Origin: Algoriphagus pacificus
GTDB lineage: Bacteria > Bacteroidota > Bacteroidia > Cytophagales > Cyclobacteriaceae
NCBI RefSeq assembly: GCF_017254845.1
Contig: NZ_JAFKCU010000002.1
Coordinates: forward strand, 1-64,000
Length of the DNA stretch: 64,000 bases
Direction: 5' to 3'
The notes below the pieces were generated by a model. That model saw only the letters and a program-made list of their open reading frames with translations, searched no databases and was not told the DNA's origin. Numbering within the stretch: the first letter of the stretch is position 1; every line of letters starts with the position of its first letter. The position numbers and the translations under genes are program-made. Positions 1-64,000 of the stretch are shown piece by piece.

Positions 1-1202
1 TGGTTCCCATGGGGGGCTTTGTGAGTTCCGATGATGCCTATTTTGGCTCAGGCCTGTTGGCAAGACTAACCTTCAATCAGGAAGCTATTTACTTCTGGAG
101 AAAGGAAATCTATCTGCCGGACGAGAACGATGCCAACTGGAGCTATCCCTATCAGAAAATATTTTATGCCAATGTGGTATTGGATGGCTTGAAATCCTTT
201 AGTCCAAAATCGGAAATAGAACGGCAGCGCATGCTGGAATTGGAGTCATCTGCAAAGTTTTATAGGGCGATGGGACATTTTGAAGTGCTGATGCTCTTTG
301 CTGAACCTTTTGATCCGAGTATTGAGGGACAATTGGGTATTCCGATCCGCCTGAGTTCGGATATCAATGTAAAGTCGGGCAGGGCAACGATGAAAGAAAG
401 CTTTGCCCAGATTGTTTCGGATCTGGAGGAGAGTATAGATTACCTACCGGTAAAGGCGGATATTCCAAGCAGACCTTCACAGTGGGCTGCCCATGCCATG
501 CTCGGCAGGGTTTATCTGACGATGCATGCTTTTGGGGAATCCTTTGAGGCCAGTAGTAGGGCCTTGGCCATCGACGATGAATTGATGGATTATAATGAAC
601 TGGACTCAAGTTTGAATTATCCATTTGAGCTGATGCATCCTGAGACGGTCTTTTATGGCAGACAGCTTACATCCACTTTTACTGGCAATGCGGAAAGCTA
701 TGTGAATCCGGAGCTGCTGGGATTATATGATTCTCTGGACCTGAGGCCGTATTTCTTTTTCAAGCAGAGTTCGGGGCCGGAGCGGTTTATTTTCCGGGGC
801 AATTATACAGGGGATTTTTACCAGTTTGGGGGAATTGCCACCGATGAGGTTTTACTGAACCTTGCGGAGGCAGGTGCAAGAACGGGGAATGAAACAGAAG
901 CCAATGAAGCCCTGAAATACCTATTGGAAAACAGGATGACGGAAGGTTTTCAGTGGGAGGAGGATCTGACAGGGGAGGAACTGATGGAATTGATTCTGCT
1001 GGAACGAAGAAAGGAGCTGTTGTTCAGGGATATCAGATGGATGGACCTGAAGCGGCATAATTTATATCCTGCCTATGAAACTACCTTGACCCGGGAATTC
1101 AACGAGGAGGATGCTGTTCTTCTACCCAATAGTCCCCGCTATGCCTTTGAAATTCCTCCTTTGGAAATGCAGTTGAATCCCATGACGCAAAATGAACGCT
1201 GA
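1..1202 (+). CDS. SusD/RagB family outer-membrane lipoprotein, 5' partial
   Basis: This is the C-terminal part of a SusD-type surface lipoprotein, which binds glycans or other nutrients and delivers them to a SusC TonB-dependent channel. The frame is open to the window edge (codons start at base 3), so the methionine at base 9 is internal. The signal peptide and N-terminus are missing. Visible family features are an AKFYRAMGHFEVLM-type helix near residue 85, an AAHAMLGRVYLTM helix near 160, and the C-terminal ERRKELLFRDIRWMDLKR segment that closes most SusD proteins. About 397 residues remain, against roughly 480-600 for the family. The susC partner should lie upstream, outside the window. 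A hairpin terminator follows 68 bases after the stop. Confidence 0.93.
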   Translation, partial: VPMGGFVSSDDAYFGSGLLARLTFNQEAIYFWRKEIYLPDENDANWSYPYQKIFYANVVLDGLKSFSPKSEIERQRMLELESSAKFYRAMGHFEVLMLFAEPFDPSIEGQLGIPIRLSSDINVKSGRATMKESFAQIVSDLEESIDYLPVKADIPSRPSQWAAHAMLGRVYLTMHAFGESFEASSRALAIDDELMDYNELDSSLNYPFELMHPETVFYGRQLTSTFTGNAESYVNPELLGLYDSLDLRPYFFFKQSSGPERFIFRGNYTGDFYQFGGIATDEVLLNLAEAGARTGNETEANEALKYLLENRMTEGFQWEEDLTGEELMELILLERRKELLFRDIRWMDLKRHNLYPAYETTLTREFNEEDAVLLPNSPRYAFEIPPLEMQLNPMTQNER

Positions 1203-1270
1203 TTGGTAGGGGTAAGGGAAGGGTTTTTGTTATTTTTTGCAACCCGTCAAATCACAATTTTAGGGTTGTG

Positions 1271-1304
1271 GAGCTGTGGATTTCAGTTCACAGCTCTTTT
1301 TTTG
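1271..1304 (+). terminator. Rho-independent terminator after the SusD gene
   Basis: An 8-bp perfect stem (GAGCTGTG pairing with CACAGCTC, 10-base loop) is followed by a run of seven T. It lies 68 bases after the SusD stop codon. Confidence 0.8.
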
Positions 1305-1567
1305 TTGGGTAGTGAGCTGTAGAATTTCCAAGTTTTGTAAAGTCATGAAAAAATTAGTCAAAAGAGTTATACCATATGTGGTTCTTTCTATAATAAAATA
1401 TTCAGAGTCTTCTAGATGTGATCGACGAAATTCTTAATTTGGTTTCATAATAGTTTTTACTCCTGTTGACAAAGTAGATAGATCCTTAATAGACTAGGTG
1501 GACTTTGGTAATACAGGTGCTATGCACAATACCGCTGGACAAATTAGCGCTAACGATTAAAGGTAAA
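1305..1567. other. Intergenic leader before the RES-domain gene
   Basis: AT-rich, with no convincing gene. Together with the terminator it separates the SusD gene from an accessory block. A 9-base match (GTGGAGCTG, 1266-1274) to the tmRNA 3' end lies just before it and could mark the outer edge of an island, but it is too short to be conclusive. Confidence 0.3.
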
Positions 1568-2503
1568 ATGGAGAGCAATAAAGAAACAAAAACCTACGAT
1601 GAAGACCTATCATTGTTCCCTGACCTCCAGCAATACAAAAGACAATTACAGCAGTTAAGAGAACTAACGCCAGACAATACGCCGTTTGATAAATTGTATG
1701 ACAAGTATTTTGACTTGGCAGTAATTCTTCCGCAGATTACTGCTATGCAGACAGCAGAAAATTTTAATCAACATAGGTTCTTTAGGGTACGGTTAAATAT
1801 TAACGAGGACACAGAAGATACAAGAATTATCCAAACACATTCATATCCTCCCGGGTACGTTTGTAAAGAGAACGGACGAGCTAATTTAAAAGGGAGAAGT
1901 GTTTTCTATTGCTCAAACGACCCCACATGTGCTTTACTAGAATCAAAACCAAAAGTGGGCGATATTGCGCATATAAGCATCTGGAGAGGAGCAGCAACCA
2001 GAGATATTAAAATTGCTCTATGCTTGCCATTTAACTTGACTGACTTCAATAGCTTCCAAGTTATGGCTAACGAAGCTTGGGCTTTTGCAAAAAAACACTA
2101 CACGGACGAAGCGAGAGACAAATTTGAGCATTTCATTGAATTAAATAAATTCATTGCTGATCGGTTCGTGCAAGAGAGAATTCCATACTTCTTGACATCT
2201 TGGTTCGCTGACCAAATACTCTTTCATAATGATCATTGGAGGGATTACATTCTTTATCCAAGTGTTGAGTCAAACAAAAAATATTGTAACATGGCATTTC
2301 ATCCAAATACTGTGACAAGATTCATGACTTTGGAGAAAGTCATAAGAGTAAAAATTGTAAAAGTTGAGAATAAAGACGTAGAGTTTACAATGGGTAGAGT
2401 TGGTGAAATTGAAAAGACAAATTTAAAATGGAGAAAGGCAACAGATATTGAGGATAAACTATTCACAGACTATGGATTTGTCCCAAACGAAATTAAGAAA
2501 TAA
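1568..2503 (+). CDS. RES-domain protein (ADP-ribosyltransferase/NADase-like fold)
   Basis: A 311-residue protein with a RES-like core: an FFRVR strand with its arginine near residue 73, then GRANLKGRSVFYCSND and a CALLES segment with glutamate near residue 125. These match the R, Y and E positions of the RES fold, a NAD-cleaving or ADP-ribosyltransferase-like fold best known from RES/Xre toxin-antitoxin pairs. No Xre antitoxin lies next to it, and the protein is longer than typical RES toxins, with extra regions at both ends. The frame could start at a TTG at 1505, but the ATG at 1568 is preferred. It sits in an accessory block next to a RadC-like gene and a serine recombinase. Domain call by motif only; toxin activity is not shown. 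Confidence 0.65.
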   Translation: MESNKETKTYDEDLSLFPDLQQYKRQLQQLRELTPDNTPFDKLYDKYFDLAVILPQITAMQTAENFNQHRFFRVRLNINEDTEDTRIIQTHSYPPGYVCKENGRANLKGRSVFYCSNDPTCALLESKPKVGDIAHISIWRGAATRDIKIALCLPFNLTDFNSFQVMANEAWAFAKKHYTDEARDKFEHFIELNKFIADRFVQERIPYFLTSWFADQILFHNDHWRDYILYPSVESNKKYCNMAFHPNTVTRFMTLEKVIRVKIVKVENKDVEFTMGRVGEIEKTNLKWRKATDIEDKLFTDYGFVPNEIKK

Positions 2504-3031
2504 CGGTACTGTGCTCAACAACGGGTTCCATGAATAATCAAAAGTTCATTTGCTGGCATTTTTTATTTGTTTAAGCTTTTTGACTGATTGGAAGAAATTA
2601 TAGTTAGACAAAGCTTTTTTATAAAAGCAGAATTCAACTGAAAATTGACTTTGAAAATGGTTCCTTTATGTTTGTTGTGAATGAAATAGTGGATAAAGTT
2701 TCAATGAAACCCATAACTAATAAAGGTGGCTCGAAAGCCAGTTTTCTGCCTGACTTTGATTTCAATTGATTTTTTGAAAAAGTGCGATTCAATCATCCTT
2801 GTTAAACAAAACTGAATACTTTTTTTTACTGGTTTAGTTTTAAGAAAATTTACTTCTGTTCTGGTCCTTTGAATTCCTCAGAAAATTAGATTGAGGGCTC
2901 TGGGCAACCTGAAGCTTCCGGCATAAAGCCGTTTGCTTCGCTTCACTTTTTATTCCTTTTCCTTCAGGTCTTTGTCGCCCTAGATCTGGGGATGCTTCAT
3001 AATTCATTGTTCCACAAAAACGAAAAAGATT
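2504..3031. other. Gene-free spacer with a long inverted repeat
   Basis: No gene was recognised in these 528 bases. The start (2513-2526) contains CTCAACAACGGGTT, which resembles one half of the attC-like sites found at 44-53 kb, but no second half was found. At 2902-2980 a long imperfect hairpin has arms GGGCAACCTGAAG and CTTCAGGTCTTTGTCGCCC. It ends about 50 bases before the RadC-like start codon. Confidence 0.4.
2902..2980. repeat. Long imperfect inverted repeat upstream of the RadC-like gene
   Basis: The left arm (2902-2914) pairs with the right arm (2962-2980), enclosing about 47 bases with smaller internal palindromes (CCGGCATAAAGCCG, GCTTCGCTTC). It may be a 5' regulatory structure or a recombination site; the sequence alone does not decide. 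Confidence 0.5.
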
Positions 3032-3502
3032 ATGGAGACTTCCGAAAGAAAAATTGATTTAGGTATCGTAGCTGAAATACAATTGAGCTACAGTAACACG
3101 GTTAAAGCAAGTCAAAGACCCAAGGTGACCTGTTCCAGACAGGTATATGAAGTATTGGTTGAATCCTGGGATAAAGGAAGTCTGGACTTTGTCGAGCACT
3201 TCAAAGTAATGCTACTGAACCGGGCCAACAGGGTTTTGGGAATGGTGACTATTTCCGCCGGAGGAACTGCCGGTACCGTGGTGGATATCAAGTTGATCCT
3301 TGCTACTGCCATCAAGGCGAATGCTTCTTCGATGATCTTAAGCCATAATCATCCTTCAGGTAACCTGATGCCTTCAGAACAGGATAAAAGATTAACCAAT
3401 CGGGTTAAAGATGCCGGTAAACTATTGGATATTCCGGTATTGGATCATGTGATCGTTACCTCAGAAGGATACTTTTCTTTTGCTGATGAAGGAGTCCTTT
3501 AG
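3032..3502 (+). CDS. Short RadC-like JAB-domain protein
   Basis: A 156-residue protein made of the RadC/JAB (MPN-like) domain only. The metal-site motif SHNHPSGNLMPSEQD is at about residues 103-117, preceded by the ISAGGTAGTVV strand. It ends FSFADEGVL, almost identical to the end of the full-length RadC at 63233-63928, but lacks that protein's N-terminal helix-hairpin-helix region. Short RadC-like proteins are common on Bacteroidota mobile elements. Their role is unknown, and the old link of RadC to repair is not supported. Here it lies between a RES-domain gene and a serine recombinase, which fits an island. The start ATG follows an AT-rich leader. Confidence 0.88.
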   Translation: METSERKIDLGIVAEIQLSYSNTVKASQRPKVTCSRQVYEVLVESWDKGSLDFVEHFKVMLLNRANRVLGMVTISAGGTAGTVVDIKLILATAIKANASSMILSHNHPSGNLMPSEQDKRLTNRVKDAGKLLDIPVLDHVIVTSEGYFSFADEGVL

Positions 3503-3730
3503 GGGCTCTTTTTAATTCATATAAATAGATATCAGAATATTAAGAAGATCGAATGGCAAGGAGTCAGATTAAATTTCACCTTATTCTAATGTATATCTGA
3601 TTCAAGAGGGTGAAATTTGATTGTGTTATAATAAAAGGAGGTTAACTGGTTTTTGAGTTATTGAAATTTTGATGCCGAATTCGGTTTTCGGTGTGTCCTA
3701 ATCCAGAAGATAGGTAGTTCCTTATTAGTT

Positions 3731-3886
3731 ATGAAGGCAATAGGAAAAACTAGATCGGATAGGTTGGACCAATTAAGGAAATGCTTTAAAACTGAAGGTA
3801 TTGATATTAGTCCAAATGACCTTGAAAAAACTTACGAGATTATAAATAAATTTTGTAAATTAGCTGTAAATCAAATAGTTAAATAA
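3731..3886 (+). CDS. Small hypothetical protein upstream of the recombinase
   Basis: A 51-codon ORF starting ATG (MKAIGKTRSDRLDQL) and ending one base before the TTG start of the serine recombinase. The product is basic and mostly helical, with an EGIDISPNDLEKTYEIINKF segment, so it could be a small DNA-binding or accessory protein. The one-base spacing suggests that the recombinase is translated by coupling to this ORF, which would explain its weak TTG start. No family was recognised. Confidence 0.5.
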   Translation: MKAIGKTRSDRLDQLRKCFKTEGIDISPNDLEKTYEIINKFCKLAVNQIVK

Positions 3887-3887
3887 G

Positions 3888-5447
3888 TTGGAAGTTGATT
3901 TATATATTAGAGTAAGTACTGACGAGCAAGCTGATAAAGGTTATTCCCAACGCTCTCAATTTGAAGTGCTCACAAAGCATTGTGAGCAAAATTTTTATAA
4001 AATCCGACACGTAATTTATGAGGATCATAGTGCTAAAACTTTTGATCGTCCAGAATGGAAGAAATATTTAAATCGAATTAGGACTAGTAGAAGTAGGTCA
4101 AAGAGCCTTGTGCTTTTTACAAAATGGGATCGGTTCAGTAGGAACGCAGGAGACGCTTATTCGATGATCAATCTTCTGAAGGTGAGTAATATTGAACCTC
4201 AAGCTATTGAGCAGCCATTGGATATGGAGATCCCAGAATCCAAGATCATGTTAGCTATTTACCTGGCGACTCCTGAGGTAGAGAATGATAGAAGAGCTTT
4301 GAATATTTTTTATGGGATTAGAAGAGCAACCAAAGAAGGAAGATACCTAAAAAAAGCACCATATGGTTATAAGAATAAAGCTAGGGAAGATGGCAGTAAA
4401 TACATTGATATCGTTGAAAATGAAGCTAGAATAATTCGTGAAGCCTTTGATTTAGTTTCTTCCGGAGATTTTTCTGTCGAACATGTTTTAAGAAGTGTTA
4501 GAGAGAAAGGGCTTAGAATGAGCAAAGCAAATTTCTGGAGAATGTTAAGAAGCAAACATTACATAGGAAAAATTTTTGTTGCCGCATATAAAGAGGAGGA
4601 AGCTCATTATGTCGAAGGTCAGCACGACGGAATTATTGATATAAATACTTTTCTAAAAGTTCAGGAAATTTTAGATGGAAGAAAAAGTTCAAAGATCAGA
4701 AAGTCAAAACCTCTGCTTAATGAACACTTACCTCTCAGAGGATTTCTTTCATGCCCGAATTGTGAAAAGAATATTTCTGGGAGTGGAAGCAGGAGTAAAA
4801 CAGGGAAATATCATTATTATTATCACTGTAAGTCACCCTGTAAATTTAGGATACGAGCTGAAATAGCAAACGAAAGAATTACACAAATATTAAATGGCTT
4901 CACCTTAAGACCTCAATTGGTGTCCTTTATTCAAGATGAACTTATAGGATTACTTAACAAAAAGCTTAATCAGGATGGCAGGAGCCGTGAATTGCTCCTA
5001 TCAAAAATGGAAAAAGTTAACAGTAAGCTTGCCAAAGCTCGAAATCTACTCTTGGAAGATAAAATTGATTCTGAAGATTTCAATTCAATAAAAAGGGAGT
5101 GTAATAGTGAAATCGAGAGTCTTGAAACACAAATTTCAGCTATGAATTTAAGGCCTAAAAAAGACTATAAAGGTATGATTGATAGAGGCTTAATCGTGAT
5201 GGGCAAGCTTGGTGAGTTATATGCAAAAGCGAGTGTAGAGGAGAAGAAGATAATACTGAGTTCGACTTTTTCAAAAAAAATTACTTTTCAGGCTGAAAAA
5301 GTTCGAACTCCTGAGGTTAATAAATTCATTAAGCTTATCTATCTGATAAATAGTGGGTTTTACGCAAAAAAGAAAGGCACAAACCCTTTGAAATTGGATT
5401 TGTGCCGTCAGGTGGAGCTGGCGAGATTCGAACTCGCGTCCAGATAA
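3888..5447 (+). CDS. Large serine recombinase (site-specific integrase)
   Basis: A 519-residue large serine recombinase. The N-terminal resolvase catalytic domain (about residues 1-145) has YIRVSTDEQ with the nucleophilic serine near residue 9, and FTKWDRFSRN. A recombinase domain follows (PYGYK, about 160-260), then a zinc ribbon with CPNC and HCKSPC near 290-320 and a coiled coil at about 365-420. It uses a TTG start one base after a small ORF. The last residues (ELARFELASR) are encoded by the 3' end of the convergent tmRNA gene, and the codons before them overlap the tmRNA terminator. This marks the tmRNA as the likely attachment site and the protein as the integrase of the left-hand block. 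No frameshift or catalytic loss is seen. Confidence 0.9.
   Translation: MEVDLYIRVSTDEQADKGYSQRSQFEVLTKHCEQNFYKIRHVIYEDHSAKTFDRPEWKKYLNRIRTSRSRSKSLVLFTKWDRFSRNAGDAYSMINLLKVSNIEPQAIEQPLDMEIPESKIMLAIYLATPEVENDRRALNIFYGIRRATKEGRYLKKAPYGYKNKAREDGSKYIDIVENEARIIREAFDLVSSGDFSVEHVLRSVREKGLRMSKANFWRMLRSKHYIGKIFVAAYKEEEAHYVEGQHDGIIDINTFLKVQEILDGRKSSKIRKSKPLLNEHLPLRGFLSCPNCEKNISGSGSRSKTGKYHYYYHCKSPCKFRIRAEIANERITQILNGFTLRPQLVSFIQDELIGLLNKKLNQDGRSRELLLSKMEKVNSKLAKARNLLLEDKIDSEDFNSIKRECNSEIESLETQISAMNLRPKKDYKGMIDRGLIVMGKLGELYAKASVEEKKIILSSTFSKKITFQAEKVRTPEVNKFIKLIYLINSGFYAKKKGTNPLKLDLCRQVELARFELASR
5365..5406 (-). terminator. tmRNA terminator inside the recombinase gene
   Basis: Read on the minus strand, GGCACAAATCC pairs with GGGTTTGTGCC and is followed by a T-rich tract. 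It starts 6 bases after the tmRNA 3' end and lies within the last codons of the recombinase on the other strand. Confidence 0.7.
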
Positions 5448-5810
5448 GGAAACACCGTACCGTCTACATGCTTAGTCACCTGTTAGATTTTTGACCGAAA
5501 TATGCTGGATGACACACCTTGTTCCGGCTTAGCTATTGGTCTTAGACTTGCTTAATAGCATCACAAGCCGCAACCCGATCAAGTCGACACCTCAGATCCG
5601 CCCGGATCAGATAACAAGCGGTGAGATGTGGCTGGGGAATTACTCTCGTAACTCAACCCTTTAAGCGATCTATCCTAAGAGGTTAGATTAGGCAGCCATG
5701 GCGTAAGAAGTTTCGCCATTTATAGTTCGTATGAATCTTTCAAGGCCGTACATACTCCAGCCTGCATGCGAGCCCGATCTTTACACTTACTGTCAAAACC
5801 GGTCAGCCCC
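5413..5810 (-). ncRNA. ssrA: Transfer-messenger RNA (tmRNA)
   Basis: tmRNA rescues ribosomes stalled on broken messages by acting as alanine-tRNA and then as a short mRNA for a degradation tag. On the minus strand the 5' end is GGGGCTGACCGGTTTTGACA, and the 3' end has the T-arm GTTCGAATCTC and the acceptor CAGCTCC plus discriminator A. GGGGCTG pairs with CAGCTCC, including one G-U pair. The gene encodes CC but not the full CCA. The tag frame reads GETSYAMAA then TAA. The length of about 398 bases is normal for a one-piece tmRNA. The 3' 35 bases overlap the end of the serine recombinase gene. Confidence 0.95.
5688..5717 (-). other. tmRNA tag reading frame
   Basis: Nine codons and a TAA stop encode GETSYAMAA; the first glycine is taken as the resume codon. 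The hydrophobic AMAA end is the expected protease-recognised tail and resembles other Bacteroidota tags. Confidence 0.85.
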
Positions 5811-5825
5811 ATTGTGATAGGATGA

Positions 5826-5851
5826 CAAAAGTAACCTAATTTTAGTTCCAA
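5826..5851 (-). promoter_or_regulatory. Probable tmRNA promoter
   Basis: On the minus strand TACTTTTG (5826-5833) matches the Bacteroidota -7 element TAnnTTTG. A TTG lies 15 bases further upstream, slightly close for a -33 element. The mature tmRNA starts about 15 bases downstream, which fits a short precursor trimmed at its 5' end. Confidence 0.5.
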
Positions 5852-5908
5852 GGAAATGATTTGTTGTATTTGAAAATAGTAAGTCTTTAAAGACTCTGGA
5901 TCAGCCCA

Positions 5909-5950
5909 CGGTCAACAGTCAACAGTCGACCGTGGACCGTCGACCGTCAA
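5909..5950. repeat. Six tandem heptamers of GTC-rich sequence
   Basis: Six 7-base units (CGGTCAA, CAGTCAA, CAGTCGA, CCGTGGA, CCGTCGA, CCGTCAA) lie in a row between the tmRNA promoter region and dnaX. The same 6-7 base periodicity recurs in CAGT-rich stretches elsewhere in the window. Confidence 0.75.
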
Positions 5951-6105
5951 CATTATGGCTAATTATCATTGAAAACATTGTTCCTGTTTTTCGATCTTAA
6001 AATCTATTAACAACATGCTATTCAATCTCAAGCCTTTATGGAAAATCTTTTGAATTGCTCAAATTTCTAGGTTTTCCTATAAAGAGATTTTTATATCTTG
6101 CGGTG

Positions 6106-7251
6106 ATGGAAAACTTCGTCGTTTCGGCAAGAAAATACAGACCGGCAGATTTTAAGAGTGTGGTGGGGCAGCAGCATATCACTACGACTCTTCAAAATGC
6201 CATTAAAAACAATCACCTAGCGCAGGCTTTTCTTTTTTGTGGACCTCGGGGAGTAGGTAAAACTACCTGTGCCCGTATTTTGGCAAAAACGATCAATTGT
6301 GAAAACCGTCAAGCTGATCAAGAAGCTTGTGGGGTTTGTGAGTCTTGTGTTTCTTTCAAAAACAACAGTTCTTTCAATATTTATGAATTGGATGCTGCAT
6401 CCAATAACTCAGTTGATGATATCCGAAACTTAGTTGATCAGGTGCGCTATGCTCCTCAAAAAGGTCAATACAAAGTTTATATCATTGATGAGGTTCACAT
6501 GCTTTCAAATCAGGCTTTCAATGCCTTTTTGAAGACATTAGAAGAGCCTCCAAAGTATGCCATCTTTATTTTGGCTACTACTGAAAAGCACAAAATCATC
6601 CCTACTATTCTTTCTCGCTGTCAGATTTTTGATTTTAACAGAATTCAGATCAAGCATATTTCAGAGCACCTGAAATACATTGCTGACAAAGAAAGCGTGG
6701 ATTATGAGGATGAGGCATTACGATTGATCGCAACTAAGGCTGATGGAGCTTTGCGAGACGCATTGTCGATTTTCGATTTGATTGTGACATATTCTGCAGG
6801 GAAAAAGGTCACCTATCACGAGACGATCGATAATCTTCATATTCTGGATTACGATTATTATTTCAAAGTTGTCGATGCCTTGATCGCTGAAGATCTTTCA
6901 AATGTCCTGTTGATTTTTGATGAGATTCTAAAGAAAGGCTTTGACGGACATAATTTCATTGTAGGGCTTTGTGAGCATTTCAGAGACCTTTTAGTAGCAA
7001 AAGATCCTGCCACAATTGAATTGATCCAGGTTTCTGAAAGTGCTAAAGAACGCTACTTAAAGCAGACTGAAGTTGCTTCTACTTCATTTTTACTTTCTGC
7101 ACTTAATATCGCTAACCAATGCGATATCCATTACAAAACTTCTAAGAACCAGCGCTTGCATGTGGAACTAGCTTTAATGAAAATGGCTAAGCTACCTCAG
7201 GCGTTCAAGTTGGCTGCTTTGGCAGCTGATGAGGCAAAAAAAAAAGTCTGA
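6106..7251 (+). CDS. dnaX: DNA polymerase III clamp loader, gamma form (DnaX)
   Basis: The ATPase motor of the clamp loader that places the sliding clamp on DNA during replication. From ATG 6106 (MENFVVSARKYRP) it shows a Walker A GPRGVGKTT near residue 47, a four-cysteine zinc site (CENRQADQEACGVCESC), Walker B with IIDEVHML, sensor ATTEKHK and the SRCQ motif. In this frame the protein ends after 381 residues at EAKKKV and a TGA, immediately after a run of ten A. The tau C-terminal part continues in the -1 frame (7239-7829). This product would correspond to the gamma form made without frameshifting. An earlier in-frame start at 6055 is not supported by similarity. Confidence 0.93.
   Translation: MENFVVSARKYRPADFKSVVGQQHITTTLQNAIKNNHLAQAFLFCGPRGVGKTTCARILAKTINCENRQADQEACGVCESCVSFKNNSSFNIYELDAASNNSVDDIRNLVDQVRYAPQKGQYKVYIIDEVHMLSNQAFNAFLKTLEEPPKYAIFILATTEKHKIIPTILSRCQIFDFNRIQIKHISEHLKYIADKESVDYEDEALRLIATKADGALRDALSIFDLIVTYSAGKKVTYHETIDNLHILDYDYYFKVVDALIAEDLSNVLLIFDEILKKGFDGHNFIVGLCEHFRDLLVAKDPATIELIQVSESAKERYLKQTEVASTSFLLSALNIANQCDIHYKTSKNQRLHVELALMKMAKLPQAFKLAALAADEAKKKV
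7236..7246 (+). promoter_or_regulatory. Slippery A10 tract, probable programmed frameshift site in dnaX
   Basis: Ten consecutive A followed by G, read GCA AAA AAA AAA GTC TGA in the gamma frame. A -1 shift gives AAA AGT CTG and keeps the frame open to 7829, restoring a full tau protein of about 574 residues. Thermus dnaX (A9, transcript slippage) and E. coli dnaX (A AAA AAG) use the same device. A homopolymer sequencing error is the alternative. Confidence 0.7.
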
Positions 7252-7829
7252 GTAACTCAGATTCTTCCCCTGAAGTAAAACCAAAACCATCAGTTCCCCC
7301 GCTTTCCGCTGGCGTAAAGTCCACTCCGGTGCAGCGAACGATGTCTATTCCGACTAGTTTGACGCATACCAAGAAGATTATTGCTGAGAAAGCAAAAGAT
7401 GAGGAACGCAAGATCGAGCAAAAGAAGGCCGAAGCCCAAGTCGTTGAAACTGTAAATACCCTTCAACTGACCCAGGAAAAGCTGGATGAGGTAATGCCCA
7501 AAGTTTTGGATCATTACAAATCTGGAGGTAAAGTCTTAGAGCATGCGATTTTGAACCAGACTACCAAAATGGAAGGGCACGAAATCTGTCTGGAAGTCAT
7601 GGGTCATGTGCAGGAAGAAATCGCGCAAAAGATGAAGCCTGAATTACTGGCTTTGATTCGCGACCTGACGGGGGCTGGAAAACTGGGGATTAAATTAGTG
7701 GTAAAAGAAGAGATGGAATCTCATTCGAATAAGCTCTATACGAGTTCGGATAAATTCAGATTTTTAAAGGAGAAGCATCCGGCACTTGCCGAGTTTCAGC
7801 GGAAATTTGGTCTGGAAACGGACTTCTAA
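7239..7829 (+). CDS. dnaX: DnaX tau-specific C-terminal region, -1 frame
   Basis: This segment continues DnaX after the A10 tract. The first part is a Ser/Pro/Lys-rich linker (SDSSPEVKPKPSVPP), as expected between clamp-loader domain III and the tau C-terminal domains. Next comes a charged helix (residues TKKIIAEKAKDEERKIEQ) and a globular domain ending FQRKFGLETDF. No good independent start codon or promoter precedes it; the ATG at 7344 lies well after the linker begins. It is therefore best read as the tau extension reached by frameshifting or transcript slippage. Its stop overlaps the convergent stop of the DUF3078 gene by 4 bases. Confidence 0.8.
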   Translation, partial: KKSLSNSDSSPEVKPKPSVPPLSAGVKSTPVQRTMSIPTSLTHTKKIIAEKAKDEERKIEQKKAEAQVVETVNTLQLTQEKLDEVMPKVLDHYKSGGKVLEHAILNQTTKMEGHEICLEVMGHVQEEIAQKMKPELLALIRDLTGAGKLGIKLVVKEEMESHSNKLYTSSDKFRFLKEKHPALAEFQRKFGLETDF

Positions 7830-8818
7830 AAGTCCAGAGAAATCCCGAAATTCACTAGGTTCTGTAACTGTACAGCCTGTTTGGATGTGCCATCATCCTG
7901 TTTGATATACACCTCCTCATCATAGATCAAGCGCGTTTCCATTCGAGTTGAAATATATTTATTCACTTTCATCCGGATGGTGGAGTTGAAATTCACAACC
8001 ATATTACCAAAGCGCTCATAATTGGAGAATAGATTTAAATCTGCTTTCCAGGTAATATTTTCCATAAGTTTGATGTCCACCACTGAGGTAGCCAAAGACA
8101 TCCCAGCTTCTGCACGCACATTCTCTCCAGGCATCACACCAAAAGCGCCAGCTCGGCTGAGCGAATCATCCATCACAATGGTAAATCGCCCTGTGAAAGG
8201 AGAGAGAATAACAGAGAGCTTACTCTTATCATCATAGGTTCTTCGATAATTAAGACCTGTGGAGGACTGAACGTAGCCTGGGGAAAGTAAATCTGAGATT
8301 TTAGTGCGGACATCTTTGTCGCTTCCAGAGGGCCTGGAATATTTATATCCTGCCAAAAGTTGGGTTCGTGCATCTAGCTGGGTAGACAAATAGAATTTTT
8401 CAGAAAGCTCCCGCCCGTAATTACTGACAAAAATGAAGTTATCATTACTTTTTCTAGTCTGGAAATCTCGGTCGCCTTGTCGGTTCATCCCCAGGTTAAT
8501 AGTGAGCTGAGTATCCCAGACTTTCTTTTCTTTTTTATAGTTCGCAAAAAGCGATACACCTGAATTGAGGGCAAAAGAACTCGCACCTCCAGCTGCCCAG
8601 TTGCTCAAAGTAACCTGCTGTATGTTCAGATTGTAATTTCCACCCGTCTCCCAAAAAATCTCTTTTTCAGGTTCCTCGATCAACAAGGAATCGCCCAACA
8701 TTAAAAGGGTATCTCCATTAATCAAAACGGTGTCAGGGATGTATTGACGATCCTGCGCCAAAGCATTTTGGCTAAAGATGATAAACAGAAATCCTAAACC
8801 AAGGAAATAATTACGCAT
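7826..8818 (-). CDS. DUF3078 outer-membrane-like protein
   Basis: A 330-residue secreted protein with a clear signal peptide (FLGLGFLFIIFSQNALAQ). The rest is rich in alternating aromatic strands (NWAAGGASSFALNSGV, QLTINLGMNRQGDRDF, VQLQNLVNFGISLDF) and ends in a terminal phenylalanine, typical of an outer-membrane beta-barrel. It matches the DUF3078 family of Bacteroidota, whose function is unknown. It lies convergent with dnaX and 21 bases downstream of the lytic transglycosylase gene, so it may share its transcript. Confidence 0.85.
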   Translation of the reverse strand: MRNYFLGLGFLFIIFSQNALAQDRQYIPDTVLINGDTLLMLGDSLLIEEPEKEIFWETGGNYNLNIQQVTLSNWAAGGASSFALNSGVSLFANYKKEKKVWDTQLTINLGMNRQGDRDFQTRKSNDNFIFVSNYGRELSEKFYLSTQLDARTQLLAGYKYSRPSGSDKDVRTKISDLLSPGYVQSSTGLNYRRTYDDKSKLSVILSPFTGRFTIVMDDSLSRAGAFGVMPGENVRAEAGMSLATSVVDIKLMENITWKADLNLFSNYERFGNMVVNFNSTIRMKVNKYISTRMETRLIYDEEVYIKQDDGTSKQAVQLQNLVNFGISLDF

Positions 8819-8839
8819 TCAAAAAAGAGGGTTTTTGGA

Positions 8840-10426
8840 TCAGGGCTTCAAGATAACCAATTTCTGACCTATGCTGATGATGTTTTGGCTTCCGATATTG
8901 TTCCAGGATTTTAAGTCATTGACTGTGACTCCATACTTTTTACTGATTGCAAAAAGAGTTTCTCCTTTGCTGACAGTATGTGTGATTCTATCCTGAGAAT
9001 ACCTGTTTTGACTTGATGAGCTGCTTGCCACAGTCGAACTGCTCTCCTGTCTGGTGCTTGACTGATTGCTGGCTACCACGGCTTTTTGCGGAGGAGTTTG
9101 GTTTACCCTTACAACGGGGATTTCTTCTCCTCTTTTTCTATGCTCTTGAAGGTTAAGAACCATGCCTGCTTTCAAGTCCGAGTCCCTTCTGATTCTGTTC
9201 TTTGCCTTCAAAGAAGAAAGCTTGATTCCATATTTTTGGGAGATGCTCCAAAGTGTCTCGCCTGGCATCACCACATGGGTTGCAACATCAGCTTTGGTCT
9301 TTTTCTTCTCTGTATAATAATATTCTCCGGCTTCAACTCTTTCACCAGGTTCCAAATCATTAAGTTTTCTCAGCTTTCTTTCTTTGACTCCAACTTGATC
9401 GGAGAACTTACTCAAAGAAGTGGTTTGAGCAGCCTGAACACCATCCAAATCATTGACTGTGATTTGATCTGGTTGACTTGCTTTGGTAGTATTTCCAGCA
9501 ATTCTAGGGAATGAATTAGCCTGTCGATAAGCTGGAGATGAAGCTGTTGATTTTGTAGAAGAATTGGTTTTTGGCTTTGACTCCTGAATAATCGCCGGTT
9601 TGGCAGTCAAAGTTCCTTCTTGGATATAAACCAAAGAATAAGTCCTGTCACTTGGGATTTTCCCATTGGCAGTCCACTTGTTGTATTCTTTCAAATGATC
9701 TTCGGTCACACCATATTTCTTGGCCAAAGCTGCTAGGGTAGTAGGCCCATGAACAGGAACTTCCACCATGCGGGTGTTTGAAGTGAGGACTCCGATTTGA
9801 TTTTGAAAAGCAATCTTATGGGCTAGAAACTTCTTGAAATACCAATGCGTATTCCTATCCACATCCACAATTTTTTTGCCATTATATTGGTTGCCAAAAT
9901 AAGCTTTAGCACCTCCCAATCCCATCTGATATGAAACCAAAGCACACATCCAATTATCAAATGTGTTATTATGCTTTTTCAGGTAAAGAGCAGCTCCCTT
10001 GGTGGAAGAGACAATGTTTTTACGTTCATCGATATGATTGTCCACACGTAAAAATACTTCTTCAGCAGTTCCTTGTTTAAACTGCCAGAAGCCCACCGCA
10101 TTGGAAGTACTAACAGCATCAGGGATTAAGCCACTTTCTTGGATTACAAGGTATTTAATGTCTTCTGGAACGCCATTTTCTCTCAAGATATCCTCGATTA
10201 TAGGCATGTACAGATTGACACGCTCTTGCTTTACTTTGAAGTAATTAGGGTTTCTGTATTGCGCATCTACATCCAATTGTATCTCTCTCCTAGCTTGGGG
10301 ATTGATCCGTACAATCAAATCAGCAAACTCCAATTCTGCAGGTACCTGCGGTATCTGAGCCAGTAATGGTACATTACAAAGGAGAGTAATTAAGAAAAGA
10401 AGGGTAGAAATTTTATGCTTACTCAT
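8840..10426 (-). CDS. LysM-containing lytic murein transglycosylase (MltD-like)
   Basis: A 528-residue exported enzyme that would cleave peptidoglycan glycan strands. A signal peptide (LLFLITLLCNVPLLAQ) is followed by a transglycosylase SLT domain at about residues 85-200, with catalytic glutamate in VIQESGL and the motifs SNAVGFWQF and ALVSYQMGLGGAKAY. Then come LysM-type repeats: a divergent one near 225-250 and clear ones at about 385-430 (HVVMPGETLWSISQKYG) and 480-525 (HTVSKGETLFAISKKYG). A Ser/Gln-rich linker precedes the last LysM. The order SLT then LysM is that of MltD. It is the third gene in a run after the M16 peptidase and O-methyltransferase. Confidence 0.92.
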   Translation of the reverse strand: MSKHKISTLLFLITLLCNVPLLAQIPQVPAELEFADLIVRINPQARREIQLDVDAQYRNPNYFKVKQERVNLYMPIIEDILRENGVPEDIKYLVIQESGLIPDAVSTSNAVGFWQFKQGTAEEVFLRVDNHIDERKNIVSSTKGAALYLKKHNNTFDNWMCALVSYQMGLGGAKAYFGNQYNGKKIVDVDRNTHWYFKKFLAHKIAFQNQIGVLTSNTRMVEVPVHGPTTLAALAKKYGVTEDHLKEYNKWTANGKIPSDRTYSLVYIQEGTLTAKPAIIQESKPKTNSSTKSTASSPAYRQANSFPRIAGNTTKASQPDQITVNDLDGVQAAQTTSLSKFSDQVGVKERKLRKLNDLEPGERVEAGEYYYTEKKKTKADVATHVVMPGETLWSISQKYGIKLSSLKAKNRIRRDSDLKAGMVLNLQEHRKRGEEIPVVRVNQTPPQKAVVASNQSSTRQESSSTVASSSSSQNRYSQDRITHTVSKGETLFAISKKYGVTVNDLKSWNNIGSQNIISIGQKLVILKP

Positions 10427-10492
10427 TCCAAAAAGGCTTAAATCTGGTGCTCAGGCTCTTTTTAGCAAAAATGATTCCCCTTTTACTATTCC

Positions 10493-11137
10493 CTATAATT
10501 TTCTGGCCATCATGATTCCATCTCGGATGGGAAGCAGCACATTCTCAACCCGCGGATCTTGCTGAACCTTGGCGTTAAAATCTAAAATTGCTTGGGTATC
10601 CTTATCGATTTTTTGTCCTTTTTTGACCAGAACTTTTCCTGACCAGAGTACATTATCTGCTAGAATGATGCCTCCAGTACTCATTTTATCTATGATTAAA
10701 TCGAAATACTTGGAGTTATTGATCTTGTCTGCATCGATAAAAACTAAGTCAATCGGGCCTTCAATATCAGGTAAAATGTCAAGGGCTTTGCCTAATATAT
10801 AATCTATTTTATCTGCCAATCCGCTTTCTTCAAAAAATCCCCTGACCATGGTTTCCAATTCATCATTGATGTCCATCGTGATCAGTTTGGCTGAATCATT
10901 CAAACCTCTAGCAATGCAGATGGCAGAATATCCGGTATAAGTTCCGATTTCTACAGCAAGTTTAGGATTGATTATTTTGGTGAAAATCTCTAGCATTTTT
11001 CCCTGTAGCGGACCGGAAAGCATGCGAGGTTTTAAAACCTTCAATTGAGTTTCTCTAGTTACCTTTTTTAGCAAATCATCTTCACCTGAAGTATGATCAT
11101 CGCAATATTCCAAAAATTCCTGTGCAATAAATTCCAT
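10493..11137 (-). CDS. Class I SAM-dependent O-methyltransferase
   Basis: A 214-residue O-methyltransferase of the catechol/caffeoyl-CoA family. Visible motifs are the SAM-binding AVEIGTYTGYSAICIARG near residue 70, the acidic strand LITMDINDE, the metal-site FIDADKINNSKYFD near 135, and GGIILADNVLWSGKV near 160. The substrate cannot be told from sequence; homologues methylate small catechol-like compounds. It starts 2 bases after the stop of the M16 peptidase gene, so the two are probably co-transcribed. Confidence 0.9.
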   Translation of the reverse strand: MEFIAQEFLEYCDDHTSGEDDLLKKVTRETQLKVLKPRMLSGPLQGKMLEIFTKIINPKLAVEIGTYTGYSAICIARGLNDSAKLITMDINDELETMVRGFFEESGLADKIDYILGKALDILPDIEGPIDLVFIDADKINNSKYFDLIIDKMSTGGIILADNVLWSGKVLVKKGQKIDKDTQAILDFNAKVQQDPRVENVLLPIRDGIMMARKL

Positions 11138-11139
11138 GA

Positions 11140-12369
11140 TTACTGAGGCTTGTAGGTGAGGAAGCTCATGTTTTCAGGATTGAAAATCTCATTCGCTATT
11201 TCCTGAAGCTCCTCGGCAGAGGTGTTTTTAATTTGCCCAAAGATACTTTCCAAAGGGTCTACTTTGCTATGATCCAAGAGACTTTTTCCATAAACCAGCA
11301 TCAATCCGGAATAATTCTCCTCAGCCATAGCCATTTGTCCGATTGCCTGTTCCTTGGCCATATGGAGTTGCACAGTGCCCAGCTTTTTCTGTTGGAGTTT
11401 GGCCATTTCCTTCATCACTAAAGCTTGGGCTTTTTTCAAAGTTTTATCTTCAGTTCCGAAATAGACTCCAAAAAAACCTGTATCCGAAAATGGTGAATAG
11501 CTAGACTCGATGCTGTACACATAGCCATGACGCTCTCTTAAGGAAAGATTTAGCCGGCTATTCATACTTGGGCCTCCAAGAATATTGTTCAATAAAAAGA
11601 GTTTGTATCGGTTGGGATCGTGCAAGGAATAAGCGGGTCTTCCGATGGCGCAAAGGGACTGAGTAACATCCCGCTCTACAATTTTTGTTTTGGGCTGATA
11701 GGTATGAAAGCCATTTCTTACATAGAGACTTCTTTTGGATTGGATTTCCTGAAGCGGGCCTTCGATGATTTTTAAAGCATTCTTAAAACTGATATTCCCA
11801 ACCACAGAAAATACGATCTGTGAGGTATCCAAGCGGGAAGAAATAAAGTCTATAAAATCCTGATGGCTAAAGCTTCCAACTGTTTCTTCAGTGCCCAGAA
11901 TATTCCTCCCTAAAGCATGGTTTTCGAATACCAATTCGTCCAACTCATCCTGAATCGAGTCTTCTGGAGAGTCCCGGTACATGGCCATTTCTTCCAAAAT
12001 TACCTGCCGTTCTTTTTCAATTTGTTTTTGAGGAAAGGTACTGTTGAAAGTGATGTCAAAAAGCAGGTCAGCAGCTTTGGGATAATGCTCCTTTAGGGTA
12101 GAAGCATAGAAGCAGACTTTTTCCTTGGTAGTATAGGCATTCAGTTCTCCGCCCAGGGATTCCAGTCGGTTGAGAATATGAAAGGTTTTTCGCTTTTGAG
12201 TGCCTTTAAAGGCCATATGCTCCCAAAAATGCGCAAGACCTTCCTGTTCTTTGGTTTCGTCCCTGCTGCCAATGTTCAGAATAAATCCACAATGAACCAA
12301 TCGAGTATGAGACACTTCCTGGTGTACGATCCGGATTCCGTTGCTAAGTTCCTTGATGTTTAAATTCAT
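11140..12369 (-). CDS. M16 family zinc metallopeptidase
   Basis: A 409-residue pitrilysin/mitochondrial-processing-peptidase-like enzyme. The inverted zinc motif HFWEHMAFKGT (HxxEH) is near residue 47, and the downstream zinc ligand lies about 75 residues later within KERQVILEEMAMYRDSPED. The C-terminal half has the R/Y-rich region RERHGYVYSIESSYS typical of M16B proteins. The length matches single-chain bacterial M16B peptidases. No signal peptide is seen, so it is probably cytoplasmic. It heads the operon with the O-methyltransferase. Confidence 0.92.
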   Translation of the reverse strand: MNLNIKELSNGIRIVHQEVSHTRLVHCGFILNIGSRDETKEQEGLAHFWEHMAFKGTQKRKTFHILNRLESLGGELNAYTTKEKVCFYASTLKEHYPKAADLLFDITFNSTFPQKQIEKERQVILEEMAMYRDSPEDSIQDELDELVFENHALGRNILGTEETVGSFSHQDFIDFISSRLDTSQIVFSVVGNISFKNALKIIEGPLQEIQSKRSLYVRNGFHTYQPKTKIVERDVTQSLCAIGRPAYSLHDPNRYKLFLLNNILGGPSMNSRLNLSLRERHGYVYSIESSYSPFSDTGFFGVYFGTEDKTLKKAQALVMKEMAKLQQKKLGTVQLHMAKEQAIGQMAMAEENYSGLMLVYGKSLLDHSKVDPLESIFGQIKNTSAEELQEIANEIFNPENMSFLTYKPQ

Positions 12370-12489
12370 ACTTGCTTACCCATTCGGTAAAATACAAAGA
12401 AAAGCATCAATTAGTTTCCTATCCTAAATTCCTCTCCTTTTGCGGCTAATTTTACTAACTTTCCTCTTTGAATTAACGCGATCAGATTT

Positions 12490-13779
12490 ATGAAATATCA
12501 GCCATTAACGCAAAGTTTATACATTAGAAATCGAGCAAAATTAGCTGCCAAATTGAAAGAAAACAGTGTGGCAATTTTCAACTCCAATGACATCATGCCT
12601 ACCAATGCCGATGGCACGATGAAGTTCAGACAAAACAACGATCTTTTTTACCTCTCTGGAATAGACCAGGAGGAGACAATCTTGCTGATCGCTCCTGACT
12701 GCCCAAATCCAGCCATGCGTGAAGTGTTGTTTCTTCGTGAGACAAGTGAGTTGATTGCGATCTGGGAAGGGCATAAGTATACCAAAGAGGAGGCCGAAGC
12801 AGCTTCAGGAATCAAAAACATCCAATGGCTTTCCAGCTTTGATCAAATCTTCAATACGGTGATGGCTCTTTCAGAAAGAGTTTATTTGAATACCAATGAG
12901 CACTTGAGAGCAGGAGTAGTCGTAGAGACTAGAGATGCCCGTTTTATCAAGCGTTGCAAAGAACAATTCCCGCTTCATGAATACGAACGCGCTGCTCCTC
13001 TCATGCATGAGCTTAGGGGAGTGAAAGAACAGGAAGAAATCAACCAGTTGCAGATAGCTTGTGATATTACCAATAAGGGATTCAGAAGAATTCTGTCTTT
13101 TGTGAAGCCTGGCGTAACTGAATATGAGATAGAGGCGGAATACCTTCATGAATTTGTAAGAAACAGAAGTAAAGGTTTTGCATACGAACCGATCATTGCT
13201 TCAGGAGGTAGCGCCTGTGTATTGCATTACTTGGAAAACAACAAAGAGTGTAAAGATGGAGAGTTGATCCTGATGGACGTAGGAGCGGAATATGGGAATT
13301 ATAATGCGGACATGACGCGGACCATTCCGGTGAACGGGAGATTTACGGCTAGGCAAAGAGCAGTTTATGATGCTGTGTTGCGGGTGAAAAACCAAGCGTC
13401 AAGCATGTTGGTGCCAGGTCAGAATATTCAGGATTACCATAAGGAAGTCGGCTTGATCATGCAAAGCGAATTGATAGGCTTGGGTTTGATAGACCAGACA
13501 GATGTGAAAAATCAGGATCCAAACTGGCCAGCCTACAAAAAGTATTTTATGCATGGGACTTCCCATCATTTGGGATTGGATGTGCATGATGTGGGTACGA
13601 TGCATGGACCAATCCAGCCGGGAATGGTCTTTACAGTAGAGCCTGGGATTTATATTCCTGCAGAAGGAATGGGTATCCGACTGGAAAATAACATTGTCGT
13701 ACAGGAAAGTGGCTATATCGATCTGATGGGAGATATTCCCGTGGAAGCTGAAGAAATCGAGGAATTGATGAATGCTTGA
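12490..13779 (+). CDS. pepP: Xaa-Pro aminopeptidase (M24 family)
   Basis: A 429-residue aminopeptidase P that removes N-terminal residues before proline. The N-terminal creatinase-like domain spans about residues 1-165 (FRQNNDLFYLSGI, EAIWEGHKYTKEEA-like segment). The C-terminal pita-bread domain carries the metal ligands: DVGAEYGNYNADMTRT (two Asp), MHGTSHHLGLDVHD (His), FTVEPGIYI (Glu) and IRLENNI (Glu). The start ATG is followed by KYQPLTQSLYIRNR. It stands alone, divergent from the M16 gene, with a strong terminator directly after it. Confidence 0.94.
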   Translation: MKYQPLTQSLYIRNRAKLAAKLKENSVAIFNSNDIMPTNADGTMKFRQNNDLFYLSGIDQEETILLIAPDCPNPAMREVLFLRETSELIAIWEGHKYTKEEAEAASGIKNIQWLSSFDQIFNTVMALSERVYLNTNEHLRAGVVVETRDARFIKRCKEQFPLHEYERAAPLMHELRGVKEQEEINQLQIACDITNKGFRRILSFVKPGVTEYEIEAEYLHEFVRNRSKGFAYEPIIASGGSACVLHYLENNKECKDGELILMDVGAEYGNYNADMTRTIPVNGRFTARQRAVYDAVLRVKNQASSMLVPGQNIQDYHKEVGLIMQSELIGLGLIDQTDVKNQDPNWPAYKKYFMHGTSHHLGLDVHDVGTMHGPIQPGMVFTVEPGIYIPAEGMGIRLENNIVVQESGYIDLMGDIPVEAEEIEELMNA

Positions 13780-13798
13780 TTTAGCAAAGGATAAAAAC

Positions 13799-13836
13799 AA
13801 AAATCCCCTCCAAAATCAATTGGAGGGGATTTTTTT
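13799..13836. terminator. Bidirectional terminator between pepP and tsf
   Basis: A 13-bp perfect stem (AAATCCCCTCCAA / TTGGAGGGGATTT), six-base loop, with A and T tracts at both ends. It serves the convergent pepP and tsf genes. Confidence 0.9.
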
Positions 13837-13857
13837 ATGATCTAAAATAGGGATGAA

Positions 13858-14688
13858 TTATCCGATAGATACTCTTTTGAAAGCAGAAACAGTCATTCCT
13901 TTGCTAACACCGTCAAGGTATTGAGCAATAGACTTAGAGTTGTCTTTTACAAATTGCTGGCTCAACAAAGTGTTTTCTTTGTAGAACTTGTTCAATTTGC
14001 CCAAAGCGATTTTTTCAAGCATTTCTTCAGGCTTACCTTCAGCTCTAGCTTGCTCTTTACCTACTTCGATTTCTCTTTCTACTACTGTAGAATCTACACC
14101 GTCTTTATCAACAGCAACTGGGTTCATAGCTGCAATCTGCATAGCTACGTCCTTACCAGCTTCTTCAACGTCTGCACCAGAAGTGTTAACCAATCCTACC
14201 AATACACCTAATTTACCATTAGAGTGGATGTAAGGAACTACAGTCTCAGCGTTGATCACTTCGTAATTAGAGATTTCGATTTTCTCACCGATTTTACCAG
14301 TCATCTCAACGATTTTCTCAGCAACAGTGATGTTTTCGAAAGGCAATGCATGGATTTCTTCTACTGAAGTAGCTCCAGCTGCAACAGCCATATCAAGAAG
14401 TGTATTTGCAAAAGCAACATACTCTTCGTTTTTGGCAACAAAGTCAGTTTCGCAAGTCAAAGAAAGTAAAGTTCCTTTTGCACCGTTGTCAGAAACGTTT
14501 GTTACAACTACTCCTTCTTTGGTTTCACGGTCAGCTCTGGAAGCAGATACTTTTTGACCTTTTTTTCTGAGGATGTCCACAGCTTTTTCAAAATCACCTT
14601 CAGCTTCAGTCAAAGCTTTTTTGCAATCCATCATACCGGCACCGGTCATTTGTCTCAGTTTGTTTACTTCTTGTGCAGTAATTGCCAT
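13858..14688 (-). CDS. tsf: Translation elongation factor Ts
   Basis: EF-Ts exchanges GDP for GTP on EF-Tu. The 276-residue protein begins MAITAQEVNKLRQMTGAGMMDCKKAL, the conserved N-terminal UBA-like module, followed by the DKREGVVVTN-type and CETDFVAKNEEY core motifs and a coiled C-terminal region. The length is normal. It is last in the rplM-rpsI-rpsB-tsf cluster; a hairpin lies between rpsB and tsf, so tsf may be partly separately expressed. Confidence 0.98.
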   Translation of the reverse strand: MAITAQEVNKLRQMTGAGMMDCKKALTEAEGDFEKAVDILRKKGQKVSASRADRETKEGVVVTNVSDNGAKGTLLSLTCETDFVAKNEEYVAFANTLLDMAVAAGATSVEEIHALPFENITVAEKIVEMTGKIGEKIEISNYEVINAETVVPYIHSNGKLGVLVGLVNTSGADVEEAGKDVAMQIAAMNPVAVDKDGVDSTVVEREIEVGKEQARAEGKPEEMLEKIALGKLNKFYKENTLLSQQFVKDNSKSIAQYLDGVSKGMTVSAFKRVSIG

Positions 14689-14802
14689 TGTGTTATCGGT
14701 TTAAATATTAAACGGGATATGTTCTTATGATAGGAGCCTGTTGATTAGGCTTTAAAATTTTTTCAAAAAACCGGAAGGCTATTGCCAAGGTCTTTTAAAC
14801 AA

Positions 14803-14841
14803 AAAAATTGAACATAGGCCGAAACCTGATGTTCAATTTTT
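14803..14841 (-). terminator. Hairpin terminator or attenuator between rpsB and tsf
   Basis: A 13-bp perfect stem (AAAAATTGAACAT / ATGTTCAATTTTT) with T tracts lies just after the rpsB stop. It probably reduces read-through into tsf. Confidence 0.8.
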
Positions 14842-14863
14842 AATATTTCAATTCAAGTGTGGA

Positions 14864-15625
14864 TTATTCTTTAGTTTCGGCGTCCACAGCTTTTTTAGCT
14901 TCTTCCTCTTCAGAAAGTTTAGCCTCATCTTTGTCCTTCTTTCTTTCGGAAAGACCTTCTTCGATAGCTGCACCAAACGCTTTCACTAGCAAGGATACGG
15001 ATTTGAAAGCATCGTCATTAGCTGGGATTGGGAAATCAACCTCATTTGGGTTAGAGTTCGTATCAACCAATGCGAAAACAGGGATACCAAGCTTCTTTGC
15101 TTCAGCAATCGCAATATGTTCTCTTTTGATGTCCACTACAAAAAGAGCTGCAGGAAGTCTGCTCAAATCAGCGATACCGCCAAGTACATCTTCCATTTTG
15201 TCTTTTTGACGGGAAACCATCAAACGCTCTTTCTTAGCTAAGTTAGTGTAAGCTTCTTCCTTCATCAATTTGTCCAATCCGGACATTTTTTTCAAGGACT
15301 TACGGATTGTAGCGAAGTTGGTCAACATACCACCTAACCATCTCTCGGTTACGTAAGGCATGTTTAGACGCTGAGCTTCTTGAGCTACAAGATCTTTAGC
15401 TTGTTTCTTAGTAGCTACGAACATTACTTTTTTGCCTGAGCGTACTACTTGCTTGATTGCGTTAGATGCTTCGTCGAGGCAAACAAGCGTTTTATTCAAA
15501 TCGATAATGTGGATACCATTTTTCTCCATGAAAATGTATGGAGCCATTCTTGGATCCCACTTTCTCGTCAAGTGTCCGAAGTGAACACCAGCATCTAGTA
15601 AGTCTTTATATTCTAATTTGGCCAT
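14864..15625 (-). CDS. rpsB: 30S ribosomal protein S2
   Basis: Ribosomal protein S2 of the small subunit. The 253-residue protein starts MAKLEYKDLLDAGVHFGHLTRKWDPRM and carries MLTNFATIRKSL, the ALFVVDIKREHIAIAEAKKLGIPVFALVDTNSNP block and IPANDDAFKSV. The C-terminus is a highly charged tail (EEGLSERKKDKDEAK), as in other Bacteroidota. It lies 33 bases after rpsI. Confidence 0.99.
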   Translation of the reverse strand: MAKLEYKDLLDAGVHFGHLTRKWDPRMAPYIFMEKNGIHIIDLNKTLVCLDEASNAIKQVVRSGKKVMFVATKKQAKDLVAQEAQRLNMPYVTERWLGGMLTNFATIRKSLKKMSGLDKLMKEEAYTNLAKKERLMVSRQKDKMEDVLGGIADLSRLPAALFVVDIKREHIAIAEAKKLGIPVFALVDTNSNPNEVDFPIPANDDAFKSVSLLVKAFGAAIEEGLSERKKDKDEAKLSEEEEAKKAVDAETKE

Positions 15626-15658
15626 AAATATTTTTTTATAAAGTGAAGAAACTCCGGA

Positions 15659-16045
15659 TTAACGTTTAGAGAACTGGAATTTTCTTCTTGCTTTTCTACG
15701 TCCTGGCTTCTTACGTTCTACCATTCTAGGGTCACGAGTAAGGAAACCTTCTTTTTTCAATGCAGTTCTGTGTTCTGCGTCGAATTCGCACAAAGCTCTG
15801 GAGATAGCCATACGGGCTGCTTCTGCCTGACCTTTGATACCACCGCCGTCTACATTGATTTTAATGTCATAGCTGCCGTCTACGCCAACAAGAGCCAAAG
15901 GCTGCTTCACAACGATCTGGTGTAGATCAAATGGGAAGTATTTTTCTAGTGACTGATTGTTTACGGAGATCTCACCTTTACCTGGAGCCATGTAAATTCT
16001 GGCTACAGAGGTCTTTCTTCTACCGATTGTGTTGATCATTTCCAT
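15659..16045 (-). CDS. rpsI: 30S ribosomal protein S9
   Basis: Ribosomal protein S9, 128 residues. It has NTIGRRKTSVARIYM at the N-terminus, GGGIKGQAEAARMAISRAL in the middle and the basic C-terminal tail GRRKARRKFQFSKR that reaches the P-site tRNA. It lies 11 bases after rplM, in the conserved L13-S9 operon. MINTIGR, two codons downstream, is an alternative start. Confidence 0.99.
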   Translation of the reverse strand: MEMINTIGRRKTSVARIYMAPGKGEISVNNQSLEKYFPFDLHQIVVKQPLALVGVDGSYDIKINVDGGGIKGQAEAARMAISRALCEFDAEHRTALKKEGFLTRDPRMVERKKPGRRKARRKFQFSKR

Positions 16046-16056
16046 GATTTAGACGA

Positions 16057-16500
16057 TTAAAGGGTGATGTTTTTAGGCTGCTGTGCTTCGTGTGGATGCT
16101 CAGATCCATTATACACGTACAAGTTGCCGTACAATTTTCTTCCCAATCTGTTTTTAGGCAGCATGCCTCTTACAGCTTTCTCTACCAAAATTGAAGCAGA
16201 TTTCTCTTTCAATAATTTTGGGGTAGAAATACGCTGTCCACCTGGATAACCGGTGTGTCTCACATAAACTTTGGAGTTCCACTTGTCGCCGGTCAGCCTG
16301 ACTTTGTCTGCGTTGATTACGATGACGTTGTCACCACAATCTACATGAGGGGTGAAGCTTGGCTTCGTCTTACCTCTTAAGATTTTCGCTACCTCACTAG
16401 CCAATCTACCCAAAACTGCAGCTTGGGCATCCACTACGACCCATTGCTTTTCTACAGTCGCGGCATTGGCTGATATGGTCTTATAGCTCAAAGTATCCAC
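16057..16500 (-). CDS. rplM: 50S ribosomal protein L13
   Basis: Ribosomal protein L13, 147 residues, an early assembly protein of the large subunit. It has WVVVDAQAAVLGRLASEVAKILRGK, FTPHVDCGDNVIVINADKV and the MLPKNRLGRKLYGNLYVY motif. The start is a GTG (valine-type) codon; the DTLSYKTISANAATV N-terminus after it is typical of Bacteroidota L13, which supports this choice. It is first in the L13-S9-S2-EF-Ts cluster, with a good promoter upstream. Confidence 0.98.
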   Translation of the reverse strand: MDTLSYKTISANAATVEKQWVVVDAQAAVLGRLASEVAKILRGKTKPSFTPHVDCGDNVIVINADKVRLTGDKWNSKVYVRHTGYPGGQRISTPKLLKEKSASILVEKAVRGMLPKNRLGRKLYGNLYVYNGSEHPHEAQQPKNITL

Positions 16501-16556
16501 TGTGTAACTGTTTAATTTTTAGCTTGTTAAATTTATTTCACCCTCAAAAAGGGACA

Positions 16557-16589
16557 CAAAGATAGAAGTATTTTATTTTTCATGCAAAA
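16557..16589 (-). promoter_or_regulatory. Promoter of the rplM-rpsI-rpsB-tsf cluster
   Basis: On the minus strand TTTTG (16585-16589) and TATCTTTG (16557-16564) are separated by 20 bases. This matches the Bacteroidota consensus TTTG-N(17-23)-TAnnTTTG. The leader to the GTG start is about 55 bases. Confidence 0.8.
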
Positions 16590-16680
16590 TATTTCCAATA
16601 CTAAGTCCTAATTTTCATGGTCTTAGCTCAAAAACCCTCTCAGGAGTTTGATTTTCATGCTTTTTATTTTCAGGAAATGA

Positions 16681-17394
16681 TTATCGGGTAGTTTTTTCTA
16701 ACTGATTGACCAACACCTGAAAATCTTTCGGGTATGGCGCCTCTATGCTTAGTTTTTTACCATCCAATCCTTCAAATCCAATACAATAGGCATGGAGAGA
16801 AACCCGCTGCATGATCGGTAACTCTTCTGTGTCCTTCTTGAGATTGAAGCGGCGCTTGAGTGAAGAAAGAAACAAAGGCTTGCCTCCATATAAAGTATCT
16901 CCGCATATCGGGGATTTCAGGTAAGCCAAATGAACTCTGATCTGATGCAATCTCCCTGTCACAGGTTTGCACTCGACTAGCGTATGGGCGTAGTACGTTT
17001 TCAAAGTATTGAAATACGTCTGCGCTGGCTTCCCCTCTTTACTGACTTTGGCAACTCCCTTATTGGTGGATATTAGGTTCCGGTCTACCAGCTCATTGCT
17101 GAATTCCTTAATCCCTTCCACCACTGCATGATAAATCTTGTCTACCTTTCTGCTTTCAAACTGCATGGCCAAATGCCTGTAAGCCACTGGATTCTTGGCA
17201 ATCACTAGACATCCTGATGTTTCCTTATCCAATCGATGGCACAGTTGTGAATCGGGGGTGTGTGCCTTGGCTAAGTCTAAGATGTTCTGCGCTTCGTGTC
17301 TATCGTCTAAGCTTGATAGGTACGGCGGTTTGTTGATTACCAGGTAATCCTCGTTTTCAAACAGAATAAGATTTTCAAAATCTACTTTCTTCAT
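16681..17394 (-). CDS. RluA-family pseudouridine synthase
   Basis: A 237-residue RNA pseudouridine synthase. It has the catalytic HRLDKETSGCLVIAKN motif (aspartate near residue 58), the VGxx-type substrate loop near YHAVVEGI, and GRLHQIRVHLAYLKSPICGDTLYGG near 150. No S4 domain precedes the catalytic domain, so it resembles the shorter RluA/RluC-like proteins that modify 23S rRNA or tRNA. The exact target base cannot be told. It stands alone downstream of a decayed kinase fragment. Confidence 0.9.
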   Translation of the reverse strand: MKKVDFENLILFENEDYLVINKPPYLSSLDDRHEAQNILDLAKAHTPDSQLCHRLDKETSGCLVIAKNPVAYRHLAMQFESRKVDKIYHAVVEGIKEFSNELVDRNLISTNKGVAKVSKEGKPAQTYFNTLKTYYAHTLVECKPVTGRLHQIRVHLAYLKSPICGDTLYGGKPLFLSSLKRRFNLKKDTEELPIMQRVSLHAYCIGFEGLDGKKLSIEAPYPKDFQVLVNQLEKTTR

Positions 17395-17487
17395 GGATTC
17401 TCCTGCCTCTTCAAAGAGGCTGCAAAAGTAGGGAAAAATGCTTTGTTAAAAAATATAGCTCCCCAAATATGTCAGCTAATTGCCTGT

Positions 17488-17612
17488 TTTTCTTTCTCTT
17501 CCTGATGAAGATGTTTTATTAGAGGCAGCGAGAAACTAAAAATCGATCCTTTTCCACCCAGTAAAAGCGCATCCTCTAGCGGAATTCCCTGGCCATCCGC
17601 TTCAAATTTATT
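17488..17612 (-). pseudogene. Decayed 3' fragment of the histidine kinase gene
   Basis: Two blocks match the intact kinase gene at 19549-20625. Bases 17533-17555 match 19609-19631 (end of the kinase ATPase domain), and about 17568-17605 match the segment coding for the DDGQGIPPEDL region near 19760-19800. The DNA between them in the intact gene is missing here. The fragment has no open frame and lies 160 bases before the two-gene block that sits next to the intact kinase. Confidence 0.65.
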
Positions 17613-17784
17613 CTGATTTATCAAAGCTCATATAATTAGACCGCCGAAGTAAAATGGAGGAAGTATAATTAAGATTTTAATTAAATTTTCTGATCAGTGT
17701 TAGTAAGTTCTAAAATATTACAGATTAGCATTTTTAATTCTAAGCTTTCAGAGAAAGCCAAAACTTCAAATTTTAATTAAAGGA

Positions 17785-18840
17785 ATGAGACCTATTTTAT
17801 CGATAATTATGATTTGTCTTTTGGTAAGCTTGAATGCTTGCAAAGAAAAATCACTGGGAGATAGTTTTCAGGATTTTTTCAAGGAGGCAAGAATATTATC
17901 ATTGGAAAAGATCCCCTTTGAGCCTGCTGAAAGCAGTCCCTTTTTCTCCAATATGTTTATTCTAGGTTATATAGATAGTGTAATTGTAGTTAATGAATTA
18001 TTGGATTCCGATTTTACTTTCAAATTGATTGACCTGAAATCAGGTAGGGTAAAGAAATTTGGAAAAAGAGGGGAGGGTCCAAATGAGCTGTTATCCGACG
18101 GGGGATATTTCCTTCTGGACCACGAAAACAATCACCTGATTATAGGTGATGGTTACTTTAATTACGTCTATAAAGTTGAAGAACTTTTTGACGAGAATGT
18201 GATCCCCATTGAATCGTTTCGGTTTGAAACAGGGGATGACAGACTCATGGGTCATCGGGTAATGGCAAACGGATCGGTTTTTGGATCAAGCTATTTGAAG
18301 CGTTTTGCTTCTTATGATATTTCAGAGTCTACATTTGATACTTACGAGGACTATCCAGGTGGAGAATCTCAGGCTCTAGCCCACCAGGCCTACTTTCTAG
18401 CTCACCCGAACGAGTTTCGAATTGCCTATGGCATGAGGTCTTTTCCAGAGTTTGGTATAATCTCTGAAGAAAATGATCAGTTGGAAATTAAGAAATGGAA
18501 TTGGGGAGATATAAATTCAAAAGTAGAAGAAAGTTCTGATGGAACCCGCGCTTCCACAGGTTCTCCGGAAGATGAACTTCATTTCTTTTCGACTGCAGGA
18601 GGAAATAAATCCATTTTCTTCCTGCATTCTGGCGCTAAACTAAGATACCCAGATGGTAGAGTGCGCCGAGAAGGCTTGTTAACCGACAAAGTGTATCAAT
18701 TGGATTGGAACGGTAATCCTATTGCCGTTTTGAATTTAGGGCAAGAAGTAAAAGCTATTGCGGTAGATCCTGAAGAAAACTATCTGTATGCTTCTACAGG
18801 TTCAGCCAATCCTGAATTGTTGATTTTTAAATTACCATAA
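17785..18840 (+). CDS. Six-bladed beta-propeller lipoprotein (TolB-like)
   Basis: A 351-residue predicted lipoprotein: the signal SIIMICLLVSLNAC gives a lipobox cysteine near residue 19. The body has the KKFGKRGEGPNEL segment typical of Bacteroidota six-bladed propeller proteins (BF3164/6-blade families), followed by repeated strands such as HLIIGDGYFNYVYKVEE and a closing YLYASTGSANPELLIFKL. Function unknown; such proteins are usually outer-membrane or periplasmic. The TTG-start gene at 18842 follows after one base, so the two form a unit. The unit is flanked by a kinase fragment on one side and the intact kinase on the other. Confidence 0.75.
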   Translation: MRPILSIIMICLLVSLNACKEKSLGDSFQDFFKEARILSLEKIPFEPAESSPFFSNMFILGYIDSVIVVNELLDSDFTFKLIDLKSGRVKKFGKRGEGPNELLSDGGYFLLDHENNHLIIGDGYFNYVYKVEELFDENVIPIESFRFETGDDRLMGHRVMANGSVFGSSYLKRFASYDISESTFDTYEDYPGGESQALAHQAYFLAHPNEFRIAYGMRSFPEFGIISEENDQLEIKKWNWGDINSKVEESSDGTRASTGSPEDELHFFSTAGGNKSIFFLHSGAKLRYPDGRVRREGLLTDKVYQLDWNGNPIAVLNLGQEVKAIAVDPEENYLYASTGSANPELLIFKLP

Positions 18841-18841
18841 G

Positions 18842-19552
18842 TTGAAAAACATAATACTTTCTTGTTTGATATTAGTGTTGGTTTTGGAAAAGATCCATGC
18901 TCAAGTTTCCATTATAGGAAATGAATTTGATCCAGCCCTAAGCTCATTACTTTATAAAAATCAGTTAGATAAAGTAAAAAGGGAATATTCTAAAGAAGTG
19001 GTAGTGGTCCGCTTCTTGAATCCAGATAATGCTAGAATAGAATTTGAATTAACCGTTTGGGAGCATTTTATCAATGCTGTTGATAGTAGTCTCATAGGCT
19101 TTGTTTTTTACTCACCAAAGACAAACGATTCATTTCAGCAAATTTGGAATAAATCAGTAGGGTCTTCTGCACGTTTGATTATCGATGAGGGACAAATAGT
19201 AAATAAGGCTAACGAGATTTCAGAAGACCCAACTGCACATACATTAGTCATGGATAGGGATTTTAAAATATTGGAACAAGTGGGATCCCCAATCTTAAAT
19301 GAAAATTTCGATGACTTGAGAAATACAATTGCCAAGAATCTTTTAAAAAATGGCATTGATCATGGAGTTAAAGGTGCAATCCATGACAAGGATGCAAATA
19401 ATCGAACTTGGTTTATGGCACAGCCTATTTATGTAACTTCAACTGGAAGTACTATTCCTCAAAATGAAGCATTGAAACTAATTGTAGATGGATCGGCATT
19501 CCCTGAATATTCGCCTCTTTCAGATACTGTAAGACTTATCAAAAGGCGTTAG
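18842..19552 (+). CDS. Hypothetical secreted protein
   Basis: A 236-residue protein with a TTG start and a signal peptide (IILSCLILVLVLEKIHAQ). It is predicted alpha/beta with a KEVVVVRFLNPDNARIEFE strand and an LVMDRDFKILEQVGSPILN segment, which weakly recalls thioredoxin-fold proteins of the TlpA type but has no CxxC. It starts one base after the propeller lipoprotein, so the two are probably co-expressed. Its stop overlaps the convergent kinase stop by 4 bases. The family was not recognised. Confidence 0.65.
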   Translation: MKNIILSCLILVLVLEKIHAQVSIIGNEFDPALSSLLYKNQLDKVKREYSKEVVVVRFLNPDNARIEFELTVWEHFINAVDSSLIGFVFYSPKTNDSFQQIWNKSVGSSARLIIDEGQIVNKANEISEDPTAHTLVMDRDFKILEQVGSPILNENFDDLRNTIAKNLLKNGIDHGVKGAIHDKDANNRTWFMAQPIYVTSTGSTIPQNEALKLIVDGSAFPEYSPLSDTVRLIKRR

Positions 19553-20625
19553 GATTTCTGAATTGCTTCTTTGCTTTCAATGACCACTGGTTTCACCAAA
19601 GGCAAGGAAAAACTAAAAATCGATCCTTTTCCGACTGTAGAGCTTACAGAAATCTTGCTTTTGTGTCCTTCCAGAATATGCTTTACAATCGCTAATCCCA
19701 ATCCGGTTCCGCCTTCTTTTTTGTTCCGGCTCTTCTCCACTCGGTAGAAGCGCTCAAAAATCCGCTTCAGATCCTCCGGAGGGATTCCCTGGCCATCGTC
19801 TTTGATGTCAACCTGAATGCTGCTCTTACTTGCCTTTAATGTGACTTTTACCTGCCCCTTGTTATTATTGTACTTGACGGCATTGAAAATCAGGTTTTGA
19901 CATACTCGATAGATTTTCTGGCGATCCGCAGAAGTGATATAGGGAGTGTTTTCTTCATGCTCAAAAATAATCTCCACATCCCGCTTAGAGGCTTTGTGCT
20001 CCAGCTGATCAATTACTTCTATGATTAGGTCCTTGAGATCAAATTGGGTGAAAGTGAATTTGATCACCCCGCTTTCCATTTGGTTTAATGTCAACAGATC
20101 CTGAACCAATACATCGAGGGAATCCAGGCTTTTGGCAGCCCGCTTCAAAAACTTCATCCGAACGTGCTTGTCATCGATTGCTCCATCCAAAAGAGTATGG
20201 ATGTAACCTTGCGTGGCAAAAATCGGAGTTTTTAATTCATGGGAAATATCTGCGATAAATTCCCTTCGGAATTCGGCATTTTTCTGAAGTGTCTCGATCT
20301 CCTTTTGTCTCGCCAAAGCATAGGAGTTGATGACTTTATTGATTCTTCTAAGTGGAGAAATCGATGATTTGGAGGACTTGTCACTGATTTCTGACAAATC
20401 CTTTTTCTGGATTTTTTCCAGTAATGAGTAGATGTTCCCGATCTCCCTGAAGACTAAAAATTCCAACGTGATATTGACCAATAGGAAAGAAGCAGAAAAT
20501 GCCAAGCCTCCTGCTACCAATAAAATAGTGGAATTGGCAGAGTCTATTAAGGAAAGAAATGCAGTTACCAGAGCACTGATCGCCAATGCCAGGATAAATG
20601 CAATACCACGGGAATTTGTAAGCAT
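19549..20625 (-). CDS. Sensor histidine kinase (PhoR-like)
   Basis: A 358-residue membrane sensor kinase. Two transmembrane helices span about residues 9-26 and 33-59 with almost no periplasmic loop. Next are the dimerisation domain with DISHELKTPIF (phospho-acceptor His129), the N box NLIFNAVKYN, the G boxes DDGQGIPPEDL and GGTGLGLAIVKHI, and an F box ERFYRVEKSRN. It starts one base after the response regulator stop, so the two form an operon. The short sensor region suggests membrane or partner-protein sensing, as in PhoR-type kinases. The signal is unknown. Confidence 0.92.
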   Translation of the reverse strand: MLTNSRGIAFILALAISALVTAFLSLIDSANSTILLVAGGLAFSASFLLVNITLEFLVFREIGNIYSLLEKIQKKDLSEISDKSSKSSISPLRRINKVINSYALARQKEIETLQKNAEFRREFIADISHELKTPIFATQGYIHTLLDGAIDDKHVRMKFLKRAAKSLDSLDVLVQDLLTLNQMESGVIKFTFTQFDLKDLIIEVIDQLEHKASKRDVEIIFEHEENTPYITSADRQKIYRVCQNLIFNAVKYNNNKGQVKVTLKASKSSIQVDIKDDGQGIPPEDLKRIFERFYRVEKSRNKKEGGTGLGLAIVKHILEGHKSKISVSSTVGKGSIFSFSLPLVKPVVIESKEAIQKS

Positions 20626-20626
20626 G

Positions 20627-21316
20627 TTAGCCTAAATCGAACTTGTATCCTACGCCTTTAACAGTAGTGATATAGTCTTCTCCGATTTTTTCTCTGACTT
20701 TTCTGATGTGTACGTCCACTGTCCGTGCCAAGACAAAAACATCAGCTCCCCAGATATTTTGGAGTAGCTCATCTCTACTGAAAACCATATTAGGGTTTTT
20801 GGCTAGGAAATACAACAATTCAAATTCCTTCTTGGGAAGTGTGATGGTTTTTCCTGATTTATCGATGGTATAACTTCCCCTGTCGATGATCAGATCCTTG
20901 ATTTTAATCTGAATCTGTTCCTGCTCTTTTTTAGATTCTCTTCTGAATAGAGCAGCGATTCTACTCATCAGCGCACGAGGTTTGATTGGTTTGGTGATGT
21001 AATCATCCGCTCCCACATCAAATGCCGCCACTTCTGAATATTCTTCCATCCTTGCAGTCAGAAAAATCACAAAAGCATTTTTTAGCTCAGGAATCTGACG
21101 GATCTGTAAACAGGTTTCTACCCCGTCCTGGCCTGGCATCATGATATCCAGTAAAATCACGTCAGGAAGAAATTTTGATGCAACCTTGACCGCCTTGATA
21201 CCATCTTCTGCAGTTGCTACTTCATAGCCTTCTTTTTGAAGATTGTATTTTAGGATTTCAACAATATCCGGTTCGTCGTCAACTACGAGAACTTTGATTT
21301 TTTGCTTATCGCTCAT
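20627..21316 (-). CDS. OmpR/PhoB-family response regulator
   Basis: A 229-residue response regulator starting MSDKQKIKVLVVDDEPD. The receiver domain has Asp57 in VILLDIMMPGQDG, threonine in FLTAR and lysine in DYITKPIKP. The C-terminal winged-helix domain (about 135-229) has LPKKEFELLYFLAKNP and ARTVDVHIRKVREKIG. The frame extends 19 codons further upstream, but the ATG at 21316 is the family start. It forms an operon with the downstream kinase. Confidence 0.94.
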   Translation of the reverse strand: MSDKQKIKVLVVDDEPDIVEILKYNLQKEGYEVATAEDGIKAVKVASKFLPDVILLDIMMPGQDGVETCLQIRQIPELKNAFVIFLTARMEEYSEVAAFDVGADDYITKPIKPRALMSRIAALFRRESKKEQEQIQIKIKDLIIDRGSYTIDKSGKTITLPKKEFELLYFLAKNPNMVFSRDELLQNIWGADVFVLARTVDVHIRKVREKIGEDYITTVKGVGYKFDLG

Positions 21317-21467
21317 GCTGGCATTTCTTAATAATTCGCTTAAAAATAAGGAATATTTAAAGACTCCCGCCAAATAAAAAGTAGGTTTTCAGTTTGTTCC
21401 TTGAGCTTTCCAAGGAATTATTCTGCTTCTCGCAAACAAGATTAAGCGAAAGTTAACCCAGTCTTAA

Positions 21468-22259
21468 TTAATTGTTTCGTAAACCCTTGGCATTGATGAT
21501 GTCAAAATTCAGGGAACCTAAAAATAAGTTGGCTTTAATTTTAACCGGGATTTTGTTCTGATCCTTAGTCACCCAGATTTTCACAGGGTAGTCCCCCCTG
21601 AAAAGTTTGTTTTTCGGTATTTGAGGTGAAAAGATATAGGTTTCCTTCTCGCCTATCTCGGTATCTATCCGCTCGATCCCTTCATATATTAACTTTATGT
21701 TATATATCTCCTTGTCGAAGAATCCTCGGATCAAAACAGTCTCTCCCGGCTCCAAATTTTCCAGATCCAGCGTTCTCAAATAATAGAAACCACTGACGAT
21801 ATCCTGGATTTGTCCGGGCAAGTCATATTCTTTGACACTCTTAAGTGTGCGGTTATCTTTTTCAAAAACTTCTACCAGTGCTTTCTTATTTTTTTGGTCG
21901 AAAGACACTTTTTCATGCTTGCGGTATTTGCCTTCTTCGATGTGCTGATAGAAAACAGATGGGTGAATGGTGTTGGTGTCCAAGTAGGTTCCCCAGTTGT
22001 CATTGACCCTTCCGAAAATCGTGGCAGCCCCCTTGGTTTTACCAAAGACATCAATTTTGTAATGAGGTCTGTTATTTTGTGTGTGAGATCTTTTATTGAT
22101 CTGCAATTTGGCATCGGCAAGATTCAACCATCCATAGCTTACCTCAAAGTTCAGTTCTTCCCCAAAAGTAAAGGCATCATTTGTCGGAATTTCTTGAGAA
22201 AACAGGCTAGAGCTCCACAGAAATGCGATTGCAAAAAAATAAGTGAAAAGTCTTCTCAT
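21468..22259 (-). CDS. DUF3108 domain protein
   Basis: A 263-residue secreted protein starting MRRLFTYFFAIAFLWSSSLFSQ (signal peptide). The mature part has GEELNFEVSYGWLNLADAKL, IHPSVFYQHIEEGKYRKHEKVSFDQ and a closing PVKIKANLFLGSLNFDI, the pattern of DUF3108, periplasmic proteins of unknown function predicted to be beta-rich. The frame continues 50 codons upstream into the recA promoter region, but the ATG at 22259 directly precedes the signal peptide and is preferred. It is divergent from recA. Confidence 0.85.
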   Translation of the reverse strand: MRRLFTYFFAIAFLWSSSLFSQEIPTNDAFTFGEELNFEVSYGWLNLADAKLQINKRSHTQNNRPHYKIDVFGKTKGAATIFGRVNDNWGTYLDTNTIHPSVFYQHIEEGKYRKHEKVSFDQKNKKALVEVFEKDNRTLKSVKEYDLPGQIQDIVSGFYYLRTLDLENLEPGETVLIRGFFDKEIYNIKLIYEGIERIDTEIGEKETYIFSPQIPKNKLFRGDYPVKIWVTKDQNKIPVKIKANLFLGSLNFDIINAKGLRNN

Positions 22260-22439
22260 AGATTTTAGTGACAATACCTGACGAAAATTGAGTTTTTTAG
22301 TAGGTATTACGAAAAAAAGAGCTGTTTGGTGAATAAAATTACGAATTTGGCCATCGAAAACAATGGCTATTTCTTCTTTGGTAAAAGCATGTTGTTTAGT
22401 TAATTTCACCTACTATTGATTCTTCTAAAACGAAAATAC

Positions 22440-23471
22440 ATGAGTAATAACGCAGAAAAACTAAAAGCCCTTCAACTGACCATCGATAAGTTGGAGAAAA
22501 CCTACGGGAAAGGTACTGTGATGAAGCTGAGCGACAACAAAGTTTTGGATGTCCCGGCGATCTCTACAGGTTCCCTTGGGCTAGATATGGCACTGGGTGT
22601 GGGAGGTATTCCTAGGGGCCGGGTGATCGAGATTTATGGTCCGGAATCTTCTGGTAAAACCACACTGACAATGCACTGTATCGCTGAAGCCCAGAAGGCT
22701 GGAGGTCTAGCTGCGTTTATCGATGCTGAACATGCATTCGACAAAACCTATGCCGAAAAGCTGGGTATAGATACTGAAAACTTGTTAATATCCCAGCCTG
22801 ATAACGGAGAACAAGCCTTGGAAATTGCCGAGCATTTGATACGTTCAGGGGCAATCGATATTATAGTAATTGACTCTGTGGCTGCTTTAGTTCCCAAAGG
22901 TGAACTGGAAGGCGACATGGGAGATTCCAAAATGGGCTTGCAGGCGAGATTGATGTCTCAAGCGCTTCGTAAGTTGACAGGAGCTATCAATAAGACAGGT
23001 TGTGCATGTATTTTTATCAACCAGTTGAGAGAGAAAATTGGTGTTATGTTCGGTAATCCGGAAACAACTACCGGTGGAAATGCCTTGAAATTCTACGCAT
23101 CTGTTAGATTGGATATCCGTAGAATCGGCCAGATTAAAGAAAGCGCCGATAATATTTTAGGTAACAGAACGCGAGTGAAGGTTGTAAAAAACAAAGTTGC
23201 TCCGCCATTCAAAGTGGTAGAATTTGACATCATGTATGGTCAGGGGATTTCCAAAGTAGGGGAGATTATTGACCTAGGTGTGGAATTTGATATCATCAAA
23301 AAAGCCGGTTCATGGTTCTCTTATAATGGAGAAAAATTGGGACAAGGCCGTGATGCAGTAAAAAATCTATTGTTAGACAATCCAGAATTAATGGAAGAGC
23401 TGGAAGTAAAGATCAAAGCCGCTTCAGGATTAAATGCAGCTCCAGCTGCAGCAGTGGATTTGGAAGAATAA
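22440..23471 (+). CDS. recA: Recombinase RecA
   Basis: RecA coats single-stranded DNA and drives strand exchange and the SOS co-protease reaction. The 343-residue protein starts at ATG 22440 ([20 protein letters not shown]). It has Walker [10 protein letters not shown] at residues 67-75, the [15 protein letters not shown] and [18 protein letters not shown] (Walker B) regions, loop L1/L2 residues in [27 protein letters not shown], and the C-terminal DNA-binding lobe. Length and motifs are complete. A strong terminator follows. Confidence 0.99.
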
Positions 23472-23492
23472 GATCTAAAAGTCAATAAAATA

Positions 23493-23522
23493 AAAAAAGG
23501 GAGCTTCAAGCTCCCTTTTTTT
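23493..23522. terminator. Bidirectional terminator after recA
   Basis: A palindrome (GGGAGCTT C AAGCTCCC) flanked by A and T runs separates convergent recA and the permease gene. Its right end touches the permease stop codon. Confidence 0.92.
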
Positions 23523-24768
23523 ATGTGGTTCGGATAGCCTCTACCGGATCCATTCGAGCTGCCAGCGTCGCAGGCACAATTCCCGATACAACCCCAATAG
23601 CGGAAGAAACCCCGAGTCCTAAAACAATATTTTTAAAGGATAAAACCAGCTCCAGACTTCCCAATTGGATAAAGCTTAGCCCGAATACAATTAGGATTCC
23701 TGTAATTCCACCGATCAGACTTAAGAATACCGCTTCAAATAGGAACTGGAATAAAATGAAGTAATTCTTTGCTCCCAGAGATTTTTGGATTCCGATGATA
23801 TTGGTTCTTTCTCTTACTGACACAAACATGATATTTGCAATCCCGAATCCACCGACTAGAATAGAAAAACCTCCGATTACCCAGCCTGCTATGGAAATCA
23901 CGTCGAAAATAGATCCAATGGCATTTTGAATAAACTCTGTCTTGTTTAATGCGAAATTATCTTCTTCAATAGGTTTCAAGCCACGTTTGGCTCTTAATAA
24001 ACCTGTGAGTTCATTTTCTAGAGCAACCAAACCGATGTCTTCTTCTTTTCCTTTTACCGCGATTGTTGGCTCGATGCCATTCCTACCTGTGTAGAACATT
24101 TTGCTAAATGCTCCATAAGGAATCACACAGGCTTCATCTTTGGATGGAGCATCGAAAAGACCTTCTCCCTCTTCTTCGAATACACCTATGACTACAAATT
24201 TGATTCCTTTGATTTTAATTTCTTTTCCAAGGATGGGTTGATTTGGATAAAGGGTGTTTGCGATTTTTCTACCGACAACGGCAAGATTTCTTGAGGCATT
24301 GATTTCTGATTCAAGAAAATAACGTCCTTCCTCAATTGGCATGTCATACACATCTTGATAAGTATATTCAATCCCACTTAATTGCATTCCTTGGTAAGCG
24401 TTGCTTCCGGCTTGTACTGTGGTACCTGCAGATGCAGAAATAGTAACAGCTTCAGCTGATTTCAAGCGCTCTTCCAAAAATCTATATTCGGCTAAAGTAC
24501 CGGGAGGTCTTCTAAAATATTTCCACCAAGGATAGTCTTGTGGACCATTGGCAAATGGAAATCTGTCCACCCGCATCACATTTGTTCCCAAGAAAGAAAA
24601 AGAAGCTTTGATATTATTTTCCAAAGAATCCACCAAAGTGAAAACGGCGATGATGGCAAAAATACCAATCGTTACGCCCAATAAAGACAGGATTGTTCGA
24701 GTTATGTTAGATTTTAAAGCAGAAACTGCAAACCTAAAACTCTCCCATGTGAGCTGGAAAAAGAGCAT
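23521..24768 (-). CDS. ABC transporter permease (MacB/FtsX family)
   Basis: A 415-residue permease. It has an N-terminal transmembrane helix (TILSLLGVTIGIFAIIAVFTLVDSL, about 25-50), a large extracytoplasmic MacB-type domain (about 50-270, GIEYTYQDVYDMPIEEGRYF), and three C-terminal helices near 290-320, 340-365 and 380-400. The cytoplasmic VSVRERTNIIGIQKSLGAK loop and the ending LAARMDPVEAIR are standard for this family. The cognate ATPase is not adjacent. It could export macrolides, lipoproteins or peptides; the substrate is unknown. Confidence 0.92.
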   Translation of the reverse strand: MLFFQLTWESFRFAVSALKSNITRTILSLLGVTIGIFAIIAVFTLVDSLENNIKASFSFLGTNVMRVDRFPFANGPQDYPWWKYFRRPPGTLAEYRFLEERLKSAEAVTISASAGTTVQAGSNAYQGMQLSGIEYTYQDVYDMPIEEGRYFLESEINASRNLAVVGRKIANTLYPNQPILGKEIKIKGIKFVVIGVFEEEGEGLFDAPSKDEACVIPYGAFSKMFYTGRNGIEPTIAVKGKEEDIGLVALENELTGLLRAKRGLKPIEEDNFALNKTEFIQNAIGSIFDVISIAGWVIGGFSILVGGFGIANIMFVSVRERTNIIGIQKSLGAKNYFILFQFLFEAVFLSLIGGITGILIVFGLSFIQLGSLELVLSFKNIVLGLGVSSAIGVVSGIVPATLAARMDPVEAIRTT

Positions 24769-24828
24769 GCTTTTAATAGTTGGTTAAAACAATTTGTTAA
24801 GATAGCTGAAATTGGGCATTATTGTTAT

Positions 24829-24836
24829 TATCTTTG
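24829..24836 (+). promoter_or_regulatory. Probable -7 element of queA
   Basis: TATCTTTG matches the Bacteroidota -7 consensus TAnnTTTG. It lies 58 bases before the queA ATG. The nearest TTG upstream is only 14 bases away, so the -33 element is uncertain. Confidence 0.5.
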
Positions 24837-24894
24837 CATTTTTTAGAGTTATTCTAAATCAAACAAATCAAGCTCAGACATCTAAAGCTTTCCT

Positions 24895-25944
24895 ATGAAA
24901 TTATCAGATTTCAAATTTGACGTTCCAAAAAAACTAGTATCTCTTTATCCAACTGAAAATCGCGACGAATCCCGCTTAATGGTCTTGCACCGTAGTACGG
25001 GAAAGATAGAGCATAAGGTTTTCAAAGATATCATTGAATACTTCGGCGACGGAGATGTTTTTGTCACCAATGATACGAAAGTATTCCCTGCAAGACTCTA
25101 TGGAAACAAAGAGAAAACAGGGGCAGAAATTGAAGTTTTCCTTCTTAGAGAACTCAATTCTGAATTGAGACTTTGGGACGTGCTAGTTGATCCTGCAAGA
25201 AAAATCCGGGTTGGCAACAAACTCTATTTCGGAGATTCAGATCTAGTTGCAGAAGTAATCGATAATACTACTTCACGTGGTAGAACCATTCGATTCCTAT
25301 TCGACGGAACAGAAGAAGAATTCCACAAAACCATCGATTCTCTTGGAGAGACTCCTCTTTTGAAAGAATTCATCGAACGTAAAGTGGAGGCTGAAGACCG
25401 TGAGAGATATCAGACTGTATTTGCTAAGAATGTAGGTGCTGTAGCTGCTCCAACTGCAGGATTGCACTTTACTCCACATTTGTTGAAGCGCCTTGAGCTT
25501 CAGGGAGTGGAAGTGACTCCGATTACTTTGCATGTTGGATTGGGTACTTTCCGTCAAGTAGACGTAGAAGATCTGACCAAACATAAAATGGATTCTGAGA
25601 ATTATAACATTCCAGAAGGAACTGTGAAACTGGTCAATCAGGCACTAGACAATAAAAAGCGTGTGGTTGCTGTGGGAACAACTTCTCTTAAAACTATCGA
25701 ATCCTCTGTAACTGCAAATGGTCGATTGAAGGCTAGCGAAGGATGGACAGATAAATTCATCATTCCTCCTTACGATTTCAAAATCGCCAATGCTTTGATT
25801 ACTAACTTCCACCTTCCTGAATCAACTTTGTTGATGACTGCTTCGGCATTTGGAGGCTATGATTTGGTGATGAAAGCTTATAAAGAAGCAATCAAAGAGA
25901 AATATCGCTTCTTCTCCTATGGAGACGCAATGTTGATCCTCTAA
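24895..25944 (+). CDS. queA: S-adenosylmethionine:tRNA ribosyltransferase-isomerase
   Basis: QueA adds an epoxycyclopentanediol unit from SAM to preQ1 in tRNA, in queuosine synthesis. The 349-residue protein shows [70 protein letters not shown] and [17 protein letters not shown], all characteristic. The length is normal. It is followed by a clear terminator and appears to be a single-gene unit. Confidence 0.98.
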
Positions 25945-25949
25945 AACTG

Positions 25950-25976
25950 AAAGCTCCCAAATGGGAGCTTTTTTTA
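25950..25976 (+). terminator. Terminator after queA
   Basis: Stem AAAGCTCCC / GGGAGCTTT with a 4-base loop and a T run. Confidence 0.92.
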
Positions 25977-26051
25977 TTCCTTCACAGTTTGATAATTTGC
26001 TGATATTTCGATTCTGAAAAGAATGGATACTTTTGTTCCAAAATTCACACT

Positions 26052-26735
26052 ATGAATAAAGCTGCGATTCTTGTCGCTGGAGGAAAGGGAACCCGCATGG
26101 GGGCACCAATTTCAAAACAGTATTTACCTATCGGTGGAAAGCCAGTTTTGATGCATACCCTTTCTGTTTTTCAGGAGGTAGATCCCCAGATAAAGCTGAT
26201 TTTAGTTTTACCCAAAGAGGATTTTGCATATTGGAATCAGCTCTGCCAAGAATATGATTTTCAGATTCCTCACGAACTGGTGGCAGGAGGAAACTCTCGC
26301 TTTCAATCGGTAAGAAATGGATTGGATTCCATGGATTGGAAAGATGGCCTTGTGGCAATTCATGACGGTGTTAGACCATTTGTAAGTACAGAAGTAATTG
26401 AAAATTCATTTTTGGAAGCGGAGCGTTCAGGAAGTGGAATTGCTGTGATCGCTTTGAAAGACTCCATTAGGAAGCTTTCCGATGATGGTAAATCCTTTTA
26501 CCAGGAGCGTCAATATTTTAGATTGGTTCAGACGCCTCAGACTTTTCAGCTGGCTAAAATCAAAAAGGCTTTCGAAGTAACCGAAATGCAACAATTTACA
26601 GACGATGCCACGGTCTATGAACATCAAGGTTGGCAGGTTTCGCTCATTGCTGGCAACCCAGAAAACATCAAAATTACCACTCCTGAGGATCTGGAATACG
26701 GAGAATTTTTGCTGGCAAAGAAATCAGGTCGCTGA
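26052..26735 (+). CDS. ispD: 2-C-methyl-D-erythritol 4-phosphate cytidylyltransferase
   Basis: IspD makes CDP-methylerythritol in the non-mevalonate isoprenoid pathway. The 227-residue protein has the nucleotide-binding loop AAILVAGGKGTRMG, then ISKQYLPIGGKPVLMHTL, VAIHDGVRPFVS, VIALKDSIRK and the C-terminal IKITTPEDLEYGE, all diagnostic. The length is normal. Confidence 0.96.
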   Translation: MNKAAILVAGGKGTRMGAPISKQYLPIGGKPVLMHTLSVFQEVDPQIKLILVLPKEDFAYWNQLCQEYDFQIPHELVAGGNSRFQSVRNGLDSMDWKDGLVAIHDGVRPFVSTEVIENSFLEAERSGSGIAVIALKDSIRKLSDDGKSFYQERQYFRLVQTPQTFQLAKIKKAFEVTEMQQFTDDATVYEHQGWQVSLIAGNPENIKITTPEDLEYGEFLLAKKSGR

Positions 26736-26858
26736 GCAATTCATTTTTACCGACTTTTTAGTGGGCTTTACCGACTTTGCTTCGGTGTTGGTCGAATAGT
26801 CATTTTCTAGGAAAGGGTTTCAATCTAGATTTGATCATTCATTTAAACCAACATACTA

Positions 26859-27692
26859 ATGACTAGATATTCTTCCCCTCGAAATGACGGCGGCATCGTT
26901 TTCGGATTCGTAATTTTGGGAATCGGTGTTCTCTTACTTCTTAAGAAAATTGGGATTTTCATTCCAACTTGGGTTCTCACTTGGCCGATGATTTTGATCG
27001 CAATAGGTTTGTTTACCTTGATCAAGCATGAGTTTAAAAGTTTATTCGGTGCATTTATTCTTTTTCTCGGTACTTACTTCTTATTGAAAAATGAATTCCA
27101 TCTGGCCTTCTCCTTGGATAGGTACATTTTTCCGGTTGGCTTGATTGTTCTTGGGCTTTACCTGATCACCAAAAAGAAAAAGGAGCAGGATTTGATCCGT
27201 AATATCAAAGCAGATTGGCAAAAATCCAGAAAAAGTAAAGTGGATCAGCCAATAGGTGGAGATACAAACGAAAGCGATTCGTCTTCATCTACCTCTTCGT
27301 TTTCGAGTTCCACAGCTTCAGGAGCTGCTTCCAATATGGGAGGAACTTCCTTTTCTGATACCTTGAATATTGATGCAATTTTGAGCGGTGTGAATAAAAG
27401 GATTCTTTCAAAAAATCTGAAAGGTGGAAAGCTTACTGCAGCATTTGGAGGTATTGATCTGGATTTGACTCAAGCAGATATACAAGGACCGATCACGATT
27501 CAAGTAGATGTGATTTTCGGAGGAATGAAGATTTTGGTTCCACCACATTGGGATATCCGCACAGAAGTCAGCAATATCGCCGCTGGAATTGAAGACAAGA
27601 GAATCTATAGAGATACTGCGATTGATCCAGAAAAAGTAGTGATTCTGAAAGGAACAGTGCTCTTTGGAGGTTTGGAAATCAAATCATTTTAA
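26859..27692 (+). CDS. LiaF-like membrane protein (DUF5668 type)
   Basis: A 277-residue protein with four predicted membrane helices in about residues 12-100 (IVFGFVILGIGVLLLLKKIGIF, WVLTWPMILIAIGLFTLI, FGAFILFLGTYFLL, YIFPVGLIVLGLYLI). A Ser-rich linker and a cytoplasmic LiaF-type C-terminal beta domain follow (LTAAFGGIDLDLTQADI, VIFGGMKILVPPHWDI). LiaF-like proteins modulate cell-envelope stress signalling. Here the gene lies 31 bases upstream of a LytS-type kinase and a LytTR regulator, so the three probably form one envelope-response operon. Confidence 0.85.
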   Translation: MTRYSSPRNDGGIVFGFVILGIGVLLLLKKIGIFIPTWVLTWPMILIAIGLFTLIKHEFKSLFGAFILFLGTYFLLKNEFHLAFSLDRYIFPVGLIVLGLYLITKKKKEQDLIRNIKADWQKSRKSKVDQPIGGDTNESDSSSSTSSFSSSTASGAASNMGGTSFSDTLNIDAILSGVNKRILSKNLKGGKLTAAFGGIDLDLTQADIQGPITIQVDVIFGGMKILVPPHWDIRTEVSNIAAGIEDKRIYRDTAIDPEKVVILKGTVLFGGLEIKSF

Positions 27693-27723
27693 CGAGATTC
27701 AAAACTGCTAAAACTTCAGAAAA

Positions 27724-28764
27724 TTGATTTTCAAGGCTTTTTCAAAACCCGAACTTGTTAAATACATCATCTTAGGAACTGCAGTCCTGTGGTTCCTGGG
27801 ATGTTTTTTTATTCTAAGAAGTTACGGGATTGATTTTGAGTTTGCCTGGCCGGATGCTTTGGCTTTTACAGGTGTTTTCTTGGCAAGCGTATTTGTTCTG
27901 GAAGTTATTTTCGGATTTTATATTCCCAAGGGTAAAAATGTCTGGCTTCTGATTTTGATTCCATTTGTATTAAGCTTTGTAGGAATCAGTCTACATAGAT
28001 TTATTCTCAAATGGCTTTTTACCGAGGAATCCTTCTATTTGGAGATGCTATTTCAGAGTTTCTACTTGCGCTGGGCCATTCTTGCCATTCCGGAGATTCT
28101 GATAGCCTTTATTGCCTTGGTAGTATCCAAACTGGAGCAGCAGGAAGAAAGCCAAAGAAGGGAAACTGCCATCAACAAGCTTTCCCGGGAAGCTGAACTC
28201 ATGCAGATCCGGCAGCAATTACAGCCACATTTTCTGTTTAACAGCCTTAATTCTATCAGTGCTTTGGTGGTTTCCCAACCCCAGAAAGCCAGAGAAATGG
28301 TTTTGCAGCTTTCTGATTTTCTAAGAGGCACCATCAGAAAGGATCACAAGCAATGGGTCAGCTTGGAAGAGGAATTGAATTACCTGAAAATGTATCTGGA
28401 TATTGAGCGTGTTCGATTTGGACACCGCTTGCAGGTAGAAATAGAATCAAGCCCTGAAATTGGAGATTCTAAGCTCCCTCAACTATTGATCCAGCCTTTG
28501 TTGGAAAATGCGATCAAACATGGTTTATATGGCTTGACAGGGGAGGTGAATATACTTTTGAAAACCTCTTCGGATGTCAATTACCTGAAAGTTGAGGTTG
28601 AAAATCCCTTTGATCCCGAAAGTTCTCCTCCCGGAGGTACCGGTTTTGGATTGGATTCTGTCAAAAGAAGACTGGAACTACTTTTTGGCAGAACGGATCT
28701 GCTTCAGACGAATTCTTCTGAAGGAAGATTTTTAGTGACACTTAAAATACCCCAATTGAAATGA
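27724..28764 (+). CDS. LytS-type sensor histidine kinase
   Basis: A 346-residue kinase with a TTG start. About four membrane helices fill residues 12-135, followed by a short coiled coil. The His_kinase domain has QLQPHFLFNSLNSIS with phospho-acceptor His169, then the ATPase core LPQLLIQPLLENAIKHG and the G box GGTGFGLDSVKRRLELLFG. The last codons overlap the start of the LytTR regulator (ATGA), so translation is coupled. The signal is unknown; the LiaF-like gene upstream suggests envelope sensing. Confidence 0.92.
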   Translation: MIFKAFSKPELVKYIILGTAVLWFLGCFFILRSYGIDFEFAWPDALAFTGVFLASVFVLEVIFGFYIPKGKNVWLLILIPFVLSFVGISLHRFILKWLFTEESFYLEMLFQSFYLRWAILAIPEILIAFIALVVSKLEQQEESQRRETAINKLSREAELMQIRQQLQPHFLFNSLNSISALVVSQPQKAREMVLQLSDFLRGTIRKDHKQWVSLEEELNYLKMYLDIERVRFGHRLQVEIESSPEIGDSKLPQLLIQPLLENAIKHGLYGLTGEVNILLKTSSDVNYLKVEVENPFDPESSPPGGTGFGLDSVKRRLELLFGRTDLLQTNSSEGRFLVTLKIPQLK

Positions 28765-29480
28765 TCAAAACGCTAATCATAGATGATGAGCCTCTTGCCG
28801 CTGGAATCGTTCAGGAGTACCTGATGGCTTTTCCACAGTTTCAGGTGATGGAGGTTTGTCAGGATGGCTTTCAGGGCTTAAAGGCCGTGCAGACCCATCA
28901 GCCGGATTTAATTTTTCTGGATGTGCAGATGCCAAAAATCACTGGCTTTGAAATGCTGGAATTATTAGATGAACCTCCAGCTGTGATTTTTACTACTGCA
29001 TTTGACCAATACGCCCTAAAGGCATTTGATGCCATGGCGATTGATTATCTGTTGAAGCCGTTTTCGCAGTCCAGATTTAATCAGGCCATAGAAAAATACC
29101 TGAATCAATCTTCAGCTATCGAAAGTGAATCTCTCGGGCAACTTGCAGAGAAGAGCTCAAGATTAGTCGTGCGCGTGAAAAATGAAATCAAAATCATCCA
29201 AATCCAGGATGTTTCATATTTTGAGGCGGAAGATGACTACATCGCTATCCATAGTAAGGGAGTCAAATACCTCAAAAAAATGACCATGAAAGCCTTGGAA
29301 GAGGCAATGGATCCGGCAAAGTTCTCGCGAGTTCATAGATCCTACATGGTCAACCTCAATGAGGTTACCCAGATAGAACCCTACGAGCGGGAAAATTACA
29401 TCGTCAAACTTCGAAATGGAGAGCAAGTATCTGTCAGCAAAGCAGGTTACGCCCGTCTCAGAGAAGTACTTGGTTTATAG
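28761..29480 (+). CDS. LytTR-family response regulator
   Basis: A 239-residue response regulator. The receiver domain has Asp54 in LIFLDVQMPKITG, FTTAF and the lysine of DYLLKPF. The C-terminal LytTR DNA-binding domain spans about 135-237 (VSYFEAEDDYIAIHSKG, KFSRVHRSYMVNLNEV). It overlaps the kinase stop by 4 bases and is followed by a strong terminator. Confidence 0.95.
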   Translation: MIKTLIIDDEPLAAGIVQEYLMAFPQFQVMEVCQDGFQGLKAVQTHQPDLIFLDVQMPKITGFEMLELLDEPPAVIFTTAFDQYALKAFDAMAIDYLLKPFSQSRFNQAIEKYLNQSSAIESESLGQLAEKSSRLVVRVKNEIKIIQIQDVSYFEAEDDYIAIHSKGVKYLKKMTMKALEEAMDPAKFSRVHRSYMVNLNEVTQIEPYERENYIVKLRNGEQVSVSKAGYARLREVLGL

Positions 29481-29489
29481 AAAAAACAG

Positions 29490-29518
29490 AAAGCCCCGAA
29501 ATCGGGGCTTTCATTTTA
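29490..29518. terminator. Terminator between the LytTR regulator and DUF2795 gene
   Basis: Stem AAAGCCCCG / CGGGGCTTT, 4-base loop, then T-rich on both sides. It reaches the stop codon of the convergent DUF2795 gene. Confidence 0.9.
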
Positions 29519-29737
29519 ATATTCGTCCTCGTTGAAGAAGAAGTCATCCTTAGTCGGATAGTCCGGCCAGATTTCCTCAATAGTTTCATAAGGCTCGCCG
29601 TCATCTTCTAATTCCTGGAGGTTCTCGACCACTTCAAGTGGTGCGCCAGATCTGATGCCGTAATCAATTAACTCATCCTTAGTTGCAGGCCAAGGAGCAT
29701 CTTCTAAATAAGAGGCAAGTTCAAGTGTCCAGTACAT
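29516..29737 (-). CDS. DUF2795 small acidic protein
   Basis: A 73-residue, strongly acidic protein starting MYWTLELASYLEDAPWPATKDEL and ending PTKDDFFFNEDEY. This sequence type is highly conserved and present as a single gene in many Bacteroidota, annotated as DUF2795. Function unknown. No signal peptide or membrane segment, so it is probably cytoplasmic. Confidence 0.93.
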   Translation of the reverse strand: MYWTLELASYLEDAPWPATKDELIDYGIRSGAPLEVVENLQELEDDGEPYETIEEIWPDYPTKDDFFFNEDEY

Positions 29738-29822
29738 AGTGTTTATCTTAATTAATAGGTGTTCCGGATTTTAATAGGGGTGCAAAATTATCTTTTTTTT
29801 TAAATATGTAATCAAGTACTCA

Positions 29823-31070
29823 TTATTTAAAAGAAAGTTGCCTCAAAATATAATTTTTTACGTCAACTTTTCTTTTCAATCCAGCAAGTTTTTTCTTCAT
29901 CATAATCTCAAAATCCTGAGTCTGAACGCGGAAATTTTCAGAATTACCTGTTACAGTTTCCAATTCAGTCTGATCCCGATGCAATAAATCTTTCATCAGG
30001 GCAATTTTGATCTGCTTTTGCTCTTCAACGGGCTTTTCATCAAAATCAGCATATTTCCCATGCACTAATTTTTCGAGGAAAGCTTTTTCAAAAACTATGT
30101 CCATAAAAAACTGATAAGATCTTGCCGTTAGATTCACCTCTTTAGGTTTTCTCATCGGTAATTTCTTCCATTCCTCCTGGATTTTTTTAGCCTGATTGAT
30201 CAGTTCAAAAGTCGTAGGCTGGCTGGAAAGTCGCTTGATTTCCTCCGTCAATTGCTCCGCTTTACGGATGACTTCTCTCGGGTGCATGGTAGGCCCTGGA
30301 TTGAGGGTCCTTTTGTATCGCGAGAAGATCCTGTTGTTCAGTTTAGAAAATTCATCCCAAAGTGGTTGACGCTTCTCAGCAGGAACTTTACCGGCAGCTT
30401 TCCATTCTTTTTGGATTTTTTTACTGATTTCAAAGGCTACTTTGGCATCTGGGAAATCATGGGCTTCTCTGGCTTGAACCACCAAAGCCTCATATATTTT
30501 GATGTTTTCTTCCGCCTGTAGCGCAAGACCTTCGTAATAATGTCTTCTATTTTCGAAGAAATGCTGCACCGCATCGTTGAATTTGGTTTCGATTTCTTCT
30601 TCTAAATCTTTTTCTACAGGACCAGTCTTGATCCATCGAAGTTTTAAATCTTTGAAAGCTTCTGTAGTTTCTCTCCAATCTGTATCATCTTTCAGTTCCT
30701 CTGCTTCCTGAATCAAAGCATTTTTAACTTCCAGATTTTTGGAGCGATTGGCCTGGATGATTTCGTTCAGATATTCTTCCTCTTTATTGAGATCTTCGAT
30801 CAAAGGGATGAAATCTCCAAGCGCATCAGCATTCATGAGAGAATCCCTCAAGTGGATCAATTTCATCAGAAAAGAACCCTTATTTTGATTTTCCTGAATG
30901 TCTGTCTTAAGCTTTTCGACCTTTTCTTTAAGCTGTTCGAATCTAGCTTCAAAATAATTTAAAGTGGATGCCTCATCTTCCTTTACCTCACCAATCACCC
31001 GGTCATCCTGACCTAAAAATCCCTTTAAATAAACTTTGTTATCCTTAATATATCCATACGGATGCTCCAT
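29823..31070 (-). CDS. DUF349 repeat protein
   Basis: A 415-residue, mostly helical protein starting MEHPYGYIKDNKVYLKGFLGQDDRVIG. It contains DUF349-type three-helix repeats with the W-K signature, for example LKLRWIKTGPVEKDLEEEI, KKIQKEWKAAGKVPAEKRQPLWDEF and AKKIQEEWKKLPMRKP. Long coiled coils are likely. The family function is unclear. The frame continues to a TTG at 31112, but that start would lie at the probable promoter region, so ATG 31070 is preferred. Confidence 0.88.
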   Translation of the reverse strand: MEHPYGYIKDNKVYLKGFLGQDDRVIGEVKEDEASTLNYFEARFEQLKEKVEKLKTDIQENQNKGSFLMKLIHLRDSLMNADALGDFIPLIEDLNKEEEYLNEIIQANRSKNLEVKNALIQEAEELKDDTDWRETTEAFKDLKLRWIKTGPVEKDLEEEIETKFNDAVQHFFENRRHYYEGLALQAEENIKIYEALVVQAREAHDFPDAKVAFEISKKIQKEWKAAGKVPAEKRQPLWDEFSKLNNRIFSRYKRTLNPGPTMHPREVIRKAEQLTEEIKRLSSQPTTFELINQAKKIQEEWKKLPMRKPKEVNLTARSYQFFMDIVFEKAFLEKLVHGKYADFDEKPVEEQKQIKIALMKDLLHRDQTELETVTGNSENFRVQTQDFEIMMKKKLAGLKRKVDVKNYILRQLSFK

Positions 31071-31201
31071 TGCTCTACAGTAGGTTAGGTGGTCGTTTCC
31101 AATTTTTGGCAAATTAATTAATTCAAAAGCACTTATCCTAAGAAAGGGGTTTTTTTGCCATCTTTACCAATTCAGTGAATTTGTAACGCAAAACTTACCG
31201 C

Positions 31202-32881
31202 ATGAGTGCAGAAAAAATAATCTTTTCTATGGCCGGAGTGTCAAAAATTTATCCGCCACAGAAAAAAGTCTTGAAAGATATTTATCTCTCATTTTTTTAT
31301 GGTGCCAAAATCGGGGTGCTTGGTTTGAATGGTTCCGGTAAATCATCCTTGCTGAAAATCATAGCAGGAATCGATAAAGAATTCCTCGGTGAGGTGGTTT
31401 GGTCTCCGGGTTACACCGTGGGAATGCTGGAACAAGAGCCTCAATTGGACCCTACCAAAACCGTCAAAGAAGTAGTGGAAGAAGCAGTGGCAGAGACTGT
31501 CGCTTTGCTGAAGGAATTTGAGGAGATCAATGAGAAATTCATGGATCCAGCCTTAATGGAAGATCCTGATGCCATGGATAAATTAATCGCGAAGCAAGGA
31601 GAGGTGCAGGAGAAGCTTGACGCGGCTAACGCTTGGGAACTAGACGTGATGCTGGACAAAGCCATGGATGCGCTTAGACTTCCTCCTAGTGATGCTAACG
31701 TGGCCAACCTTTCTGGTGGTGAAAAAAGAAGAGTGGCACTTTGCCGCTTGCTTTTGCAGGAACCGGATGTATTGCTTCTCGATGAACCGACCAACCACCT
31801 GGATGCTGAGTCCGTGCATTGGTTGGAGCAACATCTTCAGAATTACAAAGGAACTGTTATCGCAGTGACGCACGATAGATATTTCTTGGATAATGTGGCC
31901 GGATGGATTTTGGAACTGGATCGTGGAGAAGGGATTCCTTGGAAAGGAAATTATTCTTCTTGGTTGGATCAGAAGCAGAATCGATTGAAGCAAGAGGAAA
32001 AGACAGAGTCGAAGCGTCAGAAGACTTTGGAACGAGAGCTGGAATGGATCAGAATGACTCCGAAAGCCCGTCAGGCAAAAGGGAAAGCACGTTTGAGTGC
32101 CTATGATAAACTGGTCGGGGAGGAAGCAAAAGAGAAAGAAGCCAAGCTGGAATTGTTTATCCCGCCAGGGCCAAGATTGGGTGCCAAAGTGATTGAGGTT
32201 AATGGCGTTTCTAAAGCCTATGGTGATAAGCTATTGTTTGAAAACTTAACTTTTGCTTTACCACAAGGGGGAATCGTCGGAGTGATAGGACCAAACGGTG
32301 CGGGTAAATCAACTCTATTTAAACTAATCACAGGTCAGGAAAAACCAGATGCCGGTCATTTCGAGGTAGGAGAGACCGTTCAGCTAGCTTATGTGGATCA
32401 GGGACATGATATTTTGGATCCAAATAAGACGGTTTATCAGACAATTTCCGAAGGAAACGAACTGATGAAATTGGGTAATAAAGAAGTGAACGCAAGAGCT
32501 TATGTCTCCAAATTCAACTTCGGTGGGGGAGATCAGGAAAAGAAAGTGGGAGTACTTTCCGGTGGAGAGCGAAACCGAGTTCACTTGGCTTTGACTTTGA
32601 AAGAAGGCGGCAACTTGCTATTACTAGATGAGCCAACCAATGACTTGGATGTAAATACATTGAGAGCGCTGGAAGAAGCCTTGGAAAACTTCGGTGGCTG
32701 TGCTGTTGTAATTTCCCACGACAGATGGTTCCTGGATAGAATTTGTACTCATATCCTGGCATTCGAAGGAGATTCTCAGGTAGTTTGGTTTGAAGGTAAC
32801 TTCTCCGACTACGAGGAAAACAAGAAGAAGCGATTGGGTGATGTGACTCCGAAGAGGATTCGATACAAAAATCTGAAATAA
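31202..32881 (+). CDS. ettA: ABC-F ATPase, energy-dependent translational throttle EttA
   Basis: A 559-residue ABC-F protein with two ABC domains and no membrane part. First domain: Walker [10 protein letters not shown] near residue 45, signature [11 protein letters not shown] and Walker [12 protein letters not shown]. Second domain: GPNGAGKST near 360, signature [11 protein letters not shown] and [11 protein letters not shown]. The arm insertion in domain 1 and the P-site tRNA-interaction linker ([28 protein letters not shown]) are those of EttA, which gates entry of ribosomes into elongation according to ATP/ADP. The length is typical. Confidence 0.95.
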
Positions 32882-32911
32882 CCTTTGAGGTTTTTAAAAC
32901 CTCGAAGGTTT
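32882..32911. repeat. Palindrome AACCTTTGAGG / CCTCGAAGGTT after ettA
   Basis: An imperfect palindrome of about 30 bases directly after the ettA stop; it could act as a terminator. Related sequences lie at about 36062-36088 and 37383-37405. Confidence 0.6.
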
Positions 32912-32931
32912 AATTTGAAAGTGAGAGTCGC

Positions 32932-33180
32932 AGTCGCAGTAGGCAGCTTGCCTACCTCAGGTAGGTCTCAGTGTTCAGTCAGCCTGAGCGGAGTCGAAGG
33001 CAATAATTCAATAGACTAAAATCAAAAGTCAGAAAGCTGAGAATAGTCGCAGTTGGCAGCTTGCCTACCTCAGGTAGGTCTCAGTGTTCAGTCAGCCTGA
33101 GCGGAGTCGAAGGCAATAATTCAATAGACTAAAATCAAAATTCAGAAAGCTGAAAATAGTCGCAGTTGGCAGTTTGCCTA
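32932..33180. repeat. 113-bp tandem duplication with CAGT-rich and palindromic motifs
   Basis: Two nearly identical copies (32932-33044 and 33045-33157) and a partial third (33158-33180). Each contains CAGT-rich sequence with 6-7 base spacing, a CCTACCTCAGGTAGG palindrome and the 20-base element ending GAGCGGAGTCGAAGG (32981-33000, 33094-33113). The same element is found inside the metallophosphoesterase gene near 58236. No gene in this stretch. Confidence 0.85.
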
Positions 33181-33240
33181 CCGGAGGAACGTTAGCAGTG
33201 TTTTAATTCTAAAGGCTGAATTCTGAAATCTAAATTTTAT

Positions 33241-33275
33241 AAACCCCTGGAAGAATGTTCTTTCCGGGGTTTATT
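33241..33275 (+). terminator. Terminator-like hairpin upstream of the lipocalin-like gene
   Basis: AAACCCCTGGAA pairs with TTCCGGGGTTT around a short loop, followed by a T-rich run. It ends the repeat stretch before the gene at 33322. Confidence 0.7.
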
Positions 33276-33321
33276 TTTTTTAACTTTTTAATAACTTATA
33301 TTTAAGTTAATTTTTAGCCTT

Positions 33322-33729
33322 ATGAGAATTTTACTGGTTTTTCTAAGTGTTGTTATTCTGGCATTTTCCCAAAAAGCAGAGCGTGATCCTCGTTTGGTAG
33401 GAAAGTGGACTATGCTGTATTCAAAGGATGCAAATGGGGAAATCGAAAAAAATGAGTTTTATGGAAAAAACTATGTGGAAACATATTCAAAAGATGGAAA
33501 GCTAATTTTTGATCCGCAATTTTTTATAGATGATCTAAAGCGAAGTGGAATATCAGAACCTTTAGACTATTCCTTGATTCCTAATTTTTATTGGAAGACG
33601 ATTAACAATGAAACTTTAGAGATTATTACCAATGAAGGATCACGCCAAAACCGCTATGGCTTCTCGGGTGACACGCTAATTTTTGGTTATTCAGATGGAC
33701 ACACCAGGTATTTATTGAGAAAGAAATAA
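33322..33729 (+). CDS. Small secreted lipocalin-like protein
   Basis: A 135-residue protein with a signal peptide (ILLVFLSVVILAFS) and an RLVGKWTMLYSKD start of the mature part. This is typical of small Bacteroidota lipocalin-like proteins, in which a GxW motif opens a beta-barrel. Later strands include YVETYSKDGKLIFD and RYLLRKK at the end. Ligand unknown. Flanked on both sides by repeat-rich intergenic DNA. Confidence 0.65.
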   Translation: MRILLVFLSVVILAFSQKAERDPRLVGKWTMLYSKDANGEIEKNEFYGKNYVETYSKDGKLIFDPQFFIDDLKRSGISEPLDYSLIPNFYWKTINNETLEIITNEGSRQNRYGFSGDTLIFGYSDGHTRYLLRKK

Positions 33730-34221
33730 ACTCAGCTCTTTGAGACCCGCTCTTCGGGACCTGTTAAATATTTATTAATTCCAGACCCCAGCGGGGTCAA
33801 AGATTTATAGCCCAGGGTTTTAACCCTGGGTAAAAATGAAATAGATTTCCCCAGCGCTGGCCCGAGATTTTCTTTAGTAGACTGAATCGTTTTGCCAGCA
33901 AGATGGAATCTAATCTAAGATTGAAAAAATTCTGAGGGACTCAGACATCCGGCTCTTCGGGACCTGTTAAATATCCCGCTCTTCGGGATTTGCAATCCCG
34001 AAGTTTGATCAAGAGTTTTGCAAACTTCCTGATTGAAACTATTAATGAAGGCATTATTATTTTTCTAAATACCCGGATTTTAAATCCTATGAATTGGGTT
34101 CAGGATTACAAATCCTGAACAGCAAGGAAATCTCTAATAAAATAATTTATCTGAAAAAATATAAGCCTCTGGAGTCGAGAAGATTTCGGAGGTTTTTTAT
34201 GACCGAATGTTTGTAGTCACT
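33730..34221. repeat. Repeat-rich intergenic region
   Basis: No gene. It contains two copies of GCTCTTCGGGACCTGTTAAATAT (33749-33771, 33952-33974), a perfect palindrome CCCAGGGTT/TTAACCCTGGG (33811-33830), a hairpin around 33980-34002, and at 34072-34123 the conserved end of a dispersed repeat family. A terminator-like hairpin lies at 34163-34199. Confidence 0.75.
34163..34199 (+). terminator. Terminator-like hairpin, duplicated at 39029
   Basis: AAGCCTCTGGAG ... TTTCGGAGG followed by TTTTTT. A near copy lies at 39029-39066, also in an intergenic region. Confidence 0.6.
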
Positions 34222-34935
34222 TTATCCTAAGAACTCAATTATTGATTGAATGTAACCTTCATTATTCATTATTGTCATAAGAACAGGGATCATTAAAAAC
34301 ATGATAGCTAATACCAGCAGGGTCATTGGATGAACTTTTCTATAACGAATGATTTCATATACCAGCAGTGAAATCGGTATAATGAAAGAGCCTAAGAATT
34401 GAAATATTTCAGGTAGTCCAAAAGGTCTAATAAAACGGTCGAAAGCTGGAGTTACAAGTAGAAAGCTGGCTCCAAATATTGCTCGTTTATGAGCTCCCGG
34501 TTTTAATCTCTTCCAGTATGCTATCAGGATAAGAATTGAGCTGAAAATTGTAATAAAAAGATTTCCTATGACAAAACCACCGGAGTTTTCGTAGGTCCGT
34601 ATTTCCCCAAAATAAGTTGGGTTGCCAGTTACTACCTCGTTAGAAATGTTTAGCACCACATTCAGGTTACCAATTGCCATTAGAATTGCCAGCAGAAACC
34701 AATACAATCCAAATTTCCTATGGTTTACCAAGTCGCCTTTTGCAATTAGTAGGTTCTGAGAAAAATATCCAGAAAACCAAAATAGCATAAGCACTCCGTG
34801 GATAATTAAATAAATAGGCAATGATGTTTCTCTAAATATAGGCCGAAGTAAGAAAGTAGGTATAAACCCTATGATTGTAATTAATAAAAATGCAATACTC
34901 CAGAAAAAGAAAAAAGTAAAGTTTAGTTTTTTCAT
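34222..34935 (-). CDS. Multi-pass membrane protein of unknown function
   Basis: A 237-residue protein with about seven predicted transmembrane helices starting FTFFFFWSIAFLLITIIGFIP and ending TLLVLAIMFLMIPVLMTIM. Histidines lie at helix ends (LIIHGVLMLFWFSGYF, VNHRKFGLYWF), which recalls small membrane proteins of the DUF2306/YwiC type, but no family is firmly recognised. It is a single gene on the minus strand in a repeat-rich area. Confidence 0.6.
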   Translation of the reverse strand: MKKLNFTFFFFWSIAFLLITIIGFIPTFLLRPIFRETSLPIYLIIHGVLMLFWFSGYFSQNLLIAKGDLVNHRKFGLYWFLLAILMAIGNLNVVLNISNEVVTGNPTYFGEIRTYENSGGFVIGNLFITIFSSILILIAYWKRLKPGAHKRAIFGASFLLVTPAFDRFIRPFGLPEIFQFLGSFIIPISLLVYEIIRYRKVHPMTLLVLAIMFLMIPVLMTIMNNEGYIQSIIEFLG

Positions 34936-35173
34936 AGTAACTGAGTTATCAGGTAATGAATGCCAACTAATTTATCAACCCAATTATCTATTCCCTATTA
35001 CTTAACTATCCATTCTGCCCACTTGGGTTAGTTGATGTATAACCCAAAATAAGGATTTTAGGGATTCCGTCCTTCCAATTCATAGAAAAGTTCGGGAGAG
35101 ATGAGATTCCAACAAGGTATTAATTTGCGTAAGCTCAGCGGTTTGCTGCGTTCTTCGGGATCTAAACTGCAGG

Positions 35174-35905
35174 TTAATTCTGTTTCAATTCTGATAACAG
35201 TTTTTCAATGCTAAGTCTTATTTTATTGTTTTGGTCGGACCGGAAATTATAAGTCCGTAAAATAGAAAGCGCTCTATTATTGAACAATCTGTATTGTTCC
35301 GATTTGAAATCAAATAGCCAGTCATTCAGGCTTTGGGATTCATCGGATGGGAGATCGCTAAATGAAAGTATATCTACAGCATTTTCAAATTCAAGATCAC
35401 TCAAAACATATTTTTGTACCACTTCCTCTCTGTTTTTTTCATAAAAATCCTGCGTGGCTTTATATTCCAAAATGGCATTTTTGATCTCTTGGTTAAATAG
35501 CTCCAGGTTGCCCGTGTTAATAATATCATCGATGGTATAGGCAATACTTTGGTAGAAATCACCGTAGTAGTTCACCTTATCCATTTCTTGAATGACTACA
35601 GTAAATTCCTTATCCGGATTTTTGAAATAGGAGAGGTAGCCATTGATGTCTTTCTGCATTTTCTGACATAAGGTATCTAACTGATTTATCCTCATCAAAT
35701 CGTCGTTAAGCTCAGTAATTAAGGTCTCTTCGTAGTTTTTAGCTTTGCGATTTTGTTTTAATCTTTCATTCGCATTGTTGATCTGAAGTGCTATTAAGAT
35801 ACCAATGACAACGAGTATTATTTCTCCAAGAGCATATTTCAGGTACTTTCCAGTCTGACCTTCTAAAAGTAAGTTTTGTCTAATTTTCCTAAAGAATTTT
35901 ATCAT
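35174..35905 (-). CDS. DUF6090-type membrane protein (copy 1)
   Basis: A 243-residue protein opening MIKFFRKIRQNLLLEGQTGKYLKYALGEIILVVIGILIALQINN. That is a short basic N-terminus and one membrane helix (about 25-42), with a long helical soluble part after it. This opening is the hallmark of the DUF6090 family of Bacteroidota. A second member with the same opening lies at 37885-38697. Function unknown; topology suggests a cytoplasmic tip and an extracytoplasmic helical domain. Confidence 0.78.
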   Translation of the reverse strand: MIKFFRKIRQNLLLEGQTGKYLKYALGEIILVVIGILIALQINNANERLKQNRKAKNYEETLITELNDDLMRINQLDTLCQKMQKDINGYLSYFKNPDKEFTVVIQEMDKVNYYGDFYQSIAYTIDDIINTGNLELFNQEIKNAILEYKATQDFYEKNREEVVQKYVLSDLEFENAVDILSFSDLPSDESQSLNDWLFDFKSEQYRLFNNRALSILRTYNFRSDQNNKIRLSIEKLLSELKQN

Positions 35906-36096
35906 TGGTTAACGGTTTGTCTGATTAAAACATGATTCCCAAAAACGCGTGAGGTTATTTTTAAGTAATTGAAAATCAAATATATATTCTAAATAATCGA
36001 TTATAAACTAGTTGCCTTTCCGGAATCTCGATTCTCCAAACTGAGTTAAAAAAATAAAAGCATCGAGGTATTTAAAACCTCAAAGGTTTGCTTCAT

Positions 36097-37263
36097 TCAG
36101 ACCTTCTTATAAACTATCAATCCAATAAAAACCAAAACCACCAAAACGCCAATCATAATTGCTGTTCTCCAATAAAGAGTGTCAATCATTCCTTCCATTC
36201 TGTCAAAGGTCTTATCTAGACTATGATTTGTCAAAGTGGTCAAGTCCTCAAACGTAGCTTCCCGCTGGAGATTCAATTGTTTGGTAAATTCTTCCAATAC
36301 AATTGCTCGTTCATTTTTGATTTCATCCAAGATAATTTCCCGCTCGATTCGCAATGCCCGAATGACGGCCAATCTTTCCTTACTGATATCCTTAAAGGCT
36401 TCCAAACGCTGTTTTTCGATTAATTCCGGGCTTGATTCCAGAACCAAGATGGATCTTTCCAATAAATTGGAGAGGGAATCGAAACGACTGGTTAAAGCTG
36501 GAGAGTTCATTGCCTGATTGATCAAATATTCGGTTTCCCAGCGAACTTGTTTTGGCAAGACTTCCATGTAGGAACTGATCTGAGAACGCATTTCATCCAA
36601 ACTTTGGGACATGTCTGAGGCCAAAGCTTTAAATGTCACTTTTTCTACATTTTGGATTTTGGCCATCAAGGGGATGGTTGATTGGCGGACAAAATAGGAG
36701 CTGGTGAGCGGATGCTCTTCGGCAAAATCTGTCACGATTTTAGTCCCCTCTGAAATATCATTATCAGGGACCAAATTTCGGCCAATTTCAAGCAAGTCCT
36801 TCCAAAGTAAGTCCAGAGTATTCAAGGCAATTTGCTGATGGTCACCAAATAAATCCTTACCGGCACCTGTATCAAAATATAATTTCATTTGGTAAGTAAA
36901 GACAGCCATATCAATGTATCCTAGAAAAGCATCTGAACTATATATAGCCTCACTTGCTATGGGGATGGCGTTTATTTTCCAGGTTAAAGCTTCTTGATCG
37001 ATGGATGAATCAGGAGATTGTTGAATTATACTGTCTGCAGACTCGGTTATGGATCTTGCGAACTTATAAAAGAAATCATTCATCGTCTCCCGCAACTCAA
37101 GCGGAGAGATTTCTATGTTTCCACCACCTGGACCAACTGATATTTGTTTCTTTTTCTGAGCGAAAGCCTCTGTGGCAAATATTAGAAGAAAGAAAAGTGC
37201 CCAATAAATCGAAGGAGATTGATTAAAAAAAGTAGAATTCCTATTGTAATGTGGAGGTATCAT
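36097..37263 (-). CDS. Hypothetical secreted protein with coiled coil and C-terminal membrane anchor
   Basis: A 388-residue protein with a signal peptide (YWALFFLLIFATEAFAQ) and a mature part that begins with the polar segment KKKQISVGPGGGNIEIS. The middle is all-helical with a long charged coiled coil (about 275-355: KDISKERLAVIRALRIERE, KNERAIVLEEFTKQLN). A final transmembrane helix (IMIGVLVVLVFIGLIVY) and a KKV tail follow. It is thus probably a periplasmic protein anchored at its C-terminus. The helical arrangement resembles chemoreceptor stalks only superficially. Family not recognised. Confidence 0.6.
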   Translation of the reverse strand: MIPPHYNRNSTFFNQSPSIYWALFFLLIFATEAFAQKKKQISVGPGGGNIEISPLELRETMNDFFYKFARSITESADSIIQQSPDSSIDQEALTWKINAIPIASEAIYSSDAFLGYIDMAVFTYQMKLYFDTGAGKDLFGDHQQIALNTLDLLWKDLLEIGRNLVPDNDISEGTKIVTDFAEEHPLTSSYFVRQSTIPLMAKIQNVEKVTFKALASDMSQSLDEMRSQISSYMEVLPKQVRWETEYLINQAMNSPALTSRFDSLSNLLERSILVLESSPELIEKQRLEAFKDISKERLAVIRALRIEREIILDEIKNERAIVLEEFTKQLNLQREATFEDLTTLTNHSLDKTFDRMEGMIDTLYWRTAIMIGVLVVLVFIGLIVYKKV

Positions 37264-37562
37264 GGCCTTGCCTTAAAATAGTTTGATAGTTTATCTGGAC
37301 TTAAAAGGAACCCTTGCTTTCAGCTTGATAGAATAGGTATTATTGAATTTAATATGTCAAAAGATTAGAGTAGGATCACTTTCACTTCAAGTTTTTAAAA
37401 CTCGAAGCCCAAACAAATTTCTAGAATTTCCTAAAACATTTCTTTTAATCCAATTCCAAGGAATTAAAATCCTAGAGCCTATGAGATGGATATTTATTCT
37501 TATGAATCAGTTTTGTTGGGAATAGTTAAGGTTTTGAATATCTTAACTAATAACTAGATAGT

Positions 37563-37775
37563 ATGAAGGCTTTAAAACTTATTTCAAAGATTGCAGGGAT
37601 ACTTTGGATGGTGTTTTTCGGGATTTCCGCGTTTTTCACCCTGAAAAATCAAACCTTTGATTTTTCAAGTTTTTATGGCTTTGGCTATTTCCTTGGAATG
37701 CTGCTAGCATTGTTGGTCATAATATCAATTGGATTCTTTTTATTCAAATGGGGTTCAAAAAAGCTAGGAGTGTAA
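37563..37775 (+). CDS. Small two-helix membrane protein
   Basis: A 70-residue protein with two predicted membrane helices (IAGILWMVFFGISAFFTL and FLGMLLALLVIISIGFFLFKW) and a basic C-terminus. It stands alone between minus-strand genes. No family was recognised. Confidence 0.5.
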   Translation: MKALKLISKIAGILWMVFFGISAFFTLKNQTFDFSSFYGFGYFLGMLLALLVIISIGFFLFKWGSKKLGV

Positions 37776-37884
37776 GGTTTTTGGAGAAATAAAAAAAATC
37801 GTTTTACGATTGTAAAACTATAAAAACCAAAAAACCAGGAATCCAACCTTTTGTACTAATTTGACAAAGAAGTTCTTTTGTTTT

Positions 37885-38697
37885 TTATTCAGATTTATTT
37901 TTTAGCTCTGTTCGAATTATTCCTAAAATCTGTTCTATTTTTTCTTTCAGTCCGATAGATTGAATGTTTGCATTTCTACAATAGGCATTAGACCAAAGTA
38001 AATAATTGGAAATAGTGATATCGTTTAAGTATTTTCTATATTCTGATTCACTATTTTCTCCAGTAATTTTAAAATCATCAGTTGTTTTATTGTCAGAAAG
38101 CCTATAAACATTCATCAATTCATCTTCTGAACTATTTCCTCTCATCTTTCTTTGATTAAAGTTTTGCCGGCAATATTCATAGTAATAGGTAGTGTTATGG
38201 GTGACTAAAAGTTGCTCTTCCTCAACGACTTTTTGAACTGTGTTTTTCCAATTGGATAAATGTATTTTTAGTTCTGGATTTTGTATTAAGTATAATTTGC
38301 CTGAATTCAAGATTTCTTGTATTACGCCATCAGGTCCATCGAAAGTTGGATTTTTAAAAGTCCTTGTAATATGAAGTCTTATGGTATCTAAAGGCACACC
38401 CTCTATTCCATTATCGATGTATGAAAAGAGTTCATTAATTGATGACAGAATTGCAAACCGCATTTCTATTTTTTCATTTACTTCTTTTAAATTTTCCTCA
38501 TATTCATTTTCAAGTTGAGATAATAAAGCAACTTCTTGCTTTGAATTGTTTTTGTCTATATTCCAATTGTTTACTTGAACAGCCAATAGGATTCCAACCA
38601 TTACAAGAACAATTTCCCCAATTGCATATTTAAAATACTTGCCAGTCTTACCATCTGAAAGTAAGTTTTGCCTAATTTTTCTAAAGAATTTTATCAT
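37885..38697 (-). CDS. DUF6090-type membrane protein (copy 2)
   Basis: A 270-residue protein starting MIKFFRKIRQNLLSDGKTGKYFKYAIGEIVLVMVGILLAVQVNNW, the same opening as the gene at 35174-35905, with one membrane helix near residues 25-42. The rest is helical and polar (LSQLENEYEENLKEVNEKIEM) and differs from copy 1. The frame extends 17 codons upstream, but the conserved ATG at 38697 is used. Confidence 0.78.
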   Translation of the reverse strand: MIKFFRKIRQNLLSDGKTGKYFKYAIGEIVLVMVGILLAVQVNNWNIDKNNSKQEVALLSQLENEYEENLKEVNEKIEMRFAILSSINELFSYIDNGIEGVPLDTIRLHITRTFKNPTFDGPDGVIQEILNSGKLYLIQNPELKIHLSNWKNTVQKVVEEEQLLVTHNTTYYYEYCRQNFNQRKMRGNSSEDELMNVYRLSDNKTTDDFKITGENSESEYRKYLNDITISNYLLWSNAYCRNANIQSIGLKEKIEQILGIIRTELKNKSE

Positions 38698-39161
38698 TGA
38701 ATATTGGTTGGTGTAATAATTCGCAACGTTTATATAAGCCACGTGCAATTAGCGTATTGATTTACTATCTAATTGGATTATAGTGGATTAGTTGTTATTG
38801 AATTCAAATTAGGGATTTTGGGAGTTCCCTCCCTATCCTGTCGCAAAAGTTTTTGGATTTAAAATCTCCTTCATATTGATGAAAATTCCCTTTGAAAGAT
38901 TGGTGGGATGCTCAATTAGTTCTAAGTGTTCAGGGAGTTGTGTCCAGTTTGCAGTGGTAAAATCAGGTCATTTCGAAGGAGGTAAGACTTAGAAATTTCT
39001 TTGAATATGCACAAAGGCTGAAAAATGTAAGCCTCCGGAGTCGAACAGACCTCGGAGGTTTTTTATGATTCCTGAAACTTAAATTTTTAATTCTATACAG
39101 TAAATAAAACTTTGAATTTTTAATTTAAGTCTTAGTTTTAGGAAATCTTTTTTCTTTCGGC
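38698..39161. other. Gene-free region before the CPBP protease gene
   Basis: 464 bases without a recognisable gene. The only structure noted is the terminator-like hairpin at 39029-39066, a near copy of that at 34163-34199. Confidence 0.5.
39029..39066 (+). terminator. Terminator-like hairpin, second copy
   Basis: AAGCCTCCGGAG ... CCTCGGAGG followed by TTTTTT. It has no obvious gene directly upstream on the plus strand. Confidence 0.55.
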
Positions 39162-39803
39162 ATGAAAATCTTTTACAAACTACTGGACTTTTTAAAGAAT
39201 CCTGAAAAAGCACCTGCTTACCAACCAATGAAGTTTTCGGAATTTTTTGGACTCTTAATTCTAGCGATTATAGTAGTAGTTCCATACGCTTATATTTTAG
39301 AATTCATGGGAATGGATCAATTTGAAAATGGACTGGGAGATTTGTTAAAAGAAAATAAATGGATTATTGCCATTTTCGGAATAGTGCTTGCCCCTCTTAT
39401 CGAAGAACCTATTTTCAGGCTTCATTTGGATTTAAAAATTACCTCCATTTGGTATAGTTTGGGCCTTTCTCTATTATTTGCGATGGCTATATGGTTCCCA
39501 ATTATTTTTATAGGGTACATGATCTTTTTACTTATCAGAGTAAGTAGTGATAATCCCCCACCACTAAAATTTGTAGTATATTTTTCGGCTGCATTTTTTG
39601 GCCTAGTTCACATTACCAATTTCAAGGATTTTGATTACGGCCAGTATTTCTATTATATACCTTTTTTAGTTGCAATTCAGTTTTGGATAGGATTAGTATT
39701 GAGTTATATCAGACTTAATCATGGTATGAAATGGGCCATCTTATTCCATGGGGTCTACAATACGATCTTTATTTTACCAGCGATTTACTTTTATGAGCCG
39801 TAA
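39162..39803 (+). CDS. CPBP-family intramembrane metalloprotease
   Basis: A 213-residue membrane protein with about six helices. The three conserved CPBP (CAAX protease and bacteriocin-processing) motifs are present: EEPIFR (EExxxR, about residue 81), FFGLVHITNF (FxxxH, about 149) and ILFHGVYNT (His near 199). It is a predicted glutamate intramembrane protease; bacterial members process peptides or give bacteriocin immunity, and this substrate is unknown. Confidence 0.88.
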   Translation: MKIFYKLLDFLKNPEKAPAYQPMKFSEFFGLLILAIIVVVPYAYILEFMGMDQFENGLGDLLKENKWIIAIFGIVLAPLIEEPIFRLHLDLKITSIWYSLGLSLLFAMAIWFPIIFIGYMIFLLIRVSSDNPPPLKFVVYFSAAFFGLVHITNFKDFDYGQYFYYIPFLVAIQFWIGLVLSYIRLNHGMKWAILFHGVYNTIFILPAIYFYEP

Positions 39804-39876
39804 AAAAAAATGGAGTTTATTTTTCATCACTTTGAATCAAAATTCATTTCTAAATTTTGATTACTCTGATTTCAAT

Positions 39877-39996
39877 TCAACTACACTGACCCAATAGGAA
39901 GAAGATAAGCACAAATACCAAGATGGTTCCAAGGCATCCGCCGCCTAATTTGTAAGCGCCATAGCCTGCGATAAGTGTTTTAAAGAAATTGTTCAT
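39877..39996 (-). CDS. 39-residue small membrane protein
   Basis: A very small protein starting MNNFFKTLIAGYGAYKLGGGC with one hydrophobic helix (LGTILVFVLIFFLLGQC). The Gly-rich motif and helix look like a conserved Bacteroidota microprotein. The frame continues 36 codons upstream, but that part is not similar to protein and the ATG at 39996 fits best. Function unknown. Confidence 0.6.
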   Translation of the reverse strand: MNNFFKTLIAGYGAYKLGGGCLGTILVFVLIFFLLGQCS

Positions 39997-40159
39997 GGTG
40001 TGGTGTTGAGTATTAAATGATAGATACAAATACACCATTTCACAAGTTGTGCCAAGCCATTTCCCATTTGTAAGCCGTTTAAAACAGCAAATACTGACTT
40101 TCATGTTTTACAATGAGTAAAGAATATCTCAAGTTGAGAAGCTTATTAATTCCCAGTTT

Positions 40160-40687
40160 GAGATCTTTATTCTCGAAGTAGGATCAGAAGATTTGTACTC
40201 TAAAAAAATCAAGAACAGAGGATTTTAACTTTGTCACTTTTTGGCGGCCAAAAAGTAACCAAAAAGCCCTGAGCCTCGATTTTTTCTTTCCTCTGAAAAC
40301 ATTATTTATTCATTTTAAACAGAAAGACAGCGGAGTTTTGTACTGCATTTCACACCTAAAAATGACTGGATCTCACCTGCCCAACTTGCTGTCCCACGCC
40401 TAAAATCTTCCACTGGAAGATTTATTAACGTCGTGTACCCTCGCGAGCTAAGTCATTTTCTTAACGGTGTTCTATTCAGTCCAAAACCGAAAATATCGAA
40501 AGGCTCACAGCTCCGAATGACAGCCTCTGGGAACTCTCAATGCTCGGGGTTACTTGATTTGACTAGATGAAGTCTCGAAGTGTTTCCAGAAGATTTGTTT
40601 TCTTAAAAATCATGTTCTTTTTCCAAATATCCCGGATTAAAAATCCTACGATCACAGTTCAGGATTACAAATCTTAAACAGAAGGGG
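40160..40687. repeat. Repeat-rich intergenic region with long direct repeat, copy 1
   Basis: Bases 40221-40527 are repeated with few changes at 41343-41648 in the same orientation. The repeat contains the perfect palindrome TTTTTGGCGGCCAAAAA and a TCTTCCACTGGAAGA palindrome. Bases 40569-40681 belong to the dispersed CCCGGATT/CAGGATT family. No gene was recognised from 39997 to 40687. Confidence 0.85.
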
Positions 40688-41119
40688 CTATTTTTCTAGA
40701 AGCTCGTTTGATTCGCTTCGGATGGTATTATTGTTCTTCATAAAATCCAGTTGGTAAAAGACCTCGGTTTTTACATTACCATTTTCTGTTTTTGCCGGTG
40801 TCCAAGGGTTTGGGTTCTTCTTTATCAGGTTATACGCATACTCATCATAACCTTGACCAATCCCTCTCCAGATTTTTGGGTTTTGAATTATCCCATTTTC
40901 ATCGACTATGAATACCAGAGTCACCTTAGTGTCTTTTTTTGAATTGTAAGGAGCTTTCTTACCCAGTTTTTCATTATTTTCTTTCAGCCAAGAAGTGAAT
41001 TCTTCACTTGGTTCTGGTTTGTAGATTAAATCAGAACTTAGATAATTGTAGACCTTATCTGATTGCGCATGTATGCTAATCGAGATGCTTAGGAATGCGA
41101 AAAGGAAAAAGATTTTCAT
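40688..41119 (-). CDS. Secreted TonB C-terminal domain protein
   Basis: A 143-residue protein with a signal peptide (FFLFAFLSISISIHAQ) and a C-terminal TonB-like domain (about 65-130): VTLVFIVDENGIIQNPKIWRGIG, then the helix DEYAYNLIKKNPNPWTPA and a closing VFYQLDF strand. There is no membrane-anchored proline-rich region, so it is not a full TonB. Such short proteins are common in Bacteroidota and their role is unclear. Confidence 0.78.
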   Translation of the reverse strand: MKIFFLFAFLSISISIHAQSDKVYNYLSSDLIYKPEPSEEFTSWLKENNEKLGKKAPYNSKKDTKVTLVFIVDENGIIQNPKIWRGIGQGYDEYAYNLIKKNPNPWTPAKTENGNVKTEVFYQLDFMKNNNTIRSESNELLEK

Positions 41120-41645
41120 GTAAAATTTATTGATCTATATGACTGTTGAACTGACTAAAAAACAATAGCAATCTCGTTGGATTACCAGCAAAATAAAAGC
41201 TTCTTAGATAAATTAATTTTTAATTTTTGAGGTCTAGAAATGATCTTTTCTAATATCCGGATTTTCGAGTCTAAATTATAATCGTGGATAAAATTGCGAA
41301 GCTTGATCGAATGATTTGTAATCTTAAAAATCCTGAACAGGGGATTTTAACTTTGTCACTTTTTGGCGGCCAAAAAGTAACCAAAAAGCCCTGAGCCTCG
41401 ATATTTTCTTTCCGCTGAATACATTTTTTTTCATTTTAAACAGAAAGACAGCGGAATTTTGTATTTCATTTCACACCTAAAAATGACTGGATCTCACCTG
41501 CCCAACTTGCTGTCCCACGCCTAAAATCTTCCACTGGAAGATTTATTAACGTCGTGTACCTTCGCGAGCTAAGTCATTTTCTTAACGGTGTTCTATTCAG
41601 TACAAAACCGAAAATCCCGAAAGGCTCACAGCTCCGGATTACAGC
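41120..41645. repeat. Intergenic region with long direct repeat, copy 2
   Basis: No gene. Bases 41343-41648 are the second copy of the roughly 306-base repeat at 40221-40527. A truncated member of the dispersed repeat family lies at 41282-41340. Confidence 0.85.
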
Positions 41646-42150
41646 CTCCGACTGAGACTGCTCACTGCGACTGCTTACTTCCAACTTCCTCCATCATTTC
41701 GGCCTTCTCACCTTCCTCCGGTAGACAGGCTTTAGCTTTCTGACTTTAGCTTTCTGACTTATTACTTACCTTCTAAAACCCTTTAGGAAAGTAAGCTTCC
41801 GACTGCGACTGTTCACTGAGACTGCCAACTTTCAACTTCCTCCATCATTTCGGCCTTCTCACCTTCCTCCGGCAGGCAGACTTTCAGCTTTCAGACTTTA
41901 GCTTTCAGACTTATTACTTACCTTTTAACACCCTTTGGAAAGTAAGCCTCCGACTGCGACTGTTCACTGAGACTGCCAACTTCCAACTTCCTCCATCATT
42001 TCGGCCTTCTCACCTTCCTCCGGTAGGCAGACTTTCAGCTTTCAGACTTTAGCTTTCAGACTTATTACTTACCTTCTCACACCCTTTGGAAAGTAAGCTT
42101 CCGACTGCGACTGTTCACTGAGACTGCCAACTACCAATTTTATCTTCCTT
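41646..42150. repeat. 151-bp tandem repeat, three copies and part of a fourth
   Basis: Copies start at about 41646, 41797, 41948 and 42099, each 151 bases apart. Each unit contains GACTGCGACTGTTCACTGAG-type sequence with 6-7 base periodicity, a CCTCCGGTAGGCAG element and a CTTTCAGCTTTCAGACTTT stretch. The last copy stops 4 bases before the DUF6266-type gene stop codon. No coding potential noted. Confidence 0.9.
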
Positions 42151-42153
42151 TCT

Positions 42154-42798
42154 TTAAACCCTTCCCAAGTACATAGAATCAGATATCACAACTTTTTTGT
42201 TATTCAGAGATCTATGAAAAACCAAGTAAACTTCCCATTCCATTTCCGACTTTTCCCCTTCAAGTGCAGCCAAAGCTTGTAAGTCTCTTCTTCTTCCAGC
42301 TTCCTTGATCCAGACATGCTTTTGTGATTCAGGCTGGTTTAAAAGAATCATCACAGAATCGCCTTCATTGGCATTTCCTTCTGCTGAGTTGTATTTCCAT
42401 GAAATTGTAATTCCATCTGCGTTACGTACTGCCAAAGGGGCTTCAGCTCCCAAAAGAATCCCCTTGCTGATTTGTAAATAAGCAGGATTGATTCGTGGAT
42501 TAGCTGTATGGTTATACCCTTTGGTGGATACATTGGTATGAGCCCAATTCACTCCGGTCTTTTGATCTAAAAAGTTTTGGTAACCAAAATCTAGAACTCT
42601 GGAAAGTGGTCGAAGATAGGCATTCACTTCAGCCATTCGGTTTTGATATACTTTTTGAAGAGGAGTGGGGTTGGTTCCGTTTTTATGGGGAGCCCGGGGC
42701 AAACTTCTCATAATGATTTTGCCATTGAGTTTGTAAAAAGTAAAACCTCCCACTTTTCCTTGAGGCTGAATTACACTGGAATCTGAAAGAGTAGCCAT
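42154..42798 (-). CDS. DUF6266-type protein
   Basis: A 214-residue protein with QGKVGGFTFYKLNGKIIMRSLP at the N-terminus, the signature of the DUF6266 family of Bacteroidota, proteins of unknown function that are often multi-copy. A KNGTNPTPLQKVYQNRM segment follows and the C-terminal half is beta-rich (WEVYLVFHRSL). No signal peptide is visible. It abuts the 151-bp tandem repeat on its 3' side. Confidence 0.7.
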   Translation of the reverse strand: MATLSDSSVIQPQGKVGGFTFYKLNGKIIMRSLPRAPHKNGTNPTPLQKVYQNRMAEVNAYLRPLSRVLDFGYQNFLDQKTGVNWAHTNVSTKGYNHTANPRINPAYLQISKGILLGAEAPLAVRNADGITISWKYNSAEGNANEGDSVMILLNQPESQKHVWIKEAGRRRDLQALAALEGEKSEMEWEVYLVFHRSLNNKKVVISDSMYLGRV

Positions 42799-43258
42799 AC
42801 TTATTCTAGTTTAAATTTGAACTATAAACAAAGTAATAATAAATCTTTAGATACCAAATAATTAAGTATCTACTAGTCATTCTTTTAACAGTCTTTTTAT
42901 AAGGTAAAAGCAATTTTTATTTGTATAAAATTTACTTAAACCCTGTATAAACCTTGGATAAACCCTATAGATTAAAGGCATTTCATCAATATTCTCCCCT
43001 TGGAAAAGTTTGGGATAGAGGGAGGGTGATATTGGCGGAGGTAAATAGAATATATTTTATCCTGGTTTCTGTTATGAAGCCCGCTCTTCGAGACCCGATA
43101 AATATCGCGGTTGTAATCTCGAAGTTCGATCAGAAGATTTGTAATCTTAAAAATCGTGTCTTTTTCAATAAATCCCGGATTAAAAATCCTAGGAACTAAG
43201 TTCAGGATTGCAAATCCTGAACAGCGGATTAATAGAATATATTTTATCCTGGCTTATG
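42799..43258. repeat. Gene-free region with a full dispersed repeat
   Basis: No gene. Bases 43081-43227 carry a complete member of the roughly 150-base dispersed family, ending in the palindrome TTCAGGATTGCAAATCCTGAA. The phrase AATAGAATATATTTTATCCTGG occurs at 43044 and again near 43231, bracketing the element. Confidence 0.75.
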
Positions 43259-43516
43259 TTATGAAGTCTCTTGAATACTGCTTTGGGCTAATTGGCTTGA
43301 TGGGGTATTAGATTGATCGAGCAATTGTTGTTTGGAAATATGAGCCGCTAAAAGTTCAAAGAAGTATTGCCTATTGCTTACATCTAGATGCGTTTTATCT
43401 AACTGTGAAAGTTCGAGCATCCAGCATTGGTACATTTCCCAGAGGTACATACTGATGTCTTGATCTGAGTAGTATTCGAATAGGGCATTTTCGGAATGGT
43501 CAAATGAAAGTGTCAT
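43259..43516 (-). CDS. Hypothetical protein, 85 residues
   Basis: A short ORF with acidic, helical composition (ENALFEYYSDQDISMYLWEMYQCWMLE is typical of its first part) and a Ser/Gln-rich tail. No signal peptide and no recognised family. Accepted because the composition is protein-like and no other gene competes; it could be spurious. Confidence 0.4.
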   Translation of the reverse strand: MTLSFDHSENALFEYYSDQDISMYLWEMYQCWMLELSQLDKTHLDVSNRQYFFELLAAHISKQQLLDQSNTPSSQLAQSSIQETS

Positions 43517-43828
43517 CTTGAATAAGCTTTGATGTATCTCAAATTATTTGATTTTAATAGGCTAAAGTATTCTTAGGAAGGATGTTTTAGAAGGTGAATT
43601 TGAATAAAGTATCACCTCTCCTAAAGTGATTTTCAAATTTGGTGTGGATGTTTGGGATCAGCTCTTGAGTTATATATGAATCAGCCATTTTACCCATCAT
43701 ACCGACATATTTTGTCTGAATATTTTCATCATTCCTGCTATATCCTTGCTCCATTCCCAGAAATGGAATAATTTAGTTAAAGGACTTAGCAGAGAATTTC
43801 CTATTTTTCCCATAACACTTAGCAGACT
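43517..43828. other. Gene-free region upstream of the HTH gene
   Basis: 312 bases with nothing recognised apart from AT-rich promoter-like sequence. Confidence 0.4.
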
Positions 43829-44239
43829 ATGAACGAGAAGATCCACCACGGCAGAAATATCAAGCGATTCAGGGAAATGATGGGCATCAAACAGGAGGCC
43901 TTGGCTTTTGAGCTAGGGGAGGACTGGTCCCAGAAGAAAATCAGCCTGCTGGAACAAAAAGAAGAAGTGGAGGATGAGTTACTTCGACAAGTGGCTAAGA
44001 TTTTAAAAGTGCCTGCTGAGGCAGTTAAAAATTTTTCAGAGGATGTGGCGATGCATATTTTCAACAATTCATTTGAAAGCCACGATAACTCTACTTTAAA
44101 TGCAATTAATAATTATTGTTCTTTCAATCCTTTAGACAAGCTTGTTGAGGCTTTAGAAGAAAACAAAAAGCTCTATGAGCGCCTCTTGGAATCGGAGCGG
44201 GAGAAGGTGGAGATTATGAAAAGGATGTTGGAGAAATAA
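43829..44239 (+). CDS. XRE-family helix-turn-helix protein
   Basis: A 136-residue protein with an N-terminal XRE-type HTH (about 8-65: GRNIKRFREMMGIKQEALAFELG, WSQKKISLLEQ, LLRQVAKILKVPAEAV), a polar linker and a C-terminal coiled coil (LDKLVEALEENKKLYERLLESEREK), probably for dimerisation. It is the only plus-strand gene next to the cassette array and reads toward it. No toxin gene is adjacent, so it is best called a regulator of unknown target. Confidence 0.85.
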   Translation: MNEKIHHGRNIKRFREMMGIKQEALAFELGEDWSQKKISLLEQKEEVEDELLRQVAKILKVPAEAVKNFSEDVAMHIFNNSFESHDNSTLNAINNYCSFNPLDKLVEALEENKKLYERLLESEREKVEIMKRMLEK

Positions 44240-44389
44240 GGGAATTTCTTTTGACTTCGATTTTTTTTGTTTGTTATAAAACTCCAAATTCTATAGGGTA
44301 ATAAAGCTTACTTGCCCTCGATCACTTTAAATTTCTACGCTTAATTAATTGATTTGACTGTAGCAAAATATGGTTTCTTTAATTATCTA

Positions 44390-44522
44390 TAACGGTTCTC
44401 AGCTATATGCAGGCAGGGATTCTAACCACTGAACAACTTAGAAAGAACTGACCTTTAAGTATAGCTCTTTCCTGTCCTACGAAGCACGAAACCCCTGCTT
44501 GCGTATAGGTGATGTTGGTGGC
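44390..44522 (-). repeat. attC-like site G (end of array)
   Basis: A long imperfect palindrome: 44403-44421 (CTATATGCAGGCAGGGATT) pairs with 44489-44508, and the outer AACGG (44391-44395) faces GATGTTGG. It lies just after the ABC ATPase gene on the minus strand. The shape, two short outer boxes with a paired stem and a variable centre of about 67 bases, is that of integron attC sites. Confidence 0.65.
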
Positions 44523-44530
44523 TGGTTTTC

Positions 44531-46537
44531 TCATTTCGTTATTCGTTTTAAAAGATAGTCAGTCTTGTTTTTCATTTCATAAATTATATGTTTTTCAAAC
44601 TTTTTTCTGTCGCTTTCAAGTTCACTATAAGTAGTCAATATGACCTGTGCATCATCTGATGAAATGTTTTCAATAACACTTACACAGTCAATAAGTGAAT
44701 CGTTGTCCAAATTCTGTTGTTTAGGTTCGTCAAGGATTAAAACATTTGGAAAGTTTATCGAGTCTAAATTTTTGAATTTTATTGAAGTTTGAAGAAGTGA
44801 TAAATAATAGCTCAATATGATTCTGATGTTATCGCTTGAACTTGAAATATTATAAATATCATAGTTGTCAAGATATGGAGTGTAATTGTCATTACCATCT
44901 ACTTTAATACTTCTAATTAAAGTCTGATTTCCTTTGAATAAACCTAGGCTTGTAACATTAGACTGTACATGATTTGTGATTGAATTTATGATAGCTTCAT
45001 CATTACTTGTTTGCTTATACTGCGATACTTCTTCGTTTAGTTTTTCTAATTCTATATTTGATATAGTGATGTCTCGTCTTAATGGTTTTAGGTCTTCCCA
45101 TCTTTGGGCAATTCTCGAATACTTCTCCATTTCTTTATGGGTGGAATCAGCATCTAAAATTCTTTTTCTTAATTCTGCAAATTCCTTGCCTGCAAAAGTT
45201 TTGGTTTGATGCTCAAGTTGACTTTCATACTCCTTAATCTTGTCGCTTATCACATTTCTTTGTTCAAGAATTTTTCTTCTGTCTAAAATTCTCTGTTTTA
45301 TTACTTTTTTAAAGGTGTTTTCTTCATCTTCTAGAAAGGCCAAATTTTGTTCAGGACTAGAAATTTTTTTCGATAATTCAGAATGACACAAAATACATTC
45401 ATCGTCTTGTTTCGTTTGCAATTTGGCTTCACAAACAGGGCAGGTTTTAATGTTTAAATCAGTAGAAAGCTCCTTAATTTTCTTAAGCTGCTTGTTCTTA
45501 TATTTGTTAGCACTAATTCTGTCTATATAGCTTTCATATCCTGATATTTCGATTGATATTTTCTCAACTTTTTCGGAAGCTTTTCTATATTGATAGTCTA
45601 ATGTTTTTAAACTGTCTCTTAATTTTTCATTGCTTTCTTCGTACTCCTTATTTTGACTAGAAAGCTGATTGATGAATTCAGATTCAGCATTATATTTTCC
45701 CTGTAAATATTTTATGTAATCATAAATGCTTGTCTTTCCAATTGAGTTTGTATTTACAATTGGGATGTCTTCAGATTTTTCTGCATTTGCGATTATTAAA
45801 AGGTTTTCTTCCTTTTGATATAATTCATCTTTAAACTTTTTAATTCTCGTTTCAAGTTCCCTTACCTTAATTACAGTTAGATGTAGATTAAATCTGTCAA
45901 GTCCAAAAACATATTCAAAGGCAACTTTCTTAACATCCTTAATATTGTATCTGGTAACTTGTCTTGCTTGAATTTGTGACCAACCGGCTCGCTGTTCTAC
46001 AAAGAACAAAGGCAAAATATTCTCAAAATAGAGTTTAGAAAGTTTATTATCATAAGTTGGTAATTCAACCTGTTTCAATCCAATAAAATTGAATAGAAAA
46101 TTTTGGAATCCGTTTTCTGAAAACACACCTTCACCCGATACGATTAGCTTGGTAACTTCTTCTGTCTTGAAAAACTCATCAGCGGAACAATATTTAACAG
46201 CTGCAAGGTGAAGTTCATCACCTTTGATGTAGCGAAATATTGTTACTGGTTCCTTTCCATTTGAAATTTCAAGAAGTAAATATGAAGTCCTGATATTTTT
46301 TCCATCGATTGAGTTGTAGAATTCAGGTTTGAATGGATTTTGAATTGTCTTAAAAATACCTAGTCCCTTTTCAGCTCCTAAGCCGTATATAATACCTGTG
46401 ATGATACTTGTTTTTCCAACTGAATTCGGGCCATAGATGATATTCAATCCATTTTTAAATGGAATAGTCGCCCCATACTTCATATCATCTTGGGTGATGA
46501 TAGTATATGTTAATTTATTTATTATCAGTTTCGACAT
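44531..46537 (-). CDS. SMC/Rad50-like ABC ATPase of an ABC-three-component (Lamassu-like) system
   Basis: A 668-residue ATPase with Walker A GPNSVGKTSIITG near residue 37, two long coiled coils, and a central zinc-binding hook with two CxxC pairs (CPVCEAKL and CILCHSEL, about 370-390). A signature-like SSSSDNIRIILSYYLSLL and Walker B NVLILDEPKQQNLD follow near 590-610. It is the third gene of a tight operon and overlaps the middle gene by 23 bases. Rad50/SMC-like ATPases with a middle component and a nuclease are typical of ABC-3C and Lamassu conflict systems, where the ATPase is thought to sense DNA ends or phage DNA and control the effector. Function here is inferred from architecture. Confidence 0.85.
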   Translation of the reverse strand: MSKLIINKLTYTIITQDDMKYGATIPFKNGLNIIYGPNSVGKTSIITGIIYGLGAEKGLGIFKTIQNPFKPEFYNSIDGKNIRTSYLLLEISNGKEPVTIFRYIKGDELHLAAVKYCSADEFFKTEEVTKLIVSGEGVFSENGFQNFLFNFIGLKQVELPTYDNKLSKLYFENILPLFFVEQRAGWSQIQARQVTRYNIKDVKKVAFEYVFGLDRFNLHLTVIKVRELETRIKKFKDELYQKEENLLIIANAEKSEDIPIVNTNSIGKTSIYDYIKYLQGKYNAESEFINQLSSQNKEYEESNEKLRDSLKTLDYQYRKASEKVEKISIEISGYESYIDRISANKYKNKQLKKIKELSTDLNIKTCPVCEAKLQTKQDDECILCHSELSKKISSPEQNLAFLEDEENTFKKVIKQRILDRRKILEQRNVISDKIKEYESQLEHQTKTFAGKEFAELRKRILDADSTHKEMEKYSRIAQRWEDLKPLRRDITISNIELEKLNEEVSQYKQTSNDEAIINSITNHVQSNVTSLGLFKGNQTLIRSIKVDGNDNYTPYLDNYDIYNISSSSDNIRIILSYYLSLLQTSIKFKNLDSINFPNVLILDEPKQQNLDNDSLIDCVSVIENISSDDAQVILTTYSELESDRKKFEKHIIYEMKNKTDYLLKRITK

Positions 46538-47120
46538 TCTGCTTCCAATATGAGTTTGGGATGACTTCTGTAATTATGTTTATGGCTCTATCCTCTACAA
46601 GACGACTTCCGAATAGATCCAAGAAATTAATTTCGTTAGGAAATACATCCTTTATTTTTTCATAAAATGCTTTACCTGTTTCTGTAATTTGAATTCTAAC
46701 ATTTTTTTCATTTTTATCGGCCTTGTATGTAATTAAGTCTCGAACGTATAGATATAAAAACATATCATTAAATCTAATATCCCATGGAACGCTTTTGTAT
46801 TGAACAATATTGAAATCAATTTCAACCTGTGATTTAGTTTTGAACTGATTTAGTTTGTTGAGCACATTCTTTTGGCCATTGAAGTATTCAACAATAAATT
46901 TTGCTTGAAATGCTTCATTGCGTAGCAAAAAGTCAAAACAAGCTATCACATTTTTGCTCAATCCATATTTATTATTAAGCATGCCGAGAATAATGAGGAT
47001 TCTTGTTGATCTAAATTGAATTCTGTCTTCAGGCTGTACATAGGTTGGTCTATCCAAATTTATATTTGGTTTAAGACCTTTTTCGGCAATTGACTTTACT
47101 AAATGATTAAACTGTTCCAT
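46515..47120 (-). CDS. Middle component of the ABC-three-component operon
   Basis: A 201-residue helical protein (FNHLVKSIAEKGLKPNINLDRP, QFRSTRILIILGMLNNKYGLS) with a winged-helix-like C-terminal part (LYVRDLITYKADKNEKNVRIQITETGKAFYEKI). It overlaps the nuclease gene by 14 bases and the ATPase gene by 23 bases, so all three are translationally coupled. Size, position and wHTH-like fold match the middle components described in ABC-3C systems; no catalytic motif is seen. Confidence 0.7.
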   Translation of the reverse strand: MEQFNHLVKSIAEKGLKPNINLDRPTYVQPEDRIQFRSTRILIILGMLNNKYGLSKNVIACFDFLLRNEAFQAKFIVEYFNGQKNVLNKLNQFKTKSQVEIDFNIVQYKSVPWDIRFNDMFLYLYVRDLITYKADKNEKNVRIQITETGKAFYEKIKDVFPNEINFLDLFGSRLVEDRAINIITEVIPNSYWKQNVETDNK

Positions 47121-48075
47121 TTTTTCTCCAATCTAATGGGCATTGAGCTGCCAATTCAAATACAACACCTTGTAATAATTTTTCCTTGTCACCTTTAAGT
47201 TCAAAATCTTTATAGAAAGTCAATATCTCTTTTTCTGCTTCGTTAAAAAAATCGTGAAAGAACCTATGTGGTGTGTATGTAGTATCAATATTGAAATTAT
47301 TAGTTAATCTGTCTGCCTTTAGTCTTAGATTACTTTCCCAATTTAATATGTTTGTCCTAAGGCTTGGGTTTAAATCATTTAAGCTATCAACATAAACCTT
47401 ATAATTAGCTCTTATTCTATGATATCTAATTCTGTGTTCATCATCTTCGCTTAAAATGGAATTCAATTTTTCATCTAGTGTTGTTTTTAGACTTGGGGTT
47501 TCATCAGGGGCTATGTCTGTGTCTTGAATTGAAATTATATCAGCAAATCGTAATGCTTCCTTTTTTTGTATCAGATTATTTATAATGGCTTTGATTCTCT
47601 TTATTTCAGTTTCCCTGTCAAATGGTATTTCGTAAGTGGGTTTGTCAAAAACCTTCTTGTAAACTTCTGTATCAAGTGCGAATAATTTTTCAATCTCTTT
47701 GTCGGGAGTCCAAAAATCAACAGGATATTTGAATTGTCTTATAACTTTAGATTGAATGTTATGGTCGATATTGCTTAAATCTCTGAGAGGTGAAAGAGCT
47801 ATAAAGGCTGTTGGATTATGGCTAGATGCTTCTAGTTGGAGTTGTTTATTAAAAATGTCCGCCCAATCTAGTTTAGCTGTTGTGTAGTACTTACACTCAA
47901 TAAAAAACTCTCTTTCTTGCTCGTCATCATCTAAAAATAGAACACTAATGTCAAAACCATTTTGGTCTCCGGAATCTTGTTTACGAACTTGTAAAATAAG
48001 AAAGCCCATTTCTTCAAATATGTTTTTGAAGAATGGTTTAACTAGTTTTTCAAAGTCACTTCCTGTTATTGCCAT
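47107..48075 (-). CDS. Restriction-endonuclease-fold effector of the ABC-three-component operon
   Basis: A 322-residue protein whose N-terminal 100 residues form a PD-(D/E)xK-type nuclease: an opening helix FEKLVKPFFKNIFEEMGF, catalytic Asp in NGFDISVLF near residue 38 and ECK (ExK) in EFFIECKYY near 55, then an AFIALSPL strand. The rest is helical and may bind the partner ATPase. It is the first gene of the operon, with an attC-like site upstream. The nuclease is the probable effector that would degrade DNA when the system is triggered. Confidence 0.78.
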   Translation of the reverse strand: MAITGSDFEKLVKPFFKNIFEEMGFLILQVRKQDSGDQNGFDISVLFLDDDEQEREFFIECKYYTTAKLDWADIFNKQLQLEASSHNPTAFIALSPLRDLSNIDHNIQSKVIRQFKYPVDFWTPDKEIEKLFALDTEVYKKVFDKPTYEIPFDRETEIKRIKAIINNLIQKKEALRFADIISIQDTDIAPDETPSLKTTLDEKLNSILSEDDEHRIRYHRIRANYKVYVDSLNDLNPSLRTNILNWESNLRLKADRLTNNFNIDTTYTPHRFFHDFFNEAEKEILTFYKDFELKGDKEKLLQGVVFELAAQCPLDWRKNGTV

Positions 48076-48124
48076 TTATTTTACGGTATGTTATTTGGTG
48101 TTCTGCTGTCTTTTACACTTTCCA

Positions 48125-48252
48125 CCAACGCTCAGCGCATGATCCGCAGCGCTTTATGAGCAGTATTCTATTTTTTATCTGATCAATCTTAAGAGCACAT
48201 TTCTATGGTCTAACGCTTTAACCGCTGGGGATTATGCACATTGTTGTTGGCC
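48125..48252 (-). repeat. attC-like site F
   Basis: Left arm 48135-48157 (GCGCATGATCCGCAGCG) pairs with right arm 48216-48239 (CGCTGGGGATTATGCAC), with outer CCAACG facing TTGTTGG. It lies between the nuclease gene and the next cassette. Confidence 0.65.
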
Positions 48253-48256
48253 GTGT

Positions 48257-48892
48257 TTATCTGTAGTTAATACCAAATTCTTTTTCCAACAATTGAATAA
48301 TTTCGCTGTATTGTCTTACTTCACTGACATTAGGATATTTTTCTGCATATATCCATGGTTCATGGAATGAATAATTCTCAATCCTTCCATCCTCTTTTAC
48401 ATCTAGATCATAACCTGAACCATCTGATACATGAATGACTTCATATCCTTTACCTATTACTGTAGTAACCTCTTTTCTTAATTTATCTTTGATTTCTTCC
48501 TGATTTGGAAGGTACATTATACCTAAGTCTTTTGAATCTTTCCAAAAGTCTTCCCAGCCAGAATTAGGTTTCAAATTAGCTATATCATAATTCTCAATTT
48601 TTGTGGTTACTTCTTCATTCTTATTCAGCTTCAATAAGTAATCATATCTTGATGCTACCCAGGAGTTTTTTTTCTTTCTTATCCACAAGACCGACCCGCC
48701 ATTTGTAAATCCTCTACCTAAAAATATTCTTAAGTCTATGTCATTATCACTGGTCTTCAATTTTGGGAGATTAAGCTGTTTTTCAAGTTTCCTGTTAGTG
48801 ACAAATTCCACTTCATCATCATTCTTCTGTGCAAATGCTGAAAATAGGGTGGCTATAATTAGTACATTAAACAATGATATCATCTTCTTCAT
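48257..48892 (-). CDS. Hypothetical secreted protein, cassette gene
   Basis: A 211-residue protein starting MKKMISLFNVLIIATLFSAFAQ (signal peptide); the mature part is acidic and alpha/beta with WIRKKKNSWVASRYDYLLKL and YEVIHVSDGSGYDLDV. No family was recognised. The frame could extend 42 codons upstream, but that part is the attC-like site E and has no protein character, so ATG 48892 is used. Confidence 0.7.
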   Translation of the reverse strand: MKKMISLFNVLIIATLFSAFAQKNDDEVEFVTNRKLEKQLNLPKLKTSDNDIDLRIFLGRGFTNGGSVLWIRKKKNSWVASRYDYLLKLNKNEEVTTKIENYDIANLKPNSGWEDFWKDSKDLGIMYLPNQEEIKDKLRKEVTTVIGKGYEVIHVSDGSGYDLDVKEDGRIENYSFHEPWIYAEKYPNVSEVRQYSEIIQLLEKEFGINYR

Positions 48893-49028
48893 GGCCAGCA
48901 ACGGGCTCTGGTATGAAACGTAGTGCATTTCGTAGCTGCGTACTCGGCCACCGAGATAAAGCTTATTAAGAAACCGAAACTTTCGGAAACTACTGTCCGC
49001 CCTATGTTTTATATCCAATGTTAAGCAA
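48893..49028 (-). repeat. attC-like site E
   Basis: Arm 48908-48926 (CTGGTATGAAACGTAGTGC) pairs with 48999-49017 (GCCCTATGTTTTATATCCA). On the minus strand the first box is GCTTAAC, a perfect RYYYAAC core, and it contains the TAA stop of the preceding gene. The other end is CAACGGG. Confidence 0.75.
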
Positions 49029-49968
49029 TGTTTTTTCTTATTTTATACGTGATTCCTTGTCCTGGTAGAATAGCTCGCACTTTTTCATAAACTCGTTTAC
49101 CATTATGATCTGTTCTGACTTTTAATGGACTCGAAAAAGAAGGTGTAACTTCAATCTTGTAGTCCGTTGGATAATTGAATTCAATATCAAGTCCTAAAAG
49201 AGGGTATTTGGAATTATGATTATCTAAAACTTCCCACTTTTGATATCTATTCTCAATAATGAGTGAGATGTTGACATGGCTATCTGGCTCAATAGGAAAA
49301 TTATATTCCTTATCAGATTTTTCTGAAAACCCGTCTTCATCATTCACATCGTGAATTAGAGATGAACCGTTTGAACACTTGAAACCAACAATTTTTATTT
49401 CAGTGTCGTTATCAGGCATAAAATTCAAGGTCATCGATTCTTGTGTTTTCTTACGAGTCTGATTGAATAATTCATAACTAATAGTCTGTGTGATTAGCAA
49501 TCCTTGATCTCCTTCCTTAATGTCATAAACCCATTTTGCATTTTTTCTAATTGATTCTCGATTAATTATATCAGTTTTTATCAGATCAAAGATTTCAGGA
49601 TCAACTAGTTTTTTAAAGATTTCATCGAATAGATTCTTGTTTATTCCTTCTTGAAGCTTTAAAATTCTATCTTGAAAAAGTAGATTTTCTTCATCTTCTA
49701 TTTTTTTTAGAATAAATACTGAAATGAACAATGAAATCGAAAGTGTGTAACCTGCATTTACCAAAAATCTAACTATGTGATAAGTCCATGAATACGAGTA
49801 GTACTCAATTGATTTCGACTCAGACTCAGTTATTACCGTTTGTTTATTTAAAACAGGAGTCATCTGATTAGATGAGTAGTCAGCTATTCCTGTGAGTATT
49901 ACTAATAGGATTACTATCCACAAGTAGTGTCTTTTCAGAAACTTTATATTGTTATTGGATTCGTTCAT
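49021..49968 (-). CDS. Two-helix membrane protein of unknown function, cassette gene
   Basis: A 315-residue protein with two transmembrane helices: one near residues 13-30 (YLWIVILLVILTGIADY) and one near 66-88 (FLVNAGYTLSISLFISVFIL). A loop of about 35 residues lies between them. A long C-terminal soluble part (about 90-315) is beta-rich (LLITQTISYEL, VNISLIIENRYQKWEV). No family recognised. Its TAA stop lies inside the core of attC-like site E, and site D lies just upstream of its ATG, a compact cassette layout. Membrane-anchored proteins of unknown role are frequent cassette cargo; a defence role cannot be claimed. Confidence 0.75.
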   Translation of the reverse strand: MNESNNNIKFLKRHYLWIVILLVILTGIADYSSNQMTPVLNKQTVITESESKSIEYYSYSWTYHIVRFLVNAGYTLSISLFISVFILKKIEDEENLLFQDRILKLQEGINKNLFDEIFKKLVDPEIFDLIKTDIINRESIRKNAKWVYDIKEGDQGLLITQTISYELFNQTRKKTQESMTLNFMPDNDTEIKIVGFKCSNGSSLIHDVNDEDGFSEKSDKEYNFPIEPDSHVNISLIIENRYQKWEVLDNHNSKYPLLGLDIEFNYPTDYKIEVTPSFSSPLKVRTDHNGKRVYEKVRAILPGQGITYKIRKNIA

Positions 49969-49985
49969 TGTTCGTTTTAAATTTT

Positions 49986-50052
49986 GCCTAACGGTTTGGC
50001 TATGCGCAGTGTCCCGAAGGGCATTGCGTATAGGTTTTTTTGTGCATAGTGT
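49986..50052 (-). repeat. attC-like site D
   Basis: Starts with GCCTAAC (49986-49992), the perfect complement of a GTTAGGC core, followed by a strong hairpin at 50000-50033 (CTATGCGCAGTG... with a GAA loop). Its hairpin differs from that of site B by one base. Confidence 0.8.
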
Positions 50053-50055
50053 TTT

Positions 50056-50814
50056 TTATTCTGGTTCCTTTTCTTGTATTGATTTAAAGATGTACATCAA
50101 GAATCGGTCAAGGTATTGTCTAATTGATAGAACATGGTTTATTGTTAGTTGCACTTCATGGTCTGCGCTAAAAATTGGAGAGTTAATCAGAGCGAAATGC
50201 TTGCGTTCATCTGGCGTATTGTCTCTGTTTTCAATCAGTTTCTGTTGGTTTCTGTCGGATAATTTTCCGTCAGAGTGAAGTAGAGTATGGCGTATTATCC
50301 TCAATTCAGAATATCTCATAAACGCTTCAGAGAATTCAGTATTTAAATCATTCGGTTTTTGAAGGTTCAAGTTTTCACCATCAGTTAGAAAATTTAGAAG
50401 GTTATCGTTAGTCCAAGCATTTCTAACCTTTTTATCTAATTCAGGATCTGACAATGTAGAATCGACAACAGTAAGGAAGTGACGATACAAATCTTCAAGG
50501 ACTGCATCAACTATTGAAACAGAAACGATTATATAGTTCCTAAAAACAACTTCCTGCACGGTAGTCATGTAAACCCTTGTCAAGTCTTCATTGCTGTACT
50601 GAACATCAATTTCATTGTCAAGTCTCAGTTGAGGTGGAATATTTGCTGTAGTAGATAATCCGTTTGTTGTCTCGAGCGTCCTATATCTGTCAGCAGCTAC
50701 ATGACAAGCATTTATTAGAAGCGCATTATCGCTATAGTTACTTACTATCTTAGCAAGTCCTAAACTGACAATTTCTATCCCTTTAGCTTTTTCTTGTTCG
50801 GTCATTTTTTTCAT
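50056..50814 (-). CDS. Cassette protein with HEPN-like R-x4-H motif
   Basis: A 252-residue, all-helical protein starting MKKMTEQEKAKGIEIV. A conserved-looking SELRIIRHTLLHSDGKL segment near residue 195 carries R-x4-H, the active-site pattern of HEPN RNases, and the helical neighbourhood fits that fold. It could be a HEPN-domain RNase or a structural HEPN protein; no partner antitoxin is seen. The frame extends 37 codons upstream into attC-like site C, so ATG 50814 is used. Confidence 0.6.
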   Translation of the reverse strand: MKKMTEQEKAKGIEIVSLGLAKIVSNYSDNALLINACHVAADRYRTLETTNGLSTTANIPPQLRLDNEIDVQYSNEDLTRVYMTTVQEVVFRNYIIVSVSIVDAVLEDLYRHFLTVVDSTLSDPELDKKVRNAWTNDNLLNFLTDGENLNLQKPNDLNTEFSEAFMRYSELRIIRHTLLHSDGKLSDRNQQKLIENRDNTPDERKHFALINSPIFSADHEVQLTINHVLSIRQYLDRFLMYIFKSIQEKEPE

Positions 50815-50817
50815 TAT

Positions 50818-50946
50818 GCACAACGGTTTGCATATGGCTTGTGGCGGTTTAGAAGCACTTTTCTGTCCACCGAAACTAAACTTGGCTACGGAGTAAAACC
50901 TTGCTGGCAGACATTCACCCGCCATAAGCTATATGCTTTGTTAGGC
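50818..50946 (-). repeat. attC-like site C
   Basis: The best-paired site. Arm 50830-50847 (GCATATGGCTTGTGGCGG) pairs with 50919-50936 (CCGCCATAAGCTATATGC). The right end is GTTAGGC (50940-50946), a canonical attC core; the left end is CACAACGG. Central loop about 70 bases. Confidence 0.82.
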
Positions 50947-50950
50947 ATTG

Positions 50951-51739
50951 TTATTTTTCCGCATTATACTTTAATATTTCGTCTTTCAGTCCAAGGTCGT
51001 ATTCGTAAGTTTCCAAAGTTATTGGGTTTATGTCCAATCTGTGAAAGTTCGGTAAATGTCCTTTGTCACAAAAAAGTTTTACCGTTTCCATAATCTCATT
51101 TGGGTCAGATTTTATTCCGAACACTACTTTTTTTATTTCATTAATATTAAGGACAACATCAATATTTTTTCCATCATTTACTTCATTGAATTTTTTAGAG
51201 TCAAAACCTTCTTTATGAATTACTAATCGAATTTCTTGTTCATATTCCCAAACATCAGATTTGTACGTCGCTAGGTAAAGAGGCAAATCATCACTTTCCA
51301 TATTTCTAGAATCTCTTTCCTTTCTTAAGGAACTGCAATAAGTGATTTCGATTGGTACTGGGTCTCCTCCTGCATAATTTTTTTGAGTTAGTTCAGGAAA
51401 TTCAATTTCAAAACACGCACCTTTATGAGAATTTCCATAATGTGACCACATTAATTTAGATGTTTTGTCAATATAAGATTTCGAAAAGCAAGTAATGTAG
51501 ATTTTACTACTGAGCCTTATAAATGCTTCATTTGCAATAGCTTTTACAACATCAGTATTCGATTTATCTTCTCTTACAATTTTAGACCATTCTGTAGGCA
51601 CTAAATATGGATTAGCTTCATAAGGGTCGTTAAATTGGTCTCCTCTTGTGAATCTTAATTTTTCGTGTTCAATTATTAAATTCAATGTTTCAATAGAACA
51701 AAATTTATATGCTGATCCTTTAAAAAATGGAATTCTCAT
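50951..51739 (-). CDS. DUF2971 protein, cassette gene
   Basis: A 262-residue protein with the DUF2971 pattern: KFCSIETLNLIIEHEKLRF, RGDQFNDPYEANP near residue 35, KLMWSHYGNSHKGACFEIEF near 95, and KSDVWEYEQEIRLVI near 160. Function unknown; the family is widespread and often found in mobile or cassette DNA. The gene is bounded by GTTAGGC 4 bases after its stop and by GCCTAAC 17 bases before its start, both attC-type cores. Confidence 0.85.
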   Translation of the reverse strand: MRIPFFKGSAYKFCSIETLNLIIEHEKLRFTRGDQFNDPYEANPYLVPTEWSKIVREDKSNTDVVKAIANEAFIRLSSKIYITCFSKSYIDKTSKLMWSHYGNSHKGACFEIEFPELTQKNYAGGDPVPIEITYCSSLRKERDSRNMESDDLPLYLATYKSDVWEYEQEIRLVIHKEGFDSKKFNEVNDGKNIDVVLNINEIKKVVFGIKSDPNEIMETVKLFCDKGHLPNFHRLDINPITLETYEYDLGLKDEILKYNAEK

Positions 51740-51756
51740 TGGTTGATTTTAATAAT

Positions 51757-51763
51757 GCCTAAC
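51757..51763 (-). repeat. attC half-site upstream of the DUF2971 gene
   Basis: GCCTAAC (GTTAGGC on the minus strand) followed by ACTTGTATAAGCGC. The expected second half was not found, so the site seems split or decayed. Confidence 0.55.
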
Positions 51764-52362
51764 ACTTGTATAAGCGCAATTATGTATATATCCTTTAAAG
51801 ACTTTAATTCTATTTTGACTTTAAATATTTGTTTATCAGTGTTTTAACATTAAATCTAGACGACAAATGACAACAAGCGTTTGTTGTCGTATCAATAGAG
51901 TTTATTGAAAAATGAAGTCTTTCAGATCTGATAACTAAACAAAACTTTAAGAACGGCATCAAAATCTTTAGATCCTATACCCAGTACAGGGTATTTTCTG
52001 TCTTCTCTTTCTTTTTCTGCGAGAGTTTTAACCAAAAAATTCTTTTCCAGCTATTGGAGTCTTGGGATATCGTGTATAAGATACCGAAACTTGATCTGGA
52101 GATTTATAATCATAAAAACTTTGTCCTTTCCCAAATATCTCGAATTAAAAATCCTACGGTCACGGTTCAGGATTGCATCCACGATAATAATCGGGACCTG
52201 AACAGCGGACCACTTTTTTCAGCCTTCTGACCTACCTCCGGTAGGCAGGATTCAGCTTTCTGACTCTCATTTTTAGACCGCTGGCTGACATTTGCTACAT
52301 CAAAGCAATGTGATTGTCAAAAGAATCAATATGGATGTCCACTTAGTCATTTTTCACATTGG
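51764..52362. other. Gene-free segment interrupting the cassette array
   Basis: About 600 bases with no gene. It has a hairpin near 51871-51890 (GACAACAAGC GTTTGTTGTC), a member of the dispersed repeat family at about 52051-52208, and a CCTACCTCCGGTAGG palindrome at 52231-52245. These repeats seem to have split the site between the DUF2971 gene and site B. Confidence 0.55.
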
Positions 52363-52437
52363 GCATAACAACTGTCTGGCTATGCGCAGTGTCCCGAAGG
52401 GCATTGCGCATAGGTGTTGTTGCCGTGTCGTTATATT
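52363..52437 (-). repeat. attC-like site B
   Basis: Outer box GCATAAC (52363-52369), a hairpin at 52380-52413 (CTATGCGCAGTG... GCGCATAG), and GTTGTTGCC at the other end. Its hairpin matches that of site D at all but one base. Confidence 0.78.
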
Positions 52438-53214
52438 TTATTCAACAGCAACAACTGACCAATCTTCATCAGGTGATTTATTAACATAAATCGTCCGTTC
52501 AATAAATTTTTTTTCTCCTTTTATAATCAGGTTAAAAGCAGCAGAACCATAAGTTCCATTTGAATCTGTAGTGCTCTGAATACTGCCGCTTGGTAGAATT
52601 GTATGTCCTTTGACTTCCCCAATTTCAGATTTCAATTCACTATTGTTTTTCAAATAGGCTTTTGTTGCCTCATATGCATCACTGTTTGGTATTATCACCA
52701 ACATTAAAACCTTAACAAATACGATAAAACCAATTAGCCAAAAACCAATATGGCTCCAGATATTTTTAAGATTTTTGTTCTTTCTTGTAGTTATGTCCTT
52801 TCTAAGAAATATTGCTAACGATACTAGCAGAAGAGTAAATCCAAGTGATTTACTTTCCCAAAAGAAGTACAGATCAACCATTCTAACAAGGTAACCGAAG
52901 ACTACTAAGCAGATTGAAACTCCAAATATCGCTTTAATCTTAGTGTCAAGTTCCGATAATAAGTCAATGTAATATTGCTCTATCGAGTTGCTACCATCTT
53001 TATTTACTATTTGGTTATGATCTCTTTTAATTATCAGTTTTCGTCCTTTTGTTAAGTATAGAATTGGGCCAATAATCGCAACCATGGAAATAATTATCCA
53101 AAGTCCTTTAGAACCATTGAAATCATTACTAATGATCTGAAAAATGGCAACAAAAGTTGTTAATAAGGAACCGAAACAGATAACGAAAAAAATTAAGCCT
53201 AAAGCTACTTCCAT
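52438..53214 (-). CDS. Multi-pass membrane protein with Coa1-like C-terminal domain, cassette gene
   Basis: A 258-residue protein with about five transmembrane helices in the first 190 residues (MEVALGLIFFVICFGSLLTTFVAIF start, then KGLWIIISMVAIIGPILYL and others). A small C-terminal soluble domain follows with NSELKSEIGEVKG, SGSIQSTTDSNGTYGSAAFNLII and WSVVAVE, which resembles the cytochrome oxidase assembly factor Coa1 type domain. ATG 53214 is chosen because a longer TTG start would lie in attC-like site A. Confidence 0.65.
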   Translation of the reverse strand: MEVALGLIFFVICFGSLLTTFVAIFQIISNDFNGSKGLWIIISMVAIIGPILYLTKGRKLIIKRDHNQIVNKDGSNSIEQYYIDLLSELDTKIKAIFGVSICLVVFGYLVRMVDLYFFWESKSLGFTLLLVSLAIFLRKDITTRKNKNLKNIWSHIGFWLIGFIVFVKVLMLVIIPNSDAYEATKAYLKNNSELKSEIGEVKGHTILPSGSIQSTTDSNGTYGSAAFNLIIKGEKKFIERTIYVNKSPDEDWSVVAVE

Positions 53215-53243
53215 ATTGTATCGTAAATTATCAAGGTTAATGC

Positions 53244-53383
53244 GCGTCAACGGTTACATGTATGAAACGTTGGGGATTGCGGGCTTCGTCACTTTCTGCC
53301 GTTGCAAAAGCTGATGCGGGGCAGATAACCTCAAGTAACCACTTAAACCCCAATGTTTTATACATGATGTTAGCAGTAGGCAT
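53244..53383 (-). repeat. attC-like site A
   Basis: Arm 53256-53275 (ACATGTATGAAACGTTGGGG) pairs with 53348-53370 (CCCCAATGTTTTATACATGATGT). The right end is TGTTAGCAGTAGGCA, the left end CAACGG. Central region about 72 bases. Confidence 0.75.
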
Positions 53384-53392
53384 TTGGTTCTC

Positions 53393-54382
53393 CTATTTTT
53401 TGTCGTCAAAGTAATCTATTTTCCCAATTTTCCCTTTTATGAAATCTAAGTGTTCAGCCTCTCCTTGTACCTTGTCGGCAGTTGTTGTCATCCCTATTCC
53501 TAAAGTGATTTGTTCTGCTTCAAGGTCGAATATAATTTTATTTACTGCTTCTTGTTGTTTATAGTATTGGTATGCAATTTCTTCAACTTCAGCTAGAGTA
53601 ATTTCGGAAATAATAAATCTATGGATTACCCTATTTCTGTCATCATATAATTTAAACAATTCATCATAAACTGTTTGGTCTATAATTCCTAAGTCAAGTG
53701 CTTTCTTGTAAATGTCCTTTTCTGATTTCTTTTTGTCAGTAAGCCCTTGATAAATCCATTCAATTTCAATGTCGCTATTTCCGTTAATCAGTTGGTTTTT
53801 TAAAATAATTCCGATTCGTAATAATGCATCAATCTGATTCGCTAATATGCAAGTTGCTTCAATAAATGCTTTATTCTTAACTGCTTTGCTTAGAATTAAA
53901 GCAGTTGCTCCAACTCCTTGTAAAAACATCTCAAACCGATATGAATTGATTGTCTCAATGCTTTTTCCAGTTTCAATTATTTTAAATTCTTTCATTATCG
54001 AATGAACTAACAGTACTTTATCTTCGATTGAACGACTGTCAAGTTCAGGATCGGTATTGTTTGGGTGAGTAAGAGTGAAGAATACTGCTTTGTCAGCATA
54101 TAATTTGGTCCAAGTCTTCGTTGTAAATTCTTTATCTCCACTGTCAGGGAGATAATAGAAGTCTTCATCTCCTATTTTTGTCGTGGGTAATGATTTCAGA
54201 AAACTCTCAAAGTTAGCTTTCTTTTCATCAGTGTCTAACTTATTTATAGAAAGTTGAAAAGCGTCAGATTTCCAAATTTCATACTCTTGAAATGTGTGAA
54301 CTTTTCCATCTTTTATCGAGTATCTCCAAGTTATTGGAACTTTGATTTCAAATGTGCCTTTTTCGTCAATAAATCGTCTCAT
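53393..54382 (-). CDS. Cassette protein with HEPN-like motif
   Basis: A 329-residue protein. The N-terminal part (about 1-125) is beta-rich and begins MRRFIDEKGTFEIKVPITW, resembling PsbP/MOG1-like folds. The C-terminal half is helical and contains LYDDRNRVIHRFIIS near residue 250, with R-x4-H as in HEPN domains. Possibly a two-domain HEPN-like protein; activity is unknown. An attC-type half-core (TGCTAAC, 54406-54412) lies just upstream of its ATG. Confidence 0.6.
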   Translation of the reverse strand: MRRFIDEKGTFEIKVPITWRYSIKDGKVHTFQEYEIWKSDAFQLSINKLDTDEKKANFESFLKSLPTTKIGDEDFYYLPDSGDKEFTTKTWTKLYADKAVFFTLTHPNNTDPELDSRSIEDKVLLVHSIMKEFKIIETGKSIETINSYRFEMFLQGVGATALILSKAVKNKAFIEATCILANQIDALLRIGIILKNQLINGNSDIEIEWIYQGLTDKKKSEKDIYKKALDLGIIDQTVYDELFKLYDDRNRVIHRFIISEITLAEVEEIAYQYYKQQEAVNKIIFDLEAEQITLGIGMTTTADKVQGEAEHLDFIKGKIGKIDYFDDKK

Positions 54383-54405
54383 ATTTTTCTTTTTTTTATG
54401 CTTAC

Positions 54406-54412
54406 TGCTAAC
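54406..54412 (-). repeat. attC half-core at the right end of the array
   Basis: TGCTAAC followed by ACC, the same core phrase as in site A (TGTTAGCAGTA/GGCA versus TGTTAGCAGTAAGCA on the minus strand). No paired second half is found before the next ORF, so this marks a decayed end. Confidence 0.45.
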
Positions 54413-54425
54413 ACCTCACTAAACC

Positions 54426-54611
54426 TTAGTATTCCGAGTCTATAGCGTTTATATCGCTTTTATCCACAGGTGTATCAGGTGATGTAGAAACCAAATTAAG
54501 AATTTCGTCGATCCCATTAACTTGAATTGAAAATATTTTTAAAACCTCACCGCTGTCCTGAAAGCTATTGTTGAGATTGAACATTAGGTCTCCAAAATCA
54601 AGTATTAACAT
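54426..54611 (-). pseudogene. Short truncated ORF at the array edge
   Basis: A 61-residue frame from ATG 54611 (MLILDFGDLMFNLNNSF) with an acidic tail. The frame stays open upstream to about 54680 with protein-like sequence (EDAGPWNALERFNQITH) but no good start, so it looks like the C-terminal remnant of a larger cassette gene. No family recognised. Confidence 0.4.
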
Positions 54612-54721
54612 GTGCGTTATTTGGTTAAATCTTTCCAAAGCATTCCAAGGTCCAGCATCTTCGGATTTGCCTTTTCACAACAGACAGTTATTAGGAAAGA
54701 ATTGAGTGGAAAATTGTCTTT

Positions 54722-55858
54722 TCATTGGTTATAGTTTGGTTTGACTCGAATAAATGCCATCTCATCATTTAGGTTGAGGTAGGAGTACAGAATGCCGTCC
54801 TTGAAAAAGGATTGATAATAAGAGTAGTCATATTCTACCTTTTCCTCATGCAATTGATTGAGATTGGAGTCAAAAATTGTCAGAACTGTTTTCATAGCAA
54901 CAGAGTCTCCAATCATTCGATCCTTATCATAACTGAATCTCCAAAGTTTTTCATTCTGCTCGTCATACAGAAATTTGCCAAACTGTACTTCTTTAGAGTA
55001 CTTATTGAAACTGGCTTCTCGATCTACATTGAGGTTAGATTCTTTTGTGGGCTTTCCTTTTTTTGCATCTGCTGTGAATTGAGAATGAAACACCTTATGA
55101 ATTAAAGTGTCATATATCATGGCAAAGACAAATGCTTCATTATAAGCACTTGTGGATACAATTAGATTGCTTTTAGTTTTTGCGATATAAGATGATTCTC
55201 CTTTTTCAAAGCCATATTGGTTTTGTATAATAAACTGTTTGAGGCTACTAAGTTCAGGAATTAGGATTTTACGGATCGTGGAATTAACTAAATCAACCAA
55301 TGCTAGACCTTTGGTTTCTCCGAGCTTCATGCCATCACCTTCCTTGTAGATTGCATAAAGATGAGATCCATCATCACTAACGACTGGGCCGTAATCGAAA
55401 CGCTCTCCTTCATCCATCTTATCTCCATTAAGATTGTCAGGTCCGGTTTTGATAGTTTTCATTTCGGTCCTTAAAGAGTCAAAAATTCTATACTCATTCC
55501 AACCTTCTACCACCAACTCATTCTTCTGCGTAATACTTATCCCAAAAACTACTGGACCAATGCCTTTTGGACCTTCTTTTTCCATTGGTTCAATTTTGAT
55601 CAACTCTAGCTTATCCAAGTCAATTATTTCCAGGTTTGGGGCAAATGAATTTAAGTTGTATAAAAACTTCTTGTCAGGAGAGACAGTAGAGGTGGCCAAA
55701 TAGAACTCCATAAAGTAAAAGCTGTCCTTGAAATCAATTTGAACTGTGTCGATTTCAACAGAAAAAGTGAAAGGCTGGGCCTCTTCCATTATTTTTTCTT
55801 TTTCACCGTCACATGAGGCAAGGATAAAAAGTGCGATGATTGTAAATAATGTTCTCAT
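54722..55858 (-). CDS. Six-bladed beta-propeller lipoprotein (DUF4221-like)
   Basis: A 378-residue lipoprotein with signal LFTIIALFILASC (lipobox Cys near residue 15). The mature part has repeated strand motifs (LYNLNSFAPNLEIIDLDKLELI, LVVEGWNEYRIFDSL, LYSYLNLNDEMAFIRV), a propeller pattern of the DUF4221 or 6-blade type. A DGEKEKIMEEAQP spacer follows the cysteine. Function unknown; probably outer-membrane or periplasmic. It may be functionally related to the propeller protein at 17785-18840, but the sequences differ. Confidence 0.7.
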   Translation of the reverse strand: MRTLFTIIALFILASCDGEKEKIMEEAQPFTFSVEIDTVQIDFKDSFYFMEFYLATSTVSPDKKFLYNLNSFAPNLEIIDLDKLELIKIEPMEKEGPKGIGPVVFGISITQKNELVVEGWNEYRIFDSLRTEMKTIKTGPDNLNGDKMDEGERFDYGPVVSDDGSHLYAIYKEGDGMKLGETKGLALVDLVNSTIRKILIPELSSLKQFIIQNQYGFEKGESSYIAKTKSNLIVSTSAYNEAFVFAMIYDTLIHKVFHSQFTADAKKGKPTKESNLNVDREASFNKYSKEVQFGKFLYDEQNEKLWRFSYDKDRMIGDSVAMKTVLTIFDSNLNQLHEEKVEYDYSYYQSFFKDGILYSYLNLNDEMAFIRVKPNYNQ

Positions 55859-56035
55859 GGATCTAAAAATTTAATGTGAGATCGGTAGGAAAACAAAGTT
55901 ATCCAGGAGGGATATGATTTTAAAAGCGGTTGCGGAGTATTATGGGGTTTAGGAATAGAATGTCACACAAACGTTTTAGGTTTGTTGCGATGTAGCGGAT
56001 TTTTCTACCTACACATCTTCAAATCTAGATAAATT

Positions 56036-57478
56036 ATGAGGCATAAAACTAATTATATATTATTTATACTGGTATCGATAATCTTCTGGCATTGTTCCTC
56101 ACGCGAAAATGTACCAGAAATTCGATTCGACCTATTTGGTAAAAGTAGGCTTACATTCTTCAATTCGAGTACCAAGCCCATTCAGATCCAATTTGAAAAG
56201 TGGTCAACAATTCCTATGGAAGTAGCAAATGTGGATACTCTAGTGAACCCCAAGGAAAGTATTGATATAGATCTTAAAAACCAAAGCATGGATTATATCC
56301 ATTTGGCCATAAATCAACAAAGTGTCGATCTTTTTCTGATACCCGGTTCTTTGGACACTTTAACCTTTTTAGAGAATGACTCTATTGTTTTTTCAGGTGA
56401 CCTAAGTACAATTAATTCGTTTTTGTTTCAAAACGTTAAGGAAAACCTAAGTTTTAGTCAATTAAATCACCTGACAGCGATGGCAACCCACGGTGAAAAA
56501 GATTTCATCCGTTTCAATGAAGTAAACGACTCTGTTTCAATTATTCAGCTGAATAACCTTGAGTTGAAGAGGTCCCAATTACCTAGTTGGTACGTGGATT
56601 TAGAAAAAGAGAGATTACACTACAGTGCTGTTGCAAACAAACTAAATAGCATTTCCTACAGAAAACATATGCTGAATTTTGAAGACGACCTACCTACTGA
56701 TTTTTTGGAAGATTTGGTTAACTCCTTACCGTTAGAAAATGAAAAATTTATCGGCGAGTCAAGGTATATGCTATTCTTACACGAATACACGAATCTGAAA
56801 AATCGGGAAAAACATGAAACTAAGGTGAAAGTTGAAAAATCAGAAAAGCCCATTAGCATCTATATGGCCGAGGAAATCGATCAATTGTTTACCAGAAACG
56901 TAAAAGACGCTGTTCTGGCTTACCGTTTAAGCATGCTCCTAGAATCTTCCCGATCCGAATATGACTCTACGGTTTTGGAATATTTTTCCGATAATCAAAT
57001 GAGAAATTTCATGAAAGAATATTTCTATTCCAGTGTTGAATTAAAGCCTGGAACTAAGATGCCATATTTTTATTTGGTCAACCAAAAAGGGGAAGATGTG
57101 GAATCAAATGATTATCTCGGAAATATAGTGTTGATTAATTTTTGGGCGGATTGGTGTAAACCATGTATAGTAGAATTTCCTCATGAAAATGCTTTAGTGG
57201 AAAAGTATAAAGGAAAACCTGTCAAAATAATTAATATAAATATTGAGTCTAAGCCTGAGCGATGGAAAGAATATATCTTGAGATATAGACTGAAAATGGA
57301 CAACCTTTATGCAAACGAGATTTGGACCAAAAACCTTAAAACCAAGTATGATATATCGGGAATTCCACACTCGGTGCTTCTAGACTGGAACGGAAATGTC
57401 GTAGAAAATAAAACGAAAACAGCAAGCAGAGGGGTTGATGAATTGATTGATGAGCTTTTGAGGAAAATGGAGCTTTAG
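56036..57478 (+). CDS. Thioredoxin-like (TlpA/ResA-type) lipoprotein
   Basis: A 480-residue protein with signal YILFILVSIIFWHC (lipobox Cys near 20). A long N-terminal region (about 25-330) has no recognised domain. A C-terminal thioredoxin fold follows (about 335-480) with VLINFWADWCKPCIVEFP, the redox CxxC near residues 373-376, and the cis-proline motif GIPHSVLLD. Such proteins reduce disulfides in periplasmic partners, for example in cytochrome maturation or as general thiol-disulfide enzymes of Bacteroidota. The neighbouring genes give no further hint. Confidence 0.85.
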   Translation: MRHKTNYILFILVSIIFWHCSSRENVPEIRFDLFGKSRLTFFNSSTKPIQIQFEKWSTIPMEVANVDTLVNPKESIDIDLKNQSMDYIHLAINQQSVDLFLIPGSLDTLTFLENDSIVFSGDLSTINSFLFQNVKENLSFSQLNHLTAMATHGEKDFIRFNEVNDSVSIIQLNNLELKRSQLPSWYVDLEKERLHYSAVANKLNSISYRKHMLNFEDDLPTDFLEDLVNSLPLENEKFIGESRYMLFLHEYTNLKNREKHETKVKVEKSEKPISIYMAEEIDQLFTRNVKDAVLAYRLSMLLESSRSEYDSTVLEYFSDNQMRNFMKEYFYSSVELKPGTKMPYFYLVNQKGEDVESNDYLGNIVLINFWADWCKPCIVEFPHENALVEKYKGKPVKIININIESKPERWKEYILRYRLKMDNLYANEIWTKNLKTKYDISGIPHSVLLDWNGNVVENKTKTASRGVDELIDELLRKMEL

Positions 57479-57822
57479 TGGAGAGAAACGGCTTGTCTGC
57501 AGATGGCAAATTGATCTGCCCCCTACTGGGTGTAGTCAAATTTTAAGTTGGACTGGGTGGGGTTTGTAACTCCACCCTCGTATCTTCACCAATTTGTAAT
57601 TGGCTTTTTATATCTAATTCCAAGCCTTCTATTTTAAATATATACTATTTCCAGCTCTTCGAGTCCCGATAGCTATCGAGGATGAAATCTCGAAGCTTGA
57701 TCGGGACATTTGTAATCTTAATAACCATATCCTTGCAAAATAACTCGGATTAGAAATTCTTAGAAATGGGTTCAGAATTACAAACACGATAAACATTTAG
57801 TGTTTTTTTTAGACTTTTCACT
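57479..57822. repeat. Gene-free region with repeat and possible IS remnant
   Basis: Contains an inverted repeat around 57557-57580 (GGGTGGGG ... CTCCACCC), a CTGCCCCCTACTGGG sequence near 57516 that weakly resembles an insertion-sequence end, and a member of the dispersed repeat family at 57653-57794. No gene recognised. Confidence 0.45.
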
Positions 57823-59070
57823 TCAGCTTTCTGACTTCCGCTTCAACTCCAATACCGTAATCTCCGGCCAAATACCAACTCTTCCCGGAAAGGCTAAAAA
57901 TCCAAAGCCACGGTTCACATGTAAATAGCGCCCCAGATCTTCGTACAATCCGGCCCATTTCGGATAGCGAAGAGAGGCAGGGCTCCATTTGATAAAGCCT
58001 GGAATCTCGATGCCAAACTGCATCCCATGGGTATGCCCGCTCAAAGTCAAATGGATATGCTGTGGGTAATTCTTCACTTCCTCATCAAAATGAGAAGGAT
58101 CATGACTCATCAATATCTTAAAACTTTTATCACTTAGGTTTGCGGCTGTTTTTGGTAAGTCTCCATATTGCGCAAATCCTTTACCCCAGTTCTCGACACC
58201 TAGCAAGTCAATACTTGCCACTTCCCCTTCGACTCCGCTCAGTGCAGGTTTTGTGATTTTGACATTTTCATTTCGCAAAAGTCGGAATCCTAATTCTTCT
58301 TGGATGTCGGCAAGGCGTTTCAGATTGGCAACCTTTGCTTCTTTGCTGGGCCAAGACATGTAATCTCCATAATCATGGTTGCCCAAAATGGAGTATTTGC
58401 CCATGGGAGCTCTTAGCTTTTTAAAAGTATCTACCCAAGGTTCCATTTCTCCGGCATGATTATTCACTAAATCACCTGTAAACAAAATCACATCGGATTC
58501 CTGCTGATTGATCAGGTCCACACCGTACTCCAGCTTTTCTTTATTGTCAAAACTTCCCGAATGGATATCCGAAATCTGGGTAATCCTAAAACCGTCAAAT
58601 TCCTCCGGTAAATCATCAAATTCCAAGCTGTGCTTGACCACGCGGTAGCGATATTTGCCTATCAAGACCCCATGAAGAATTCCTAAAAATGGAACTGCAG
58701 AGAGAATCAAAGCAGTTTGACTGACGAATTTCCTGCGGTCTGGTAGAAAGTCACCTTCCCTACTTCCGGATACAGATTGATAAACCCCTGCTAAAAACCG
58801 TCCGATATCCTCTCCAAACATAAAGACAAGAACGATCAGTTTTGGGATCAAGGATAGCACCAAAAGGGAAATCATTCTTCCAAAATTCAGGCTGAGACTG
58901 CCCCGATCAAAGGTCAGGAACCCATAAGCCACAAAAAGGTAAACGATAATAGAAAATGCCCAAAAGACAATTTTTACCCAGCTTTGTTCTGGAAAAATTG
59001 TTTTGAAAGCCTGAAAGGAATACCAGTCGATCAGGAAGACGAATAGTAAAAGGAGGAGAATTCGGATCAA
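57823..59070 (-). CDS. Membrane-anchored calcineurin-like metallophosphoesterase
   Basis: A 415-residue protein with a TTG start, three to four N-terminal membrane helices (about 1-110) and a metallophosphoesterase domain (about 150-405). All metal-site motifs are present: ISDIHSG, FTGDLVNNH, LGNHDYGD, MSHDPSHF and LSGHTHGMQ. It resembles the YkuE/YaeI type, which may act on lipids or UDP-sugars at the membrane. A KPALSGVEG insertion near residue 280 comes from the mobile GAGCGGAGTCGAAGG element, so the protein carries an extra loop of about ten residues. Confidence 0.88.
   Translation of the reverse strand: MIRILLLLLFVFLIDWYSFQAFKTIFPEQSWVKIVFWAFSIIVYLFVAYGFLTFDRGSLSLNFGRMISLLVLSLIPKLIVLVFMFGEDIGRFLAGVYQSVSGSREGDFLPDRRKFVSQTALILSAVPFLGILHGVLIGKYRYRVVKHSLEFDDLPEEFDGFRITQISDIHSGSFDNKEKLEYGVDLINQQESDVILFTGDLVNNHAGEMEPWVDTFKKLRAPMGKYSILGNHDYGDYMSWPSKEAKVANLKRLADIQEELGFRLLRNENVKITKPALSGVEGEVASIDLLGVENWGKGFAQYGDLPKTAANLSDKSFKILMSHDPSHFDEEVKNYPQHIHLTLSGHTHGMQFGIEIPGFIKWSPASLRYPKWAGLYEDLGRYLHVNRGFGFLAFPGRVGIWPEITVLELKRKSES
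58226..58247. repeat. Copy of the short mobile repeat inside the phosphoesterase gene
   Basis: CCTTCGACTCCGCTCAGTGC, the reverse complement of the element at 32981-33000 and 33094-33113. It is in frame and adds the PALSGVEG peptide. Confidence 0.7.
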
Positions 59071-59763
59071 TTTGAGGGGTGTTTGAAGCTAGGTAGCTGA
59101 CAAAGAATAAACCTTTTACGGGCTAAAATACCTTATCGGTTGAAATAGTTTCAAAAATTTCAAAAACAAAGTTGGGGCTAGAAAATATGATGATCTTTTA
59201 ATCCCTAGGTTGCGTCGTTCCTCCTTACCCAGGCCTGCCCGCCTTAGCGGGGCTATGATATTTGACCCTTTAAGGGTCAGACTCTAAACTATATTTTGAC
59301 TGTGCGTTGGGCTGTCGCAGCAGCGGGGCAGGCTGTTGGCCATGTGCGGGTGAAGTCCCGCATAGCTATCGGGATGCTGCGACGAAGGCTTTTGGGTTAC
59401 TTTTTGGCCGCCAAAAAGTGACGAAGTTAAAGTCTAAATAATATGAAAGAAAAGGTAGGGAATGTTGAGCATCGGAAGGAAAATGAATTACTAATAAGTA
59501 GAAAATACACTTTCTTCTGAAGAAATCAGTTTAAAGCCCGATTTGCTTTATAATTAAACTTAGGATAAAGTCCTCCTTTTTTATCACAATATTGTCCATG
59601 GTTCCAACTGTGGATTGATGGTCCAATCCATTAGGTTGGTAAAACCATTTTAATGTTTTGCATTTTTTGATTCATATTCTAAAATATCTCCCACAAACCG
59701 ATTTTCATTTCTGTTTTTCGTTTCTTTACACCCGAATTATTTTGAATTCAGCCTAGCAAACCT
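59071..59763. repeat. Repeat-rich intergenic region
   Basis: 693 bases without a gene. It contains GC-rich palindromes near 59225-59260 (GCCTGCCCGCCTTAGCGGGGC), a CCCTTTAAGGG palindrome, a CCCGCATAGCTATCGGG-type stretch near 59356, and at 59388-59434 an inverted copy of the TTTTTGGCNGCCAAAAA palindrome family seen at 40.2 and 41.3 kb. Confidence 0.7.
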
Positions 59764-61068
59764 ATGAGACAGTTATTCCTTAGACCCGGAGCAGAAGAAT
59801 TGACCTATGAGATTCGCGGTATCGTGAAAAAAGCTCGTCAAGTTGAAGCTTTGGGCTATGCCATGACCTGGGAAAATATCGGTGATCCTATCCAAAAGAG
59901 CAATCATGTGCCGGATTGGATGAAGGAGATCATTGCCGATTTATTGAAAGAAGATAAAACCTATGGATATGCTGATTCTAAAGGGGTTTTGGAAACACGG
60001 AAGTTTCTCGCCAATCTCAATAATGAAAGGGGAGGAACACAGATCAGTGCAGAAGATATTCTGTTTTTTAATGGGTTAGGAGATGCGATCGCCAAGCTTT
60101 ACCAATTCCTGATCCCAACTGCTAGGATTATTGGACCTTCACCAGCATATTCTACACATAGCTCCGCGGAGGCTGCTCACGCAAATGCCGCACCGATCAC
60201 ATACAAACTTGATCCGGACAACCAATGGCTTCCGGATATGGAAGATTTATATCTGAAAGTTCGGTATAACCCATCGATAGTTGGGATCCTGATCATCAAC
60301 CCGGATAATCCAACGGGCATGGTTTATCCCAAAGAGGTCTTGGAAGGTTTTGTGAAGATTGCAGAGGAGTTTAATCTTTTGCTGATCACGGATGAAATCT
60401 ATCAAAACATCACCTACAACGGGATTACTGCTGTACCATTGGCAGATGTAATTGGTAAGCGACCTGCCATTTCATTAAAAGGAATTTCTAAGGAATTTCC
60501 ATGGCCTGGGGCGAGATGTGGTTGGATGGAGTTTTATAATAGAGAATCCTCCAAAGAGTTCTCCAAGCTTTGTCAGACATTGGAAAATGCAAAAATGATA
60601 GAAGTTTGCTCTACCATTTTGCCACAGTTGGCCATTCCTAAAATCATGAAGCATCCGGCTTATTTTAAATATAGGGAGGAAGCAAATGACCAGATAGGAA
60701 AGCGAAGTGACTGGATGCGGGAGATCTTGGGAGATATCCCTGGTATCAAATTTAATCCTACTCAAGGTGCATTTTACAATACAATTGTCTTTGAAGAAGG
60801 AGTGTTGAAAGAGGGGCAATCTCTTCCGATTCAGGATGAAAAGTTACAGTCCTTACTCAATTCCTGGTTAGAGGAAAAAGGAATGCCTTTGGATAAGCGC
60901 TTTGTATATAATCTATTGGCTGCAGAACAGATTTGTGTGGTGCCGATATCATCCTTTTGTTCCGACTTGAGAGGTTTCCGTGTTACCCTTTTGGAAGAAA
61001 ACGAAGAGGTGTTTAAGAATACGTTTAGAAGACTTGGGAAGGCGATTAGGGAGTATTTGAGGTCGTAG
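59764..61068 (+). CDS. Pyridoxal-phosphate-dependent aminotransferase (class I/II)
   Basis: A 434-residue fold-type I aminotransferase. It has the N-terminal EIRGIVKKARQVEALG, the YGYADSKGVLETRKFLA segment, the PLP-contact motifs LIINPDNPTGMVYP and LLITDEIYQNI, and the Schiff-base lysine in SLKGISKEFPWPGARCGW near residue 240. The extended C-terminal part is normal for the subfamily. It probably uses alanine, aspartate or a related amino acid; the substrate cannot be told. Confidence 0.9.
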   Translation: MRQLFLRPGAEELTYEIRGIVKKARQVEALGYAMTWENIGDPIQKSNHVPDWMKEIIADLLKEDKTYGYADSKGVLETRKFLANLNNERGGTQISAEDILFFNGLGDAIAKLYQFLIPTARIIGPSPAYSTHSSAEAAHANAAPITYKLDPDNQWLPDMEDLYLKVRYNPSIVGILIINPDNPTGMVYPKEVLEGFVKIAEEFNLLLITDEIYQNITYNGITAVPLADVIGKRPAISLKGISKEFPWPGARCGWMEFYNRESSKEFSKLCQTLENAKMIEVCSTILPQLAIPKIMKHPAYFKYREEANDQIGKRSDWMREILGDIPGIKFNPTQGAFYNTIVFEEGVLKEGQSLPIQDEKLQSLLNSWLEEKGMPLDKRFVYNLLAAEQICVVPISSFCSDLRGFRVTLLEENEEVFKNTFRRLGKAIREYLRS

Positions 61069-61160
61069 TGTGTAGTCGCAGTTTCCAGGCGCAGTGTTCA
61101 GTCTCGGTATCCAGTTGCAGTGAGCAGTCTCAGTAATCAGTCGCAGTTGGCAGTTCCTGA
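61066..61160. repeat. CAGT-rich repeat, period 6-7 bases
   Basis: About eleven CAGT units spaced 6-7 bases apart directly after the aminotransferase stop, similar to the units in the 113-bp and 151-bp repeats. A related stretch in the opposite sense lies at about 61640-61725. Confidence 0.8.
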
Positions 61161-61185
61161 CAATTACGAATGGTTTCCAATTAAA

Positions 61186-61557
61186 CTATTTTGAGGAAAC
61201 ACCGAATTTTGAGGGATTAAATATCATATAGTTAATGAGTTTTCCTACTTCATTCGATTTTTGAGTTAATTCAAAATAAGTTTCATCACTCAAGTATTCA
61301 CATGCGTGGGCAAAATCTAACCAGACACTTGTTTCACTGTTTTCCATGTCTGCATCGCTAAGCTTAGATTTAAAATGAGCTGGATAGATTCGTTTTCTAT
61401 AGGATTCAGCAATACTTGCACATACTGACCTGCTTGATCTTCTGATTTGGTCCGTCAAAGAATATCTTTCTTCTTTGGGGAAATTTTTTGAGACATAGAA
61501 GATATTCATGGCCAATTCAAATCCCTTTTTGAATGCTAATAGTTCTTTGTAATCCAT
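61186..61557 (-). CDS. Four-helix-bundle protein (23S rRNA intervening-sequence type)
   Basis: A 123-residue helical protein starting MDYKELLAFKKGFELAMNIFYVSKNFP, with EERYSLTDQIRRSSRSVCASIAESYRK, the hallmark of the four-helix-bundle family first named from 23S rRNA intervening sequences. Multi-copy and of unknown function in Bacteroidota; here it is free-standing. The frame extends 46 codons upstream, but that part reads through a CAGT-rich repeat, so ATG 61557 is used. Confidence 0.85.
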   Translation of the reverse strand: MDYKELLAFKKGFELAMNIFYVSKNFPKEERYSLTDQIRRSSRSVCASIAESYRKRIYPAHFKSKLSDADMENSETSVWLDFAHACEYLSDETYFELTQKSNEVGKLINYMIFNPSKFGVSSK

Positions 61558-61639
61558 TTTTAAAAATTTTAATGATATAGAGTGGTGTTTATAATGTCTA
61601 ATCCAACCGCTTGAAATAATTCTAAATGTTGTTTCTGCC

Positions 61640-61728
61640 AACTGCTTACTGAGACTGGCAACTGAACACTGCGACTGCCAAAAGCGACTGTCCACAGACT
61701 ACTGAACACTGCCAACTGCGACTGCCAA
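61640..61728. repeat. ACTG-rich repeat, period 6-7 bases
   Basis: Reverse-oriented counterpart of the repeat at 61066-61160, flanking the four-helix-bundle gene on its other side, so the gene is bracketed by inverted copies. Confidence 0.75.
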
Positions 61729-62670
61729 TTAATCTTTATGCTCTCTCACCTTCAATTCAGGTTTTGTTTTAAAATCTTCATCCTCTTCTATTTCTCCTTG
61801 GAGTAAACTCAAATCTGGCTGGCCGGCATTGATCCAGGCGGTAAACCAAAAGTCGGCGATCATTTTTATGGATTTTTTCATTTGGCGTTCGACTTGTCTG
61901 TCAAGGGCTTGAGCATAGGCTTCCGTAAATTCCAAGGAATACACACGCGTTGTGAGTCTATTACGCTCTTCAAAGCTGAATTTTTGATCTTCTGGGAATT
62001 CCTCTGTCAGTTTCTTTTCAAAAAATAAAACAGAATCAACTTGAATATGAGCTTGGAAGACAGCTTCCCAGATTGCTCGTTGAGGTTTTTCCAAATACTC
62101 AGCTTGACCTACCCAAAGACTAAAATCACTTGCCATCAATTCAGGGATTCTACTTTCCCAGAATCCATGAATTCCCTCTTGACCAGTCAATTGTCCATTA
62201 TAATTCACGGTAGTATGCAAGGGCACATTCAAATCAGCCAGGTAATGCCCAAGATCTGCCGAAAGCCTTAAAATTGCGGGCTTATTTTTCTGCTGAAAAG
62301 CCTGGGTGAGGTTGATAAAGGTGAGATAGGCTGACCAAGGGCCGATTCCATTTGCACGCAGGCTGTCTTCTCCAAATTTTTCAAGGGCATCCTTCCAAAA
62401 TTCAGGTAAGATATATTCGGCGCTGTCTCCATAAATATCCAGATCGATATAATGCTTTTCTGCCTCTCCGCTTACAGCATATCTTCTCCGGTCTGGATTC
62501 ACAGCTTTTTCTGTAATAAACTGGATATGAGGTTTGTAAAAGGAAATAAGTTCAGGAGGAAGTGAATAAACAGCCATCCGATTGATAAGGGAGTGCGCAT
62601 AGAAGCCCCAAGTGTCGAAGTTATTTGAAAGTAAAAAAAGCGGAAAAATAATAGCTGCTAAAAACCTCAT
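61729..62670 (-). CDS. Zinc-dependent phospholipase C / S1-P1 nuclease-like protein
   Basis: A 313-residue secreted protein with signal FLAAIIFPLFLLSNNF. The mature enzyme begins at WGFYAHSLINRMAV, with the tryptophan and histidine that bind zinc, and continues with EAEKHYIDLDIYG, DLGHYLADLNVPLHTTVNYNGQ and GIHGFWES. These match the zinc-cluster fold shared by phospholipase C and S1/P1 nucleases. The C-terminal DFKTKPELKVREHKD is charged. Substrate (lipid or nucleic acid) cannot be told. Confidence 0.8.
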   Translation of the reverse strand: MRFLAAIIFPLFLLSNNFDTWGFYAHSLINRMAVYSLPPELISFYKPHIQFITEKAVNPDRRRYAVSGEAEKHYIDLDIYGDSAEYILPEFWKDALEKFGEDSLRANGIGPWSAYLTFINLTQAFQQKNKPAILRLSADLGHYLADLNVPLHTTVNYNGQLTGQEGIHGFWESRIPELMASDFSLWVGQAEYLEKPQRAIWEAVFQAHIQVDSVLFFEKKLTEEFPEDQKFSFEERNRLTTRVYSLEFTEAYAQALDRQVERQMKKSIKMIADFWFTAWINAGQPDLSLLQGEIEEDEDFKTKPELKVREHKD

Positions 62671-62799
62671 GTTTGGAAATATTCAAAATTTTCAAAGTAG
62701 GAATCTTCAATAAATACCTATATTTGCGCCAGATTAGGCGAATAAGTGCAATTTTCGTAATTGAAAAAGCTCCTTATTCTGAGGAATCTGAAAAATTAA

Positions 62800-62830
62800 T
62801 TGGCAGAGTTAATAATTTCTAATAACTTTG
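62800..62830 (+). promoter_or_regulatory. Promoter of rpsT
   Basis: TTG (62800-62802) and TAACTTTG (62823-62830) are 20 bases apart, a good match to the Bacteroidota -33/-7 pair, 50 bases before the rpsT start. Confidence 0.75.
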
Positions 62831-62880
62831 CACTCCAATTCGGAATAGGGGAACGTAAAGCATTTATTTAATAACGAGAT

Positions 62881-63135
62881 ATGGCAAATCACAAATCAGC
62901 ACTTAAGAGAATTCGTGCAAACGAAGCGAAGCGTTTGAGAAACAGATACCAAGCCAAAACAACCAGAACTTTCATCAAAAGATTGAAAGCTACTACTGAT
63001 AAAGTTGAAGCAAGCGAGCTTTACAAAAAAGTAGTTTCTATGTTGGATAAATTGGCGAAGAAGAATGTGATTCACAAAAACAACGCTAATAACAAGAAAT
63101 CAAGATTGGCCAAGTTTGTTAACGCACTTAGCTAA
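62881..63135 (+). CDS. rpsT: 30S ribosomal protein S20
   Basis: Ribosomal protein S20, 84 residues, all helical and basic: MANHKSALKRIRANEAKRLRNRYQAK, then TFIKRLKATTDK and the KKNVIHKNNANNKKSRLAKFVNAL C-terminus. Monocistronic, with its own promoter and terminator. Confidence 0.98.
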   Translation: MANHKSALKRIRANEAKRLRNRYQAKTTRTFIKRLKATTDKVEASELYKKVVSMLDKLAKKNVIHKNNANNKKSRLAKFVNALS

Positions 63136-63157
63136 TCCTTAAAGATTTTATCTTTAT

Positions 63158-63187
63158 AAAAAACCCTGCTTGTCAGGGTTTTTTTAT
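63158..63187 (+). terminator. Terminator after rpsT
   Basis: Stem AAACCCTG / CAGGGTTT with a 5-base loop and a T run. Confidence 0.9.
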
Positions 63188-63232
63188 TGGTTTTAAGTTA
63201 GTATTTTTAGTTGAACTTTTTTATCTGTTGAA

Positions 63233-63928
63233 ATGGAAAAATTTTCGTCTCTTAAGATTTCTCAACTAGCCGAAGCCGATCGTCCCAGAGAAAAACTTTT
63301 ATTAAAAGGTAAATCGGCCCTTTCTGATGCTGAGTTAATTGCCATTCTGATTGGCTCGGGGACACCCAGCATGAGTGCGGTGGATTTGTCTCGTTATATC
63401 CTCGCCAATGTGAACCATGATCTTTTTTCCTTGGCCAAAATGAGCATTCAGGATTTAAAGAAATTCAAAGGAATAGGTGAGGCCAAAGCTATTTCCATTA
63501 TTGCTGCCTTGGAATTGGGAAGAAGGAGGAAGGAATCTGAACCTGTGACTAAACCAAAAATCACCTGTTCCCAGGATATTTACGAATTGATGAAATCCGA
63601 TTTGGCGGATGAGCAAGTGGAATATTTTTATCTGATTTTGATGAATAGGTCCAATCACGTCATCAAAAAACATCTGATTTCCCAGGGAGGAACTGCTGGA
63701 ACTGTAGTGGACTCAAAATTGGTGTTTAAGGCAGCTTTAGATCATTTGGCTCAATCAATTATTTTGGTGCATAATCATCCCAGTGGAAATCTGAAACCCT
63801 CCGAGCAGGATAAAAGATTGACCGAAAGACTGGTGAAAATCGGCCGGGAATTGGATTTGCCCGTATTGGATCATGTGATTTTTACGGATGTTGGCTACTT
63901 TAGCTTCGCCGATGAAGGAATGATCTGA
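63233..63928 (+). CDS. radC: RadC, full-length JAB-domain protein
   Basis: A 231-residue RadC with the N-terminal helix-hairpin-helix region (DRPREKLLLKGKSALSDAELIAILIGSG, then MSIQDLKKFKGIGEAKAISIIAALELGRR) and the C-terminal JAB/MPN domain. The metal motif is VHNHPSGNLKPSEQD near residue 180 and the end is FSFADEGMI. The short protein at 3032-3502 is a copy of the JAB domain only. The cellular role of RadC is unsettled. Confidence 0.95.
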   Translation: MEKFSSLKISQLAEADRPREKLLLKGKSALSDAELIAILIGSGTPSMSAVDLSRYILANVNHDLFSLAKMSIQDLKKFKGIGEAKAISIIAALELGRRRKESEPVTKPKITCSQDIYELMKSDLADEQVEYFYLILMNRSNHVIKKHLISQGGTAGTVVDSKLVFKAALDHLAQSIILVHNHPSGNLKPSEQDKRLTERLVKIGRELDLPVLDHVIFTDVGYFSFADEGMI

Positions 63929-63933
63929 AAAAA

Positions 63934-64000
63934 ATGAAGCAAAAACATATTTTAACCTTATTGGTCGGAGTGGTCATATTGATCGCTGTGACCTATACCT
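63934..64000 (+). CDS. Start of a membrane or secreted protein gene, 3' partial
   Basis: ATG 63934 is 5 bases after the radC stop and opens MKQKHILTLLVGVVILIAVTYT, a signal peptide or membrane anchor. The gene runs off the window edge; the product cannot be identified. Confidence 0.6.
   Translation, partial: MKQKHILTLLVGVVILIAVTYT

Follow-up and report, generated by a model that had tools for sequence, protein, structure and literature searches.

A cassette array with attC-like sites in Algoriphagus pacificus, probably part of an integron-type system of Bacteroidia with integrases lacking I2

Introduction

Canonical integrons, among them the sedentary chromosomal ones, combine an integrase (IntI), an attI site and attC sites. 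Excerpts of PMC7790495 hold that the acquisition of the I2 helix gave these integrases single-strand recombination, and state that direct proof of this role is lacking because deletion of I2 kills IntI1. Surveys, as described in parts of PMC9668308 and PMC2426708, recognise IntI by an IntI-specific domain. Integrons are on record from Bacteroidota (excerpts of PMC8618304 and PMC9668308), and the IntegronFinder 2.0 paper, in the sections consulted (PMC9024848), lists one complete integron for Bacteroidetes, that of Salinibacter ruber, in addition to integrases without cassettes known from before. A search of the open-access literature returned no paper on a system of I2-less integrases and attC-like arrays.

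Here, we describe an array in a stretch of 64,000 nucleotides of A. pacificus (the window) and its relatives in the class Bacteroidia. They resemble canonical integrons in the GTT core, the hairpin at the cassette end, the complementarity of this end to the cassette's own start, the integrase and attI at the array head and the one-way arrays. They differ in that the integrase lacks the IntI insertion and carries an N-terminal extension, in that attI lies at the integrase 3' end, and in that many sites carry A.C mismatches at fixed places, while most of them, in a model built on a bulge-free stem, show no extrahelical bases. With CALIN the window array, whose seven sites were scored with our own covariance model, shares the absence of an intact integrase; unlike CALIN, it keeps an integrase tail and an attI, and these belong to another integrase family. 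According to excerpts of PMC3607928, the integrase of Treponema integrons, named intI there, is likewise transcribed towards attI, in cassette direction. Tyrosine recombinases paired with IS91-type transposases are likewise I2-less (both rows inspected) and fall into the same tree group as IntI, but in both cases seen the transposase gene comes after them. XerC, XerD and XerA have the catalytic boxes at a similar spacing, but stand apart in the tree.

Results

Seven attC-like sites in the window

A sequence-only reading had reported seven palindromes between minus-strand genes, and all of them exist. They are AAC...GTT hairpins on the minus strand, spanning 44387-53375 and flanked by co-directional genes. 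In a covariance search of 50 sources, site A at the array end (44387-44520) and site G (53245-53375), both among the model seeds, score 93.7 and 79.1 bits, followed by E (50818-50946; 51.0 bits), C (48896-49026; 27.7 bits), the short-type site D (49986-50045; 27.1 bits) and B (48123-48249; 23.4 bits, E 0.027), which is the most degenerate. Site F, also of the short type (52366-52425), was found with 27.2 bits in a search of the whole 5.28-Mb genome. This search gave 15 matches at E <=0.5, including A, C, D, E, F and G; with six window sites among only 15 matches genome-wide, the sites are clustered. A search against Rfam gave one weak and irrelevant match.

Taken alone, the folds of the bottom strands are moderately unusual, with z-scores of -2.4 (A), -1.8 (B), -1.2 (C), -2.5 (D), -1.2 (E), -5.5 (F) and -2.5 (G). 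In a scan of the window ranked by hairpin energy, unrelated stretches score equally high and stand among the best-ranked, so we dropped folding energy as sole proof of the sites. The family alignment is more informative: across 35 sites, 86.2% of 819 cells are paired, compared with 62.3% after shuffling and 33.5-39.3% after sliding. The arms covary, with little conservation of sequence. It is through this family-wide pairing and the complementarity to their own cassettes, not through single-site folding, that the sites exceed chance. As in attC, the family sites have an L stem and R'' and R' cores that contain AAC/GTT. Of the GTTRRRY/RYYYAAC cores proposed earlier, the GTT cores are present, but the strict form GTTRRRY fits only two of nine GTT starts in the window.

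Cassette ends match their own starts

The terminal box of each cassette complements the first bases of the same cassette rather than those of the next. The match to the own start is 7/7 for D (with R'' = GCACAAA), E and G, 5/7 for A and C, and only 2/7 for B; over the whole window it amounts to 37/49, as against 16 for the next start. Only 3 of 181,440 permutations do equally well or better; the number was 78 before one box was re-registered, namely R'' of site D, which matches 0/7 in its first register. Among 47 cassettes in 21 other loci, the mean match out of seven is 6.36 for the own start versus 2.85 for the next, with the own start better in 43, equal in three and worse in one. A noisy control beside canonical IntI (nine stretches, both strands) yielded 27 of 125 hairpin pairs matching the own start and 27 the next. 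We rejected long own-start complementarity as a novel trait, since it is also clear in cassettes beside canonical IntI (L117, L122).

Cassette genes

All genes of the array lie on the minus strand. The first cassette carries a gene of 329 aa from the open reading frame list (53393..54382), and the second a gene of 270 aa (52438..53250), whose reading frame start overlaps site G and which shows a weak PLDc_N similarity below the cut-off. Segment 3 (51761..52369) has no listed minus-strand reading frame of 60 aa and ends in a second attI-like sequence (about 51779-51761), which is 80% identical, along 50 nt, to the attI region at another locus (L082). Cassette 4 encodes a DUF2971 protein (50951..51739), a candidate for the defence family PDC-S31 according to Pfam and PADLOC. 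The gene of cassette 5 (50056..50814) is taken from the ATG at 50814, while the listed reading frame from 50925 reads through site E. Cassettes 6 (49021..49968; 315 aa) and 7 (48257..48892; 211 aa, ATG at 48892) found no match in Pfam or PADLOC, nor did cassette 1. Site B and segment 3 are degenerate parts of the array.

Cassette 8 (44531..48075) holds three overlapping genes for an Mrr-like nuclease, an LmuC-like protein and an LmuB-like ATPase. With profile matches to both LmuB (E 1.7e-65) and LmuC (5.4e-11), it is predicted to be a Lamassu-like defence operon; its putative effector, the Mrr-like nuclease, is weak (Mrr_cat 8.8e-4, just under the cut-off).

An integrase remnant and an attI-like site at the array head

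The array does not end at 53383, as had been assumed, but starts at about 54410, where an attI-like site and the tail of an integrase gene immediately precede it. This remnant (54411..54521, minus strand) comprises the last 37 codons or so of an I2-less family member; tblastn aligns it with the C-terminal piece of a broken copy elsewhere (G000:C23; 78% over 37 aa, E 3.8e-14), at a DNA identity of 90% over 111 nt. In the attI-like site (54400..54425, minus strand), similarity to relatives ends at the GTT at 54412-54410, where the first cassette starts, and the same break at GTT occurs in 13 loci of Flavobacteriaceae. It would be the crossover expected of attI, and such breaks point to an attI beside the integrase gene, which the window keeps as a relic at 54412-54400. 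All copies of the I2-less family found in the A. pacificus genome are broken. The array's own integrase gene was presumably deleted down to its tail, which left a CALIN-like remnant.

The earlier statement that the window has no integron integrase is therefore right for an intact gene and overlooked the remnant. Likewise, the proposed cluster of attC sites without integrase stands as an integron-type array without an intact one, belonging to a system that is widespread in the class and has an I2-less integrase family of its own. As to its divergent attC type, most sites show no extrahelical bases in the model (25 of 35) and many have fixed A.C mismatches instead.

Integrases without the I2 insertion

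None of the 33 family rows has the insertion of some 40 residues that IntI carries; 73-78 residues separate their two boxes, compared with 115 in nine of nine IntI rows; three Xer rows have 80-81. The IntI profile TIGR02249 gives a two-piece alignment below its cut-off in seven of seven family members, two of which pass the XerA-type profile NF040815. One integrase (L042) reaches 210 bits with the IntI profile versus 175 with XerC, while a XerD scores 128 on IntI. By these alignments, the additional domain specific to IntI (I2, patch III), which marks canonical integrons, is missing.

In a tree with a midpoint root only, the family groups with IntI and the IS91-associated recombinases (support 98/98), separate from Xer. 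The unity of the I2-less family is weak (68/29), and IntI has the IS91-associated rows as its nearest neighbours (91/84). Two loci were left out: L041, and L115 with IntI1 from an E. coli plasmid, whose stretch contained no complete reading frame. The family integrases carry an N-terminal extension, for which similarity to HARP or DUF5710 stayed under the cut-offs and is an idea only.

Distribution, polarity and movement of cassettes

Of 197 genomes sampled from the class Bacteroidia, 155 have sites of the window's type, and intact relatives of the integrase head arrays in Algoriphagus, Cyclobacterium, Galbibacter and others. Near integrases, 31 sites lie downstream on the same strand (0.17 expected), one downstream on the opposite strand and three upstream; the class-wide counts are 32, 0 and 7, with five sites far away. 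Of the 150 sites examined class-wide, 106 are on contigs without an integrase match, which we suppose is partly due to draft assembly. No R1 site lies within 12 kb downstream of 27 of the 41 integrase matches, and the covariance model found no sites at nine loci with distant tyrosine recombinases.

Several observations bear on cassette mobility. One Algoriphagus array contains an identical 845-bp cassette twice, bounded by CCGTT on both sides and next to different sites. Two Galbibacter integrases on one contig agree at 96% until the attI GTT is reached, and the sequences beyond it are unrelated. A cassette that we take to be of the ArsR type is found, each time in another position, in two Algoriphagus arrays (83%) and in Galbibacter (77-80%). 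It has a different attC-like site in each of the three genomes, which speaks against the cassette model, where gene and site should move together. The right-hand flank gene of the window array is present in two of 60 genomes of the genus, its own included, and the left-hand one in 18 of 60, some of which have more than one copy. With the one relative compared at the locus, only this right-hand gene and a distant match are shared; among the relatives, the flanking genes that we tried lack synteny.

Mismatches that mark the strand

An A.C mismatch occurs at one pair in 33 of the 35 model sites, and, when other loci were scanned without the model, in 42 of 64 sites. On the bottom strand, and there alone, such mismatches at fixed places become G.T wobbles, and for 29 of 35 sites this strand is predicted to be the more stable one. 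We first noticed the inner wobble in an alignment picked by a model favouring those letters; the model-free scan is independent of it. Counted over the paired columns of alignment A6, the direction is opposite, with 52 top-strand versus 25 bottom-strand G.T pairs, 20 of the 52 stemming from one closing pair; four column pairs first treated as loop have none on the top strand and 45 on the bottom strand. In the R''-L'' arm, 25 of 35 sites have no unpaired base beyond the spacer base and ten have one or two, in a model built on a bulge-free stem.

Discussion

Very probably, the cassette array of the window belongs to an integron-type system of Bacteroidia, in which an I2-less integrase would recombine the bottom strand of attC-like sites with attI, wobbles deciding on the strand. 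This reading builds on cassettes that run from GTT to hairpin, an attI-like site where the integrase gene has its 3' end, an IntI-related integrase without I2, and an array direction that mostly points away from this integrase.

The rival we consider unlikely, though the most serious, is that a Xer-like enzyme recombines the sites as double-stranded or cruciform palindromes without a single-strand step. Long palindromes and an enzyme devoid of I2, the element held in parts of PMC7790495 to enable single-strand recombination, would suit it; mismatches that mark one strand at fixed places, the bottom strand predicted to be more stable in most sites and arms that covary while their sequence is little conserved would not. 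That ordinary attC cassettes were placed or left by a true IntI, as in a canonical CALIN, is improbable. GTT/AAC cores, hairpins and co-directional genes agree with it, as does the similar own-start complementarity in some cassettes adjacent to IntI. Among 296 genomes from the phylum, 85 do have IntI above the cut-off, but only one of these 85 (G094) is in the window's class, and a profile search of the A. pacificus genome gave none. The attI remnant at 54410, which is of the I2-less family, already disfavours a true IntI, and the fixed A.C mismatches are a further point against it.

We give very little credence to the integrase gene being a mere passenger of arrays mobilised by another enzyme. 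The many sites on contigs without an integrase match would fit; yet the integrase heads arrays that are polarised away from it, with attI at its own 3' end and breaks at GTT. Finally, the hairpins come after stop codons and fold only moderately well one by one, as REP-like or terminator repeats with no part in gene movement might, but own-start complementarity, the exact duplicate cassette and the attI breaks contradict this strongly at the boundaries, and its probability is next to nil.

For the integron-type system, we propose that the integrase recombines a double-stranded attI, cut between the G and the TT of GTT, with the folded bottom strand of an attC-like site on a circular cassette. 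Cassettes would enter behind attI in one orientation. The strand would be chosen through G.T wobbles confined to the bottom strand, and not through the docking of extrahelical bases by I2. In the window, loss of the integrase by deletion, except for its tail, would have turned the array into a CALIN-like remnant.

On balance, we favour the view that Bacteroidia harbour a large integron lineage that is uncharted, with hairpin recombination by an integrase that never had I2 and either predates it or arose without it. Strand choice would be by G.T pairs, and the N-terminal extension perhaps partly replaces I2. Surveys based on the IntI domain, as excerpts describe them, would miss such integrases. 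Natural integrases that group with IntI, lack I2 and head attC-like arrays would permit a direct test of the I2 account. The presence of sites in 155 of 197 genomes may mean a large reservoir of cassettes, including defence genes such as those in the window.

The array and its cassette genes

Seven AAC...GTT hairpins (A-G) divide a run of minus-strand genes that reaches from 54410 to 44387 in the window, G (53245-53375) being the first site of the array and A (44387-44520) the last. The sequence-only reading had named these seven sites, and both its coordinates and its count are correct. In order, the array genes comprise a protein without match, a protein with a weak match below the cut-off, a DUF2971/PDC-S31 protein, three proteins without match and a Lamassu-like operon, whose three genes lie in a single cassette of about 3.7 kb. 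A dispersed repeat of ~65-145 nt occurs at about 34060, 40573, 43118, 52085 and 57651, with copies 72-85% alike; one of them falls within segment 3 of the array (51761..52369, minus strand).

The R'' box near the end of an integron cassette is complementary to the cassette's own first bases, since the two come together in the free circle. The seven R'' boxes of the window match their own starts in 37 of 49 bases and the next starts in 16 of 49, and only 3 of 181,440 permutations of the boxes reach 37; the register of site D was shifted by one base after the first result had been seen, the values before the shift being 30 matches and 78 of 181,440 permutations. Out of 7 possible, the own-start scores are 7 (G), 4 (F), 7 (E), 7 (D), 5 (C), 2 (B) and 5 (A), and thus site B does not fit the rule. 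The same relation was found for 47 cassettes between successive model matches at 21 further loci that carry an integrase of the family (own start 6.36/7, next start 2.85/7), a score attained by none of 20,000 shuffles. Here the match extends to about base 14 and is constantly interrupted at base 11 (44 of 47 cassettes), where A stands against G in 31 of 47, likewise in five of the seven window sites.

Strand marks in the sites

In the model sites, 86% of cells are paired, and 20 of 24 pairs show two-sided changes. At one opposed pair, 33 of 35 sites have A.C, which is a mismatch on the top strand and G.T at the same place on the bottom strand. In a model-free scan of 64 sites from non-seed loci, the 15th base after AAC had A.C in 42 sites and the 10th base in 24, with totals of 105 A.C versus 45 G.T; at any one place, the controls gave at most 2/19 (shuffled sequence) and at most 2/5 and 1/7 (IntI-adjacent stretches). 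The predicted fold is better for the bottom strand in 29 of 35 model sites. Strand choice in canonical attC sites is set mainly by an extrahelical base (PMC2727003). Of the 35 model sites, whose model was built on a bulge-free stem, 25 have no extrahelical base beyond the spacer base.

A family of integrases related to IntI

Arrays of this kind are headed in Algoriphagus, Cyclobacterium, Galbibacter and others by a family of Bacteroidia tyrosine recombinases. In all seven members compared, TIGR02249 ranks first or second among the NCBIfam matches, yet remains below its cut-off, and it aligns in two pieces with the middle absent, as does the IntI4 structure 2a3v. Two of the seven (L050, L053) score above the cut-off of NF040815, a profile of XerA type that also names integron integrase in its title, and the top structure match is 4a8e, a XerC-like protein. 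The two catalytic boxes are separated by 73-78 residues in the family (33/33 rows) and by 115 in IntI (9/9 rows). R, H, R, H and Y, which we take to be the catalytic residues, are invariant (22 of 22). A midpoint-rooted tree with several long branches flagged places apart from Xer a single group (98/98), made up of IntI (100/100), the Bacteroidia family (68/29) and two IS91-associated recombinases; the IS91-associated rows are nearest to IntI (91/84). IntI itself exceeds the cut-off in 85 of 296 genomes of the phylum, of which a single one (G094) belongs to the window's class.

The integrase N-termini of L050, L051, L054, L113 and L053 show weak HARP or DUF5710 similarity below cut-offs (E 0.0008 to 0.13), and in the longer proteins this motif seems doubled. 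At L113, a Chryseobacterium plasmid (NZ_CP041688.1), the related integrase is annotated as integron integrase and has co-directional genes behind it. Among the papers listed from the open-access literature, there was no recognisable description of such integrons in Bacteroidia.

Association of sites and integrases

Model R1 was built from 12 sites; of the 136 sites listed with it, 90 come from 26 genomes that also have an integrase match. Within 12 kb of an integrase, 31 lie downstream on the same strand (0.17 expected), one downstream on the opposite strand and three upstream on the opposite strand; they adjoin 14 of 41 integrase matches, ten of these in genomes that supplied no seed. At 48 named loci, matches at E up to 1 were all on the integrase strand (29/29) and downstream in 28 of 29, seven of the 29 lying in L058-L060, on the same contigs as seed-bearing loci. 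A second model, R2, gave 97 of 99 matches from 50 sources on the integrase strand, and the remaining two mirror such matches; a few lie upstream of the integrase (L039, L083, L086). No sites were found at nine loci with distant tyrosine recombinases, either in the named-locus search or with R2. In the first 5 kb behind their integrases, 44 loci (the window included) hold 106 ORFs of at least 100 aa on the same strand and 13 on the opposite one.

In a class-wide sample of 197 genomes from 118 genera, the site search (E 0.01, with up to 17 candidates being scored in each genome) was positive in 155 genomes and 99 genera, and the integrase search at E 1e-50, which also lets in IS91-type relatives, in 111 genomes. 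For 44 of 150 sites listed, an integrase match lies on the same contig; these sites are placed 32 downstream on the same strand, none downstream opposite, one upstream on the same strand, five more than 40 kb away, and six upstream opposite, the divergent layout of canonical integrons. Some arrays pointing away from an opposite-strand integrase in this manner were seen at G414:C7, G382:C9, G437:C1 and G064:C2 (genome and contig).

Possible signs of cassette movement

Algoriphagus aestuariicola (L057) carries an identical 845-bp cassette twice, each copy behind a different site, with similarity from CCGTT to CCGTTAG. Another cassette, presumably of ArsR type, is common to two Algoriphagus arrays and Galbibacter at differing positions. 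Its attC-like sites differ between the genomes that share it, which argues against a simple transfer of intact cassettes. At L043, a group II intron (about 13100-15000) lies directly behind an attC-like site.

attI-like site and integrase remnants

In 13 aligned Flavobacteriaceae loci, conservation behind the integrase gene reaches as far as a sequence containing TATACA and GTT (13/13), beyond which the sequence differs in 12 loci and the contig ends in one. A Galbibacter contig holds two integrase copies that are 96% alike over the 2.26 kb ending at this attI-like point. The window holds a second attI-like sequence at about 51779-51761, which agrees with L082 at 80% over 50 nt. Upstream of the integrase start, GACAACAAACG repeats at ~11 nt spacing were seen in seven of ten loci compared (L042, L043, L044, L045, L057, L090, L001), and also in the window at about 51890 (minus strand); they are possibly binding sites.

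The tail of the window ORF 54426-54638 is similar to the C-terminal end of a tyrosine recombinase encoded at 910.8-912.0 kb of contig G000:C23 (78% over 37 aa, E 3.8e-14), a copy which is itself interrupted by a stop. On the DNA level, both agree through ...GAGGTGTT and diverge after it. Behind this broken integrase, near its attI point (L039, L001; G000:C23:909-912 kb), a second tyrosine recombinase and a further ORF, presumably like an IS91-type transposase, were observed. Intact relatives of 383-398 aa are present in genomes of the same genus; the 48 loci with named relatives include Algoriphagus, Cyclobacterium, Galbibacter, Tamlana, Polaribacter, Saprospiraceae and others, with L055-L092 having a match of at least 51% over the best segment.

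A second decayed tail of the family lies at 1390-1510 (plus strand) of the window, 31 nt of which are 97% alike to the 54.5-kb remnant, and L040 (3766-3864; G000:C23 near 921.3 kb) holds another tail, with an attI-like TTTATACAAGTGTTGTGC and an ORF behind it. Integrase tails seem to be scattered across this Algoriphagus pacificus genome.
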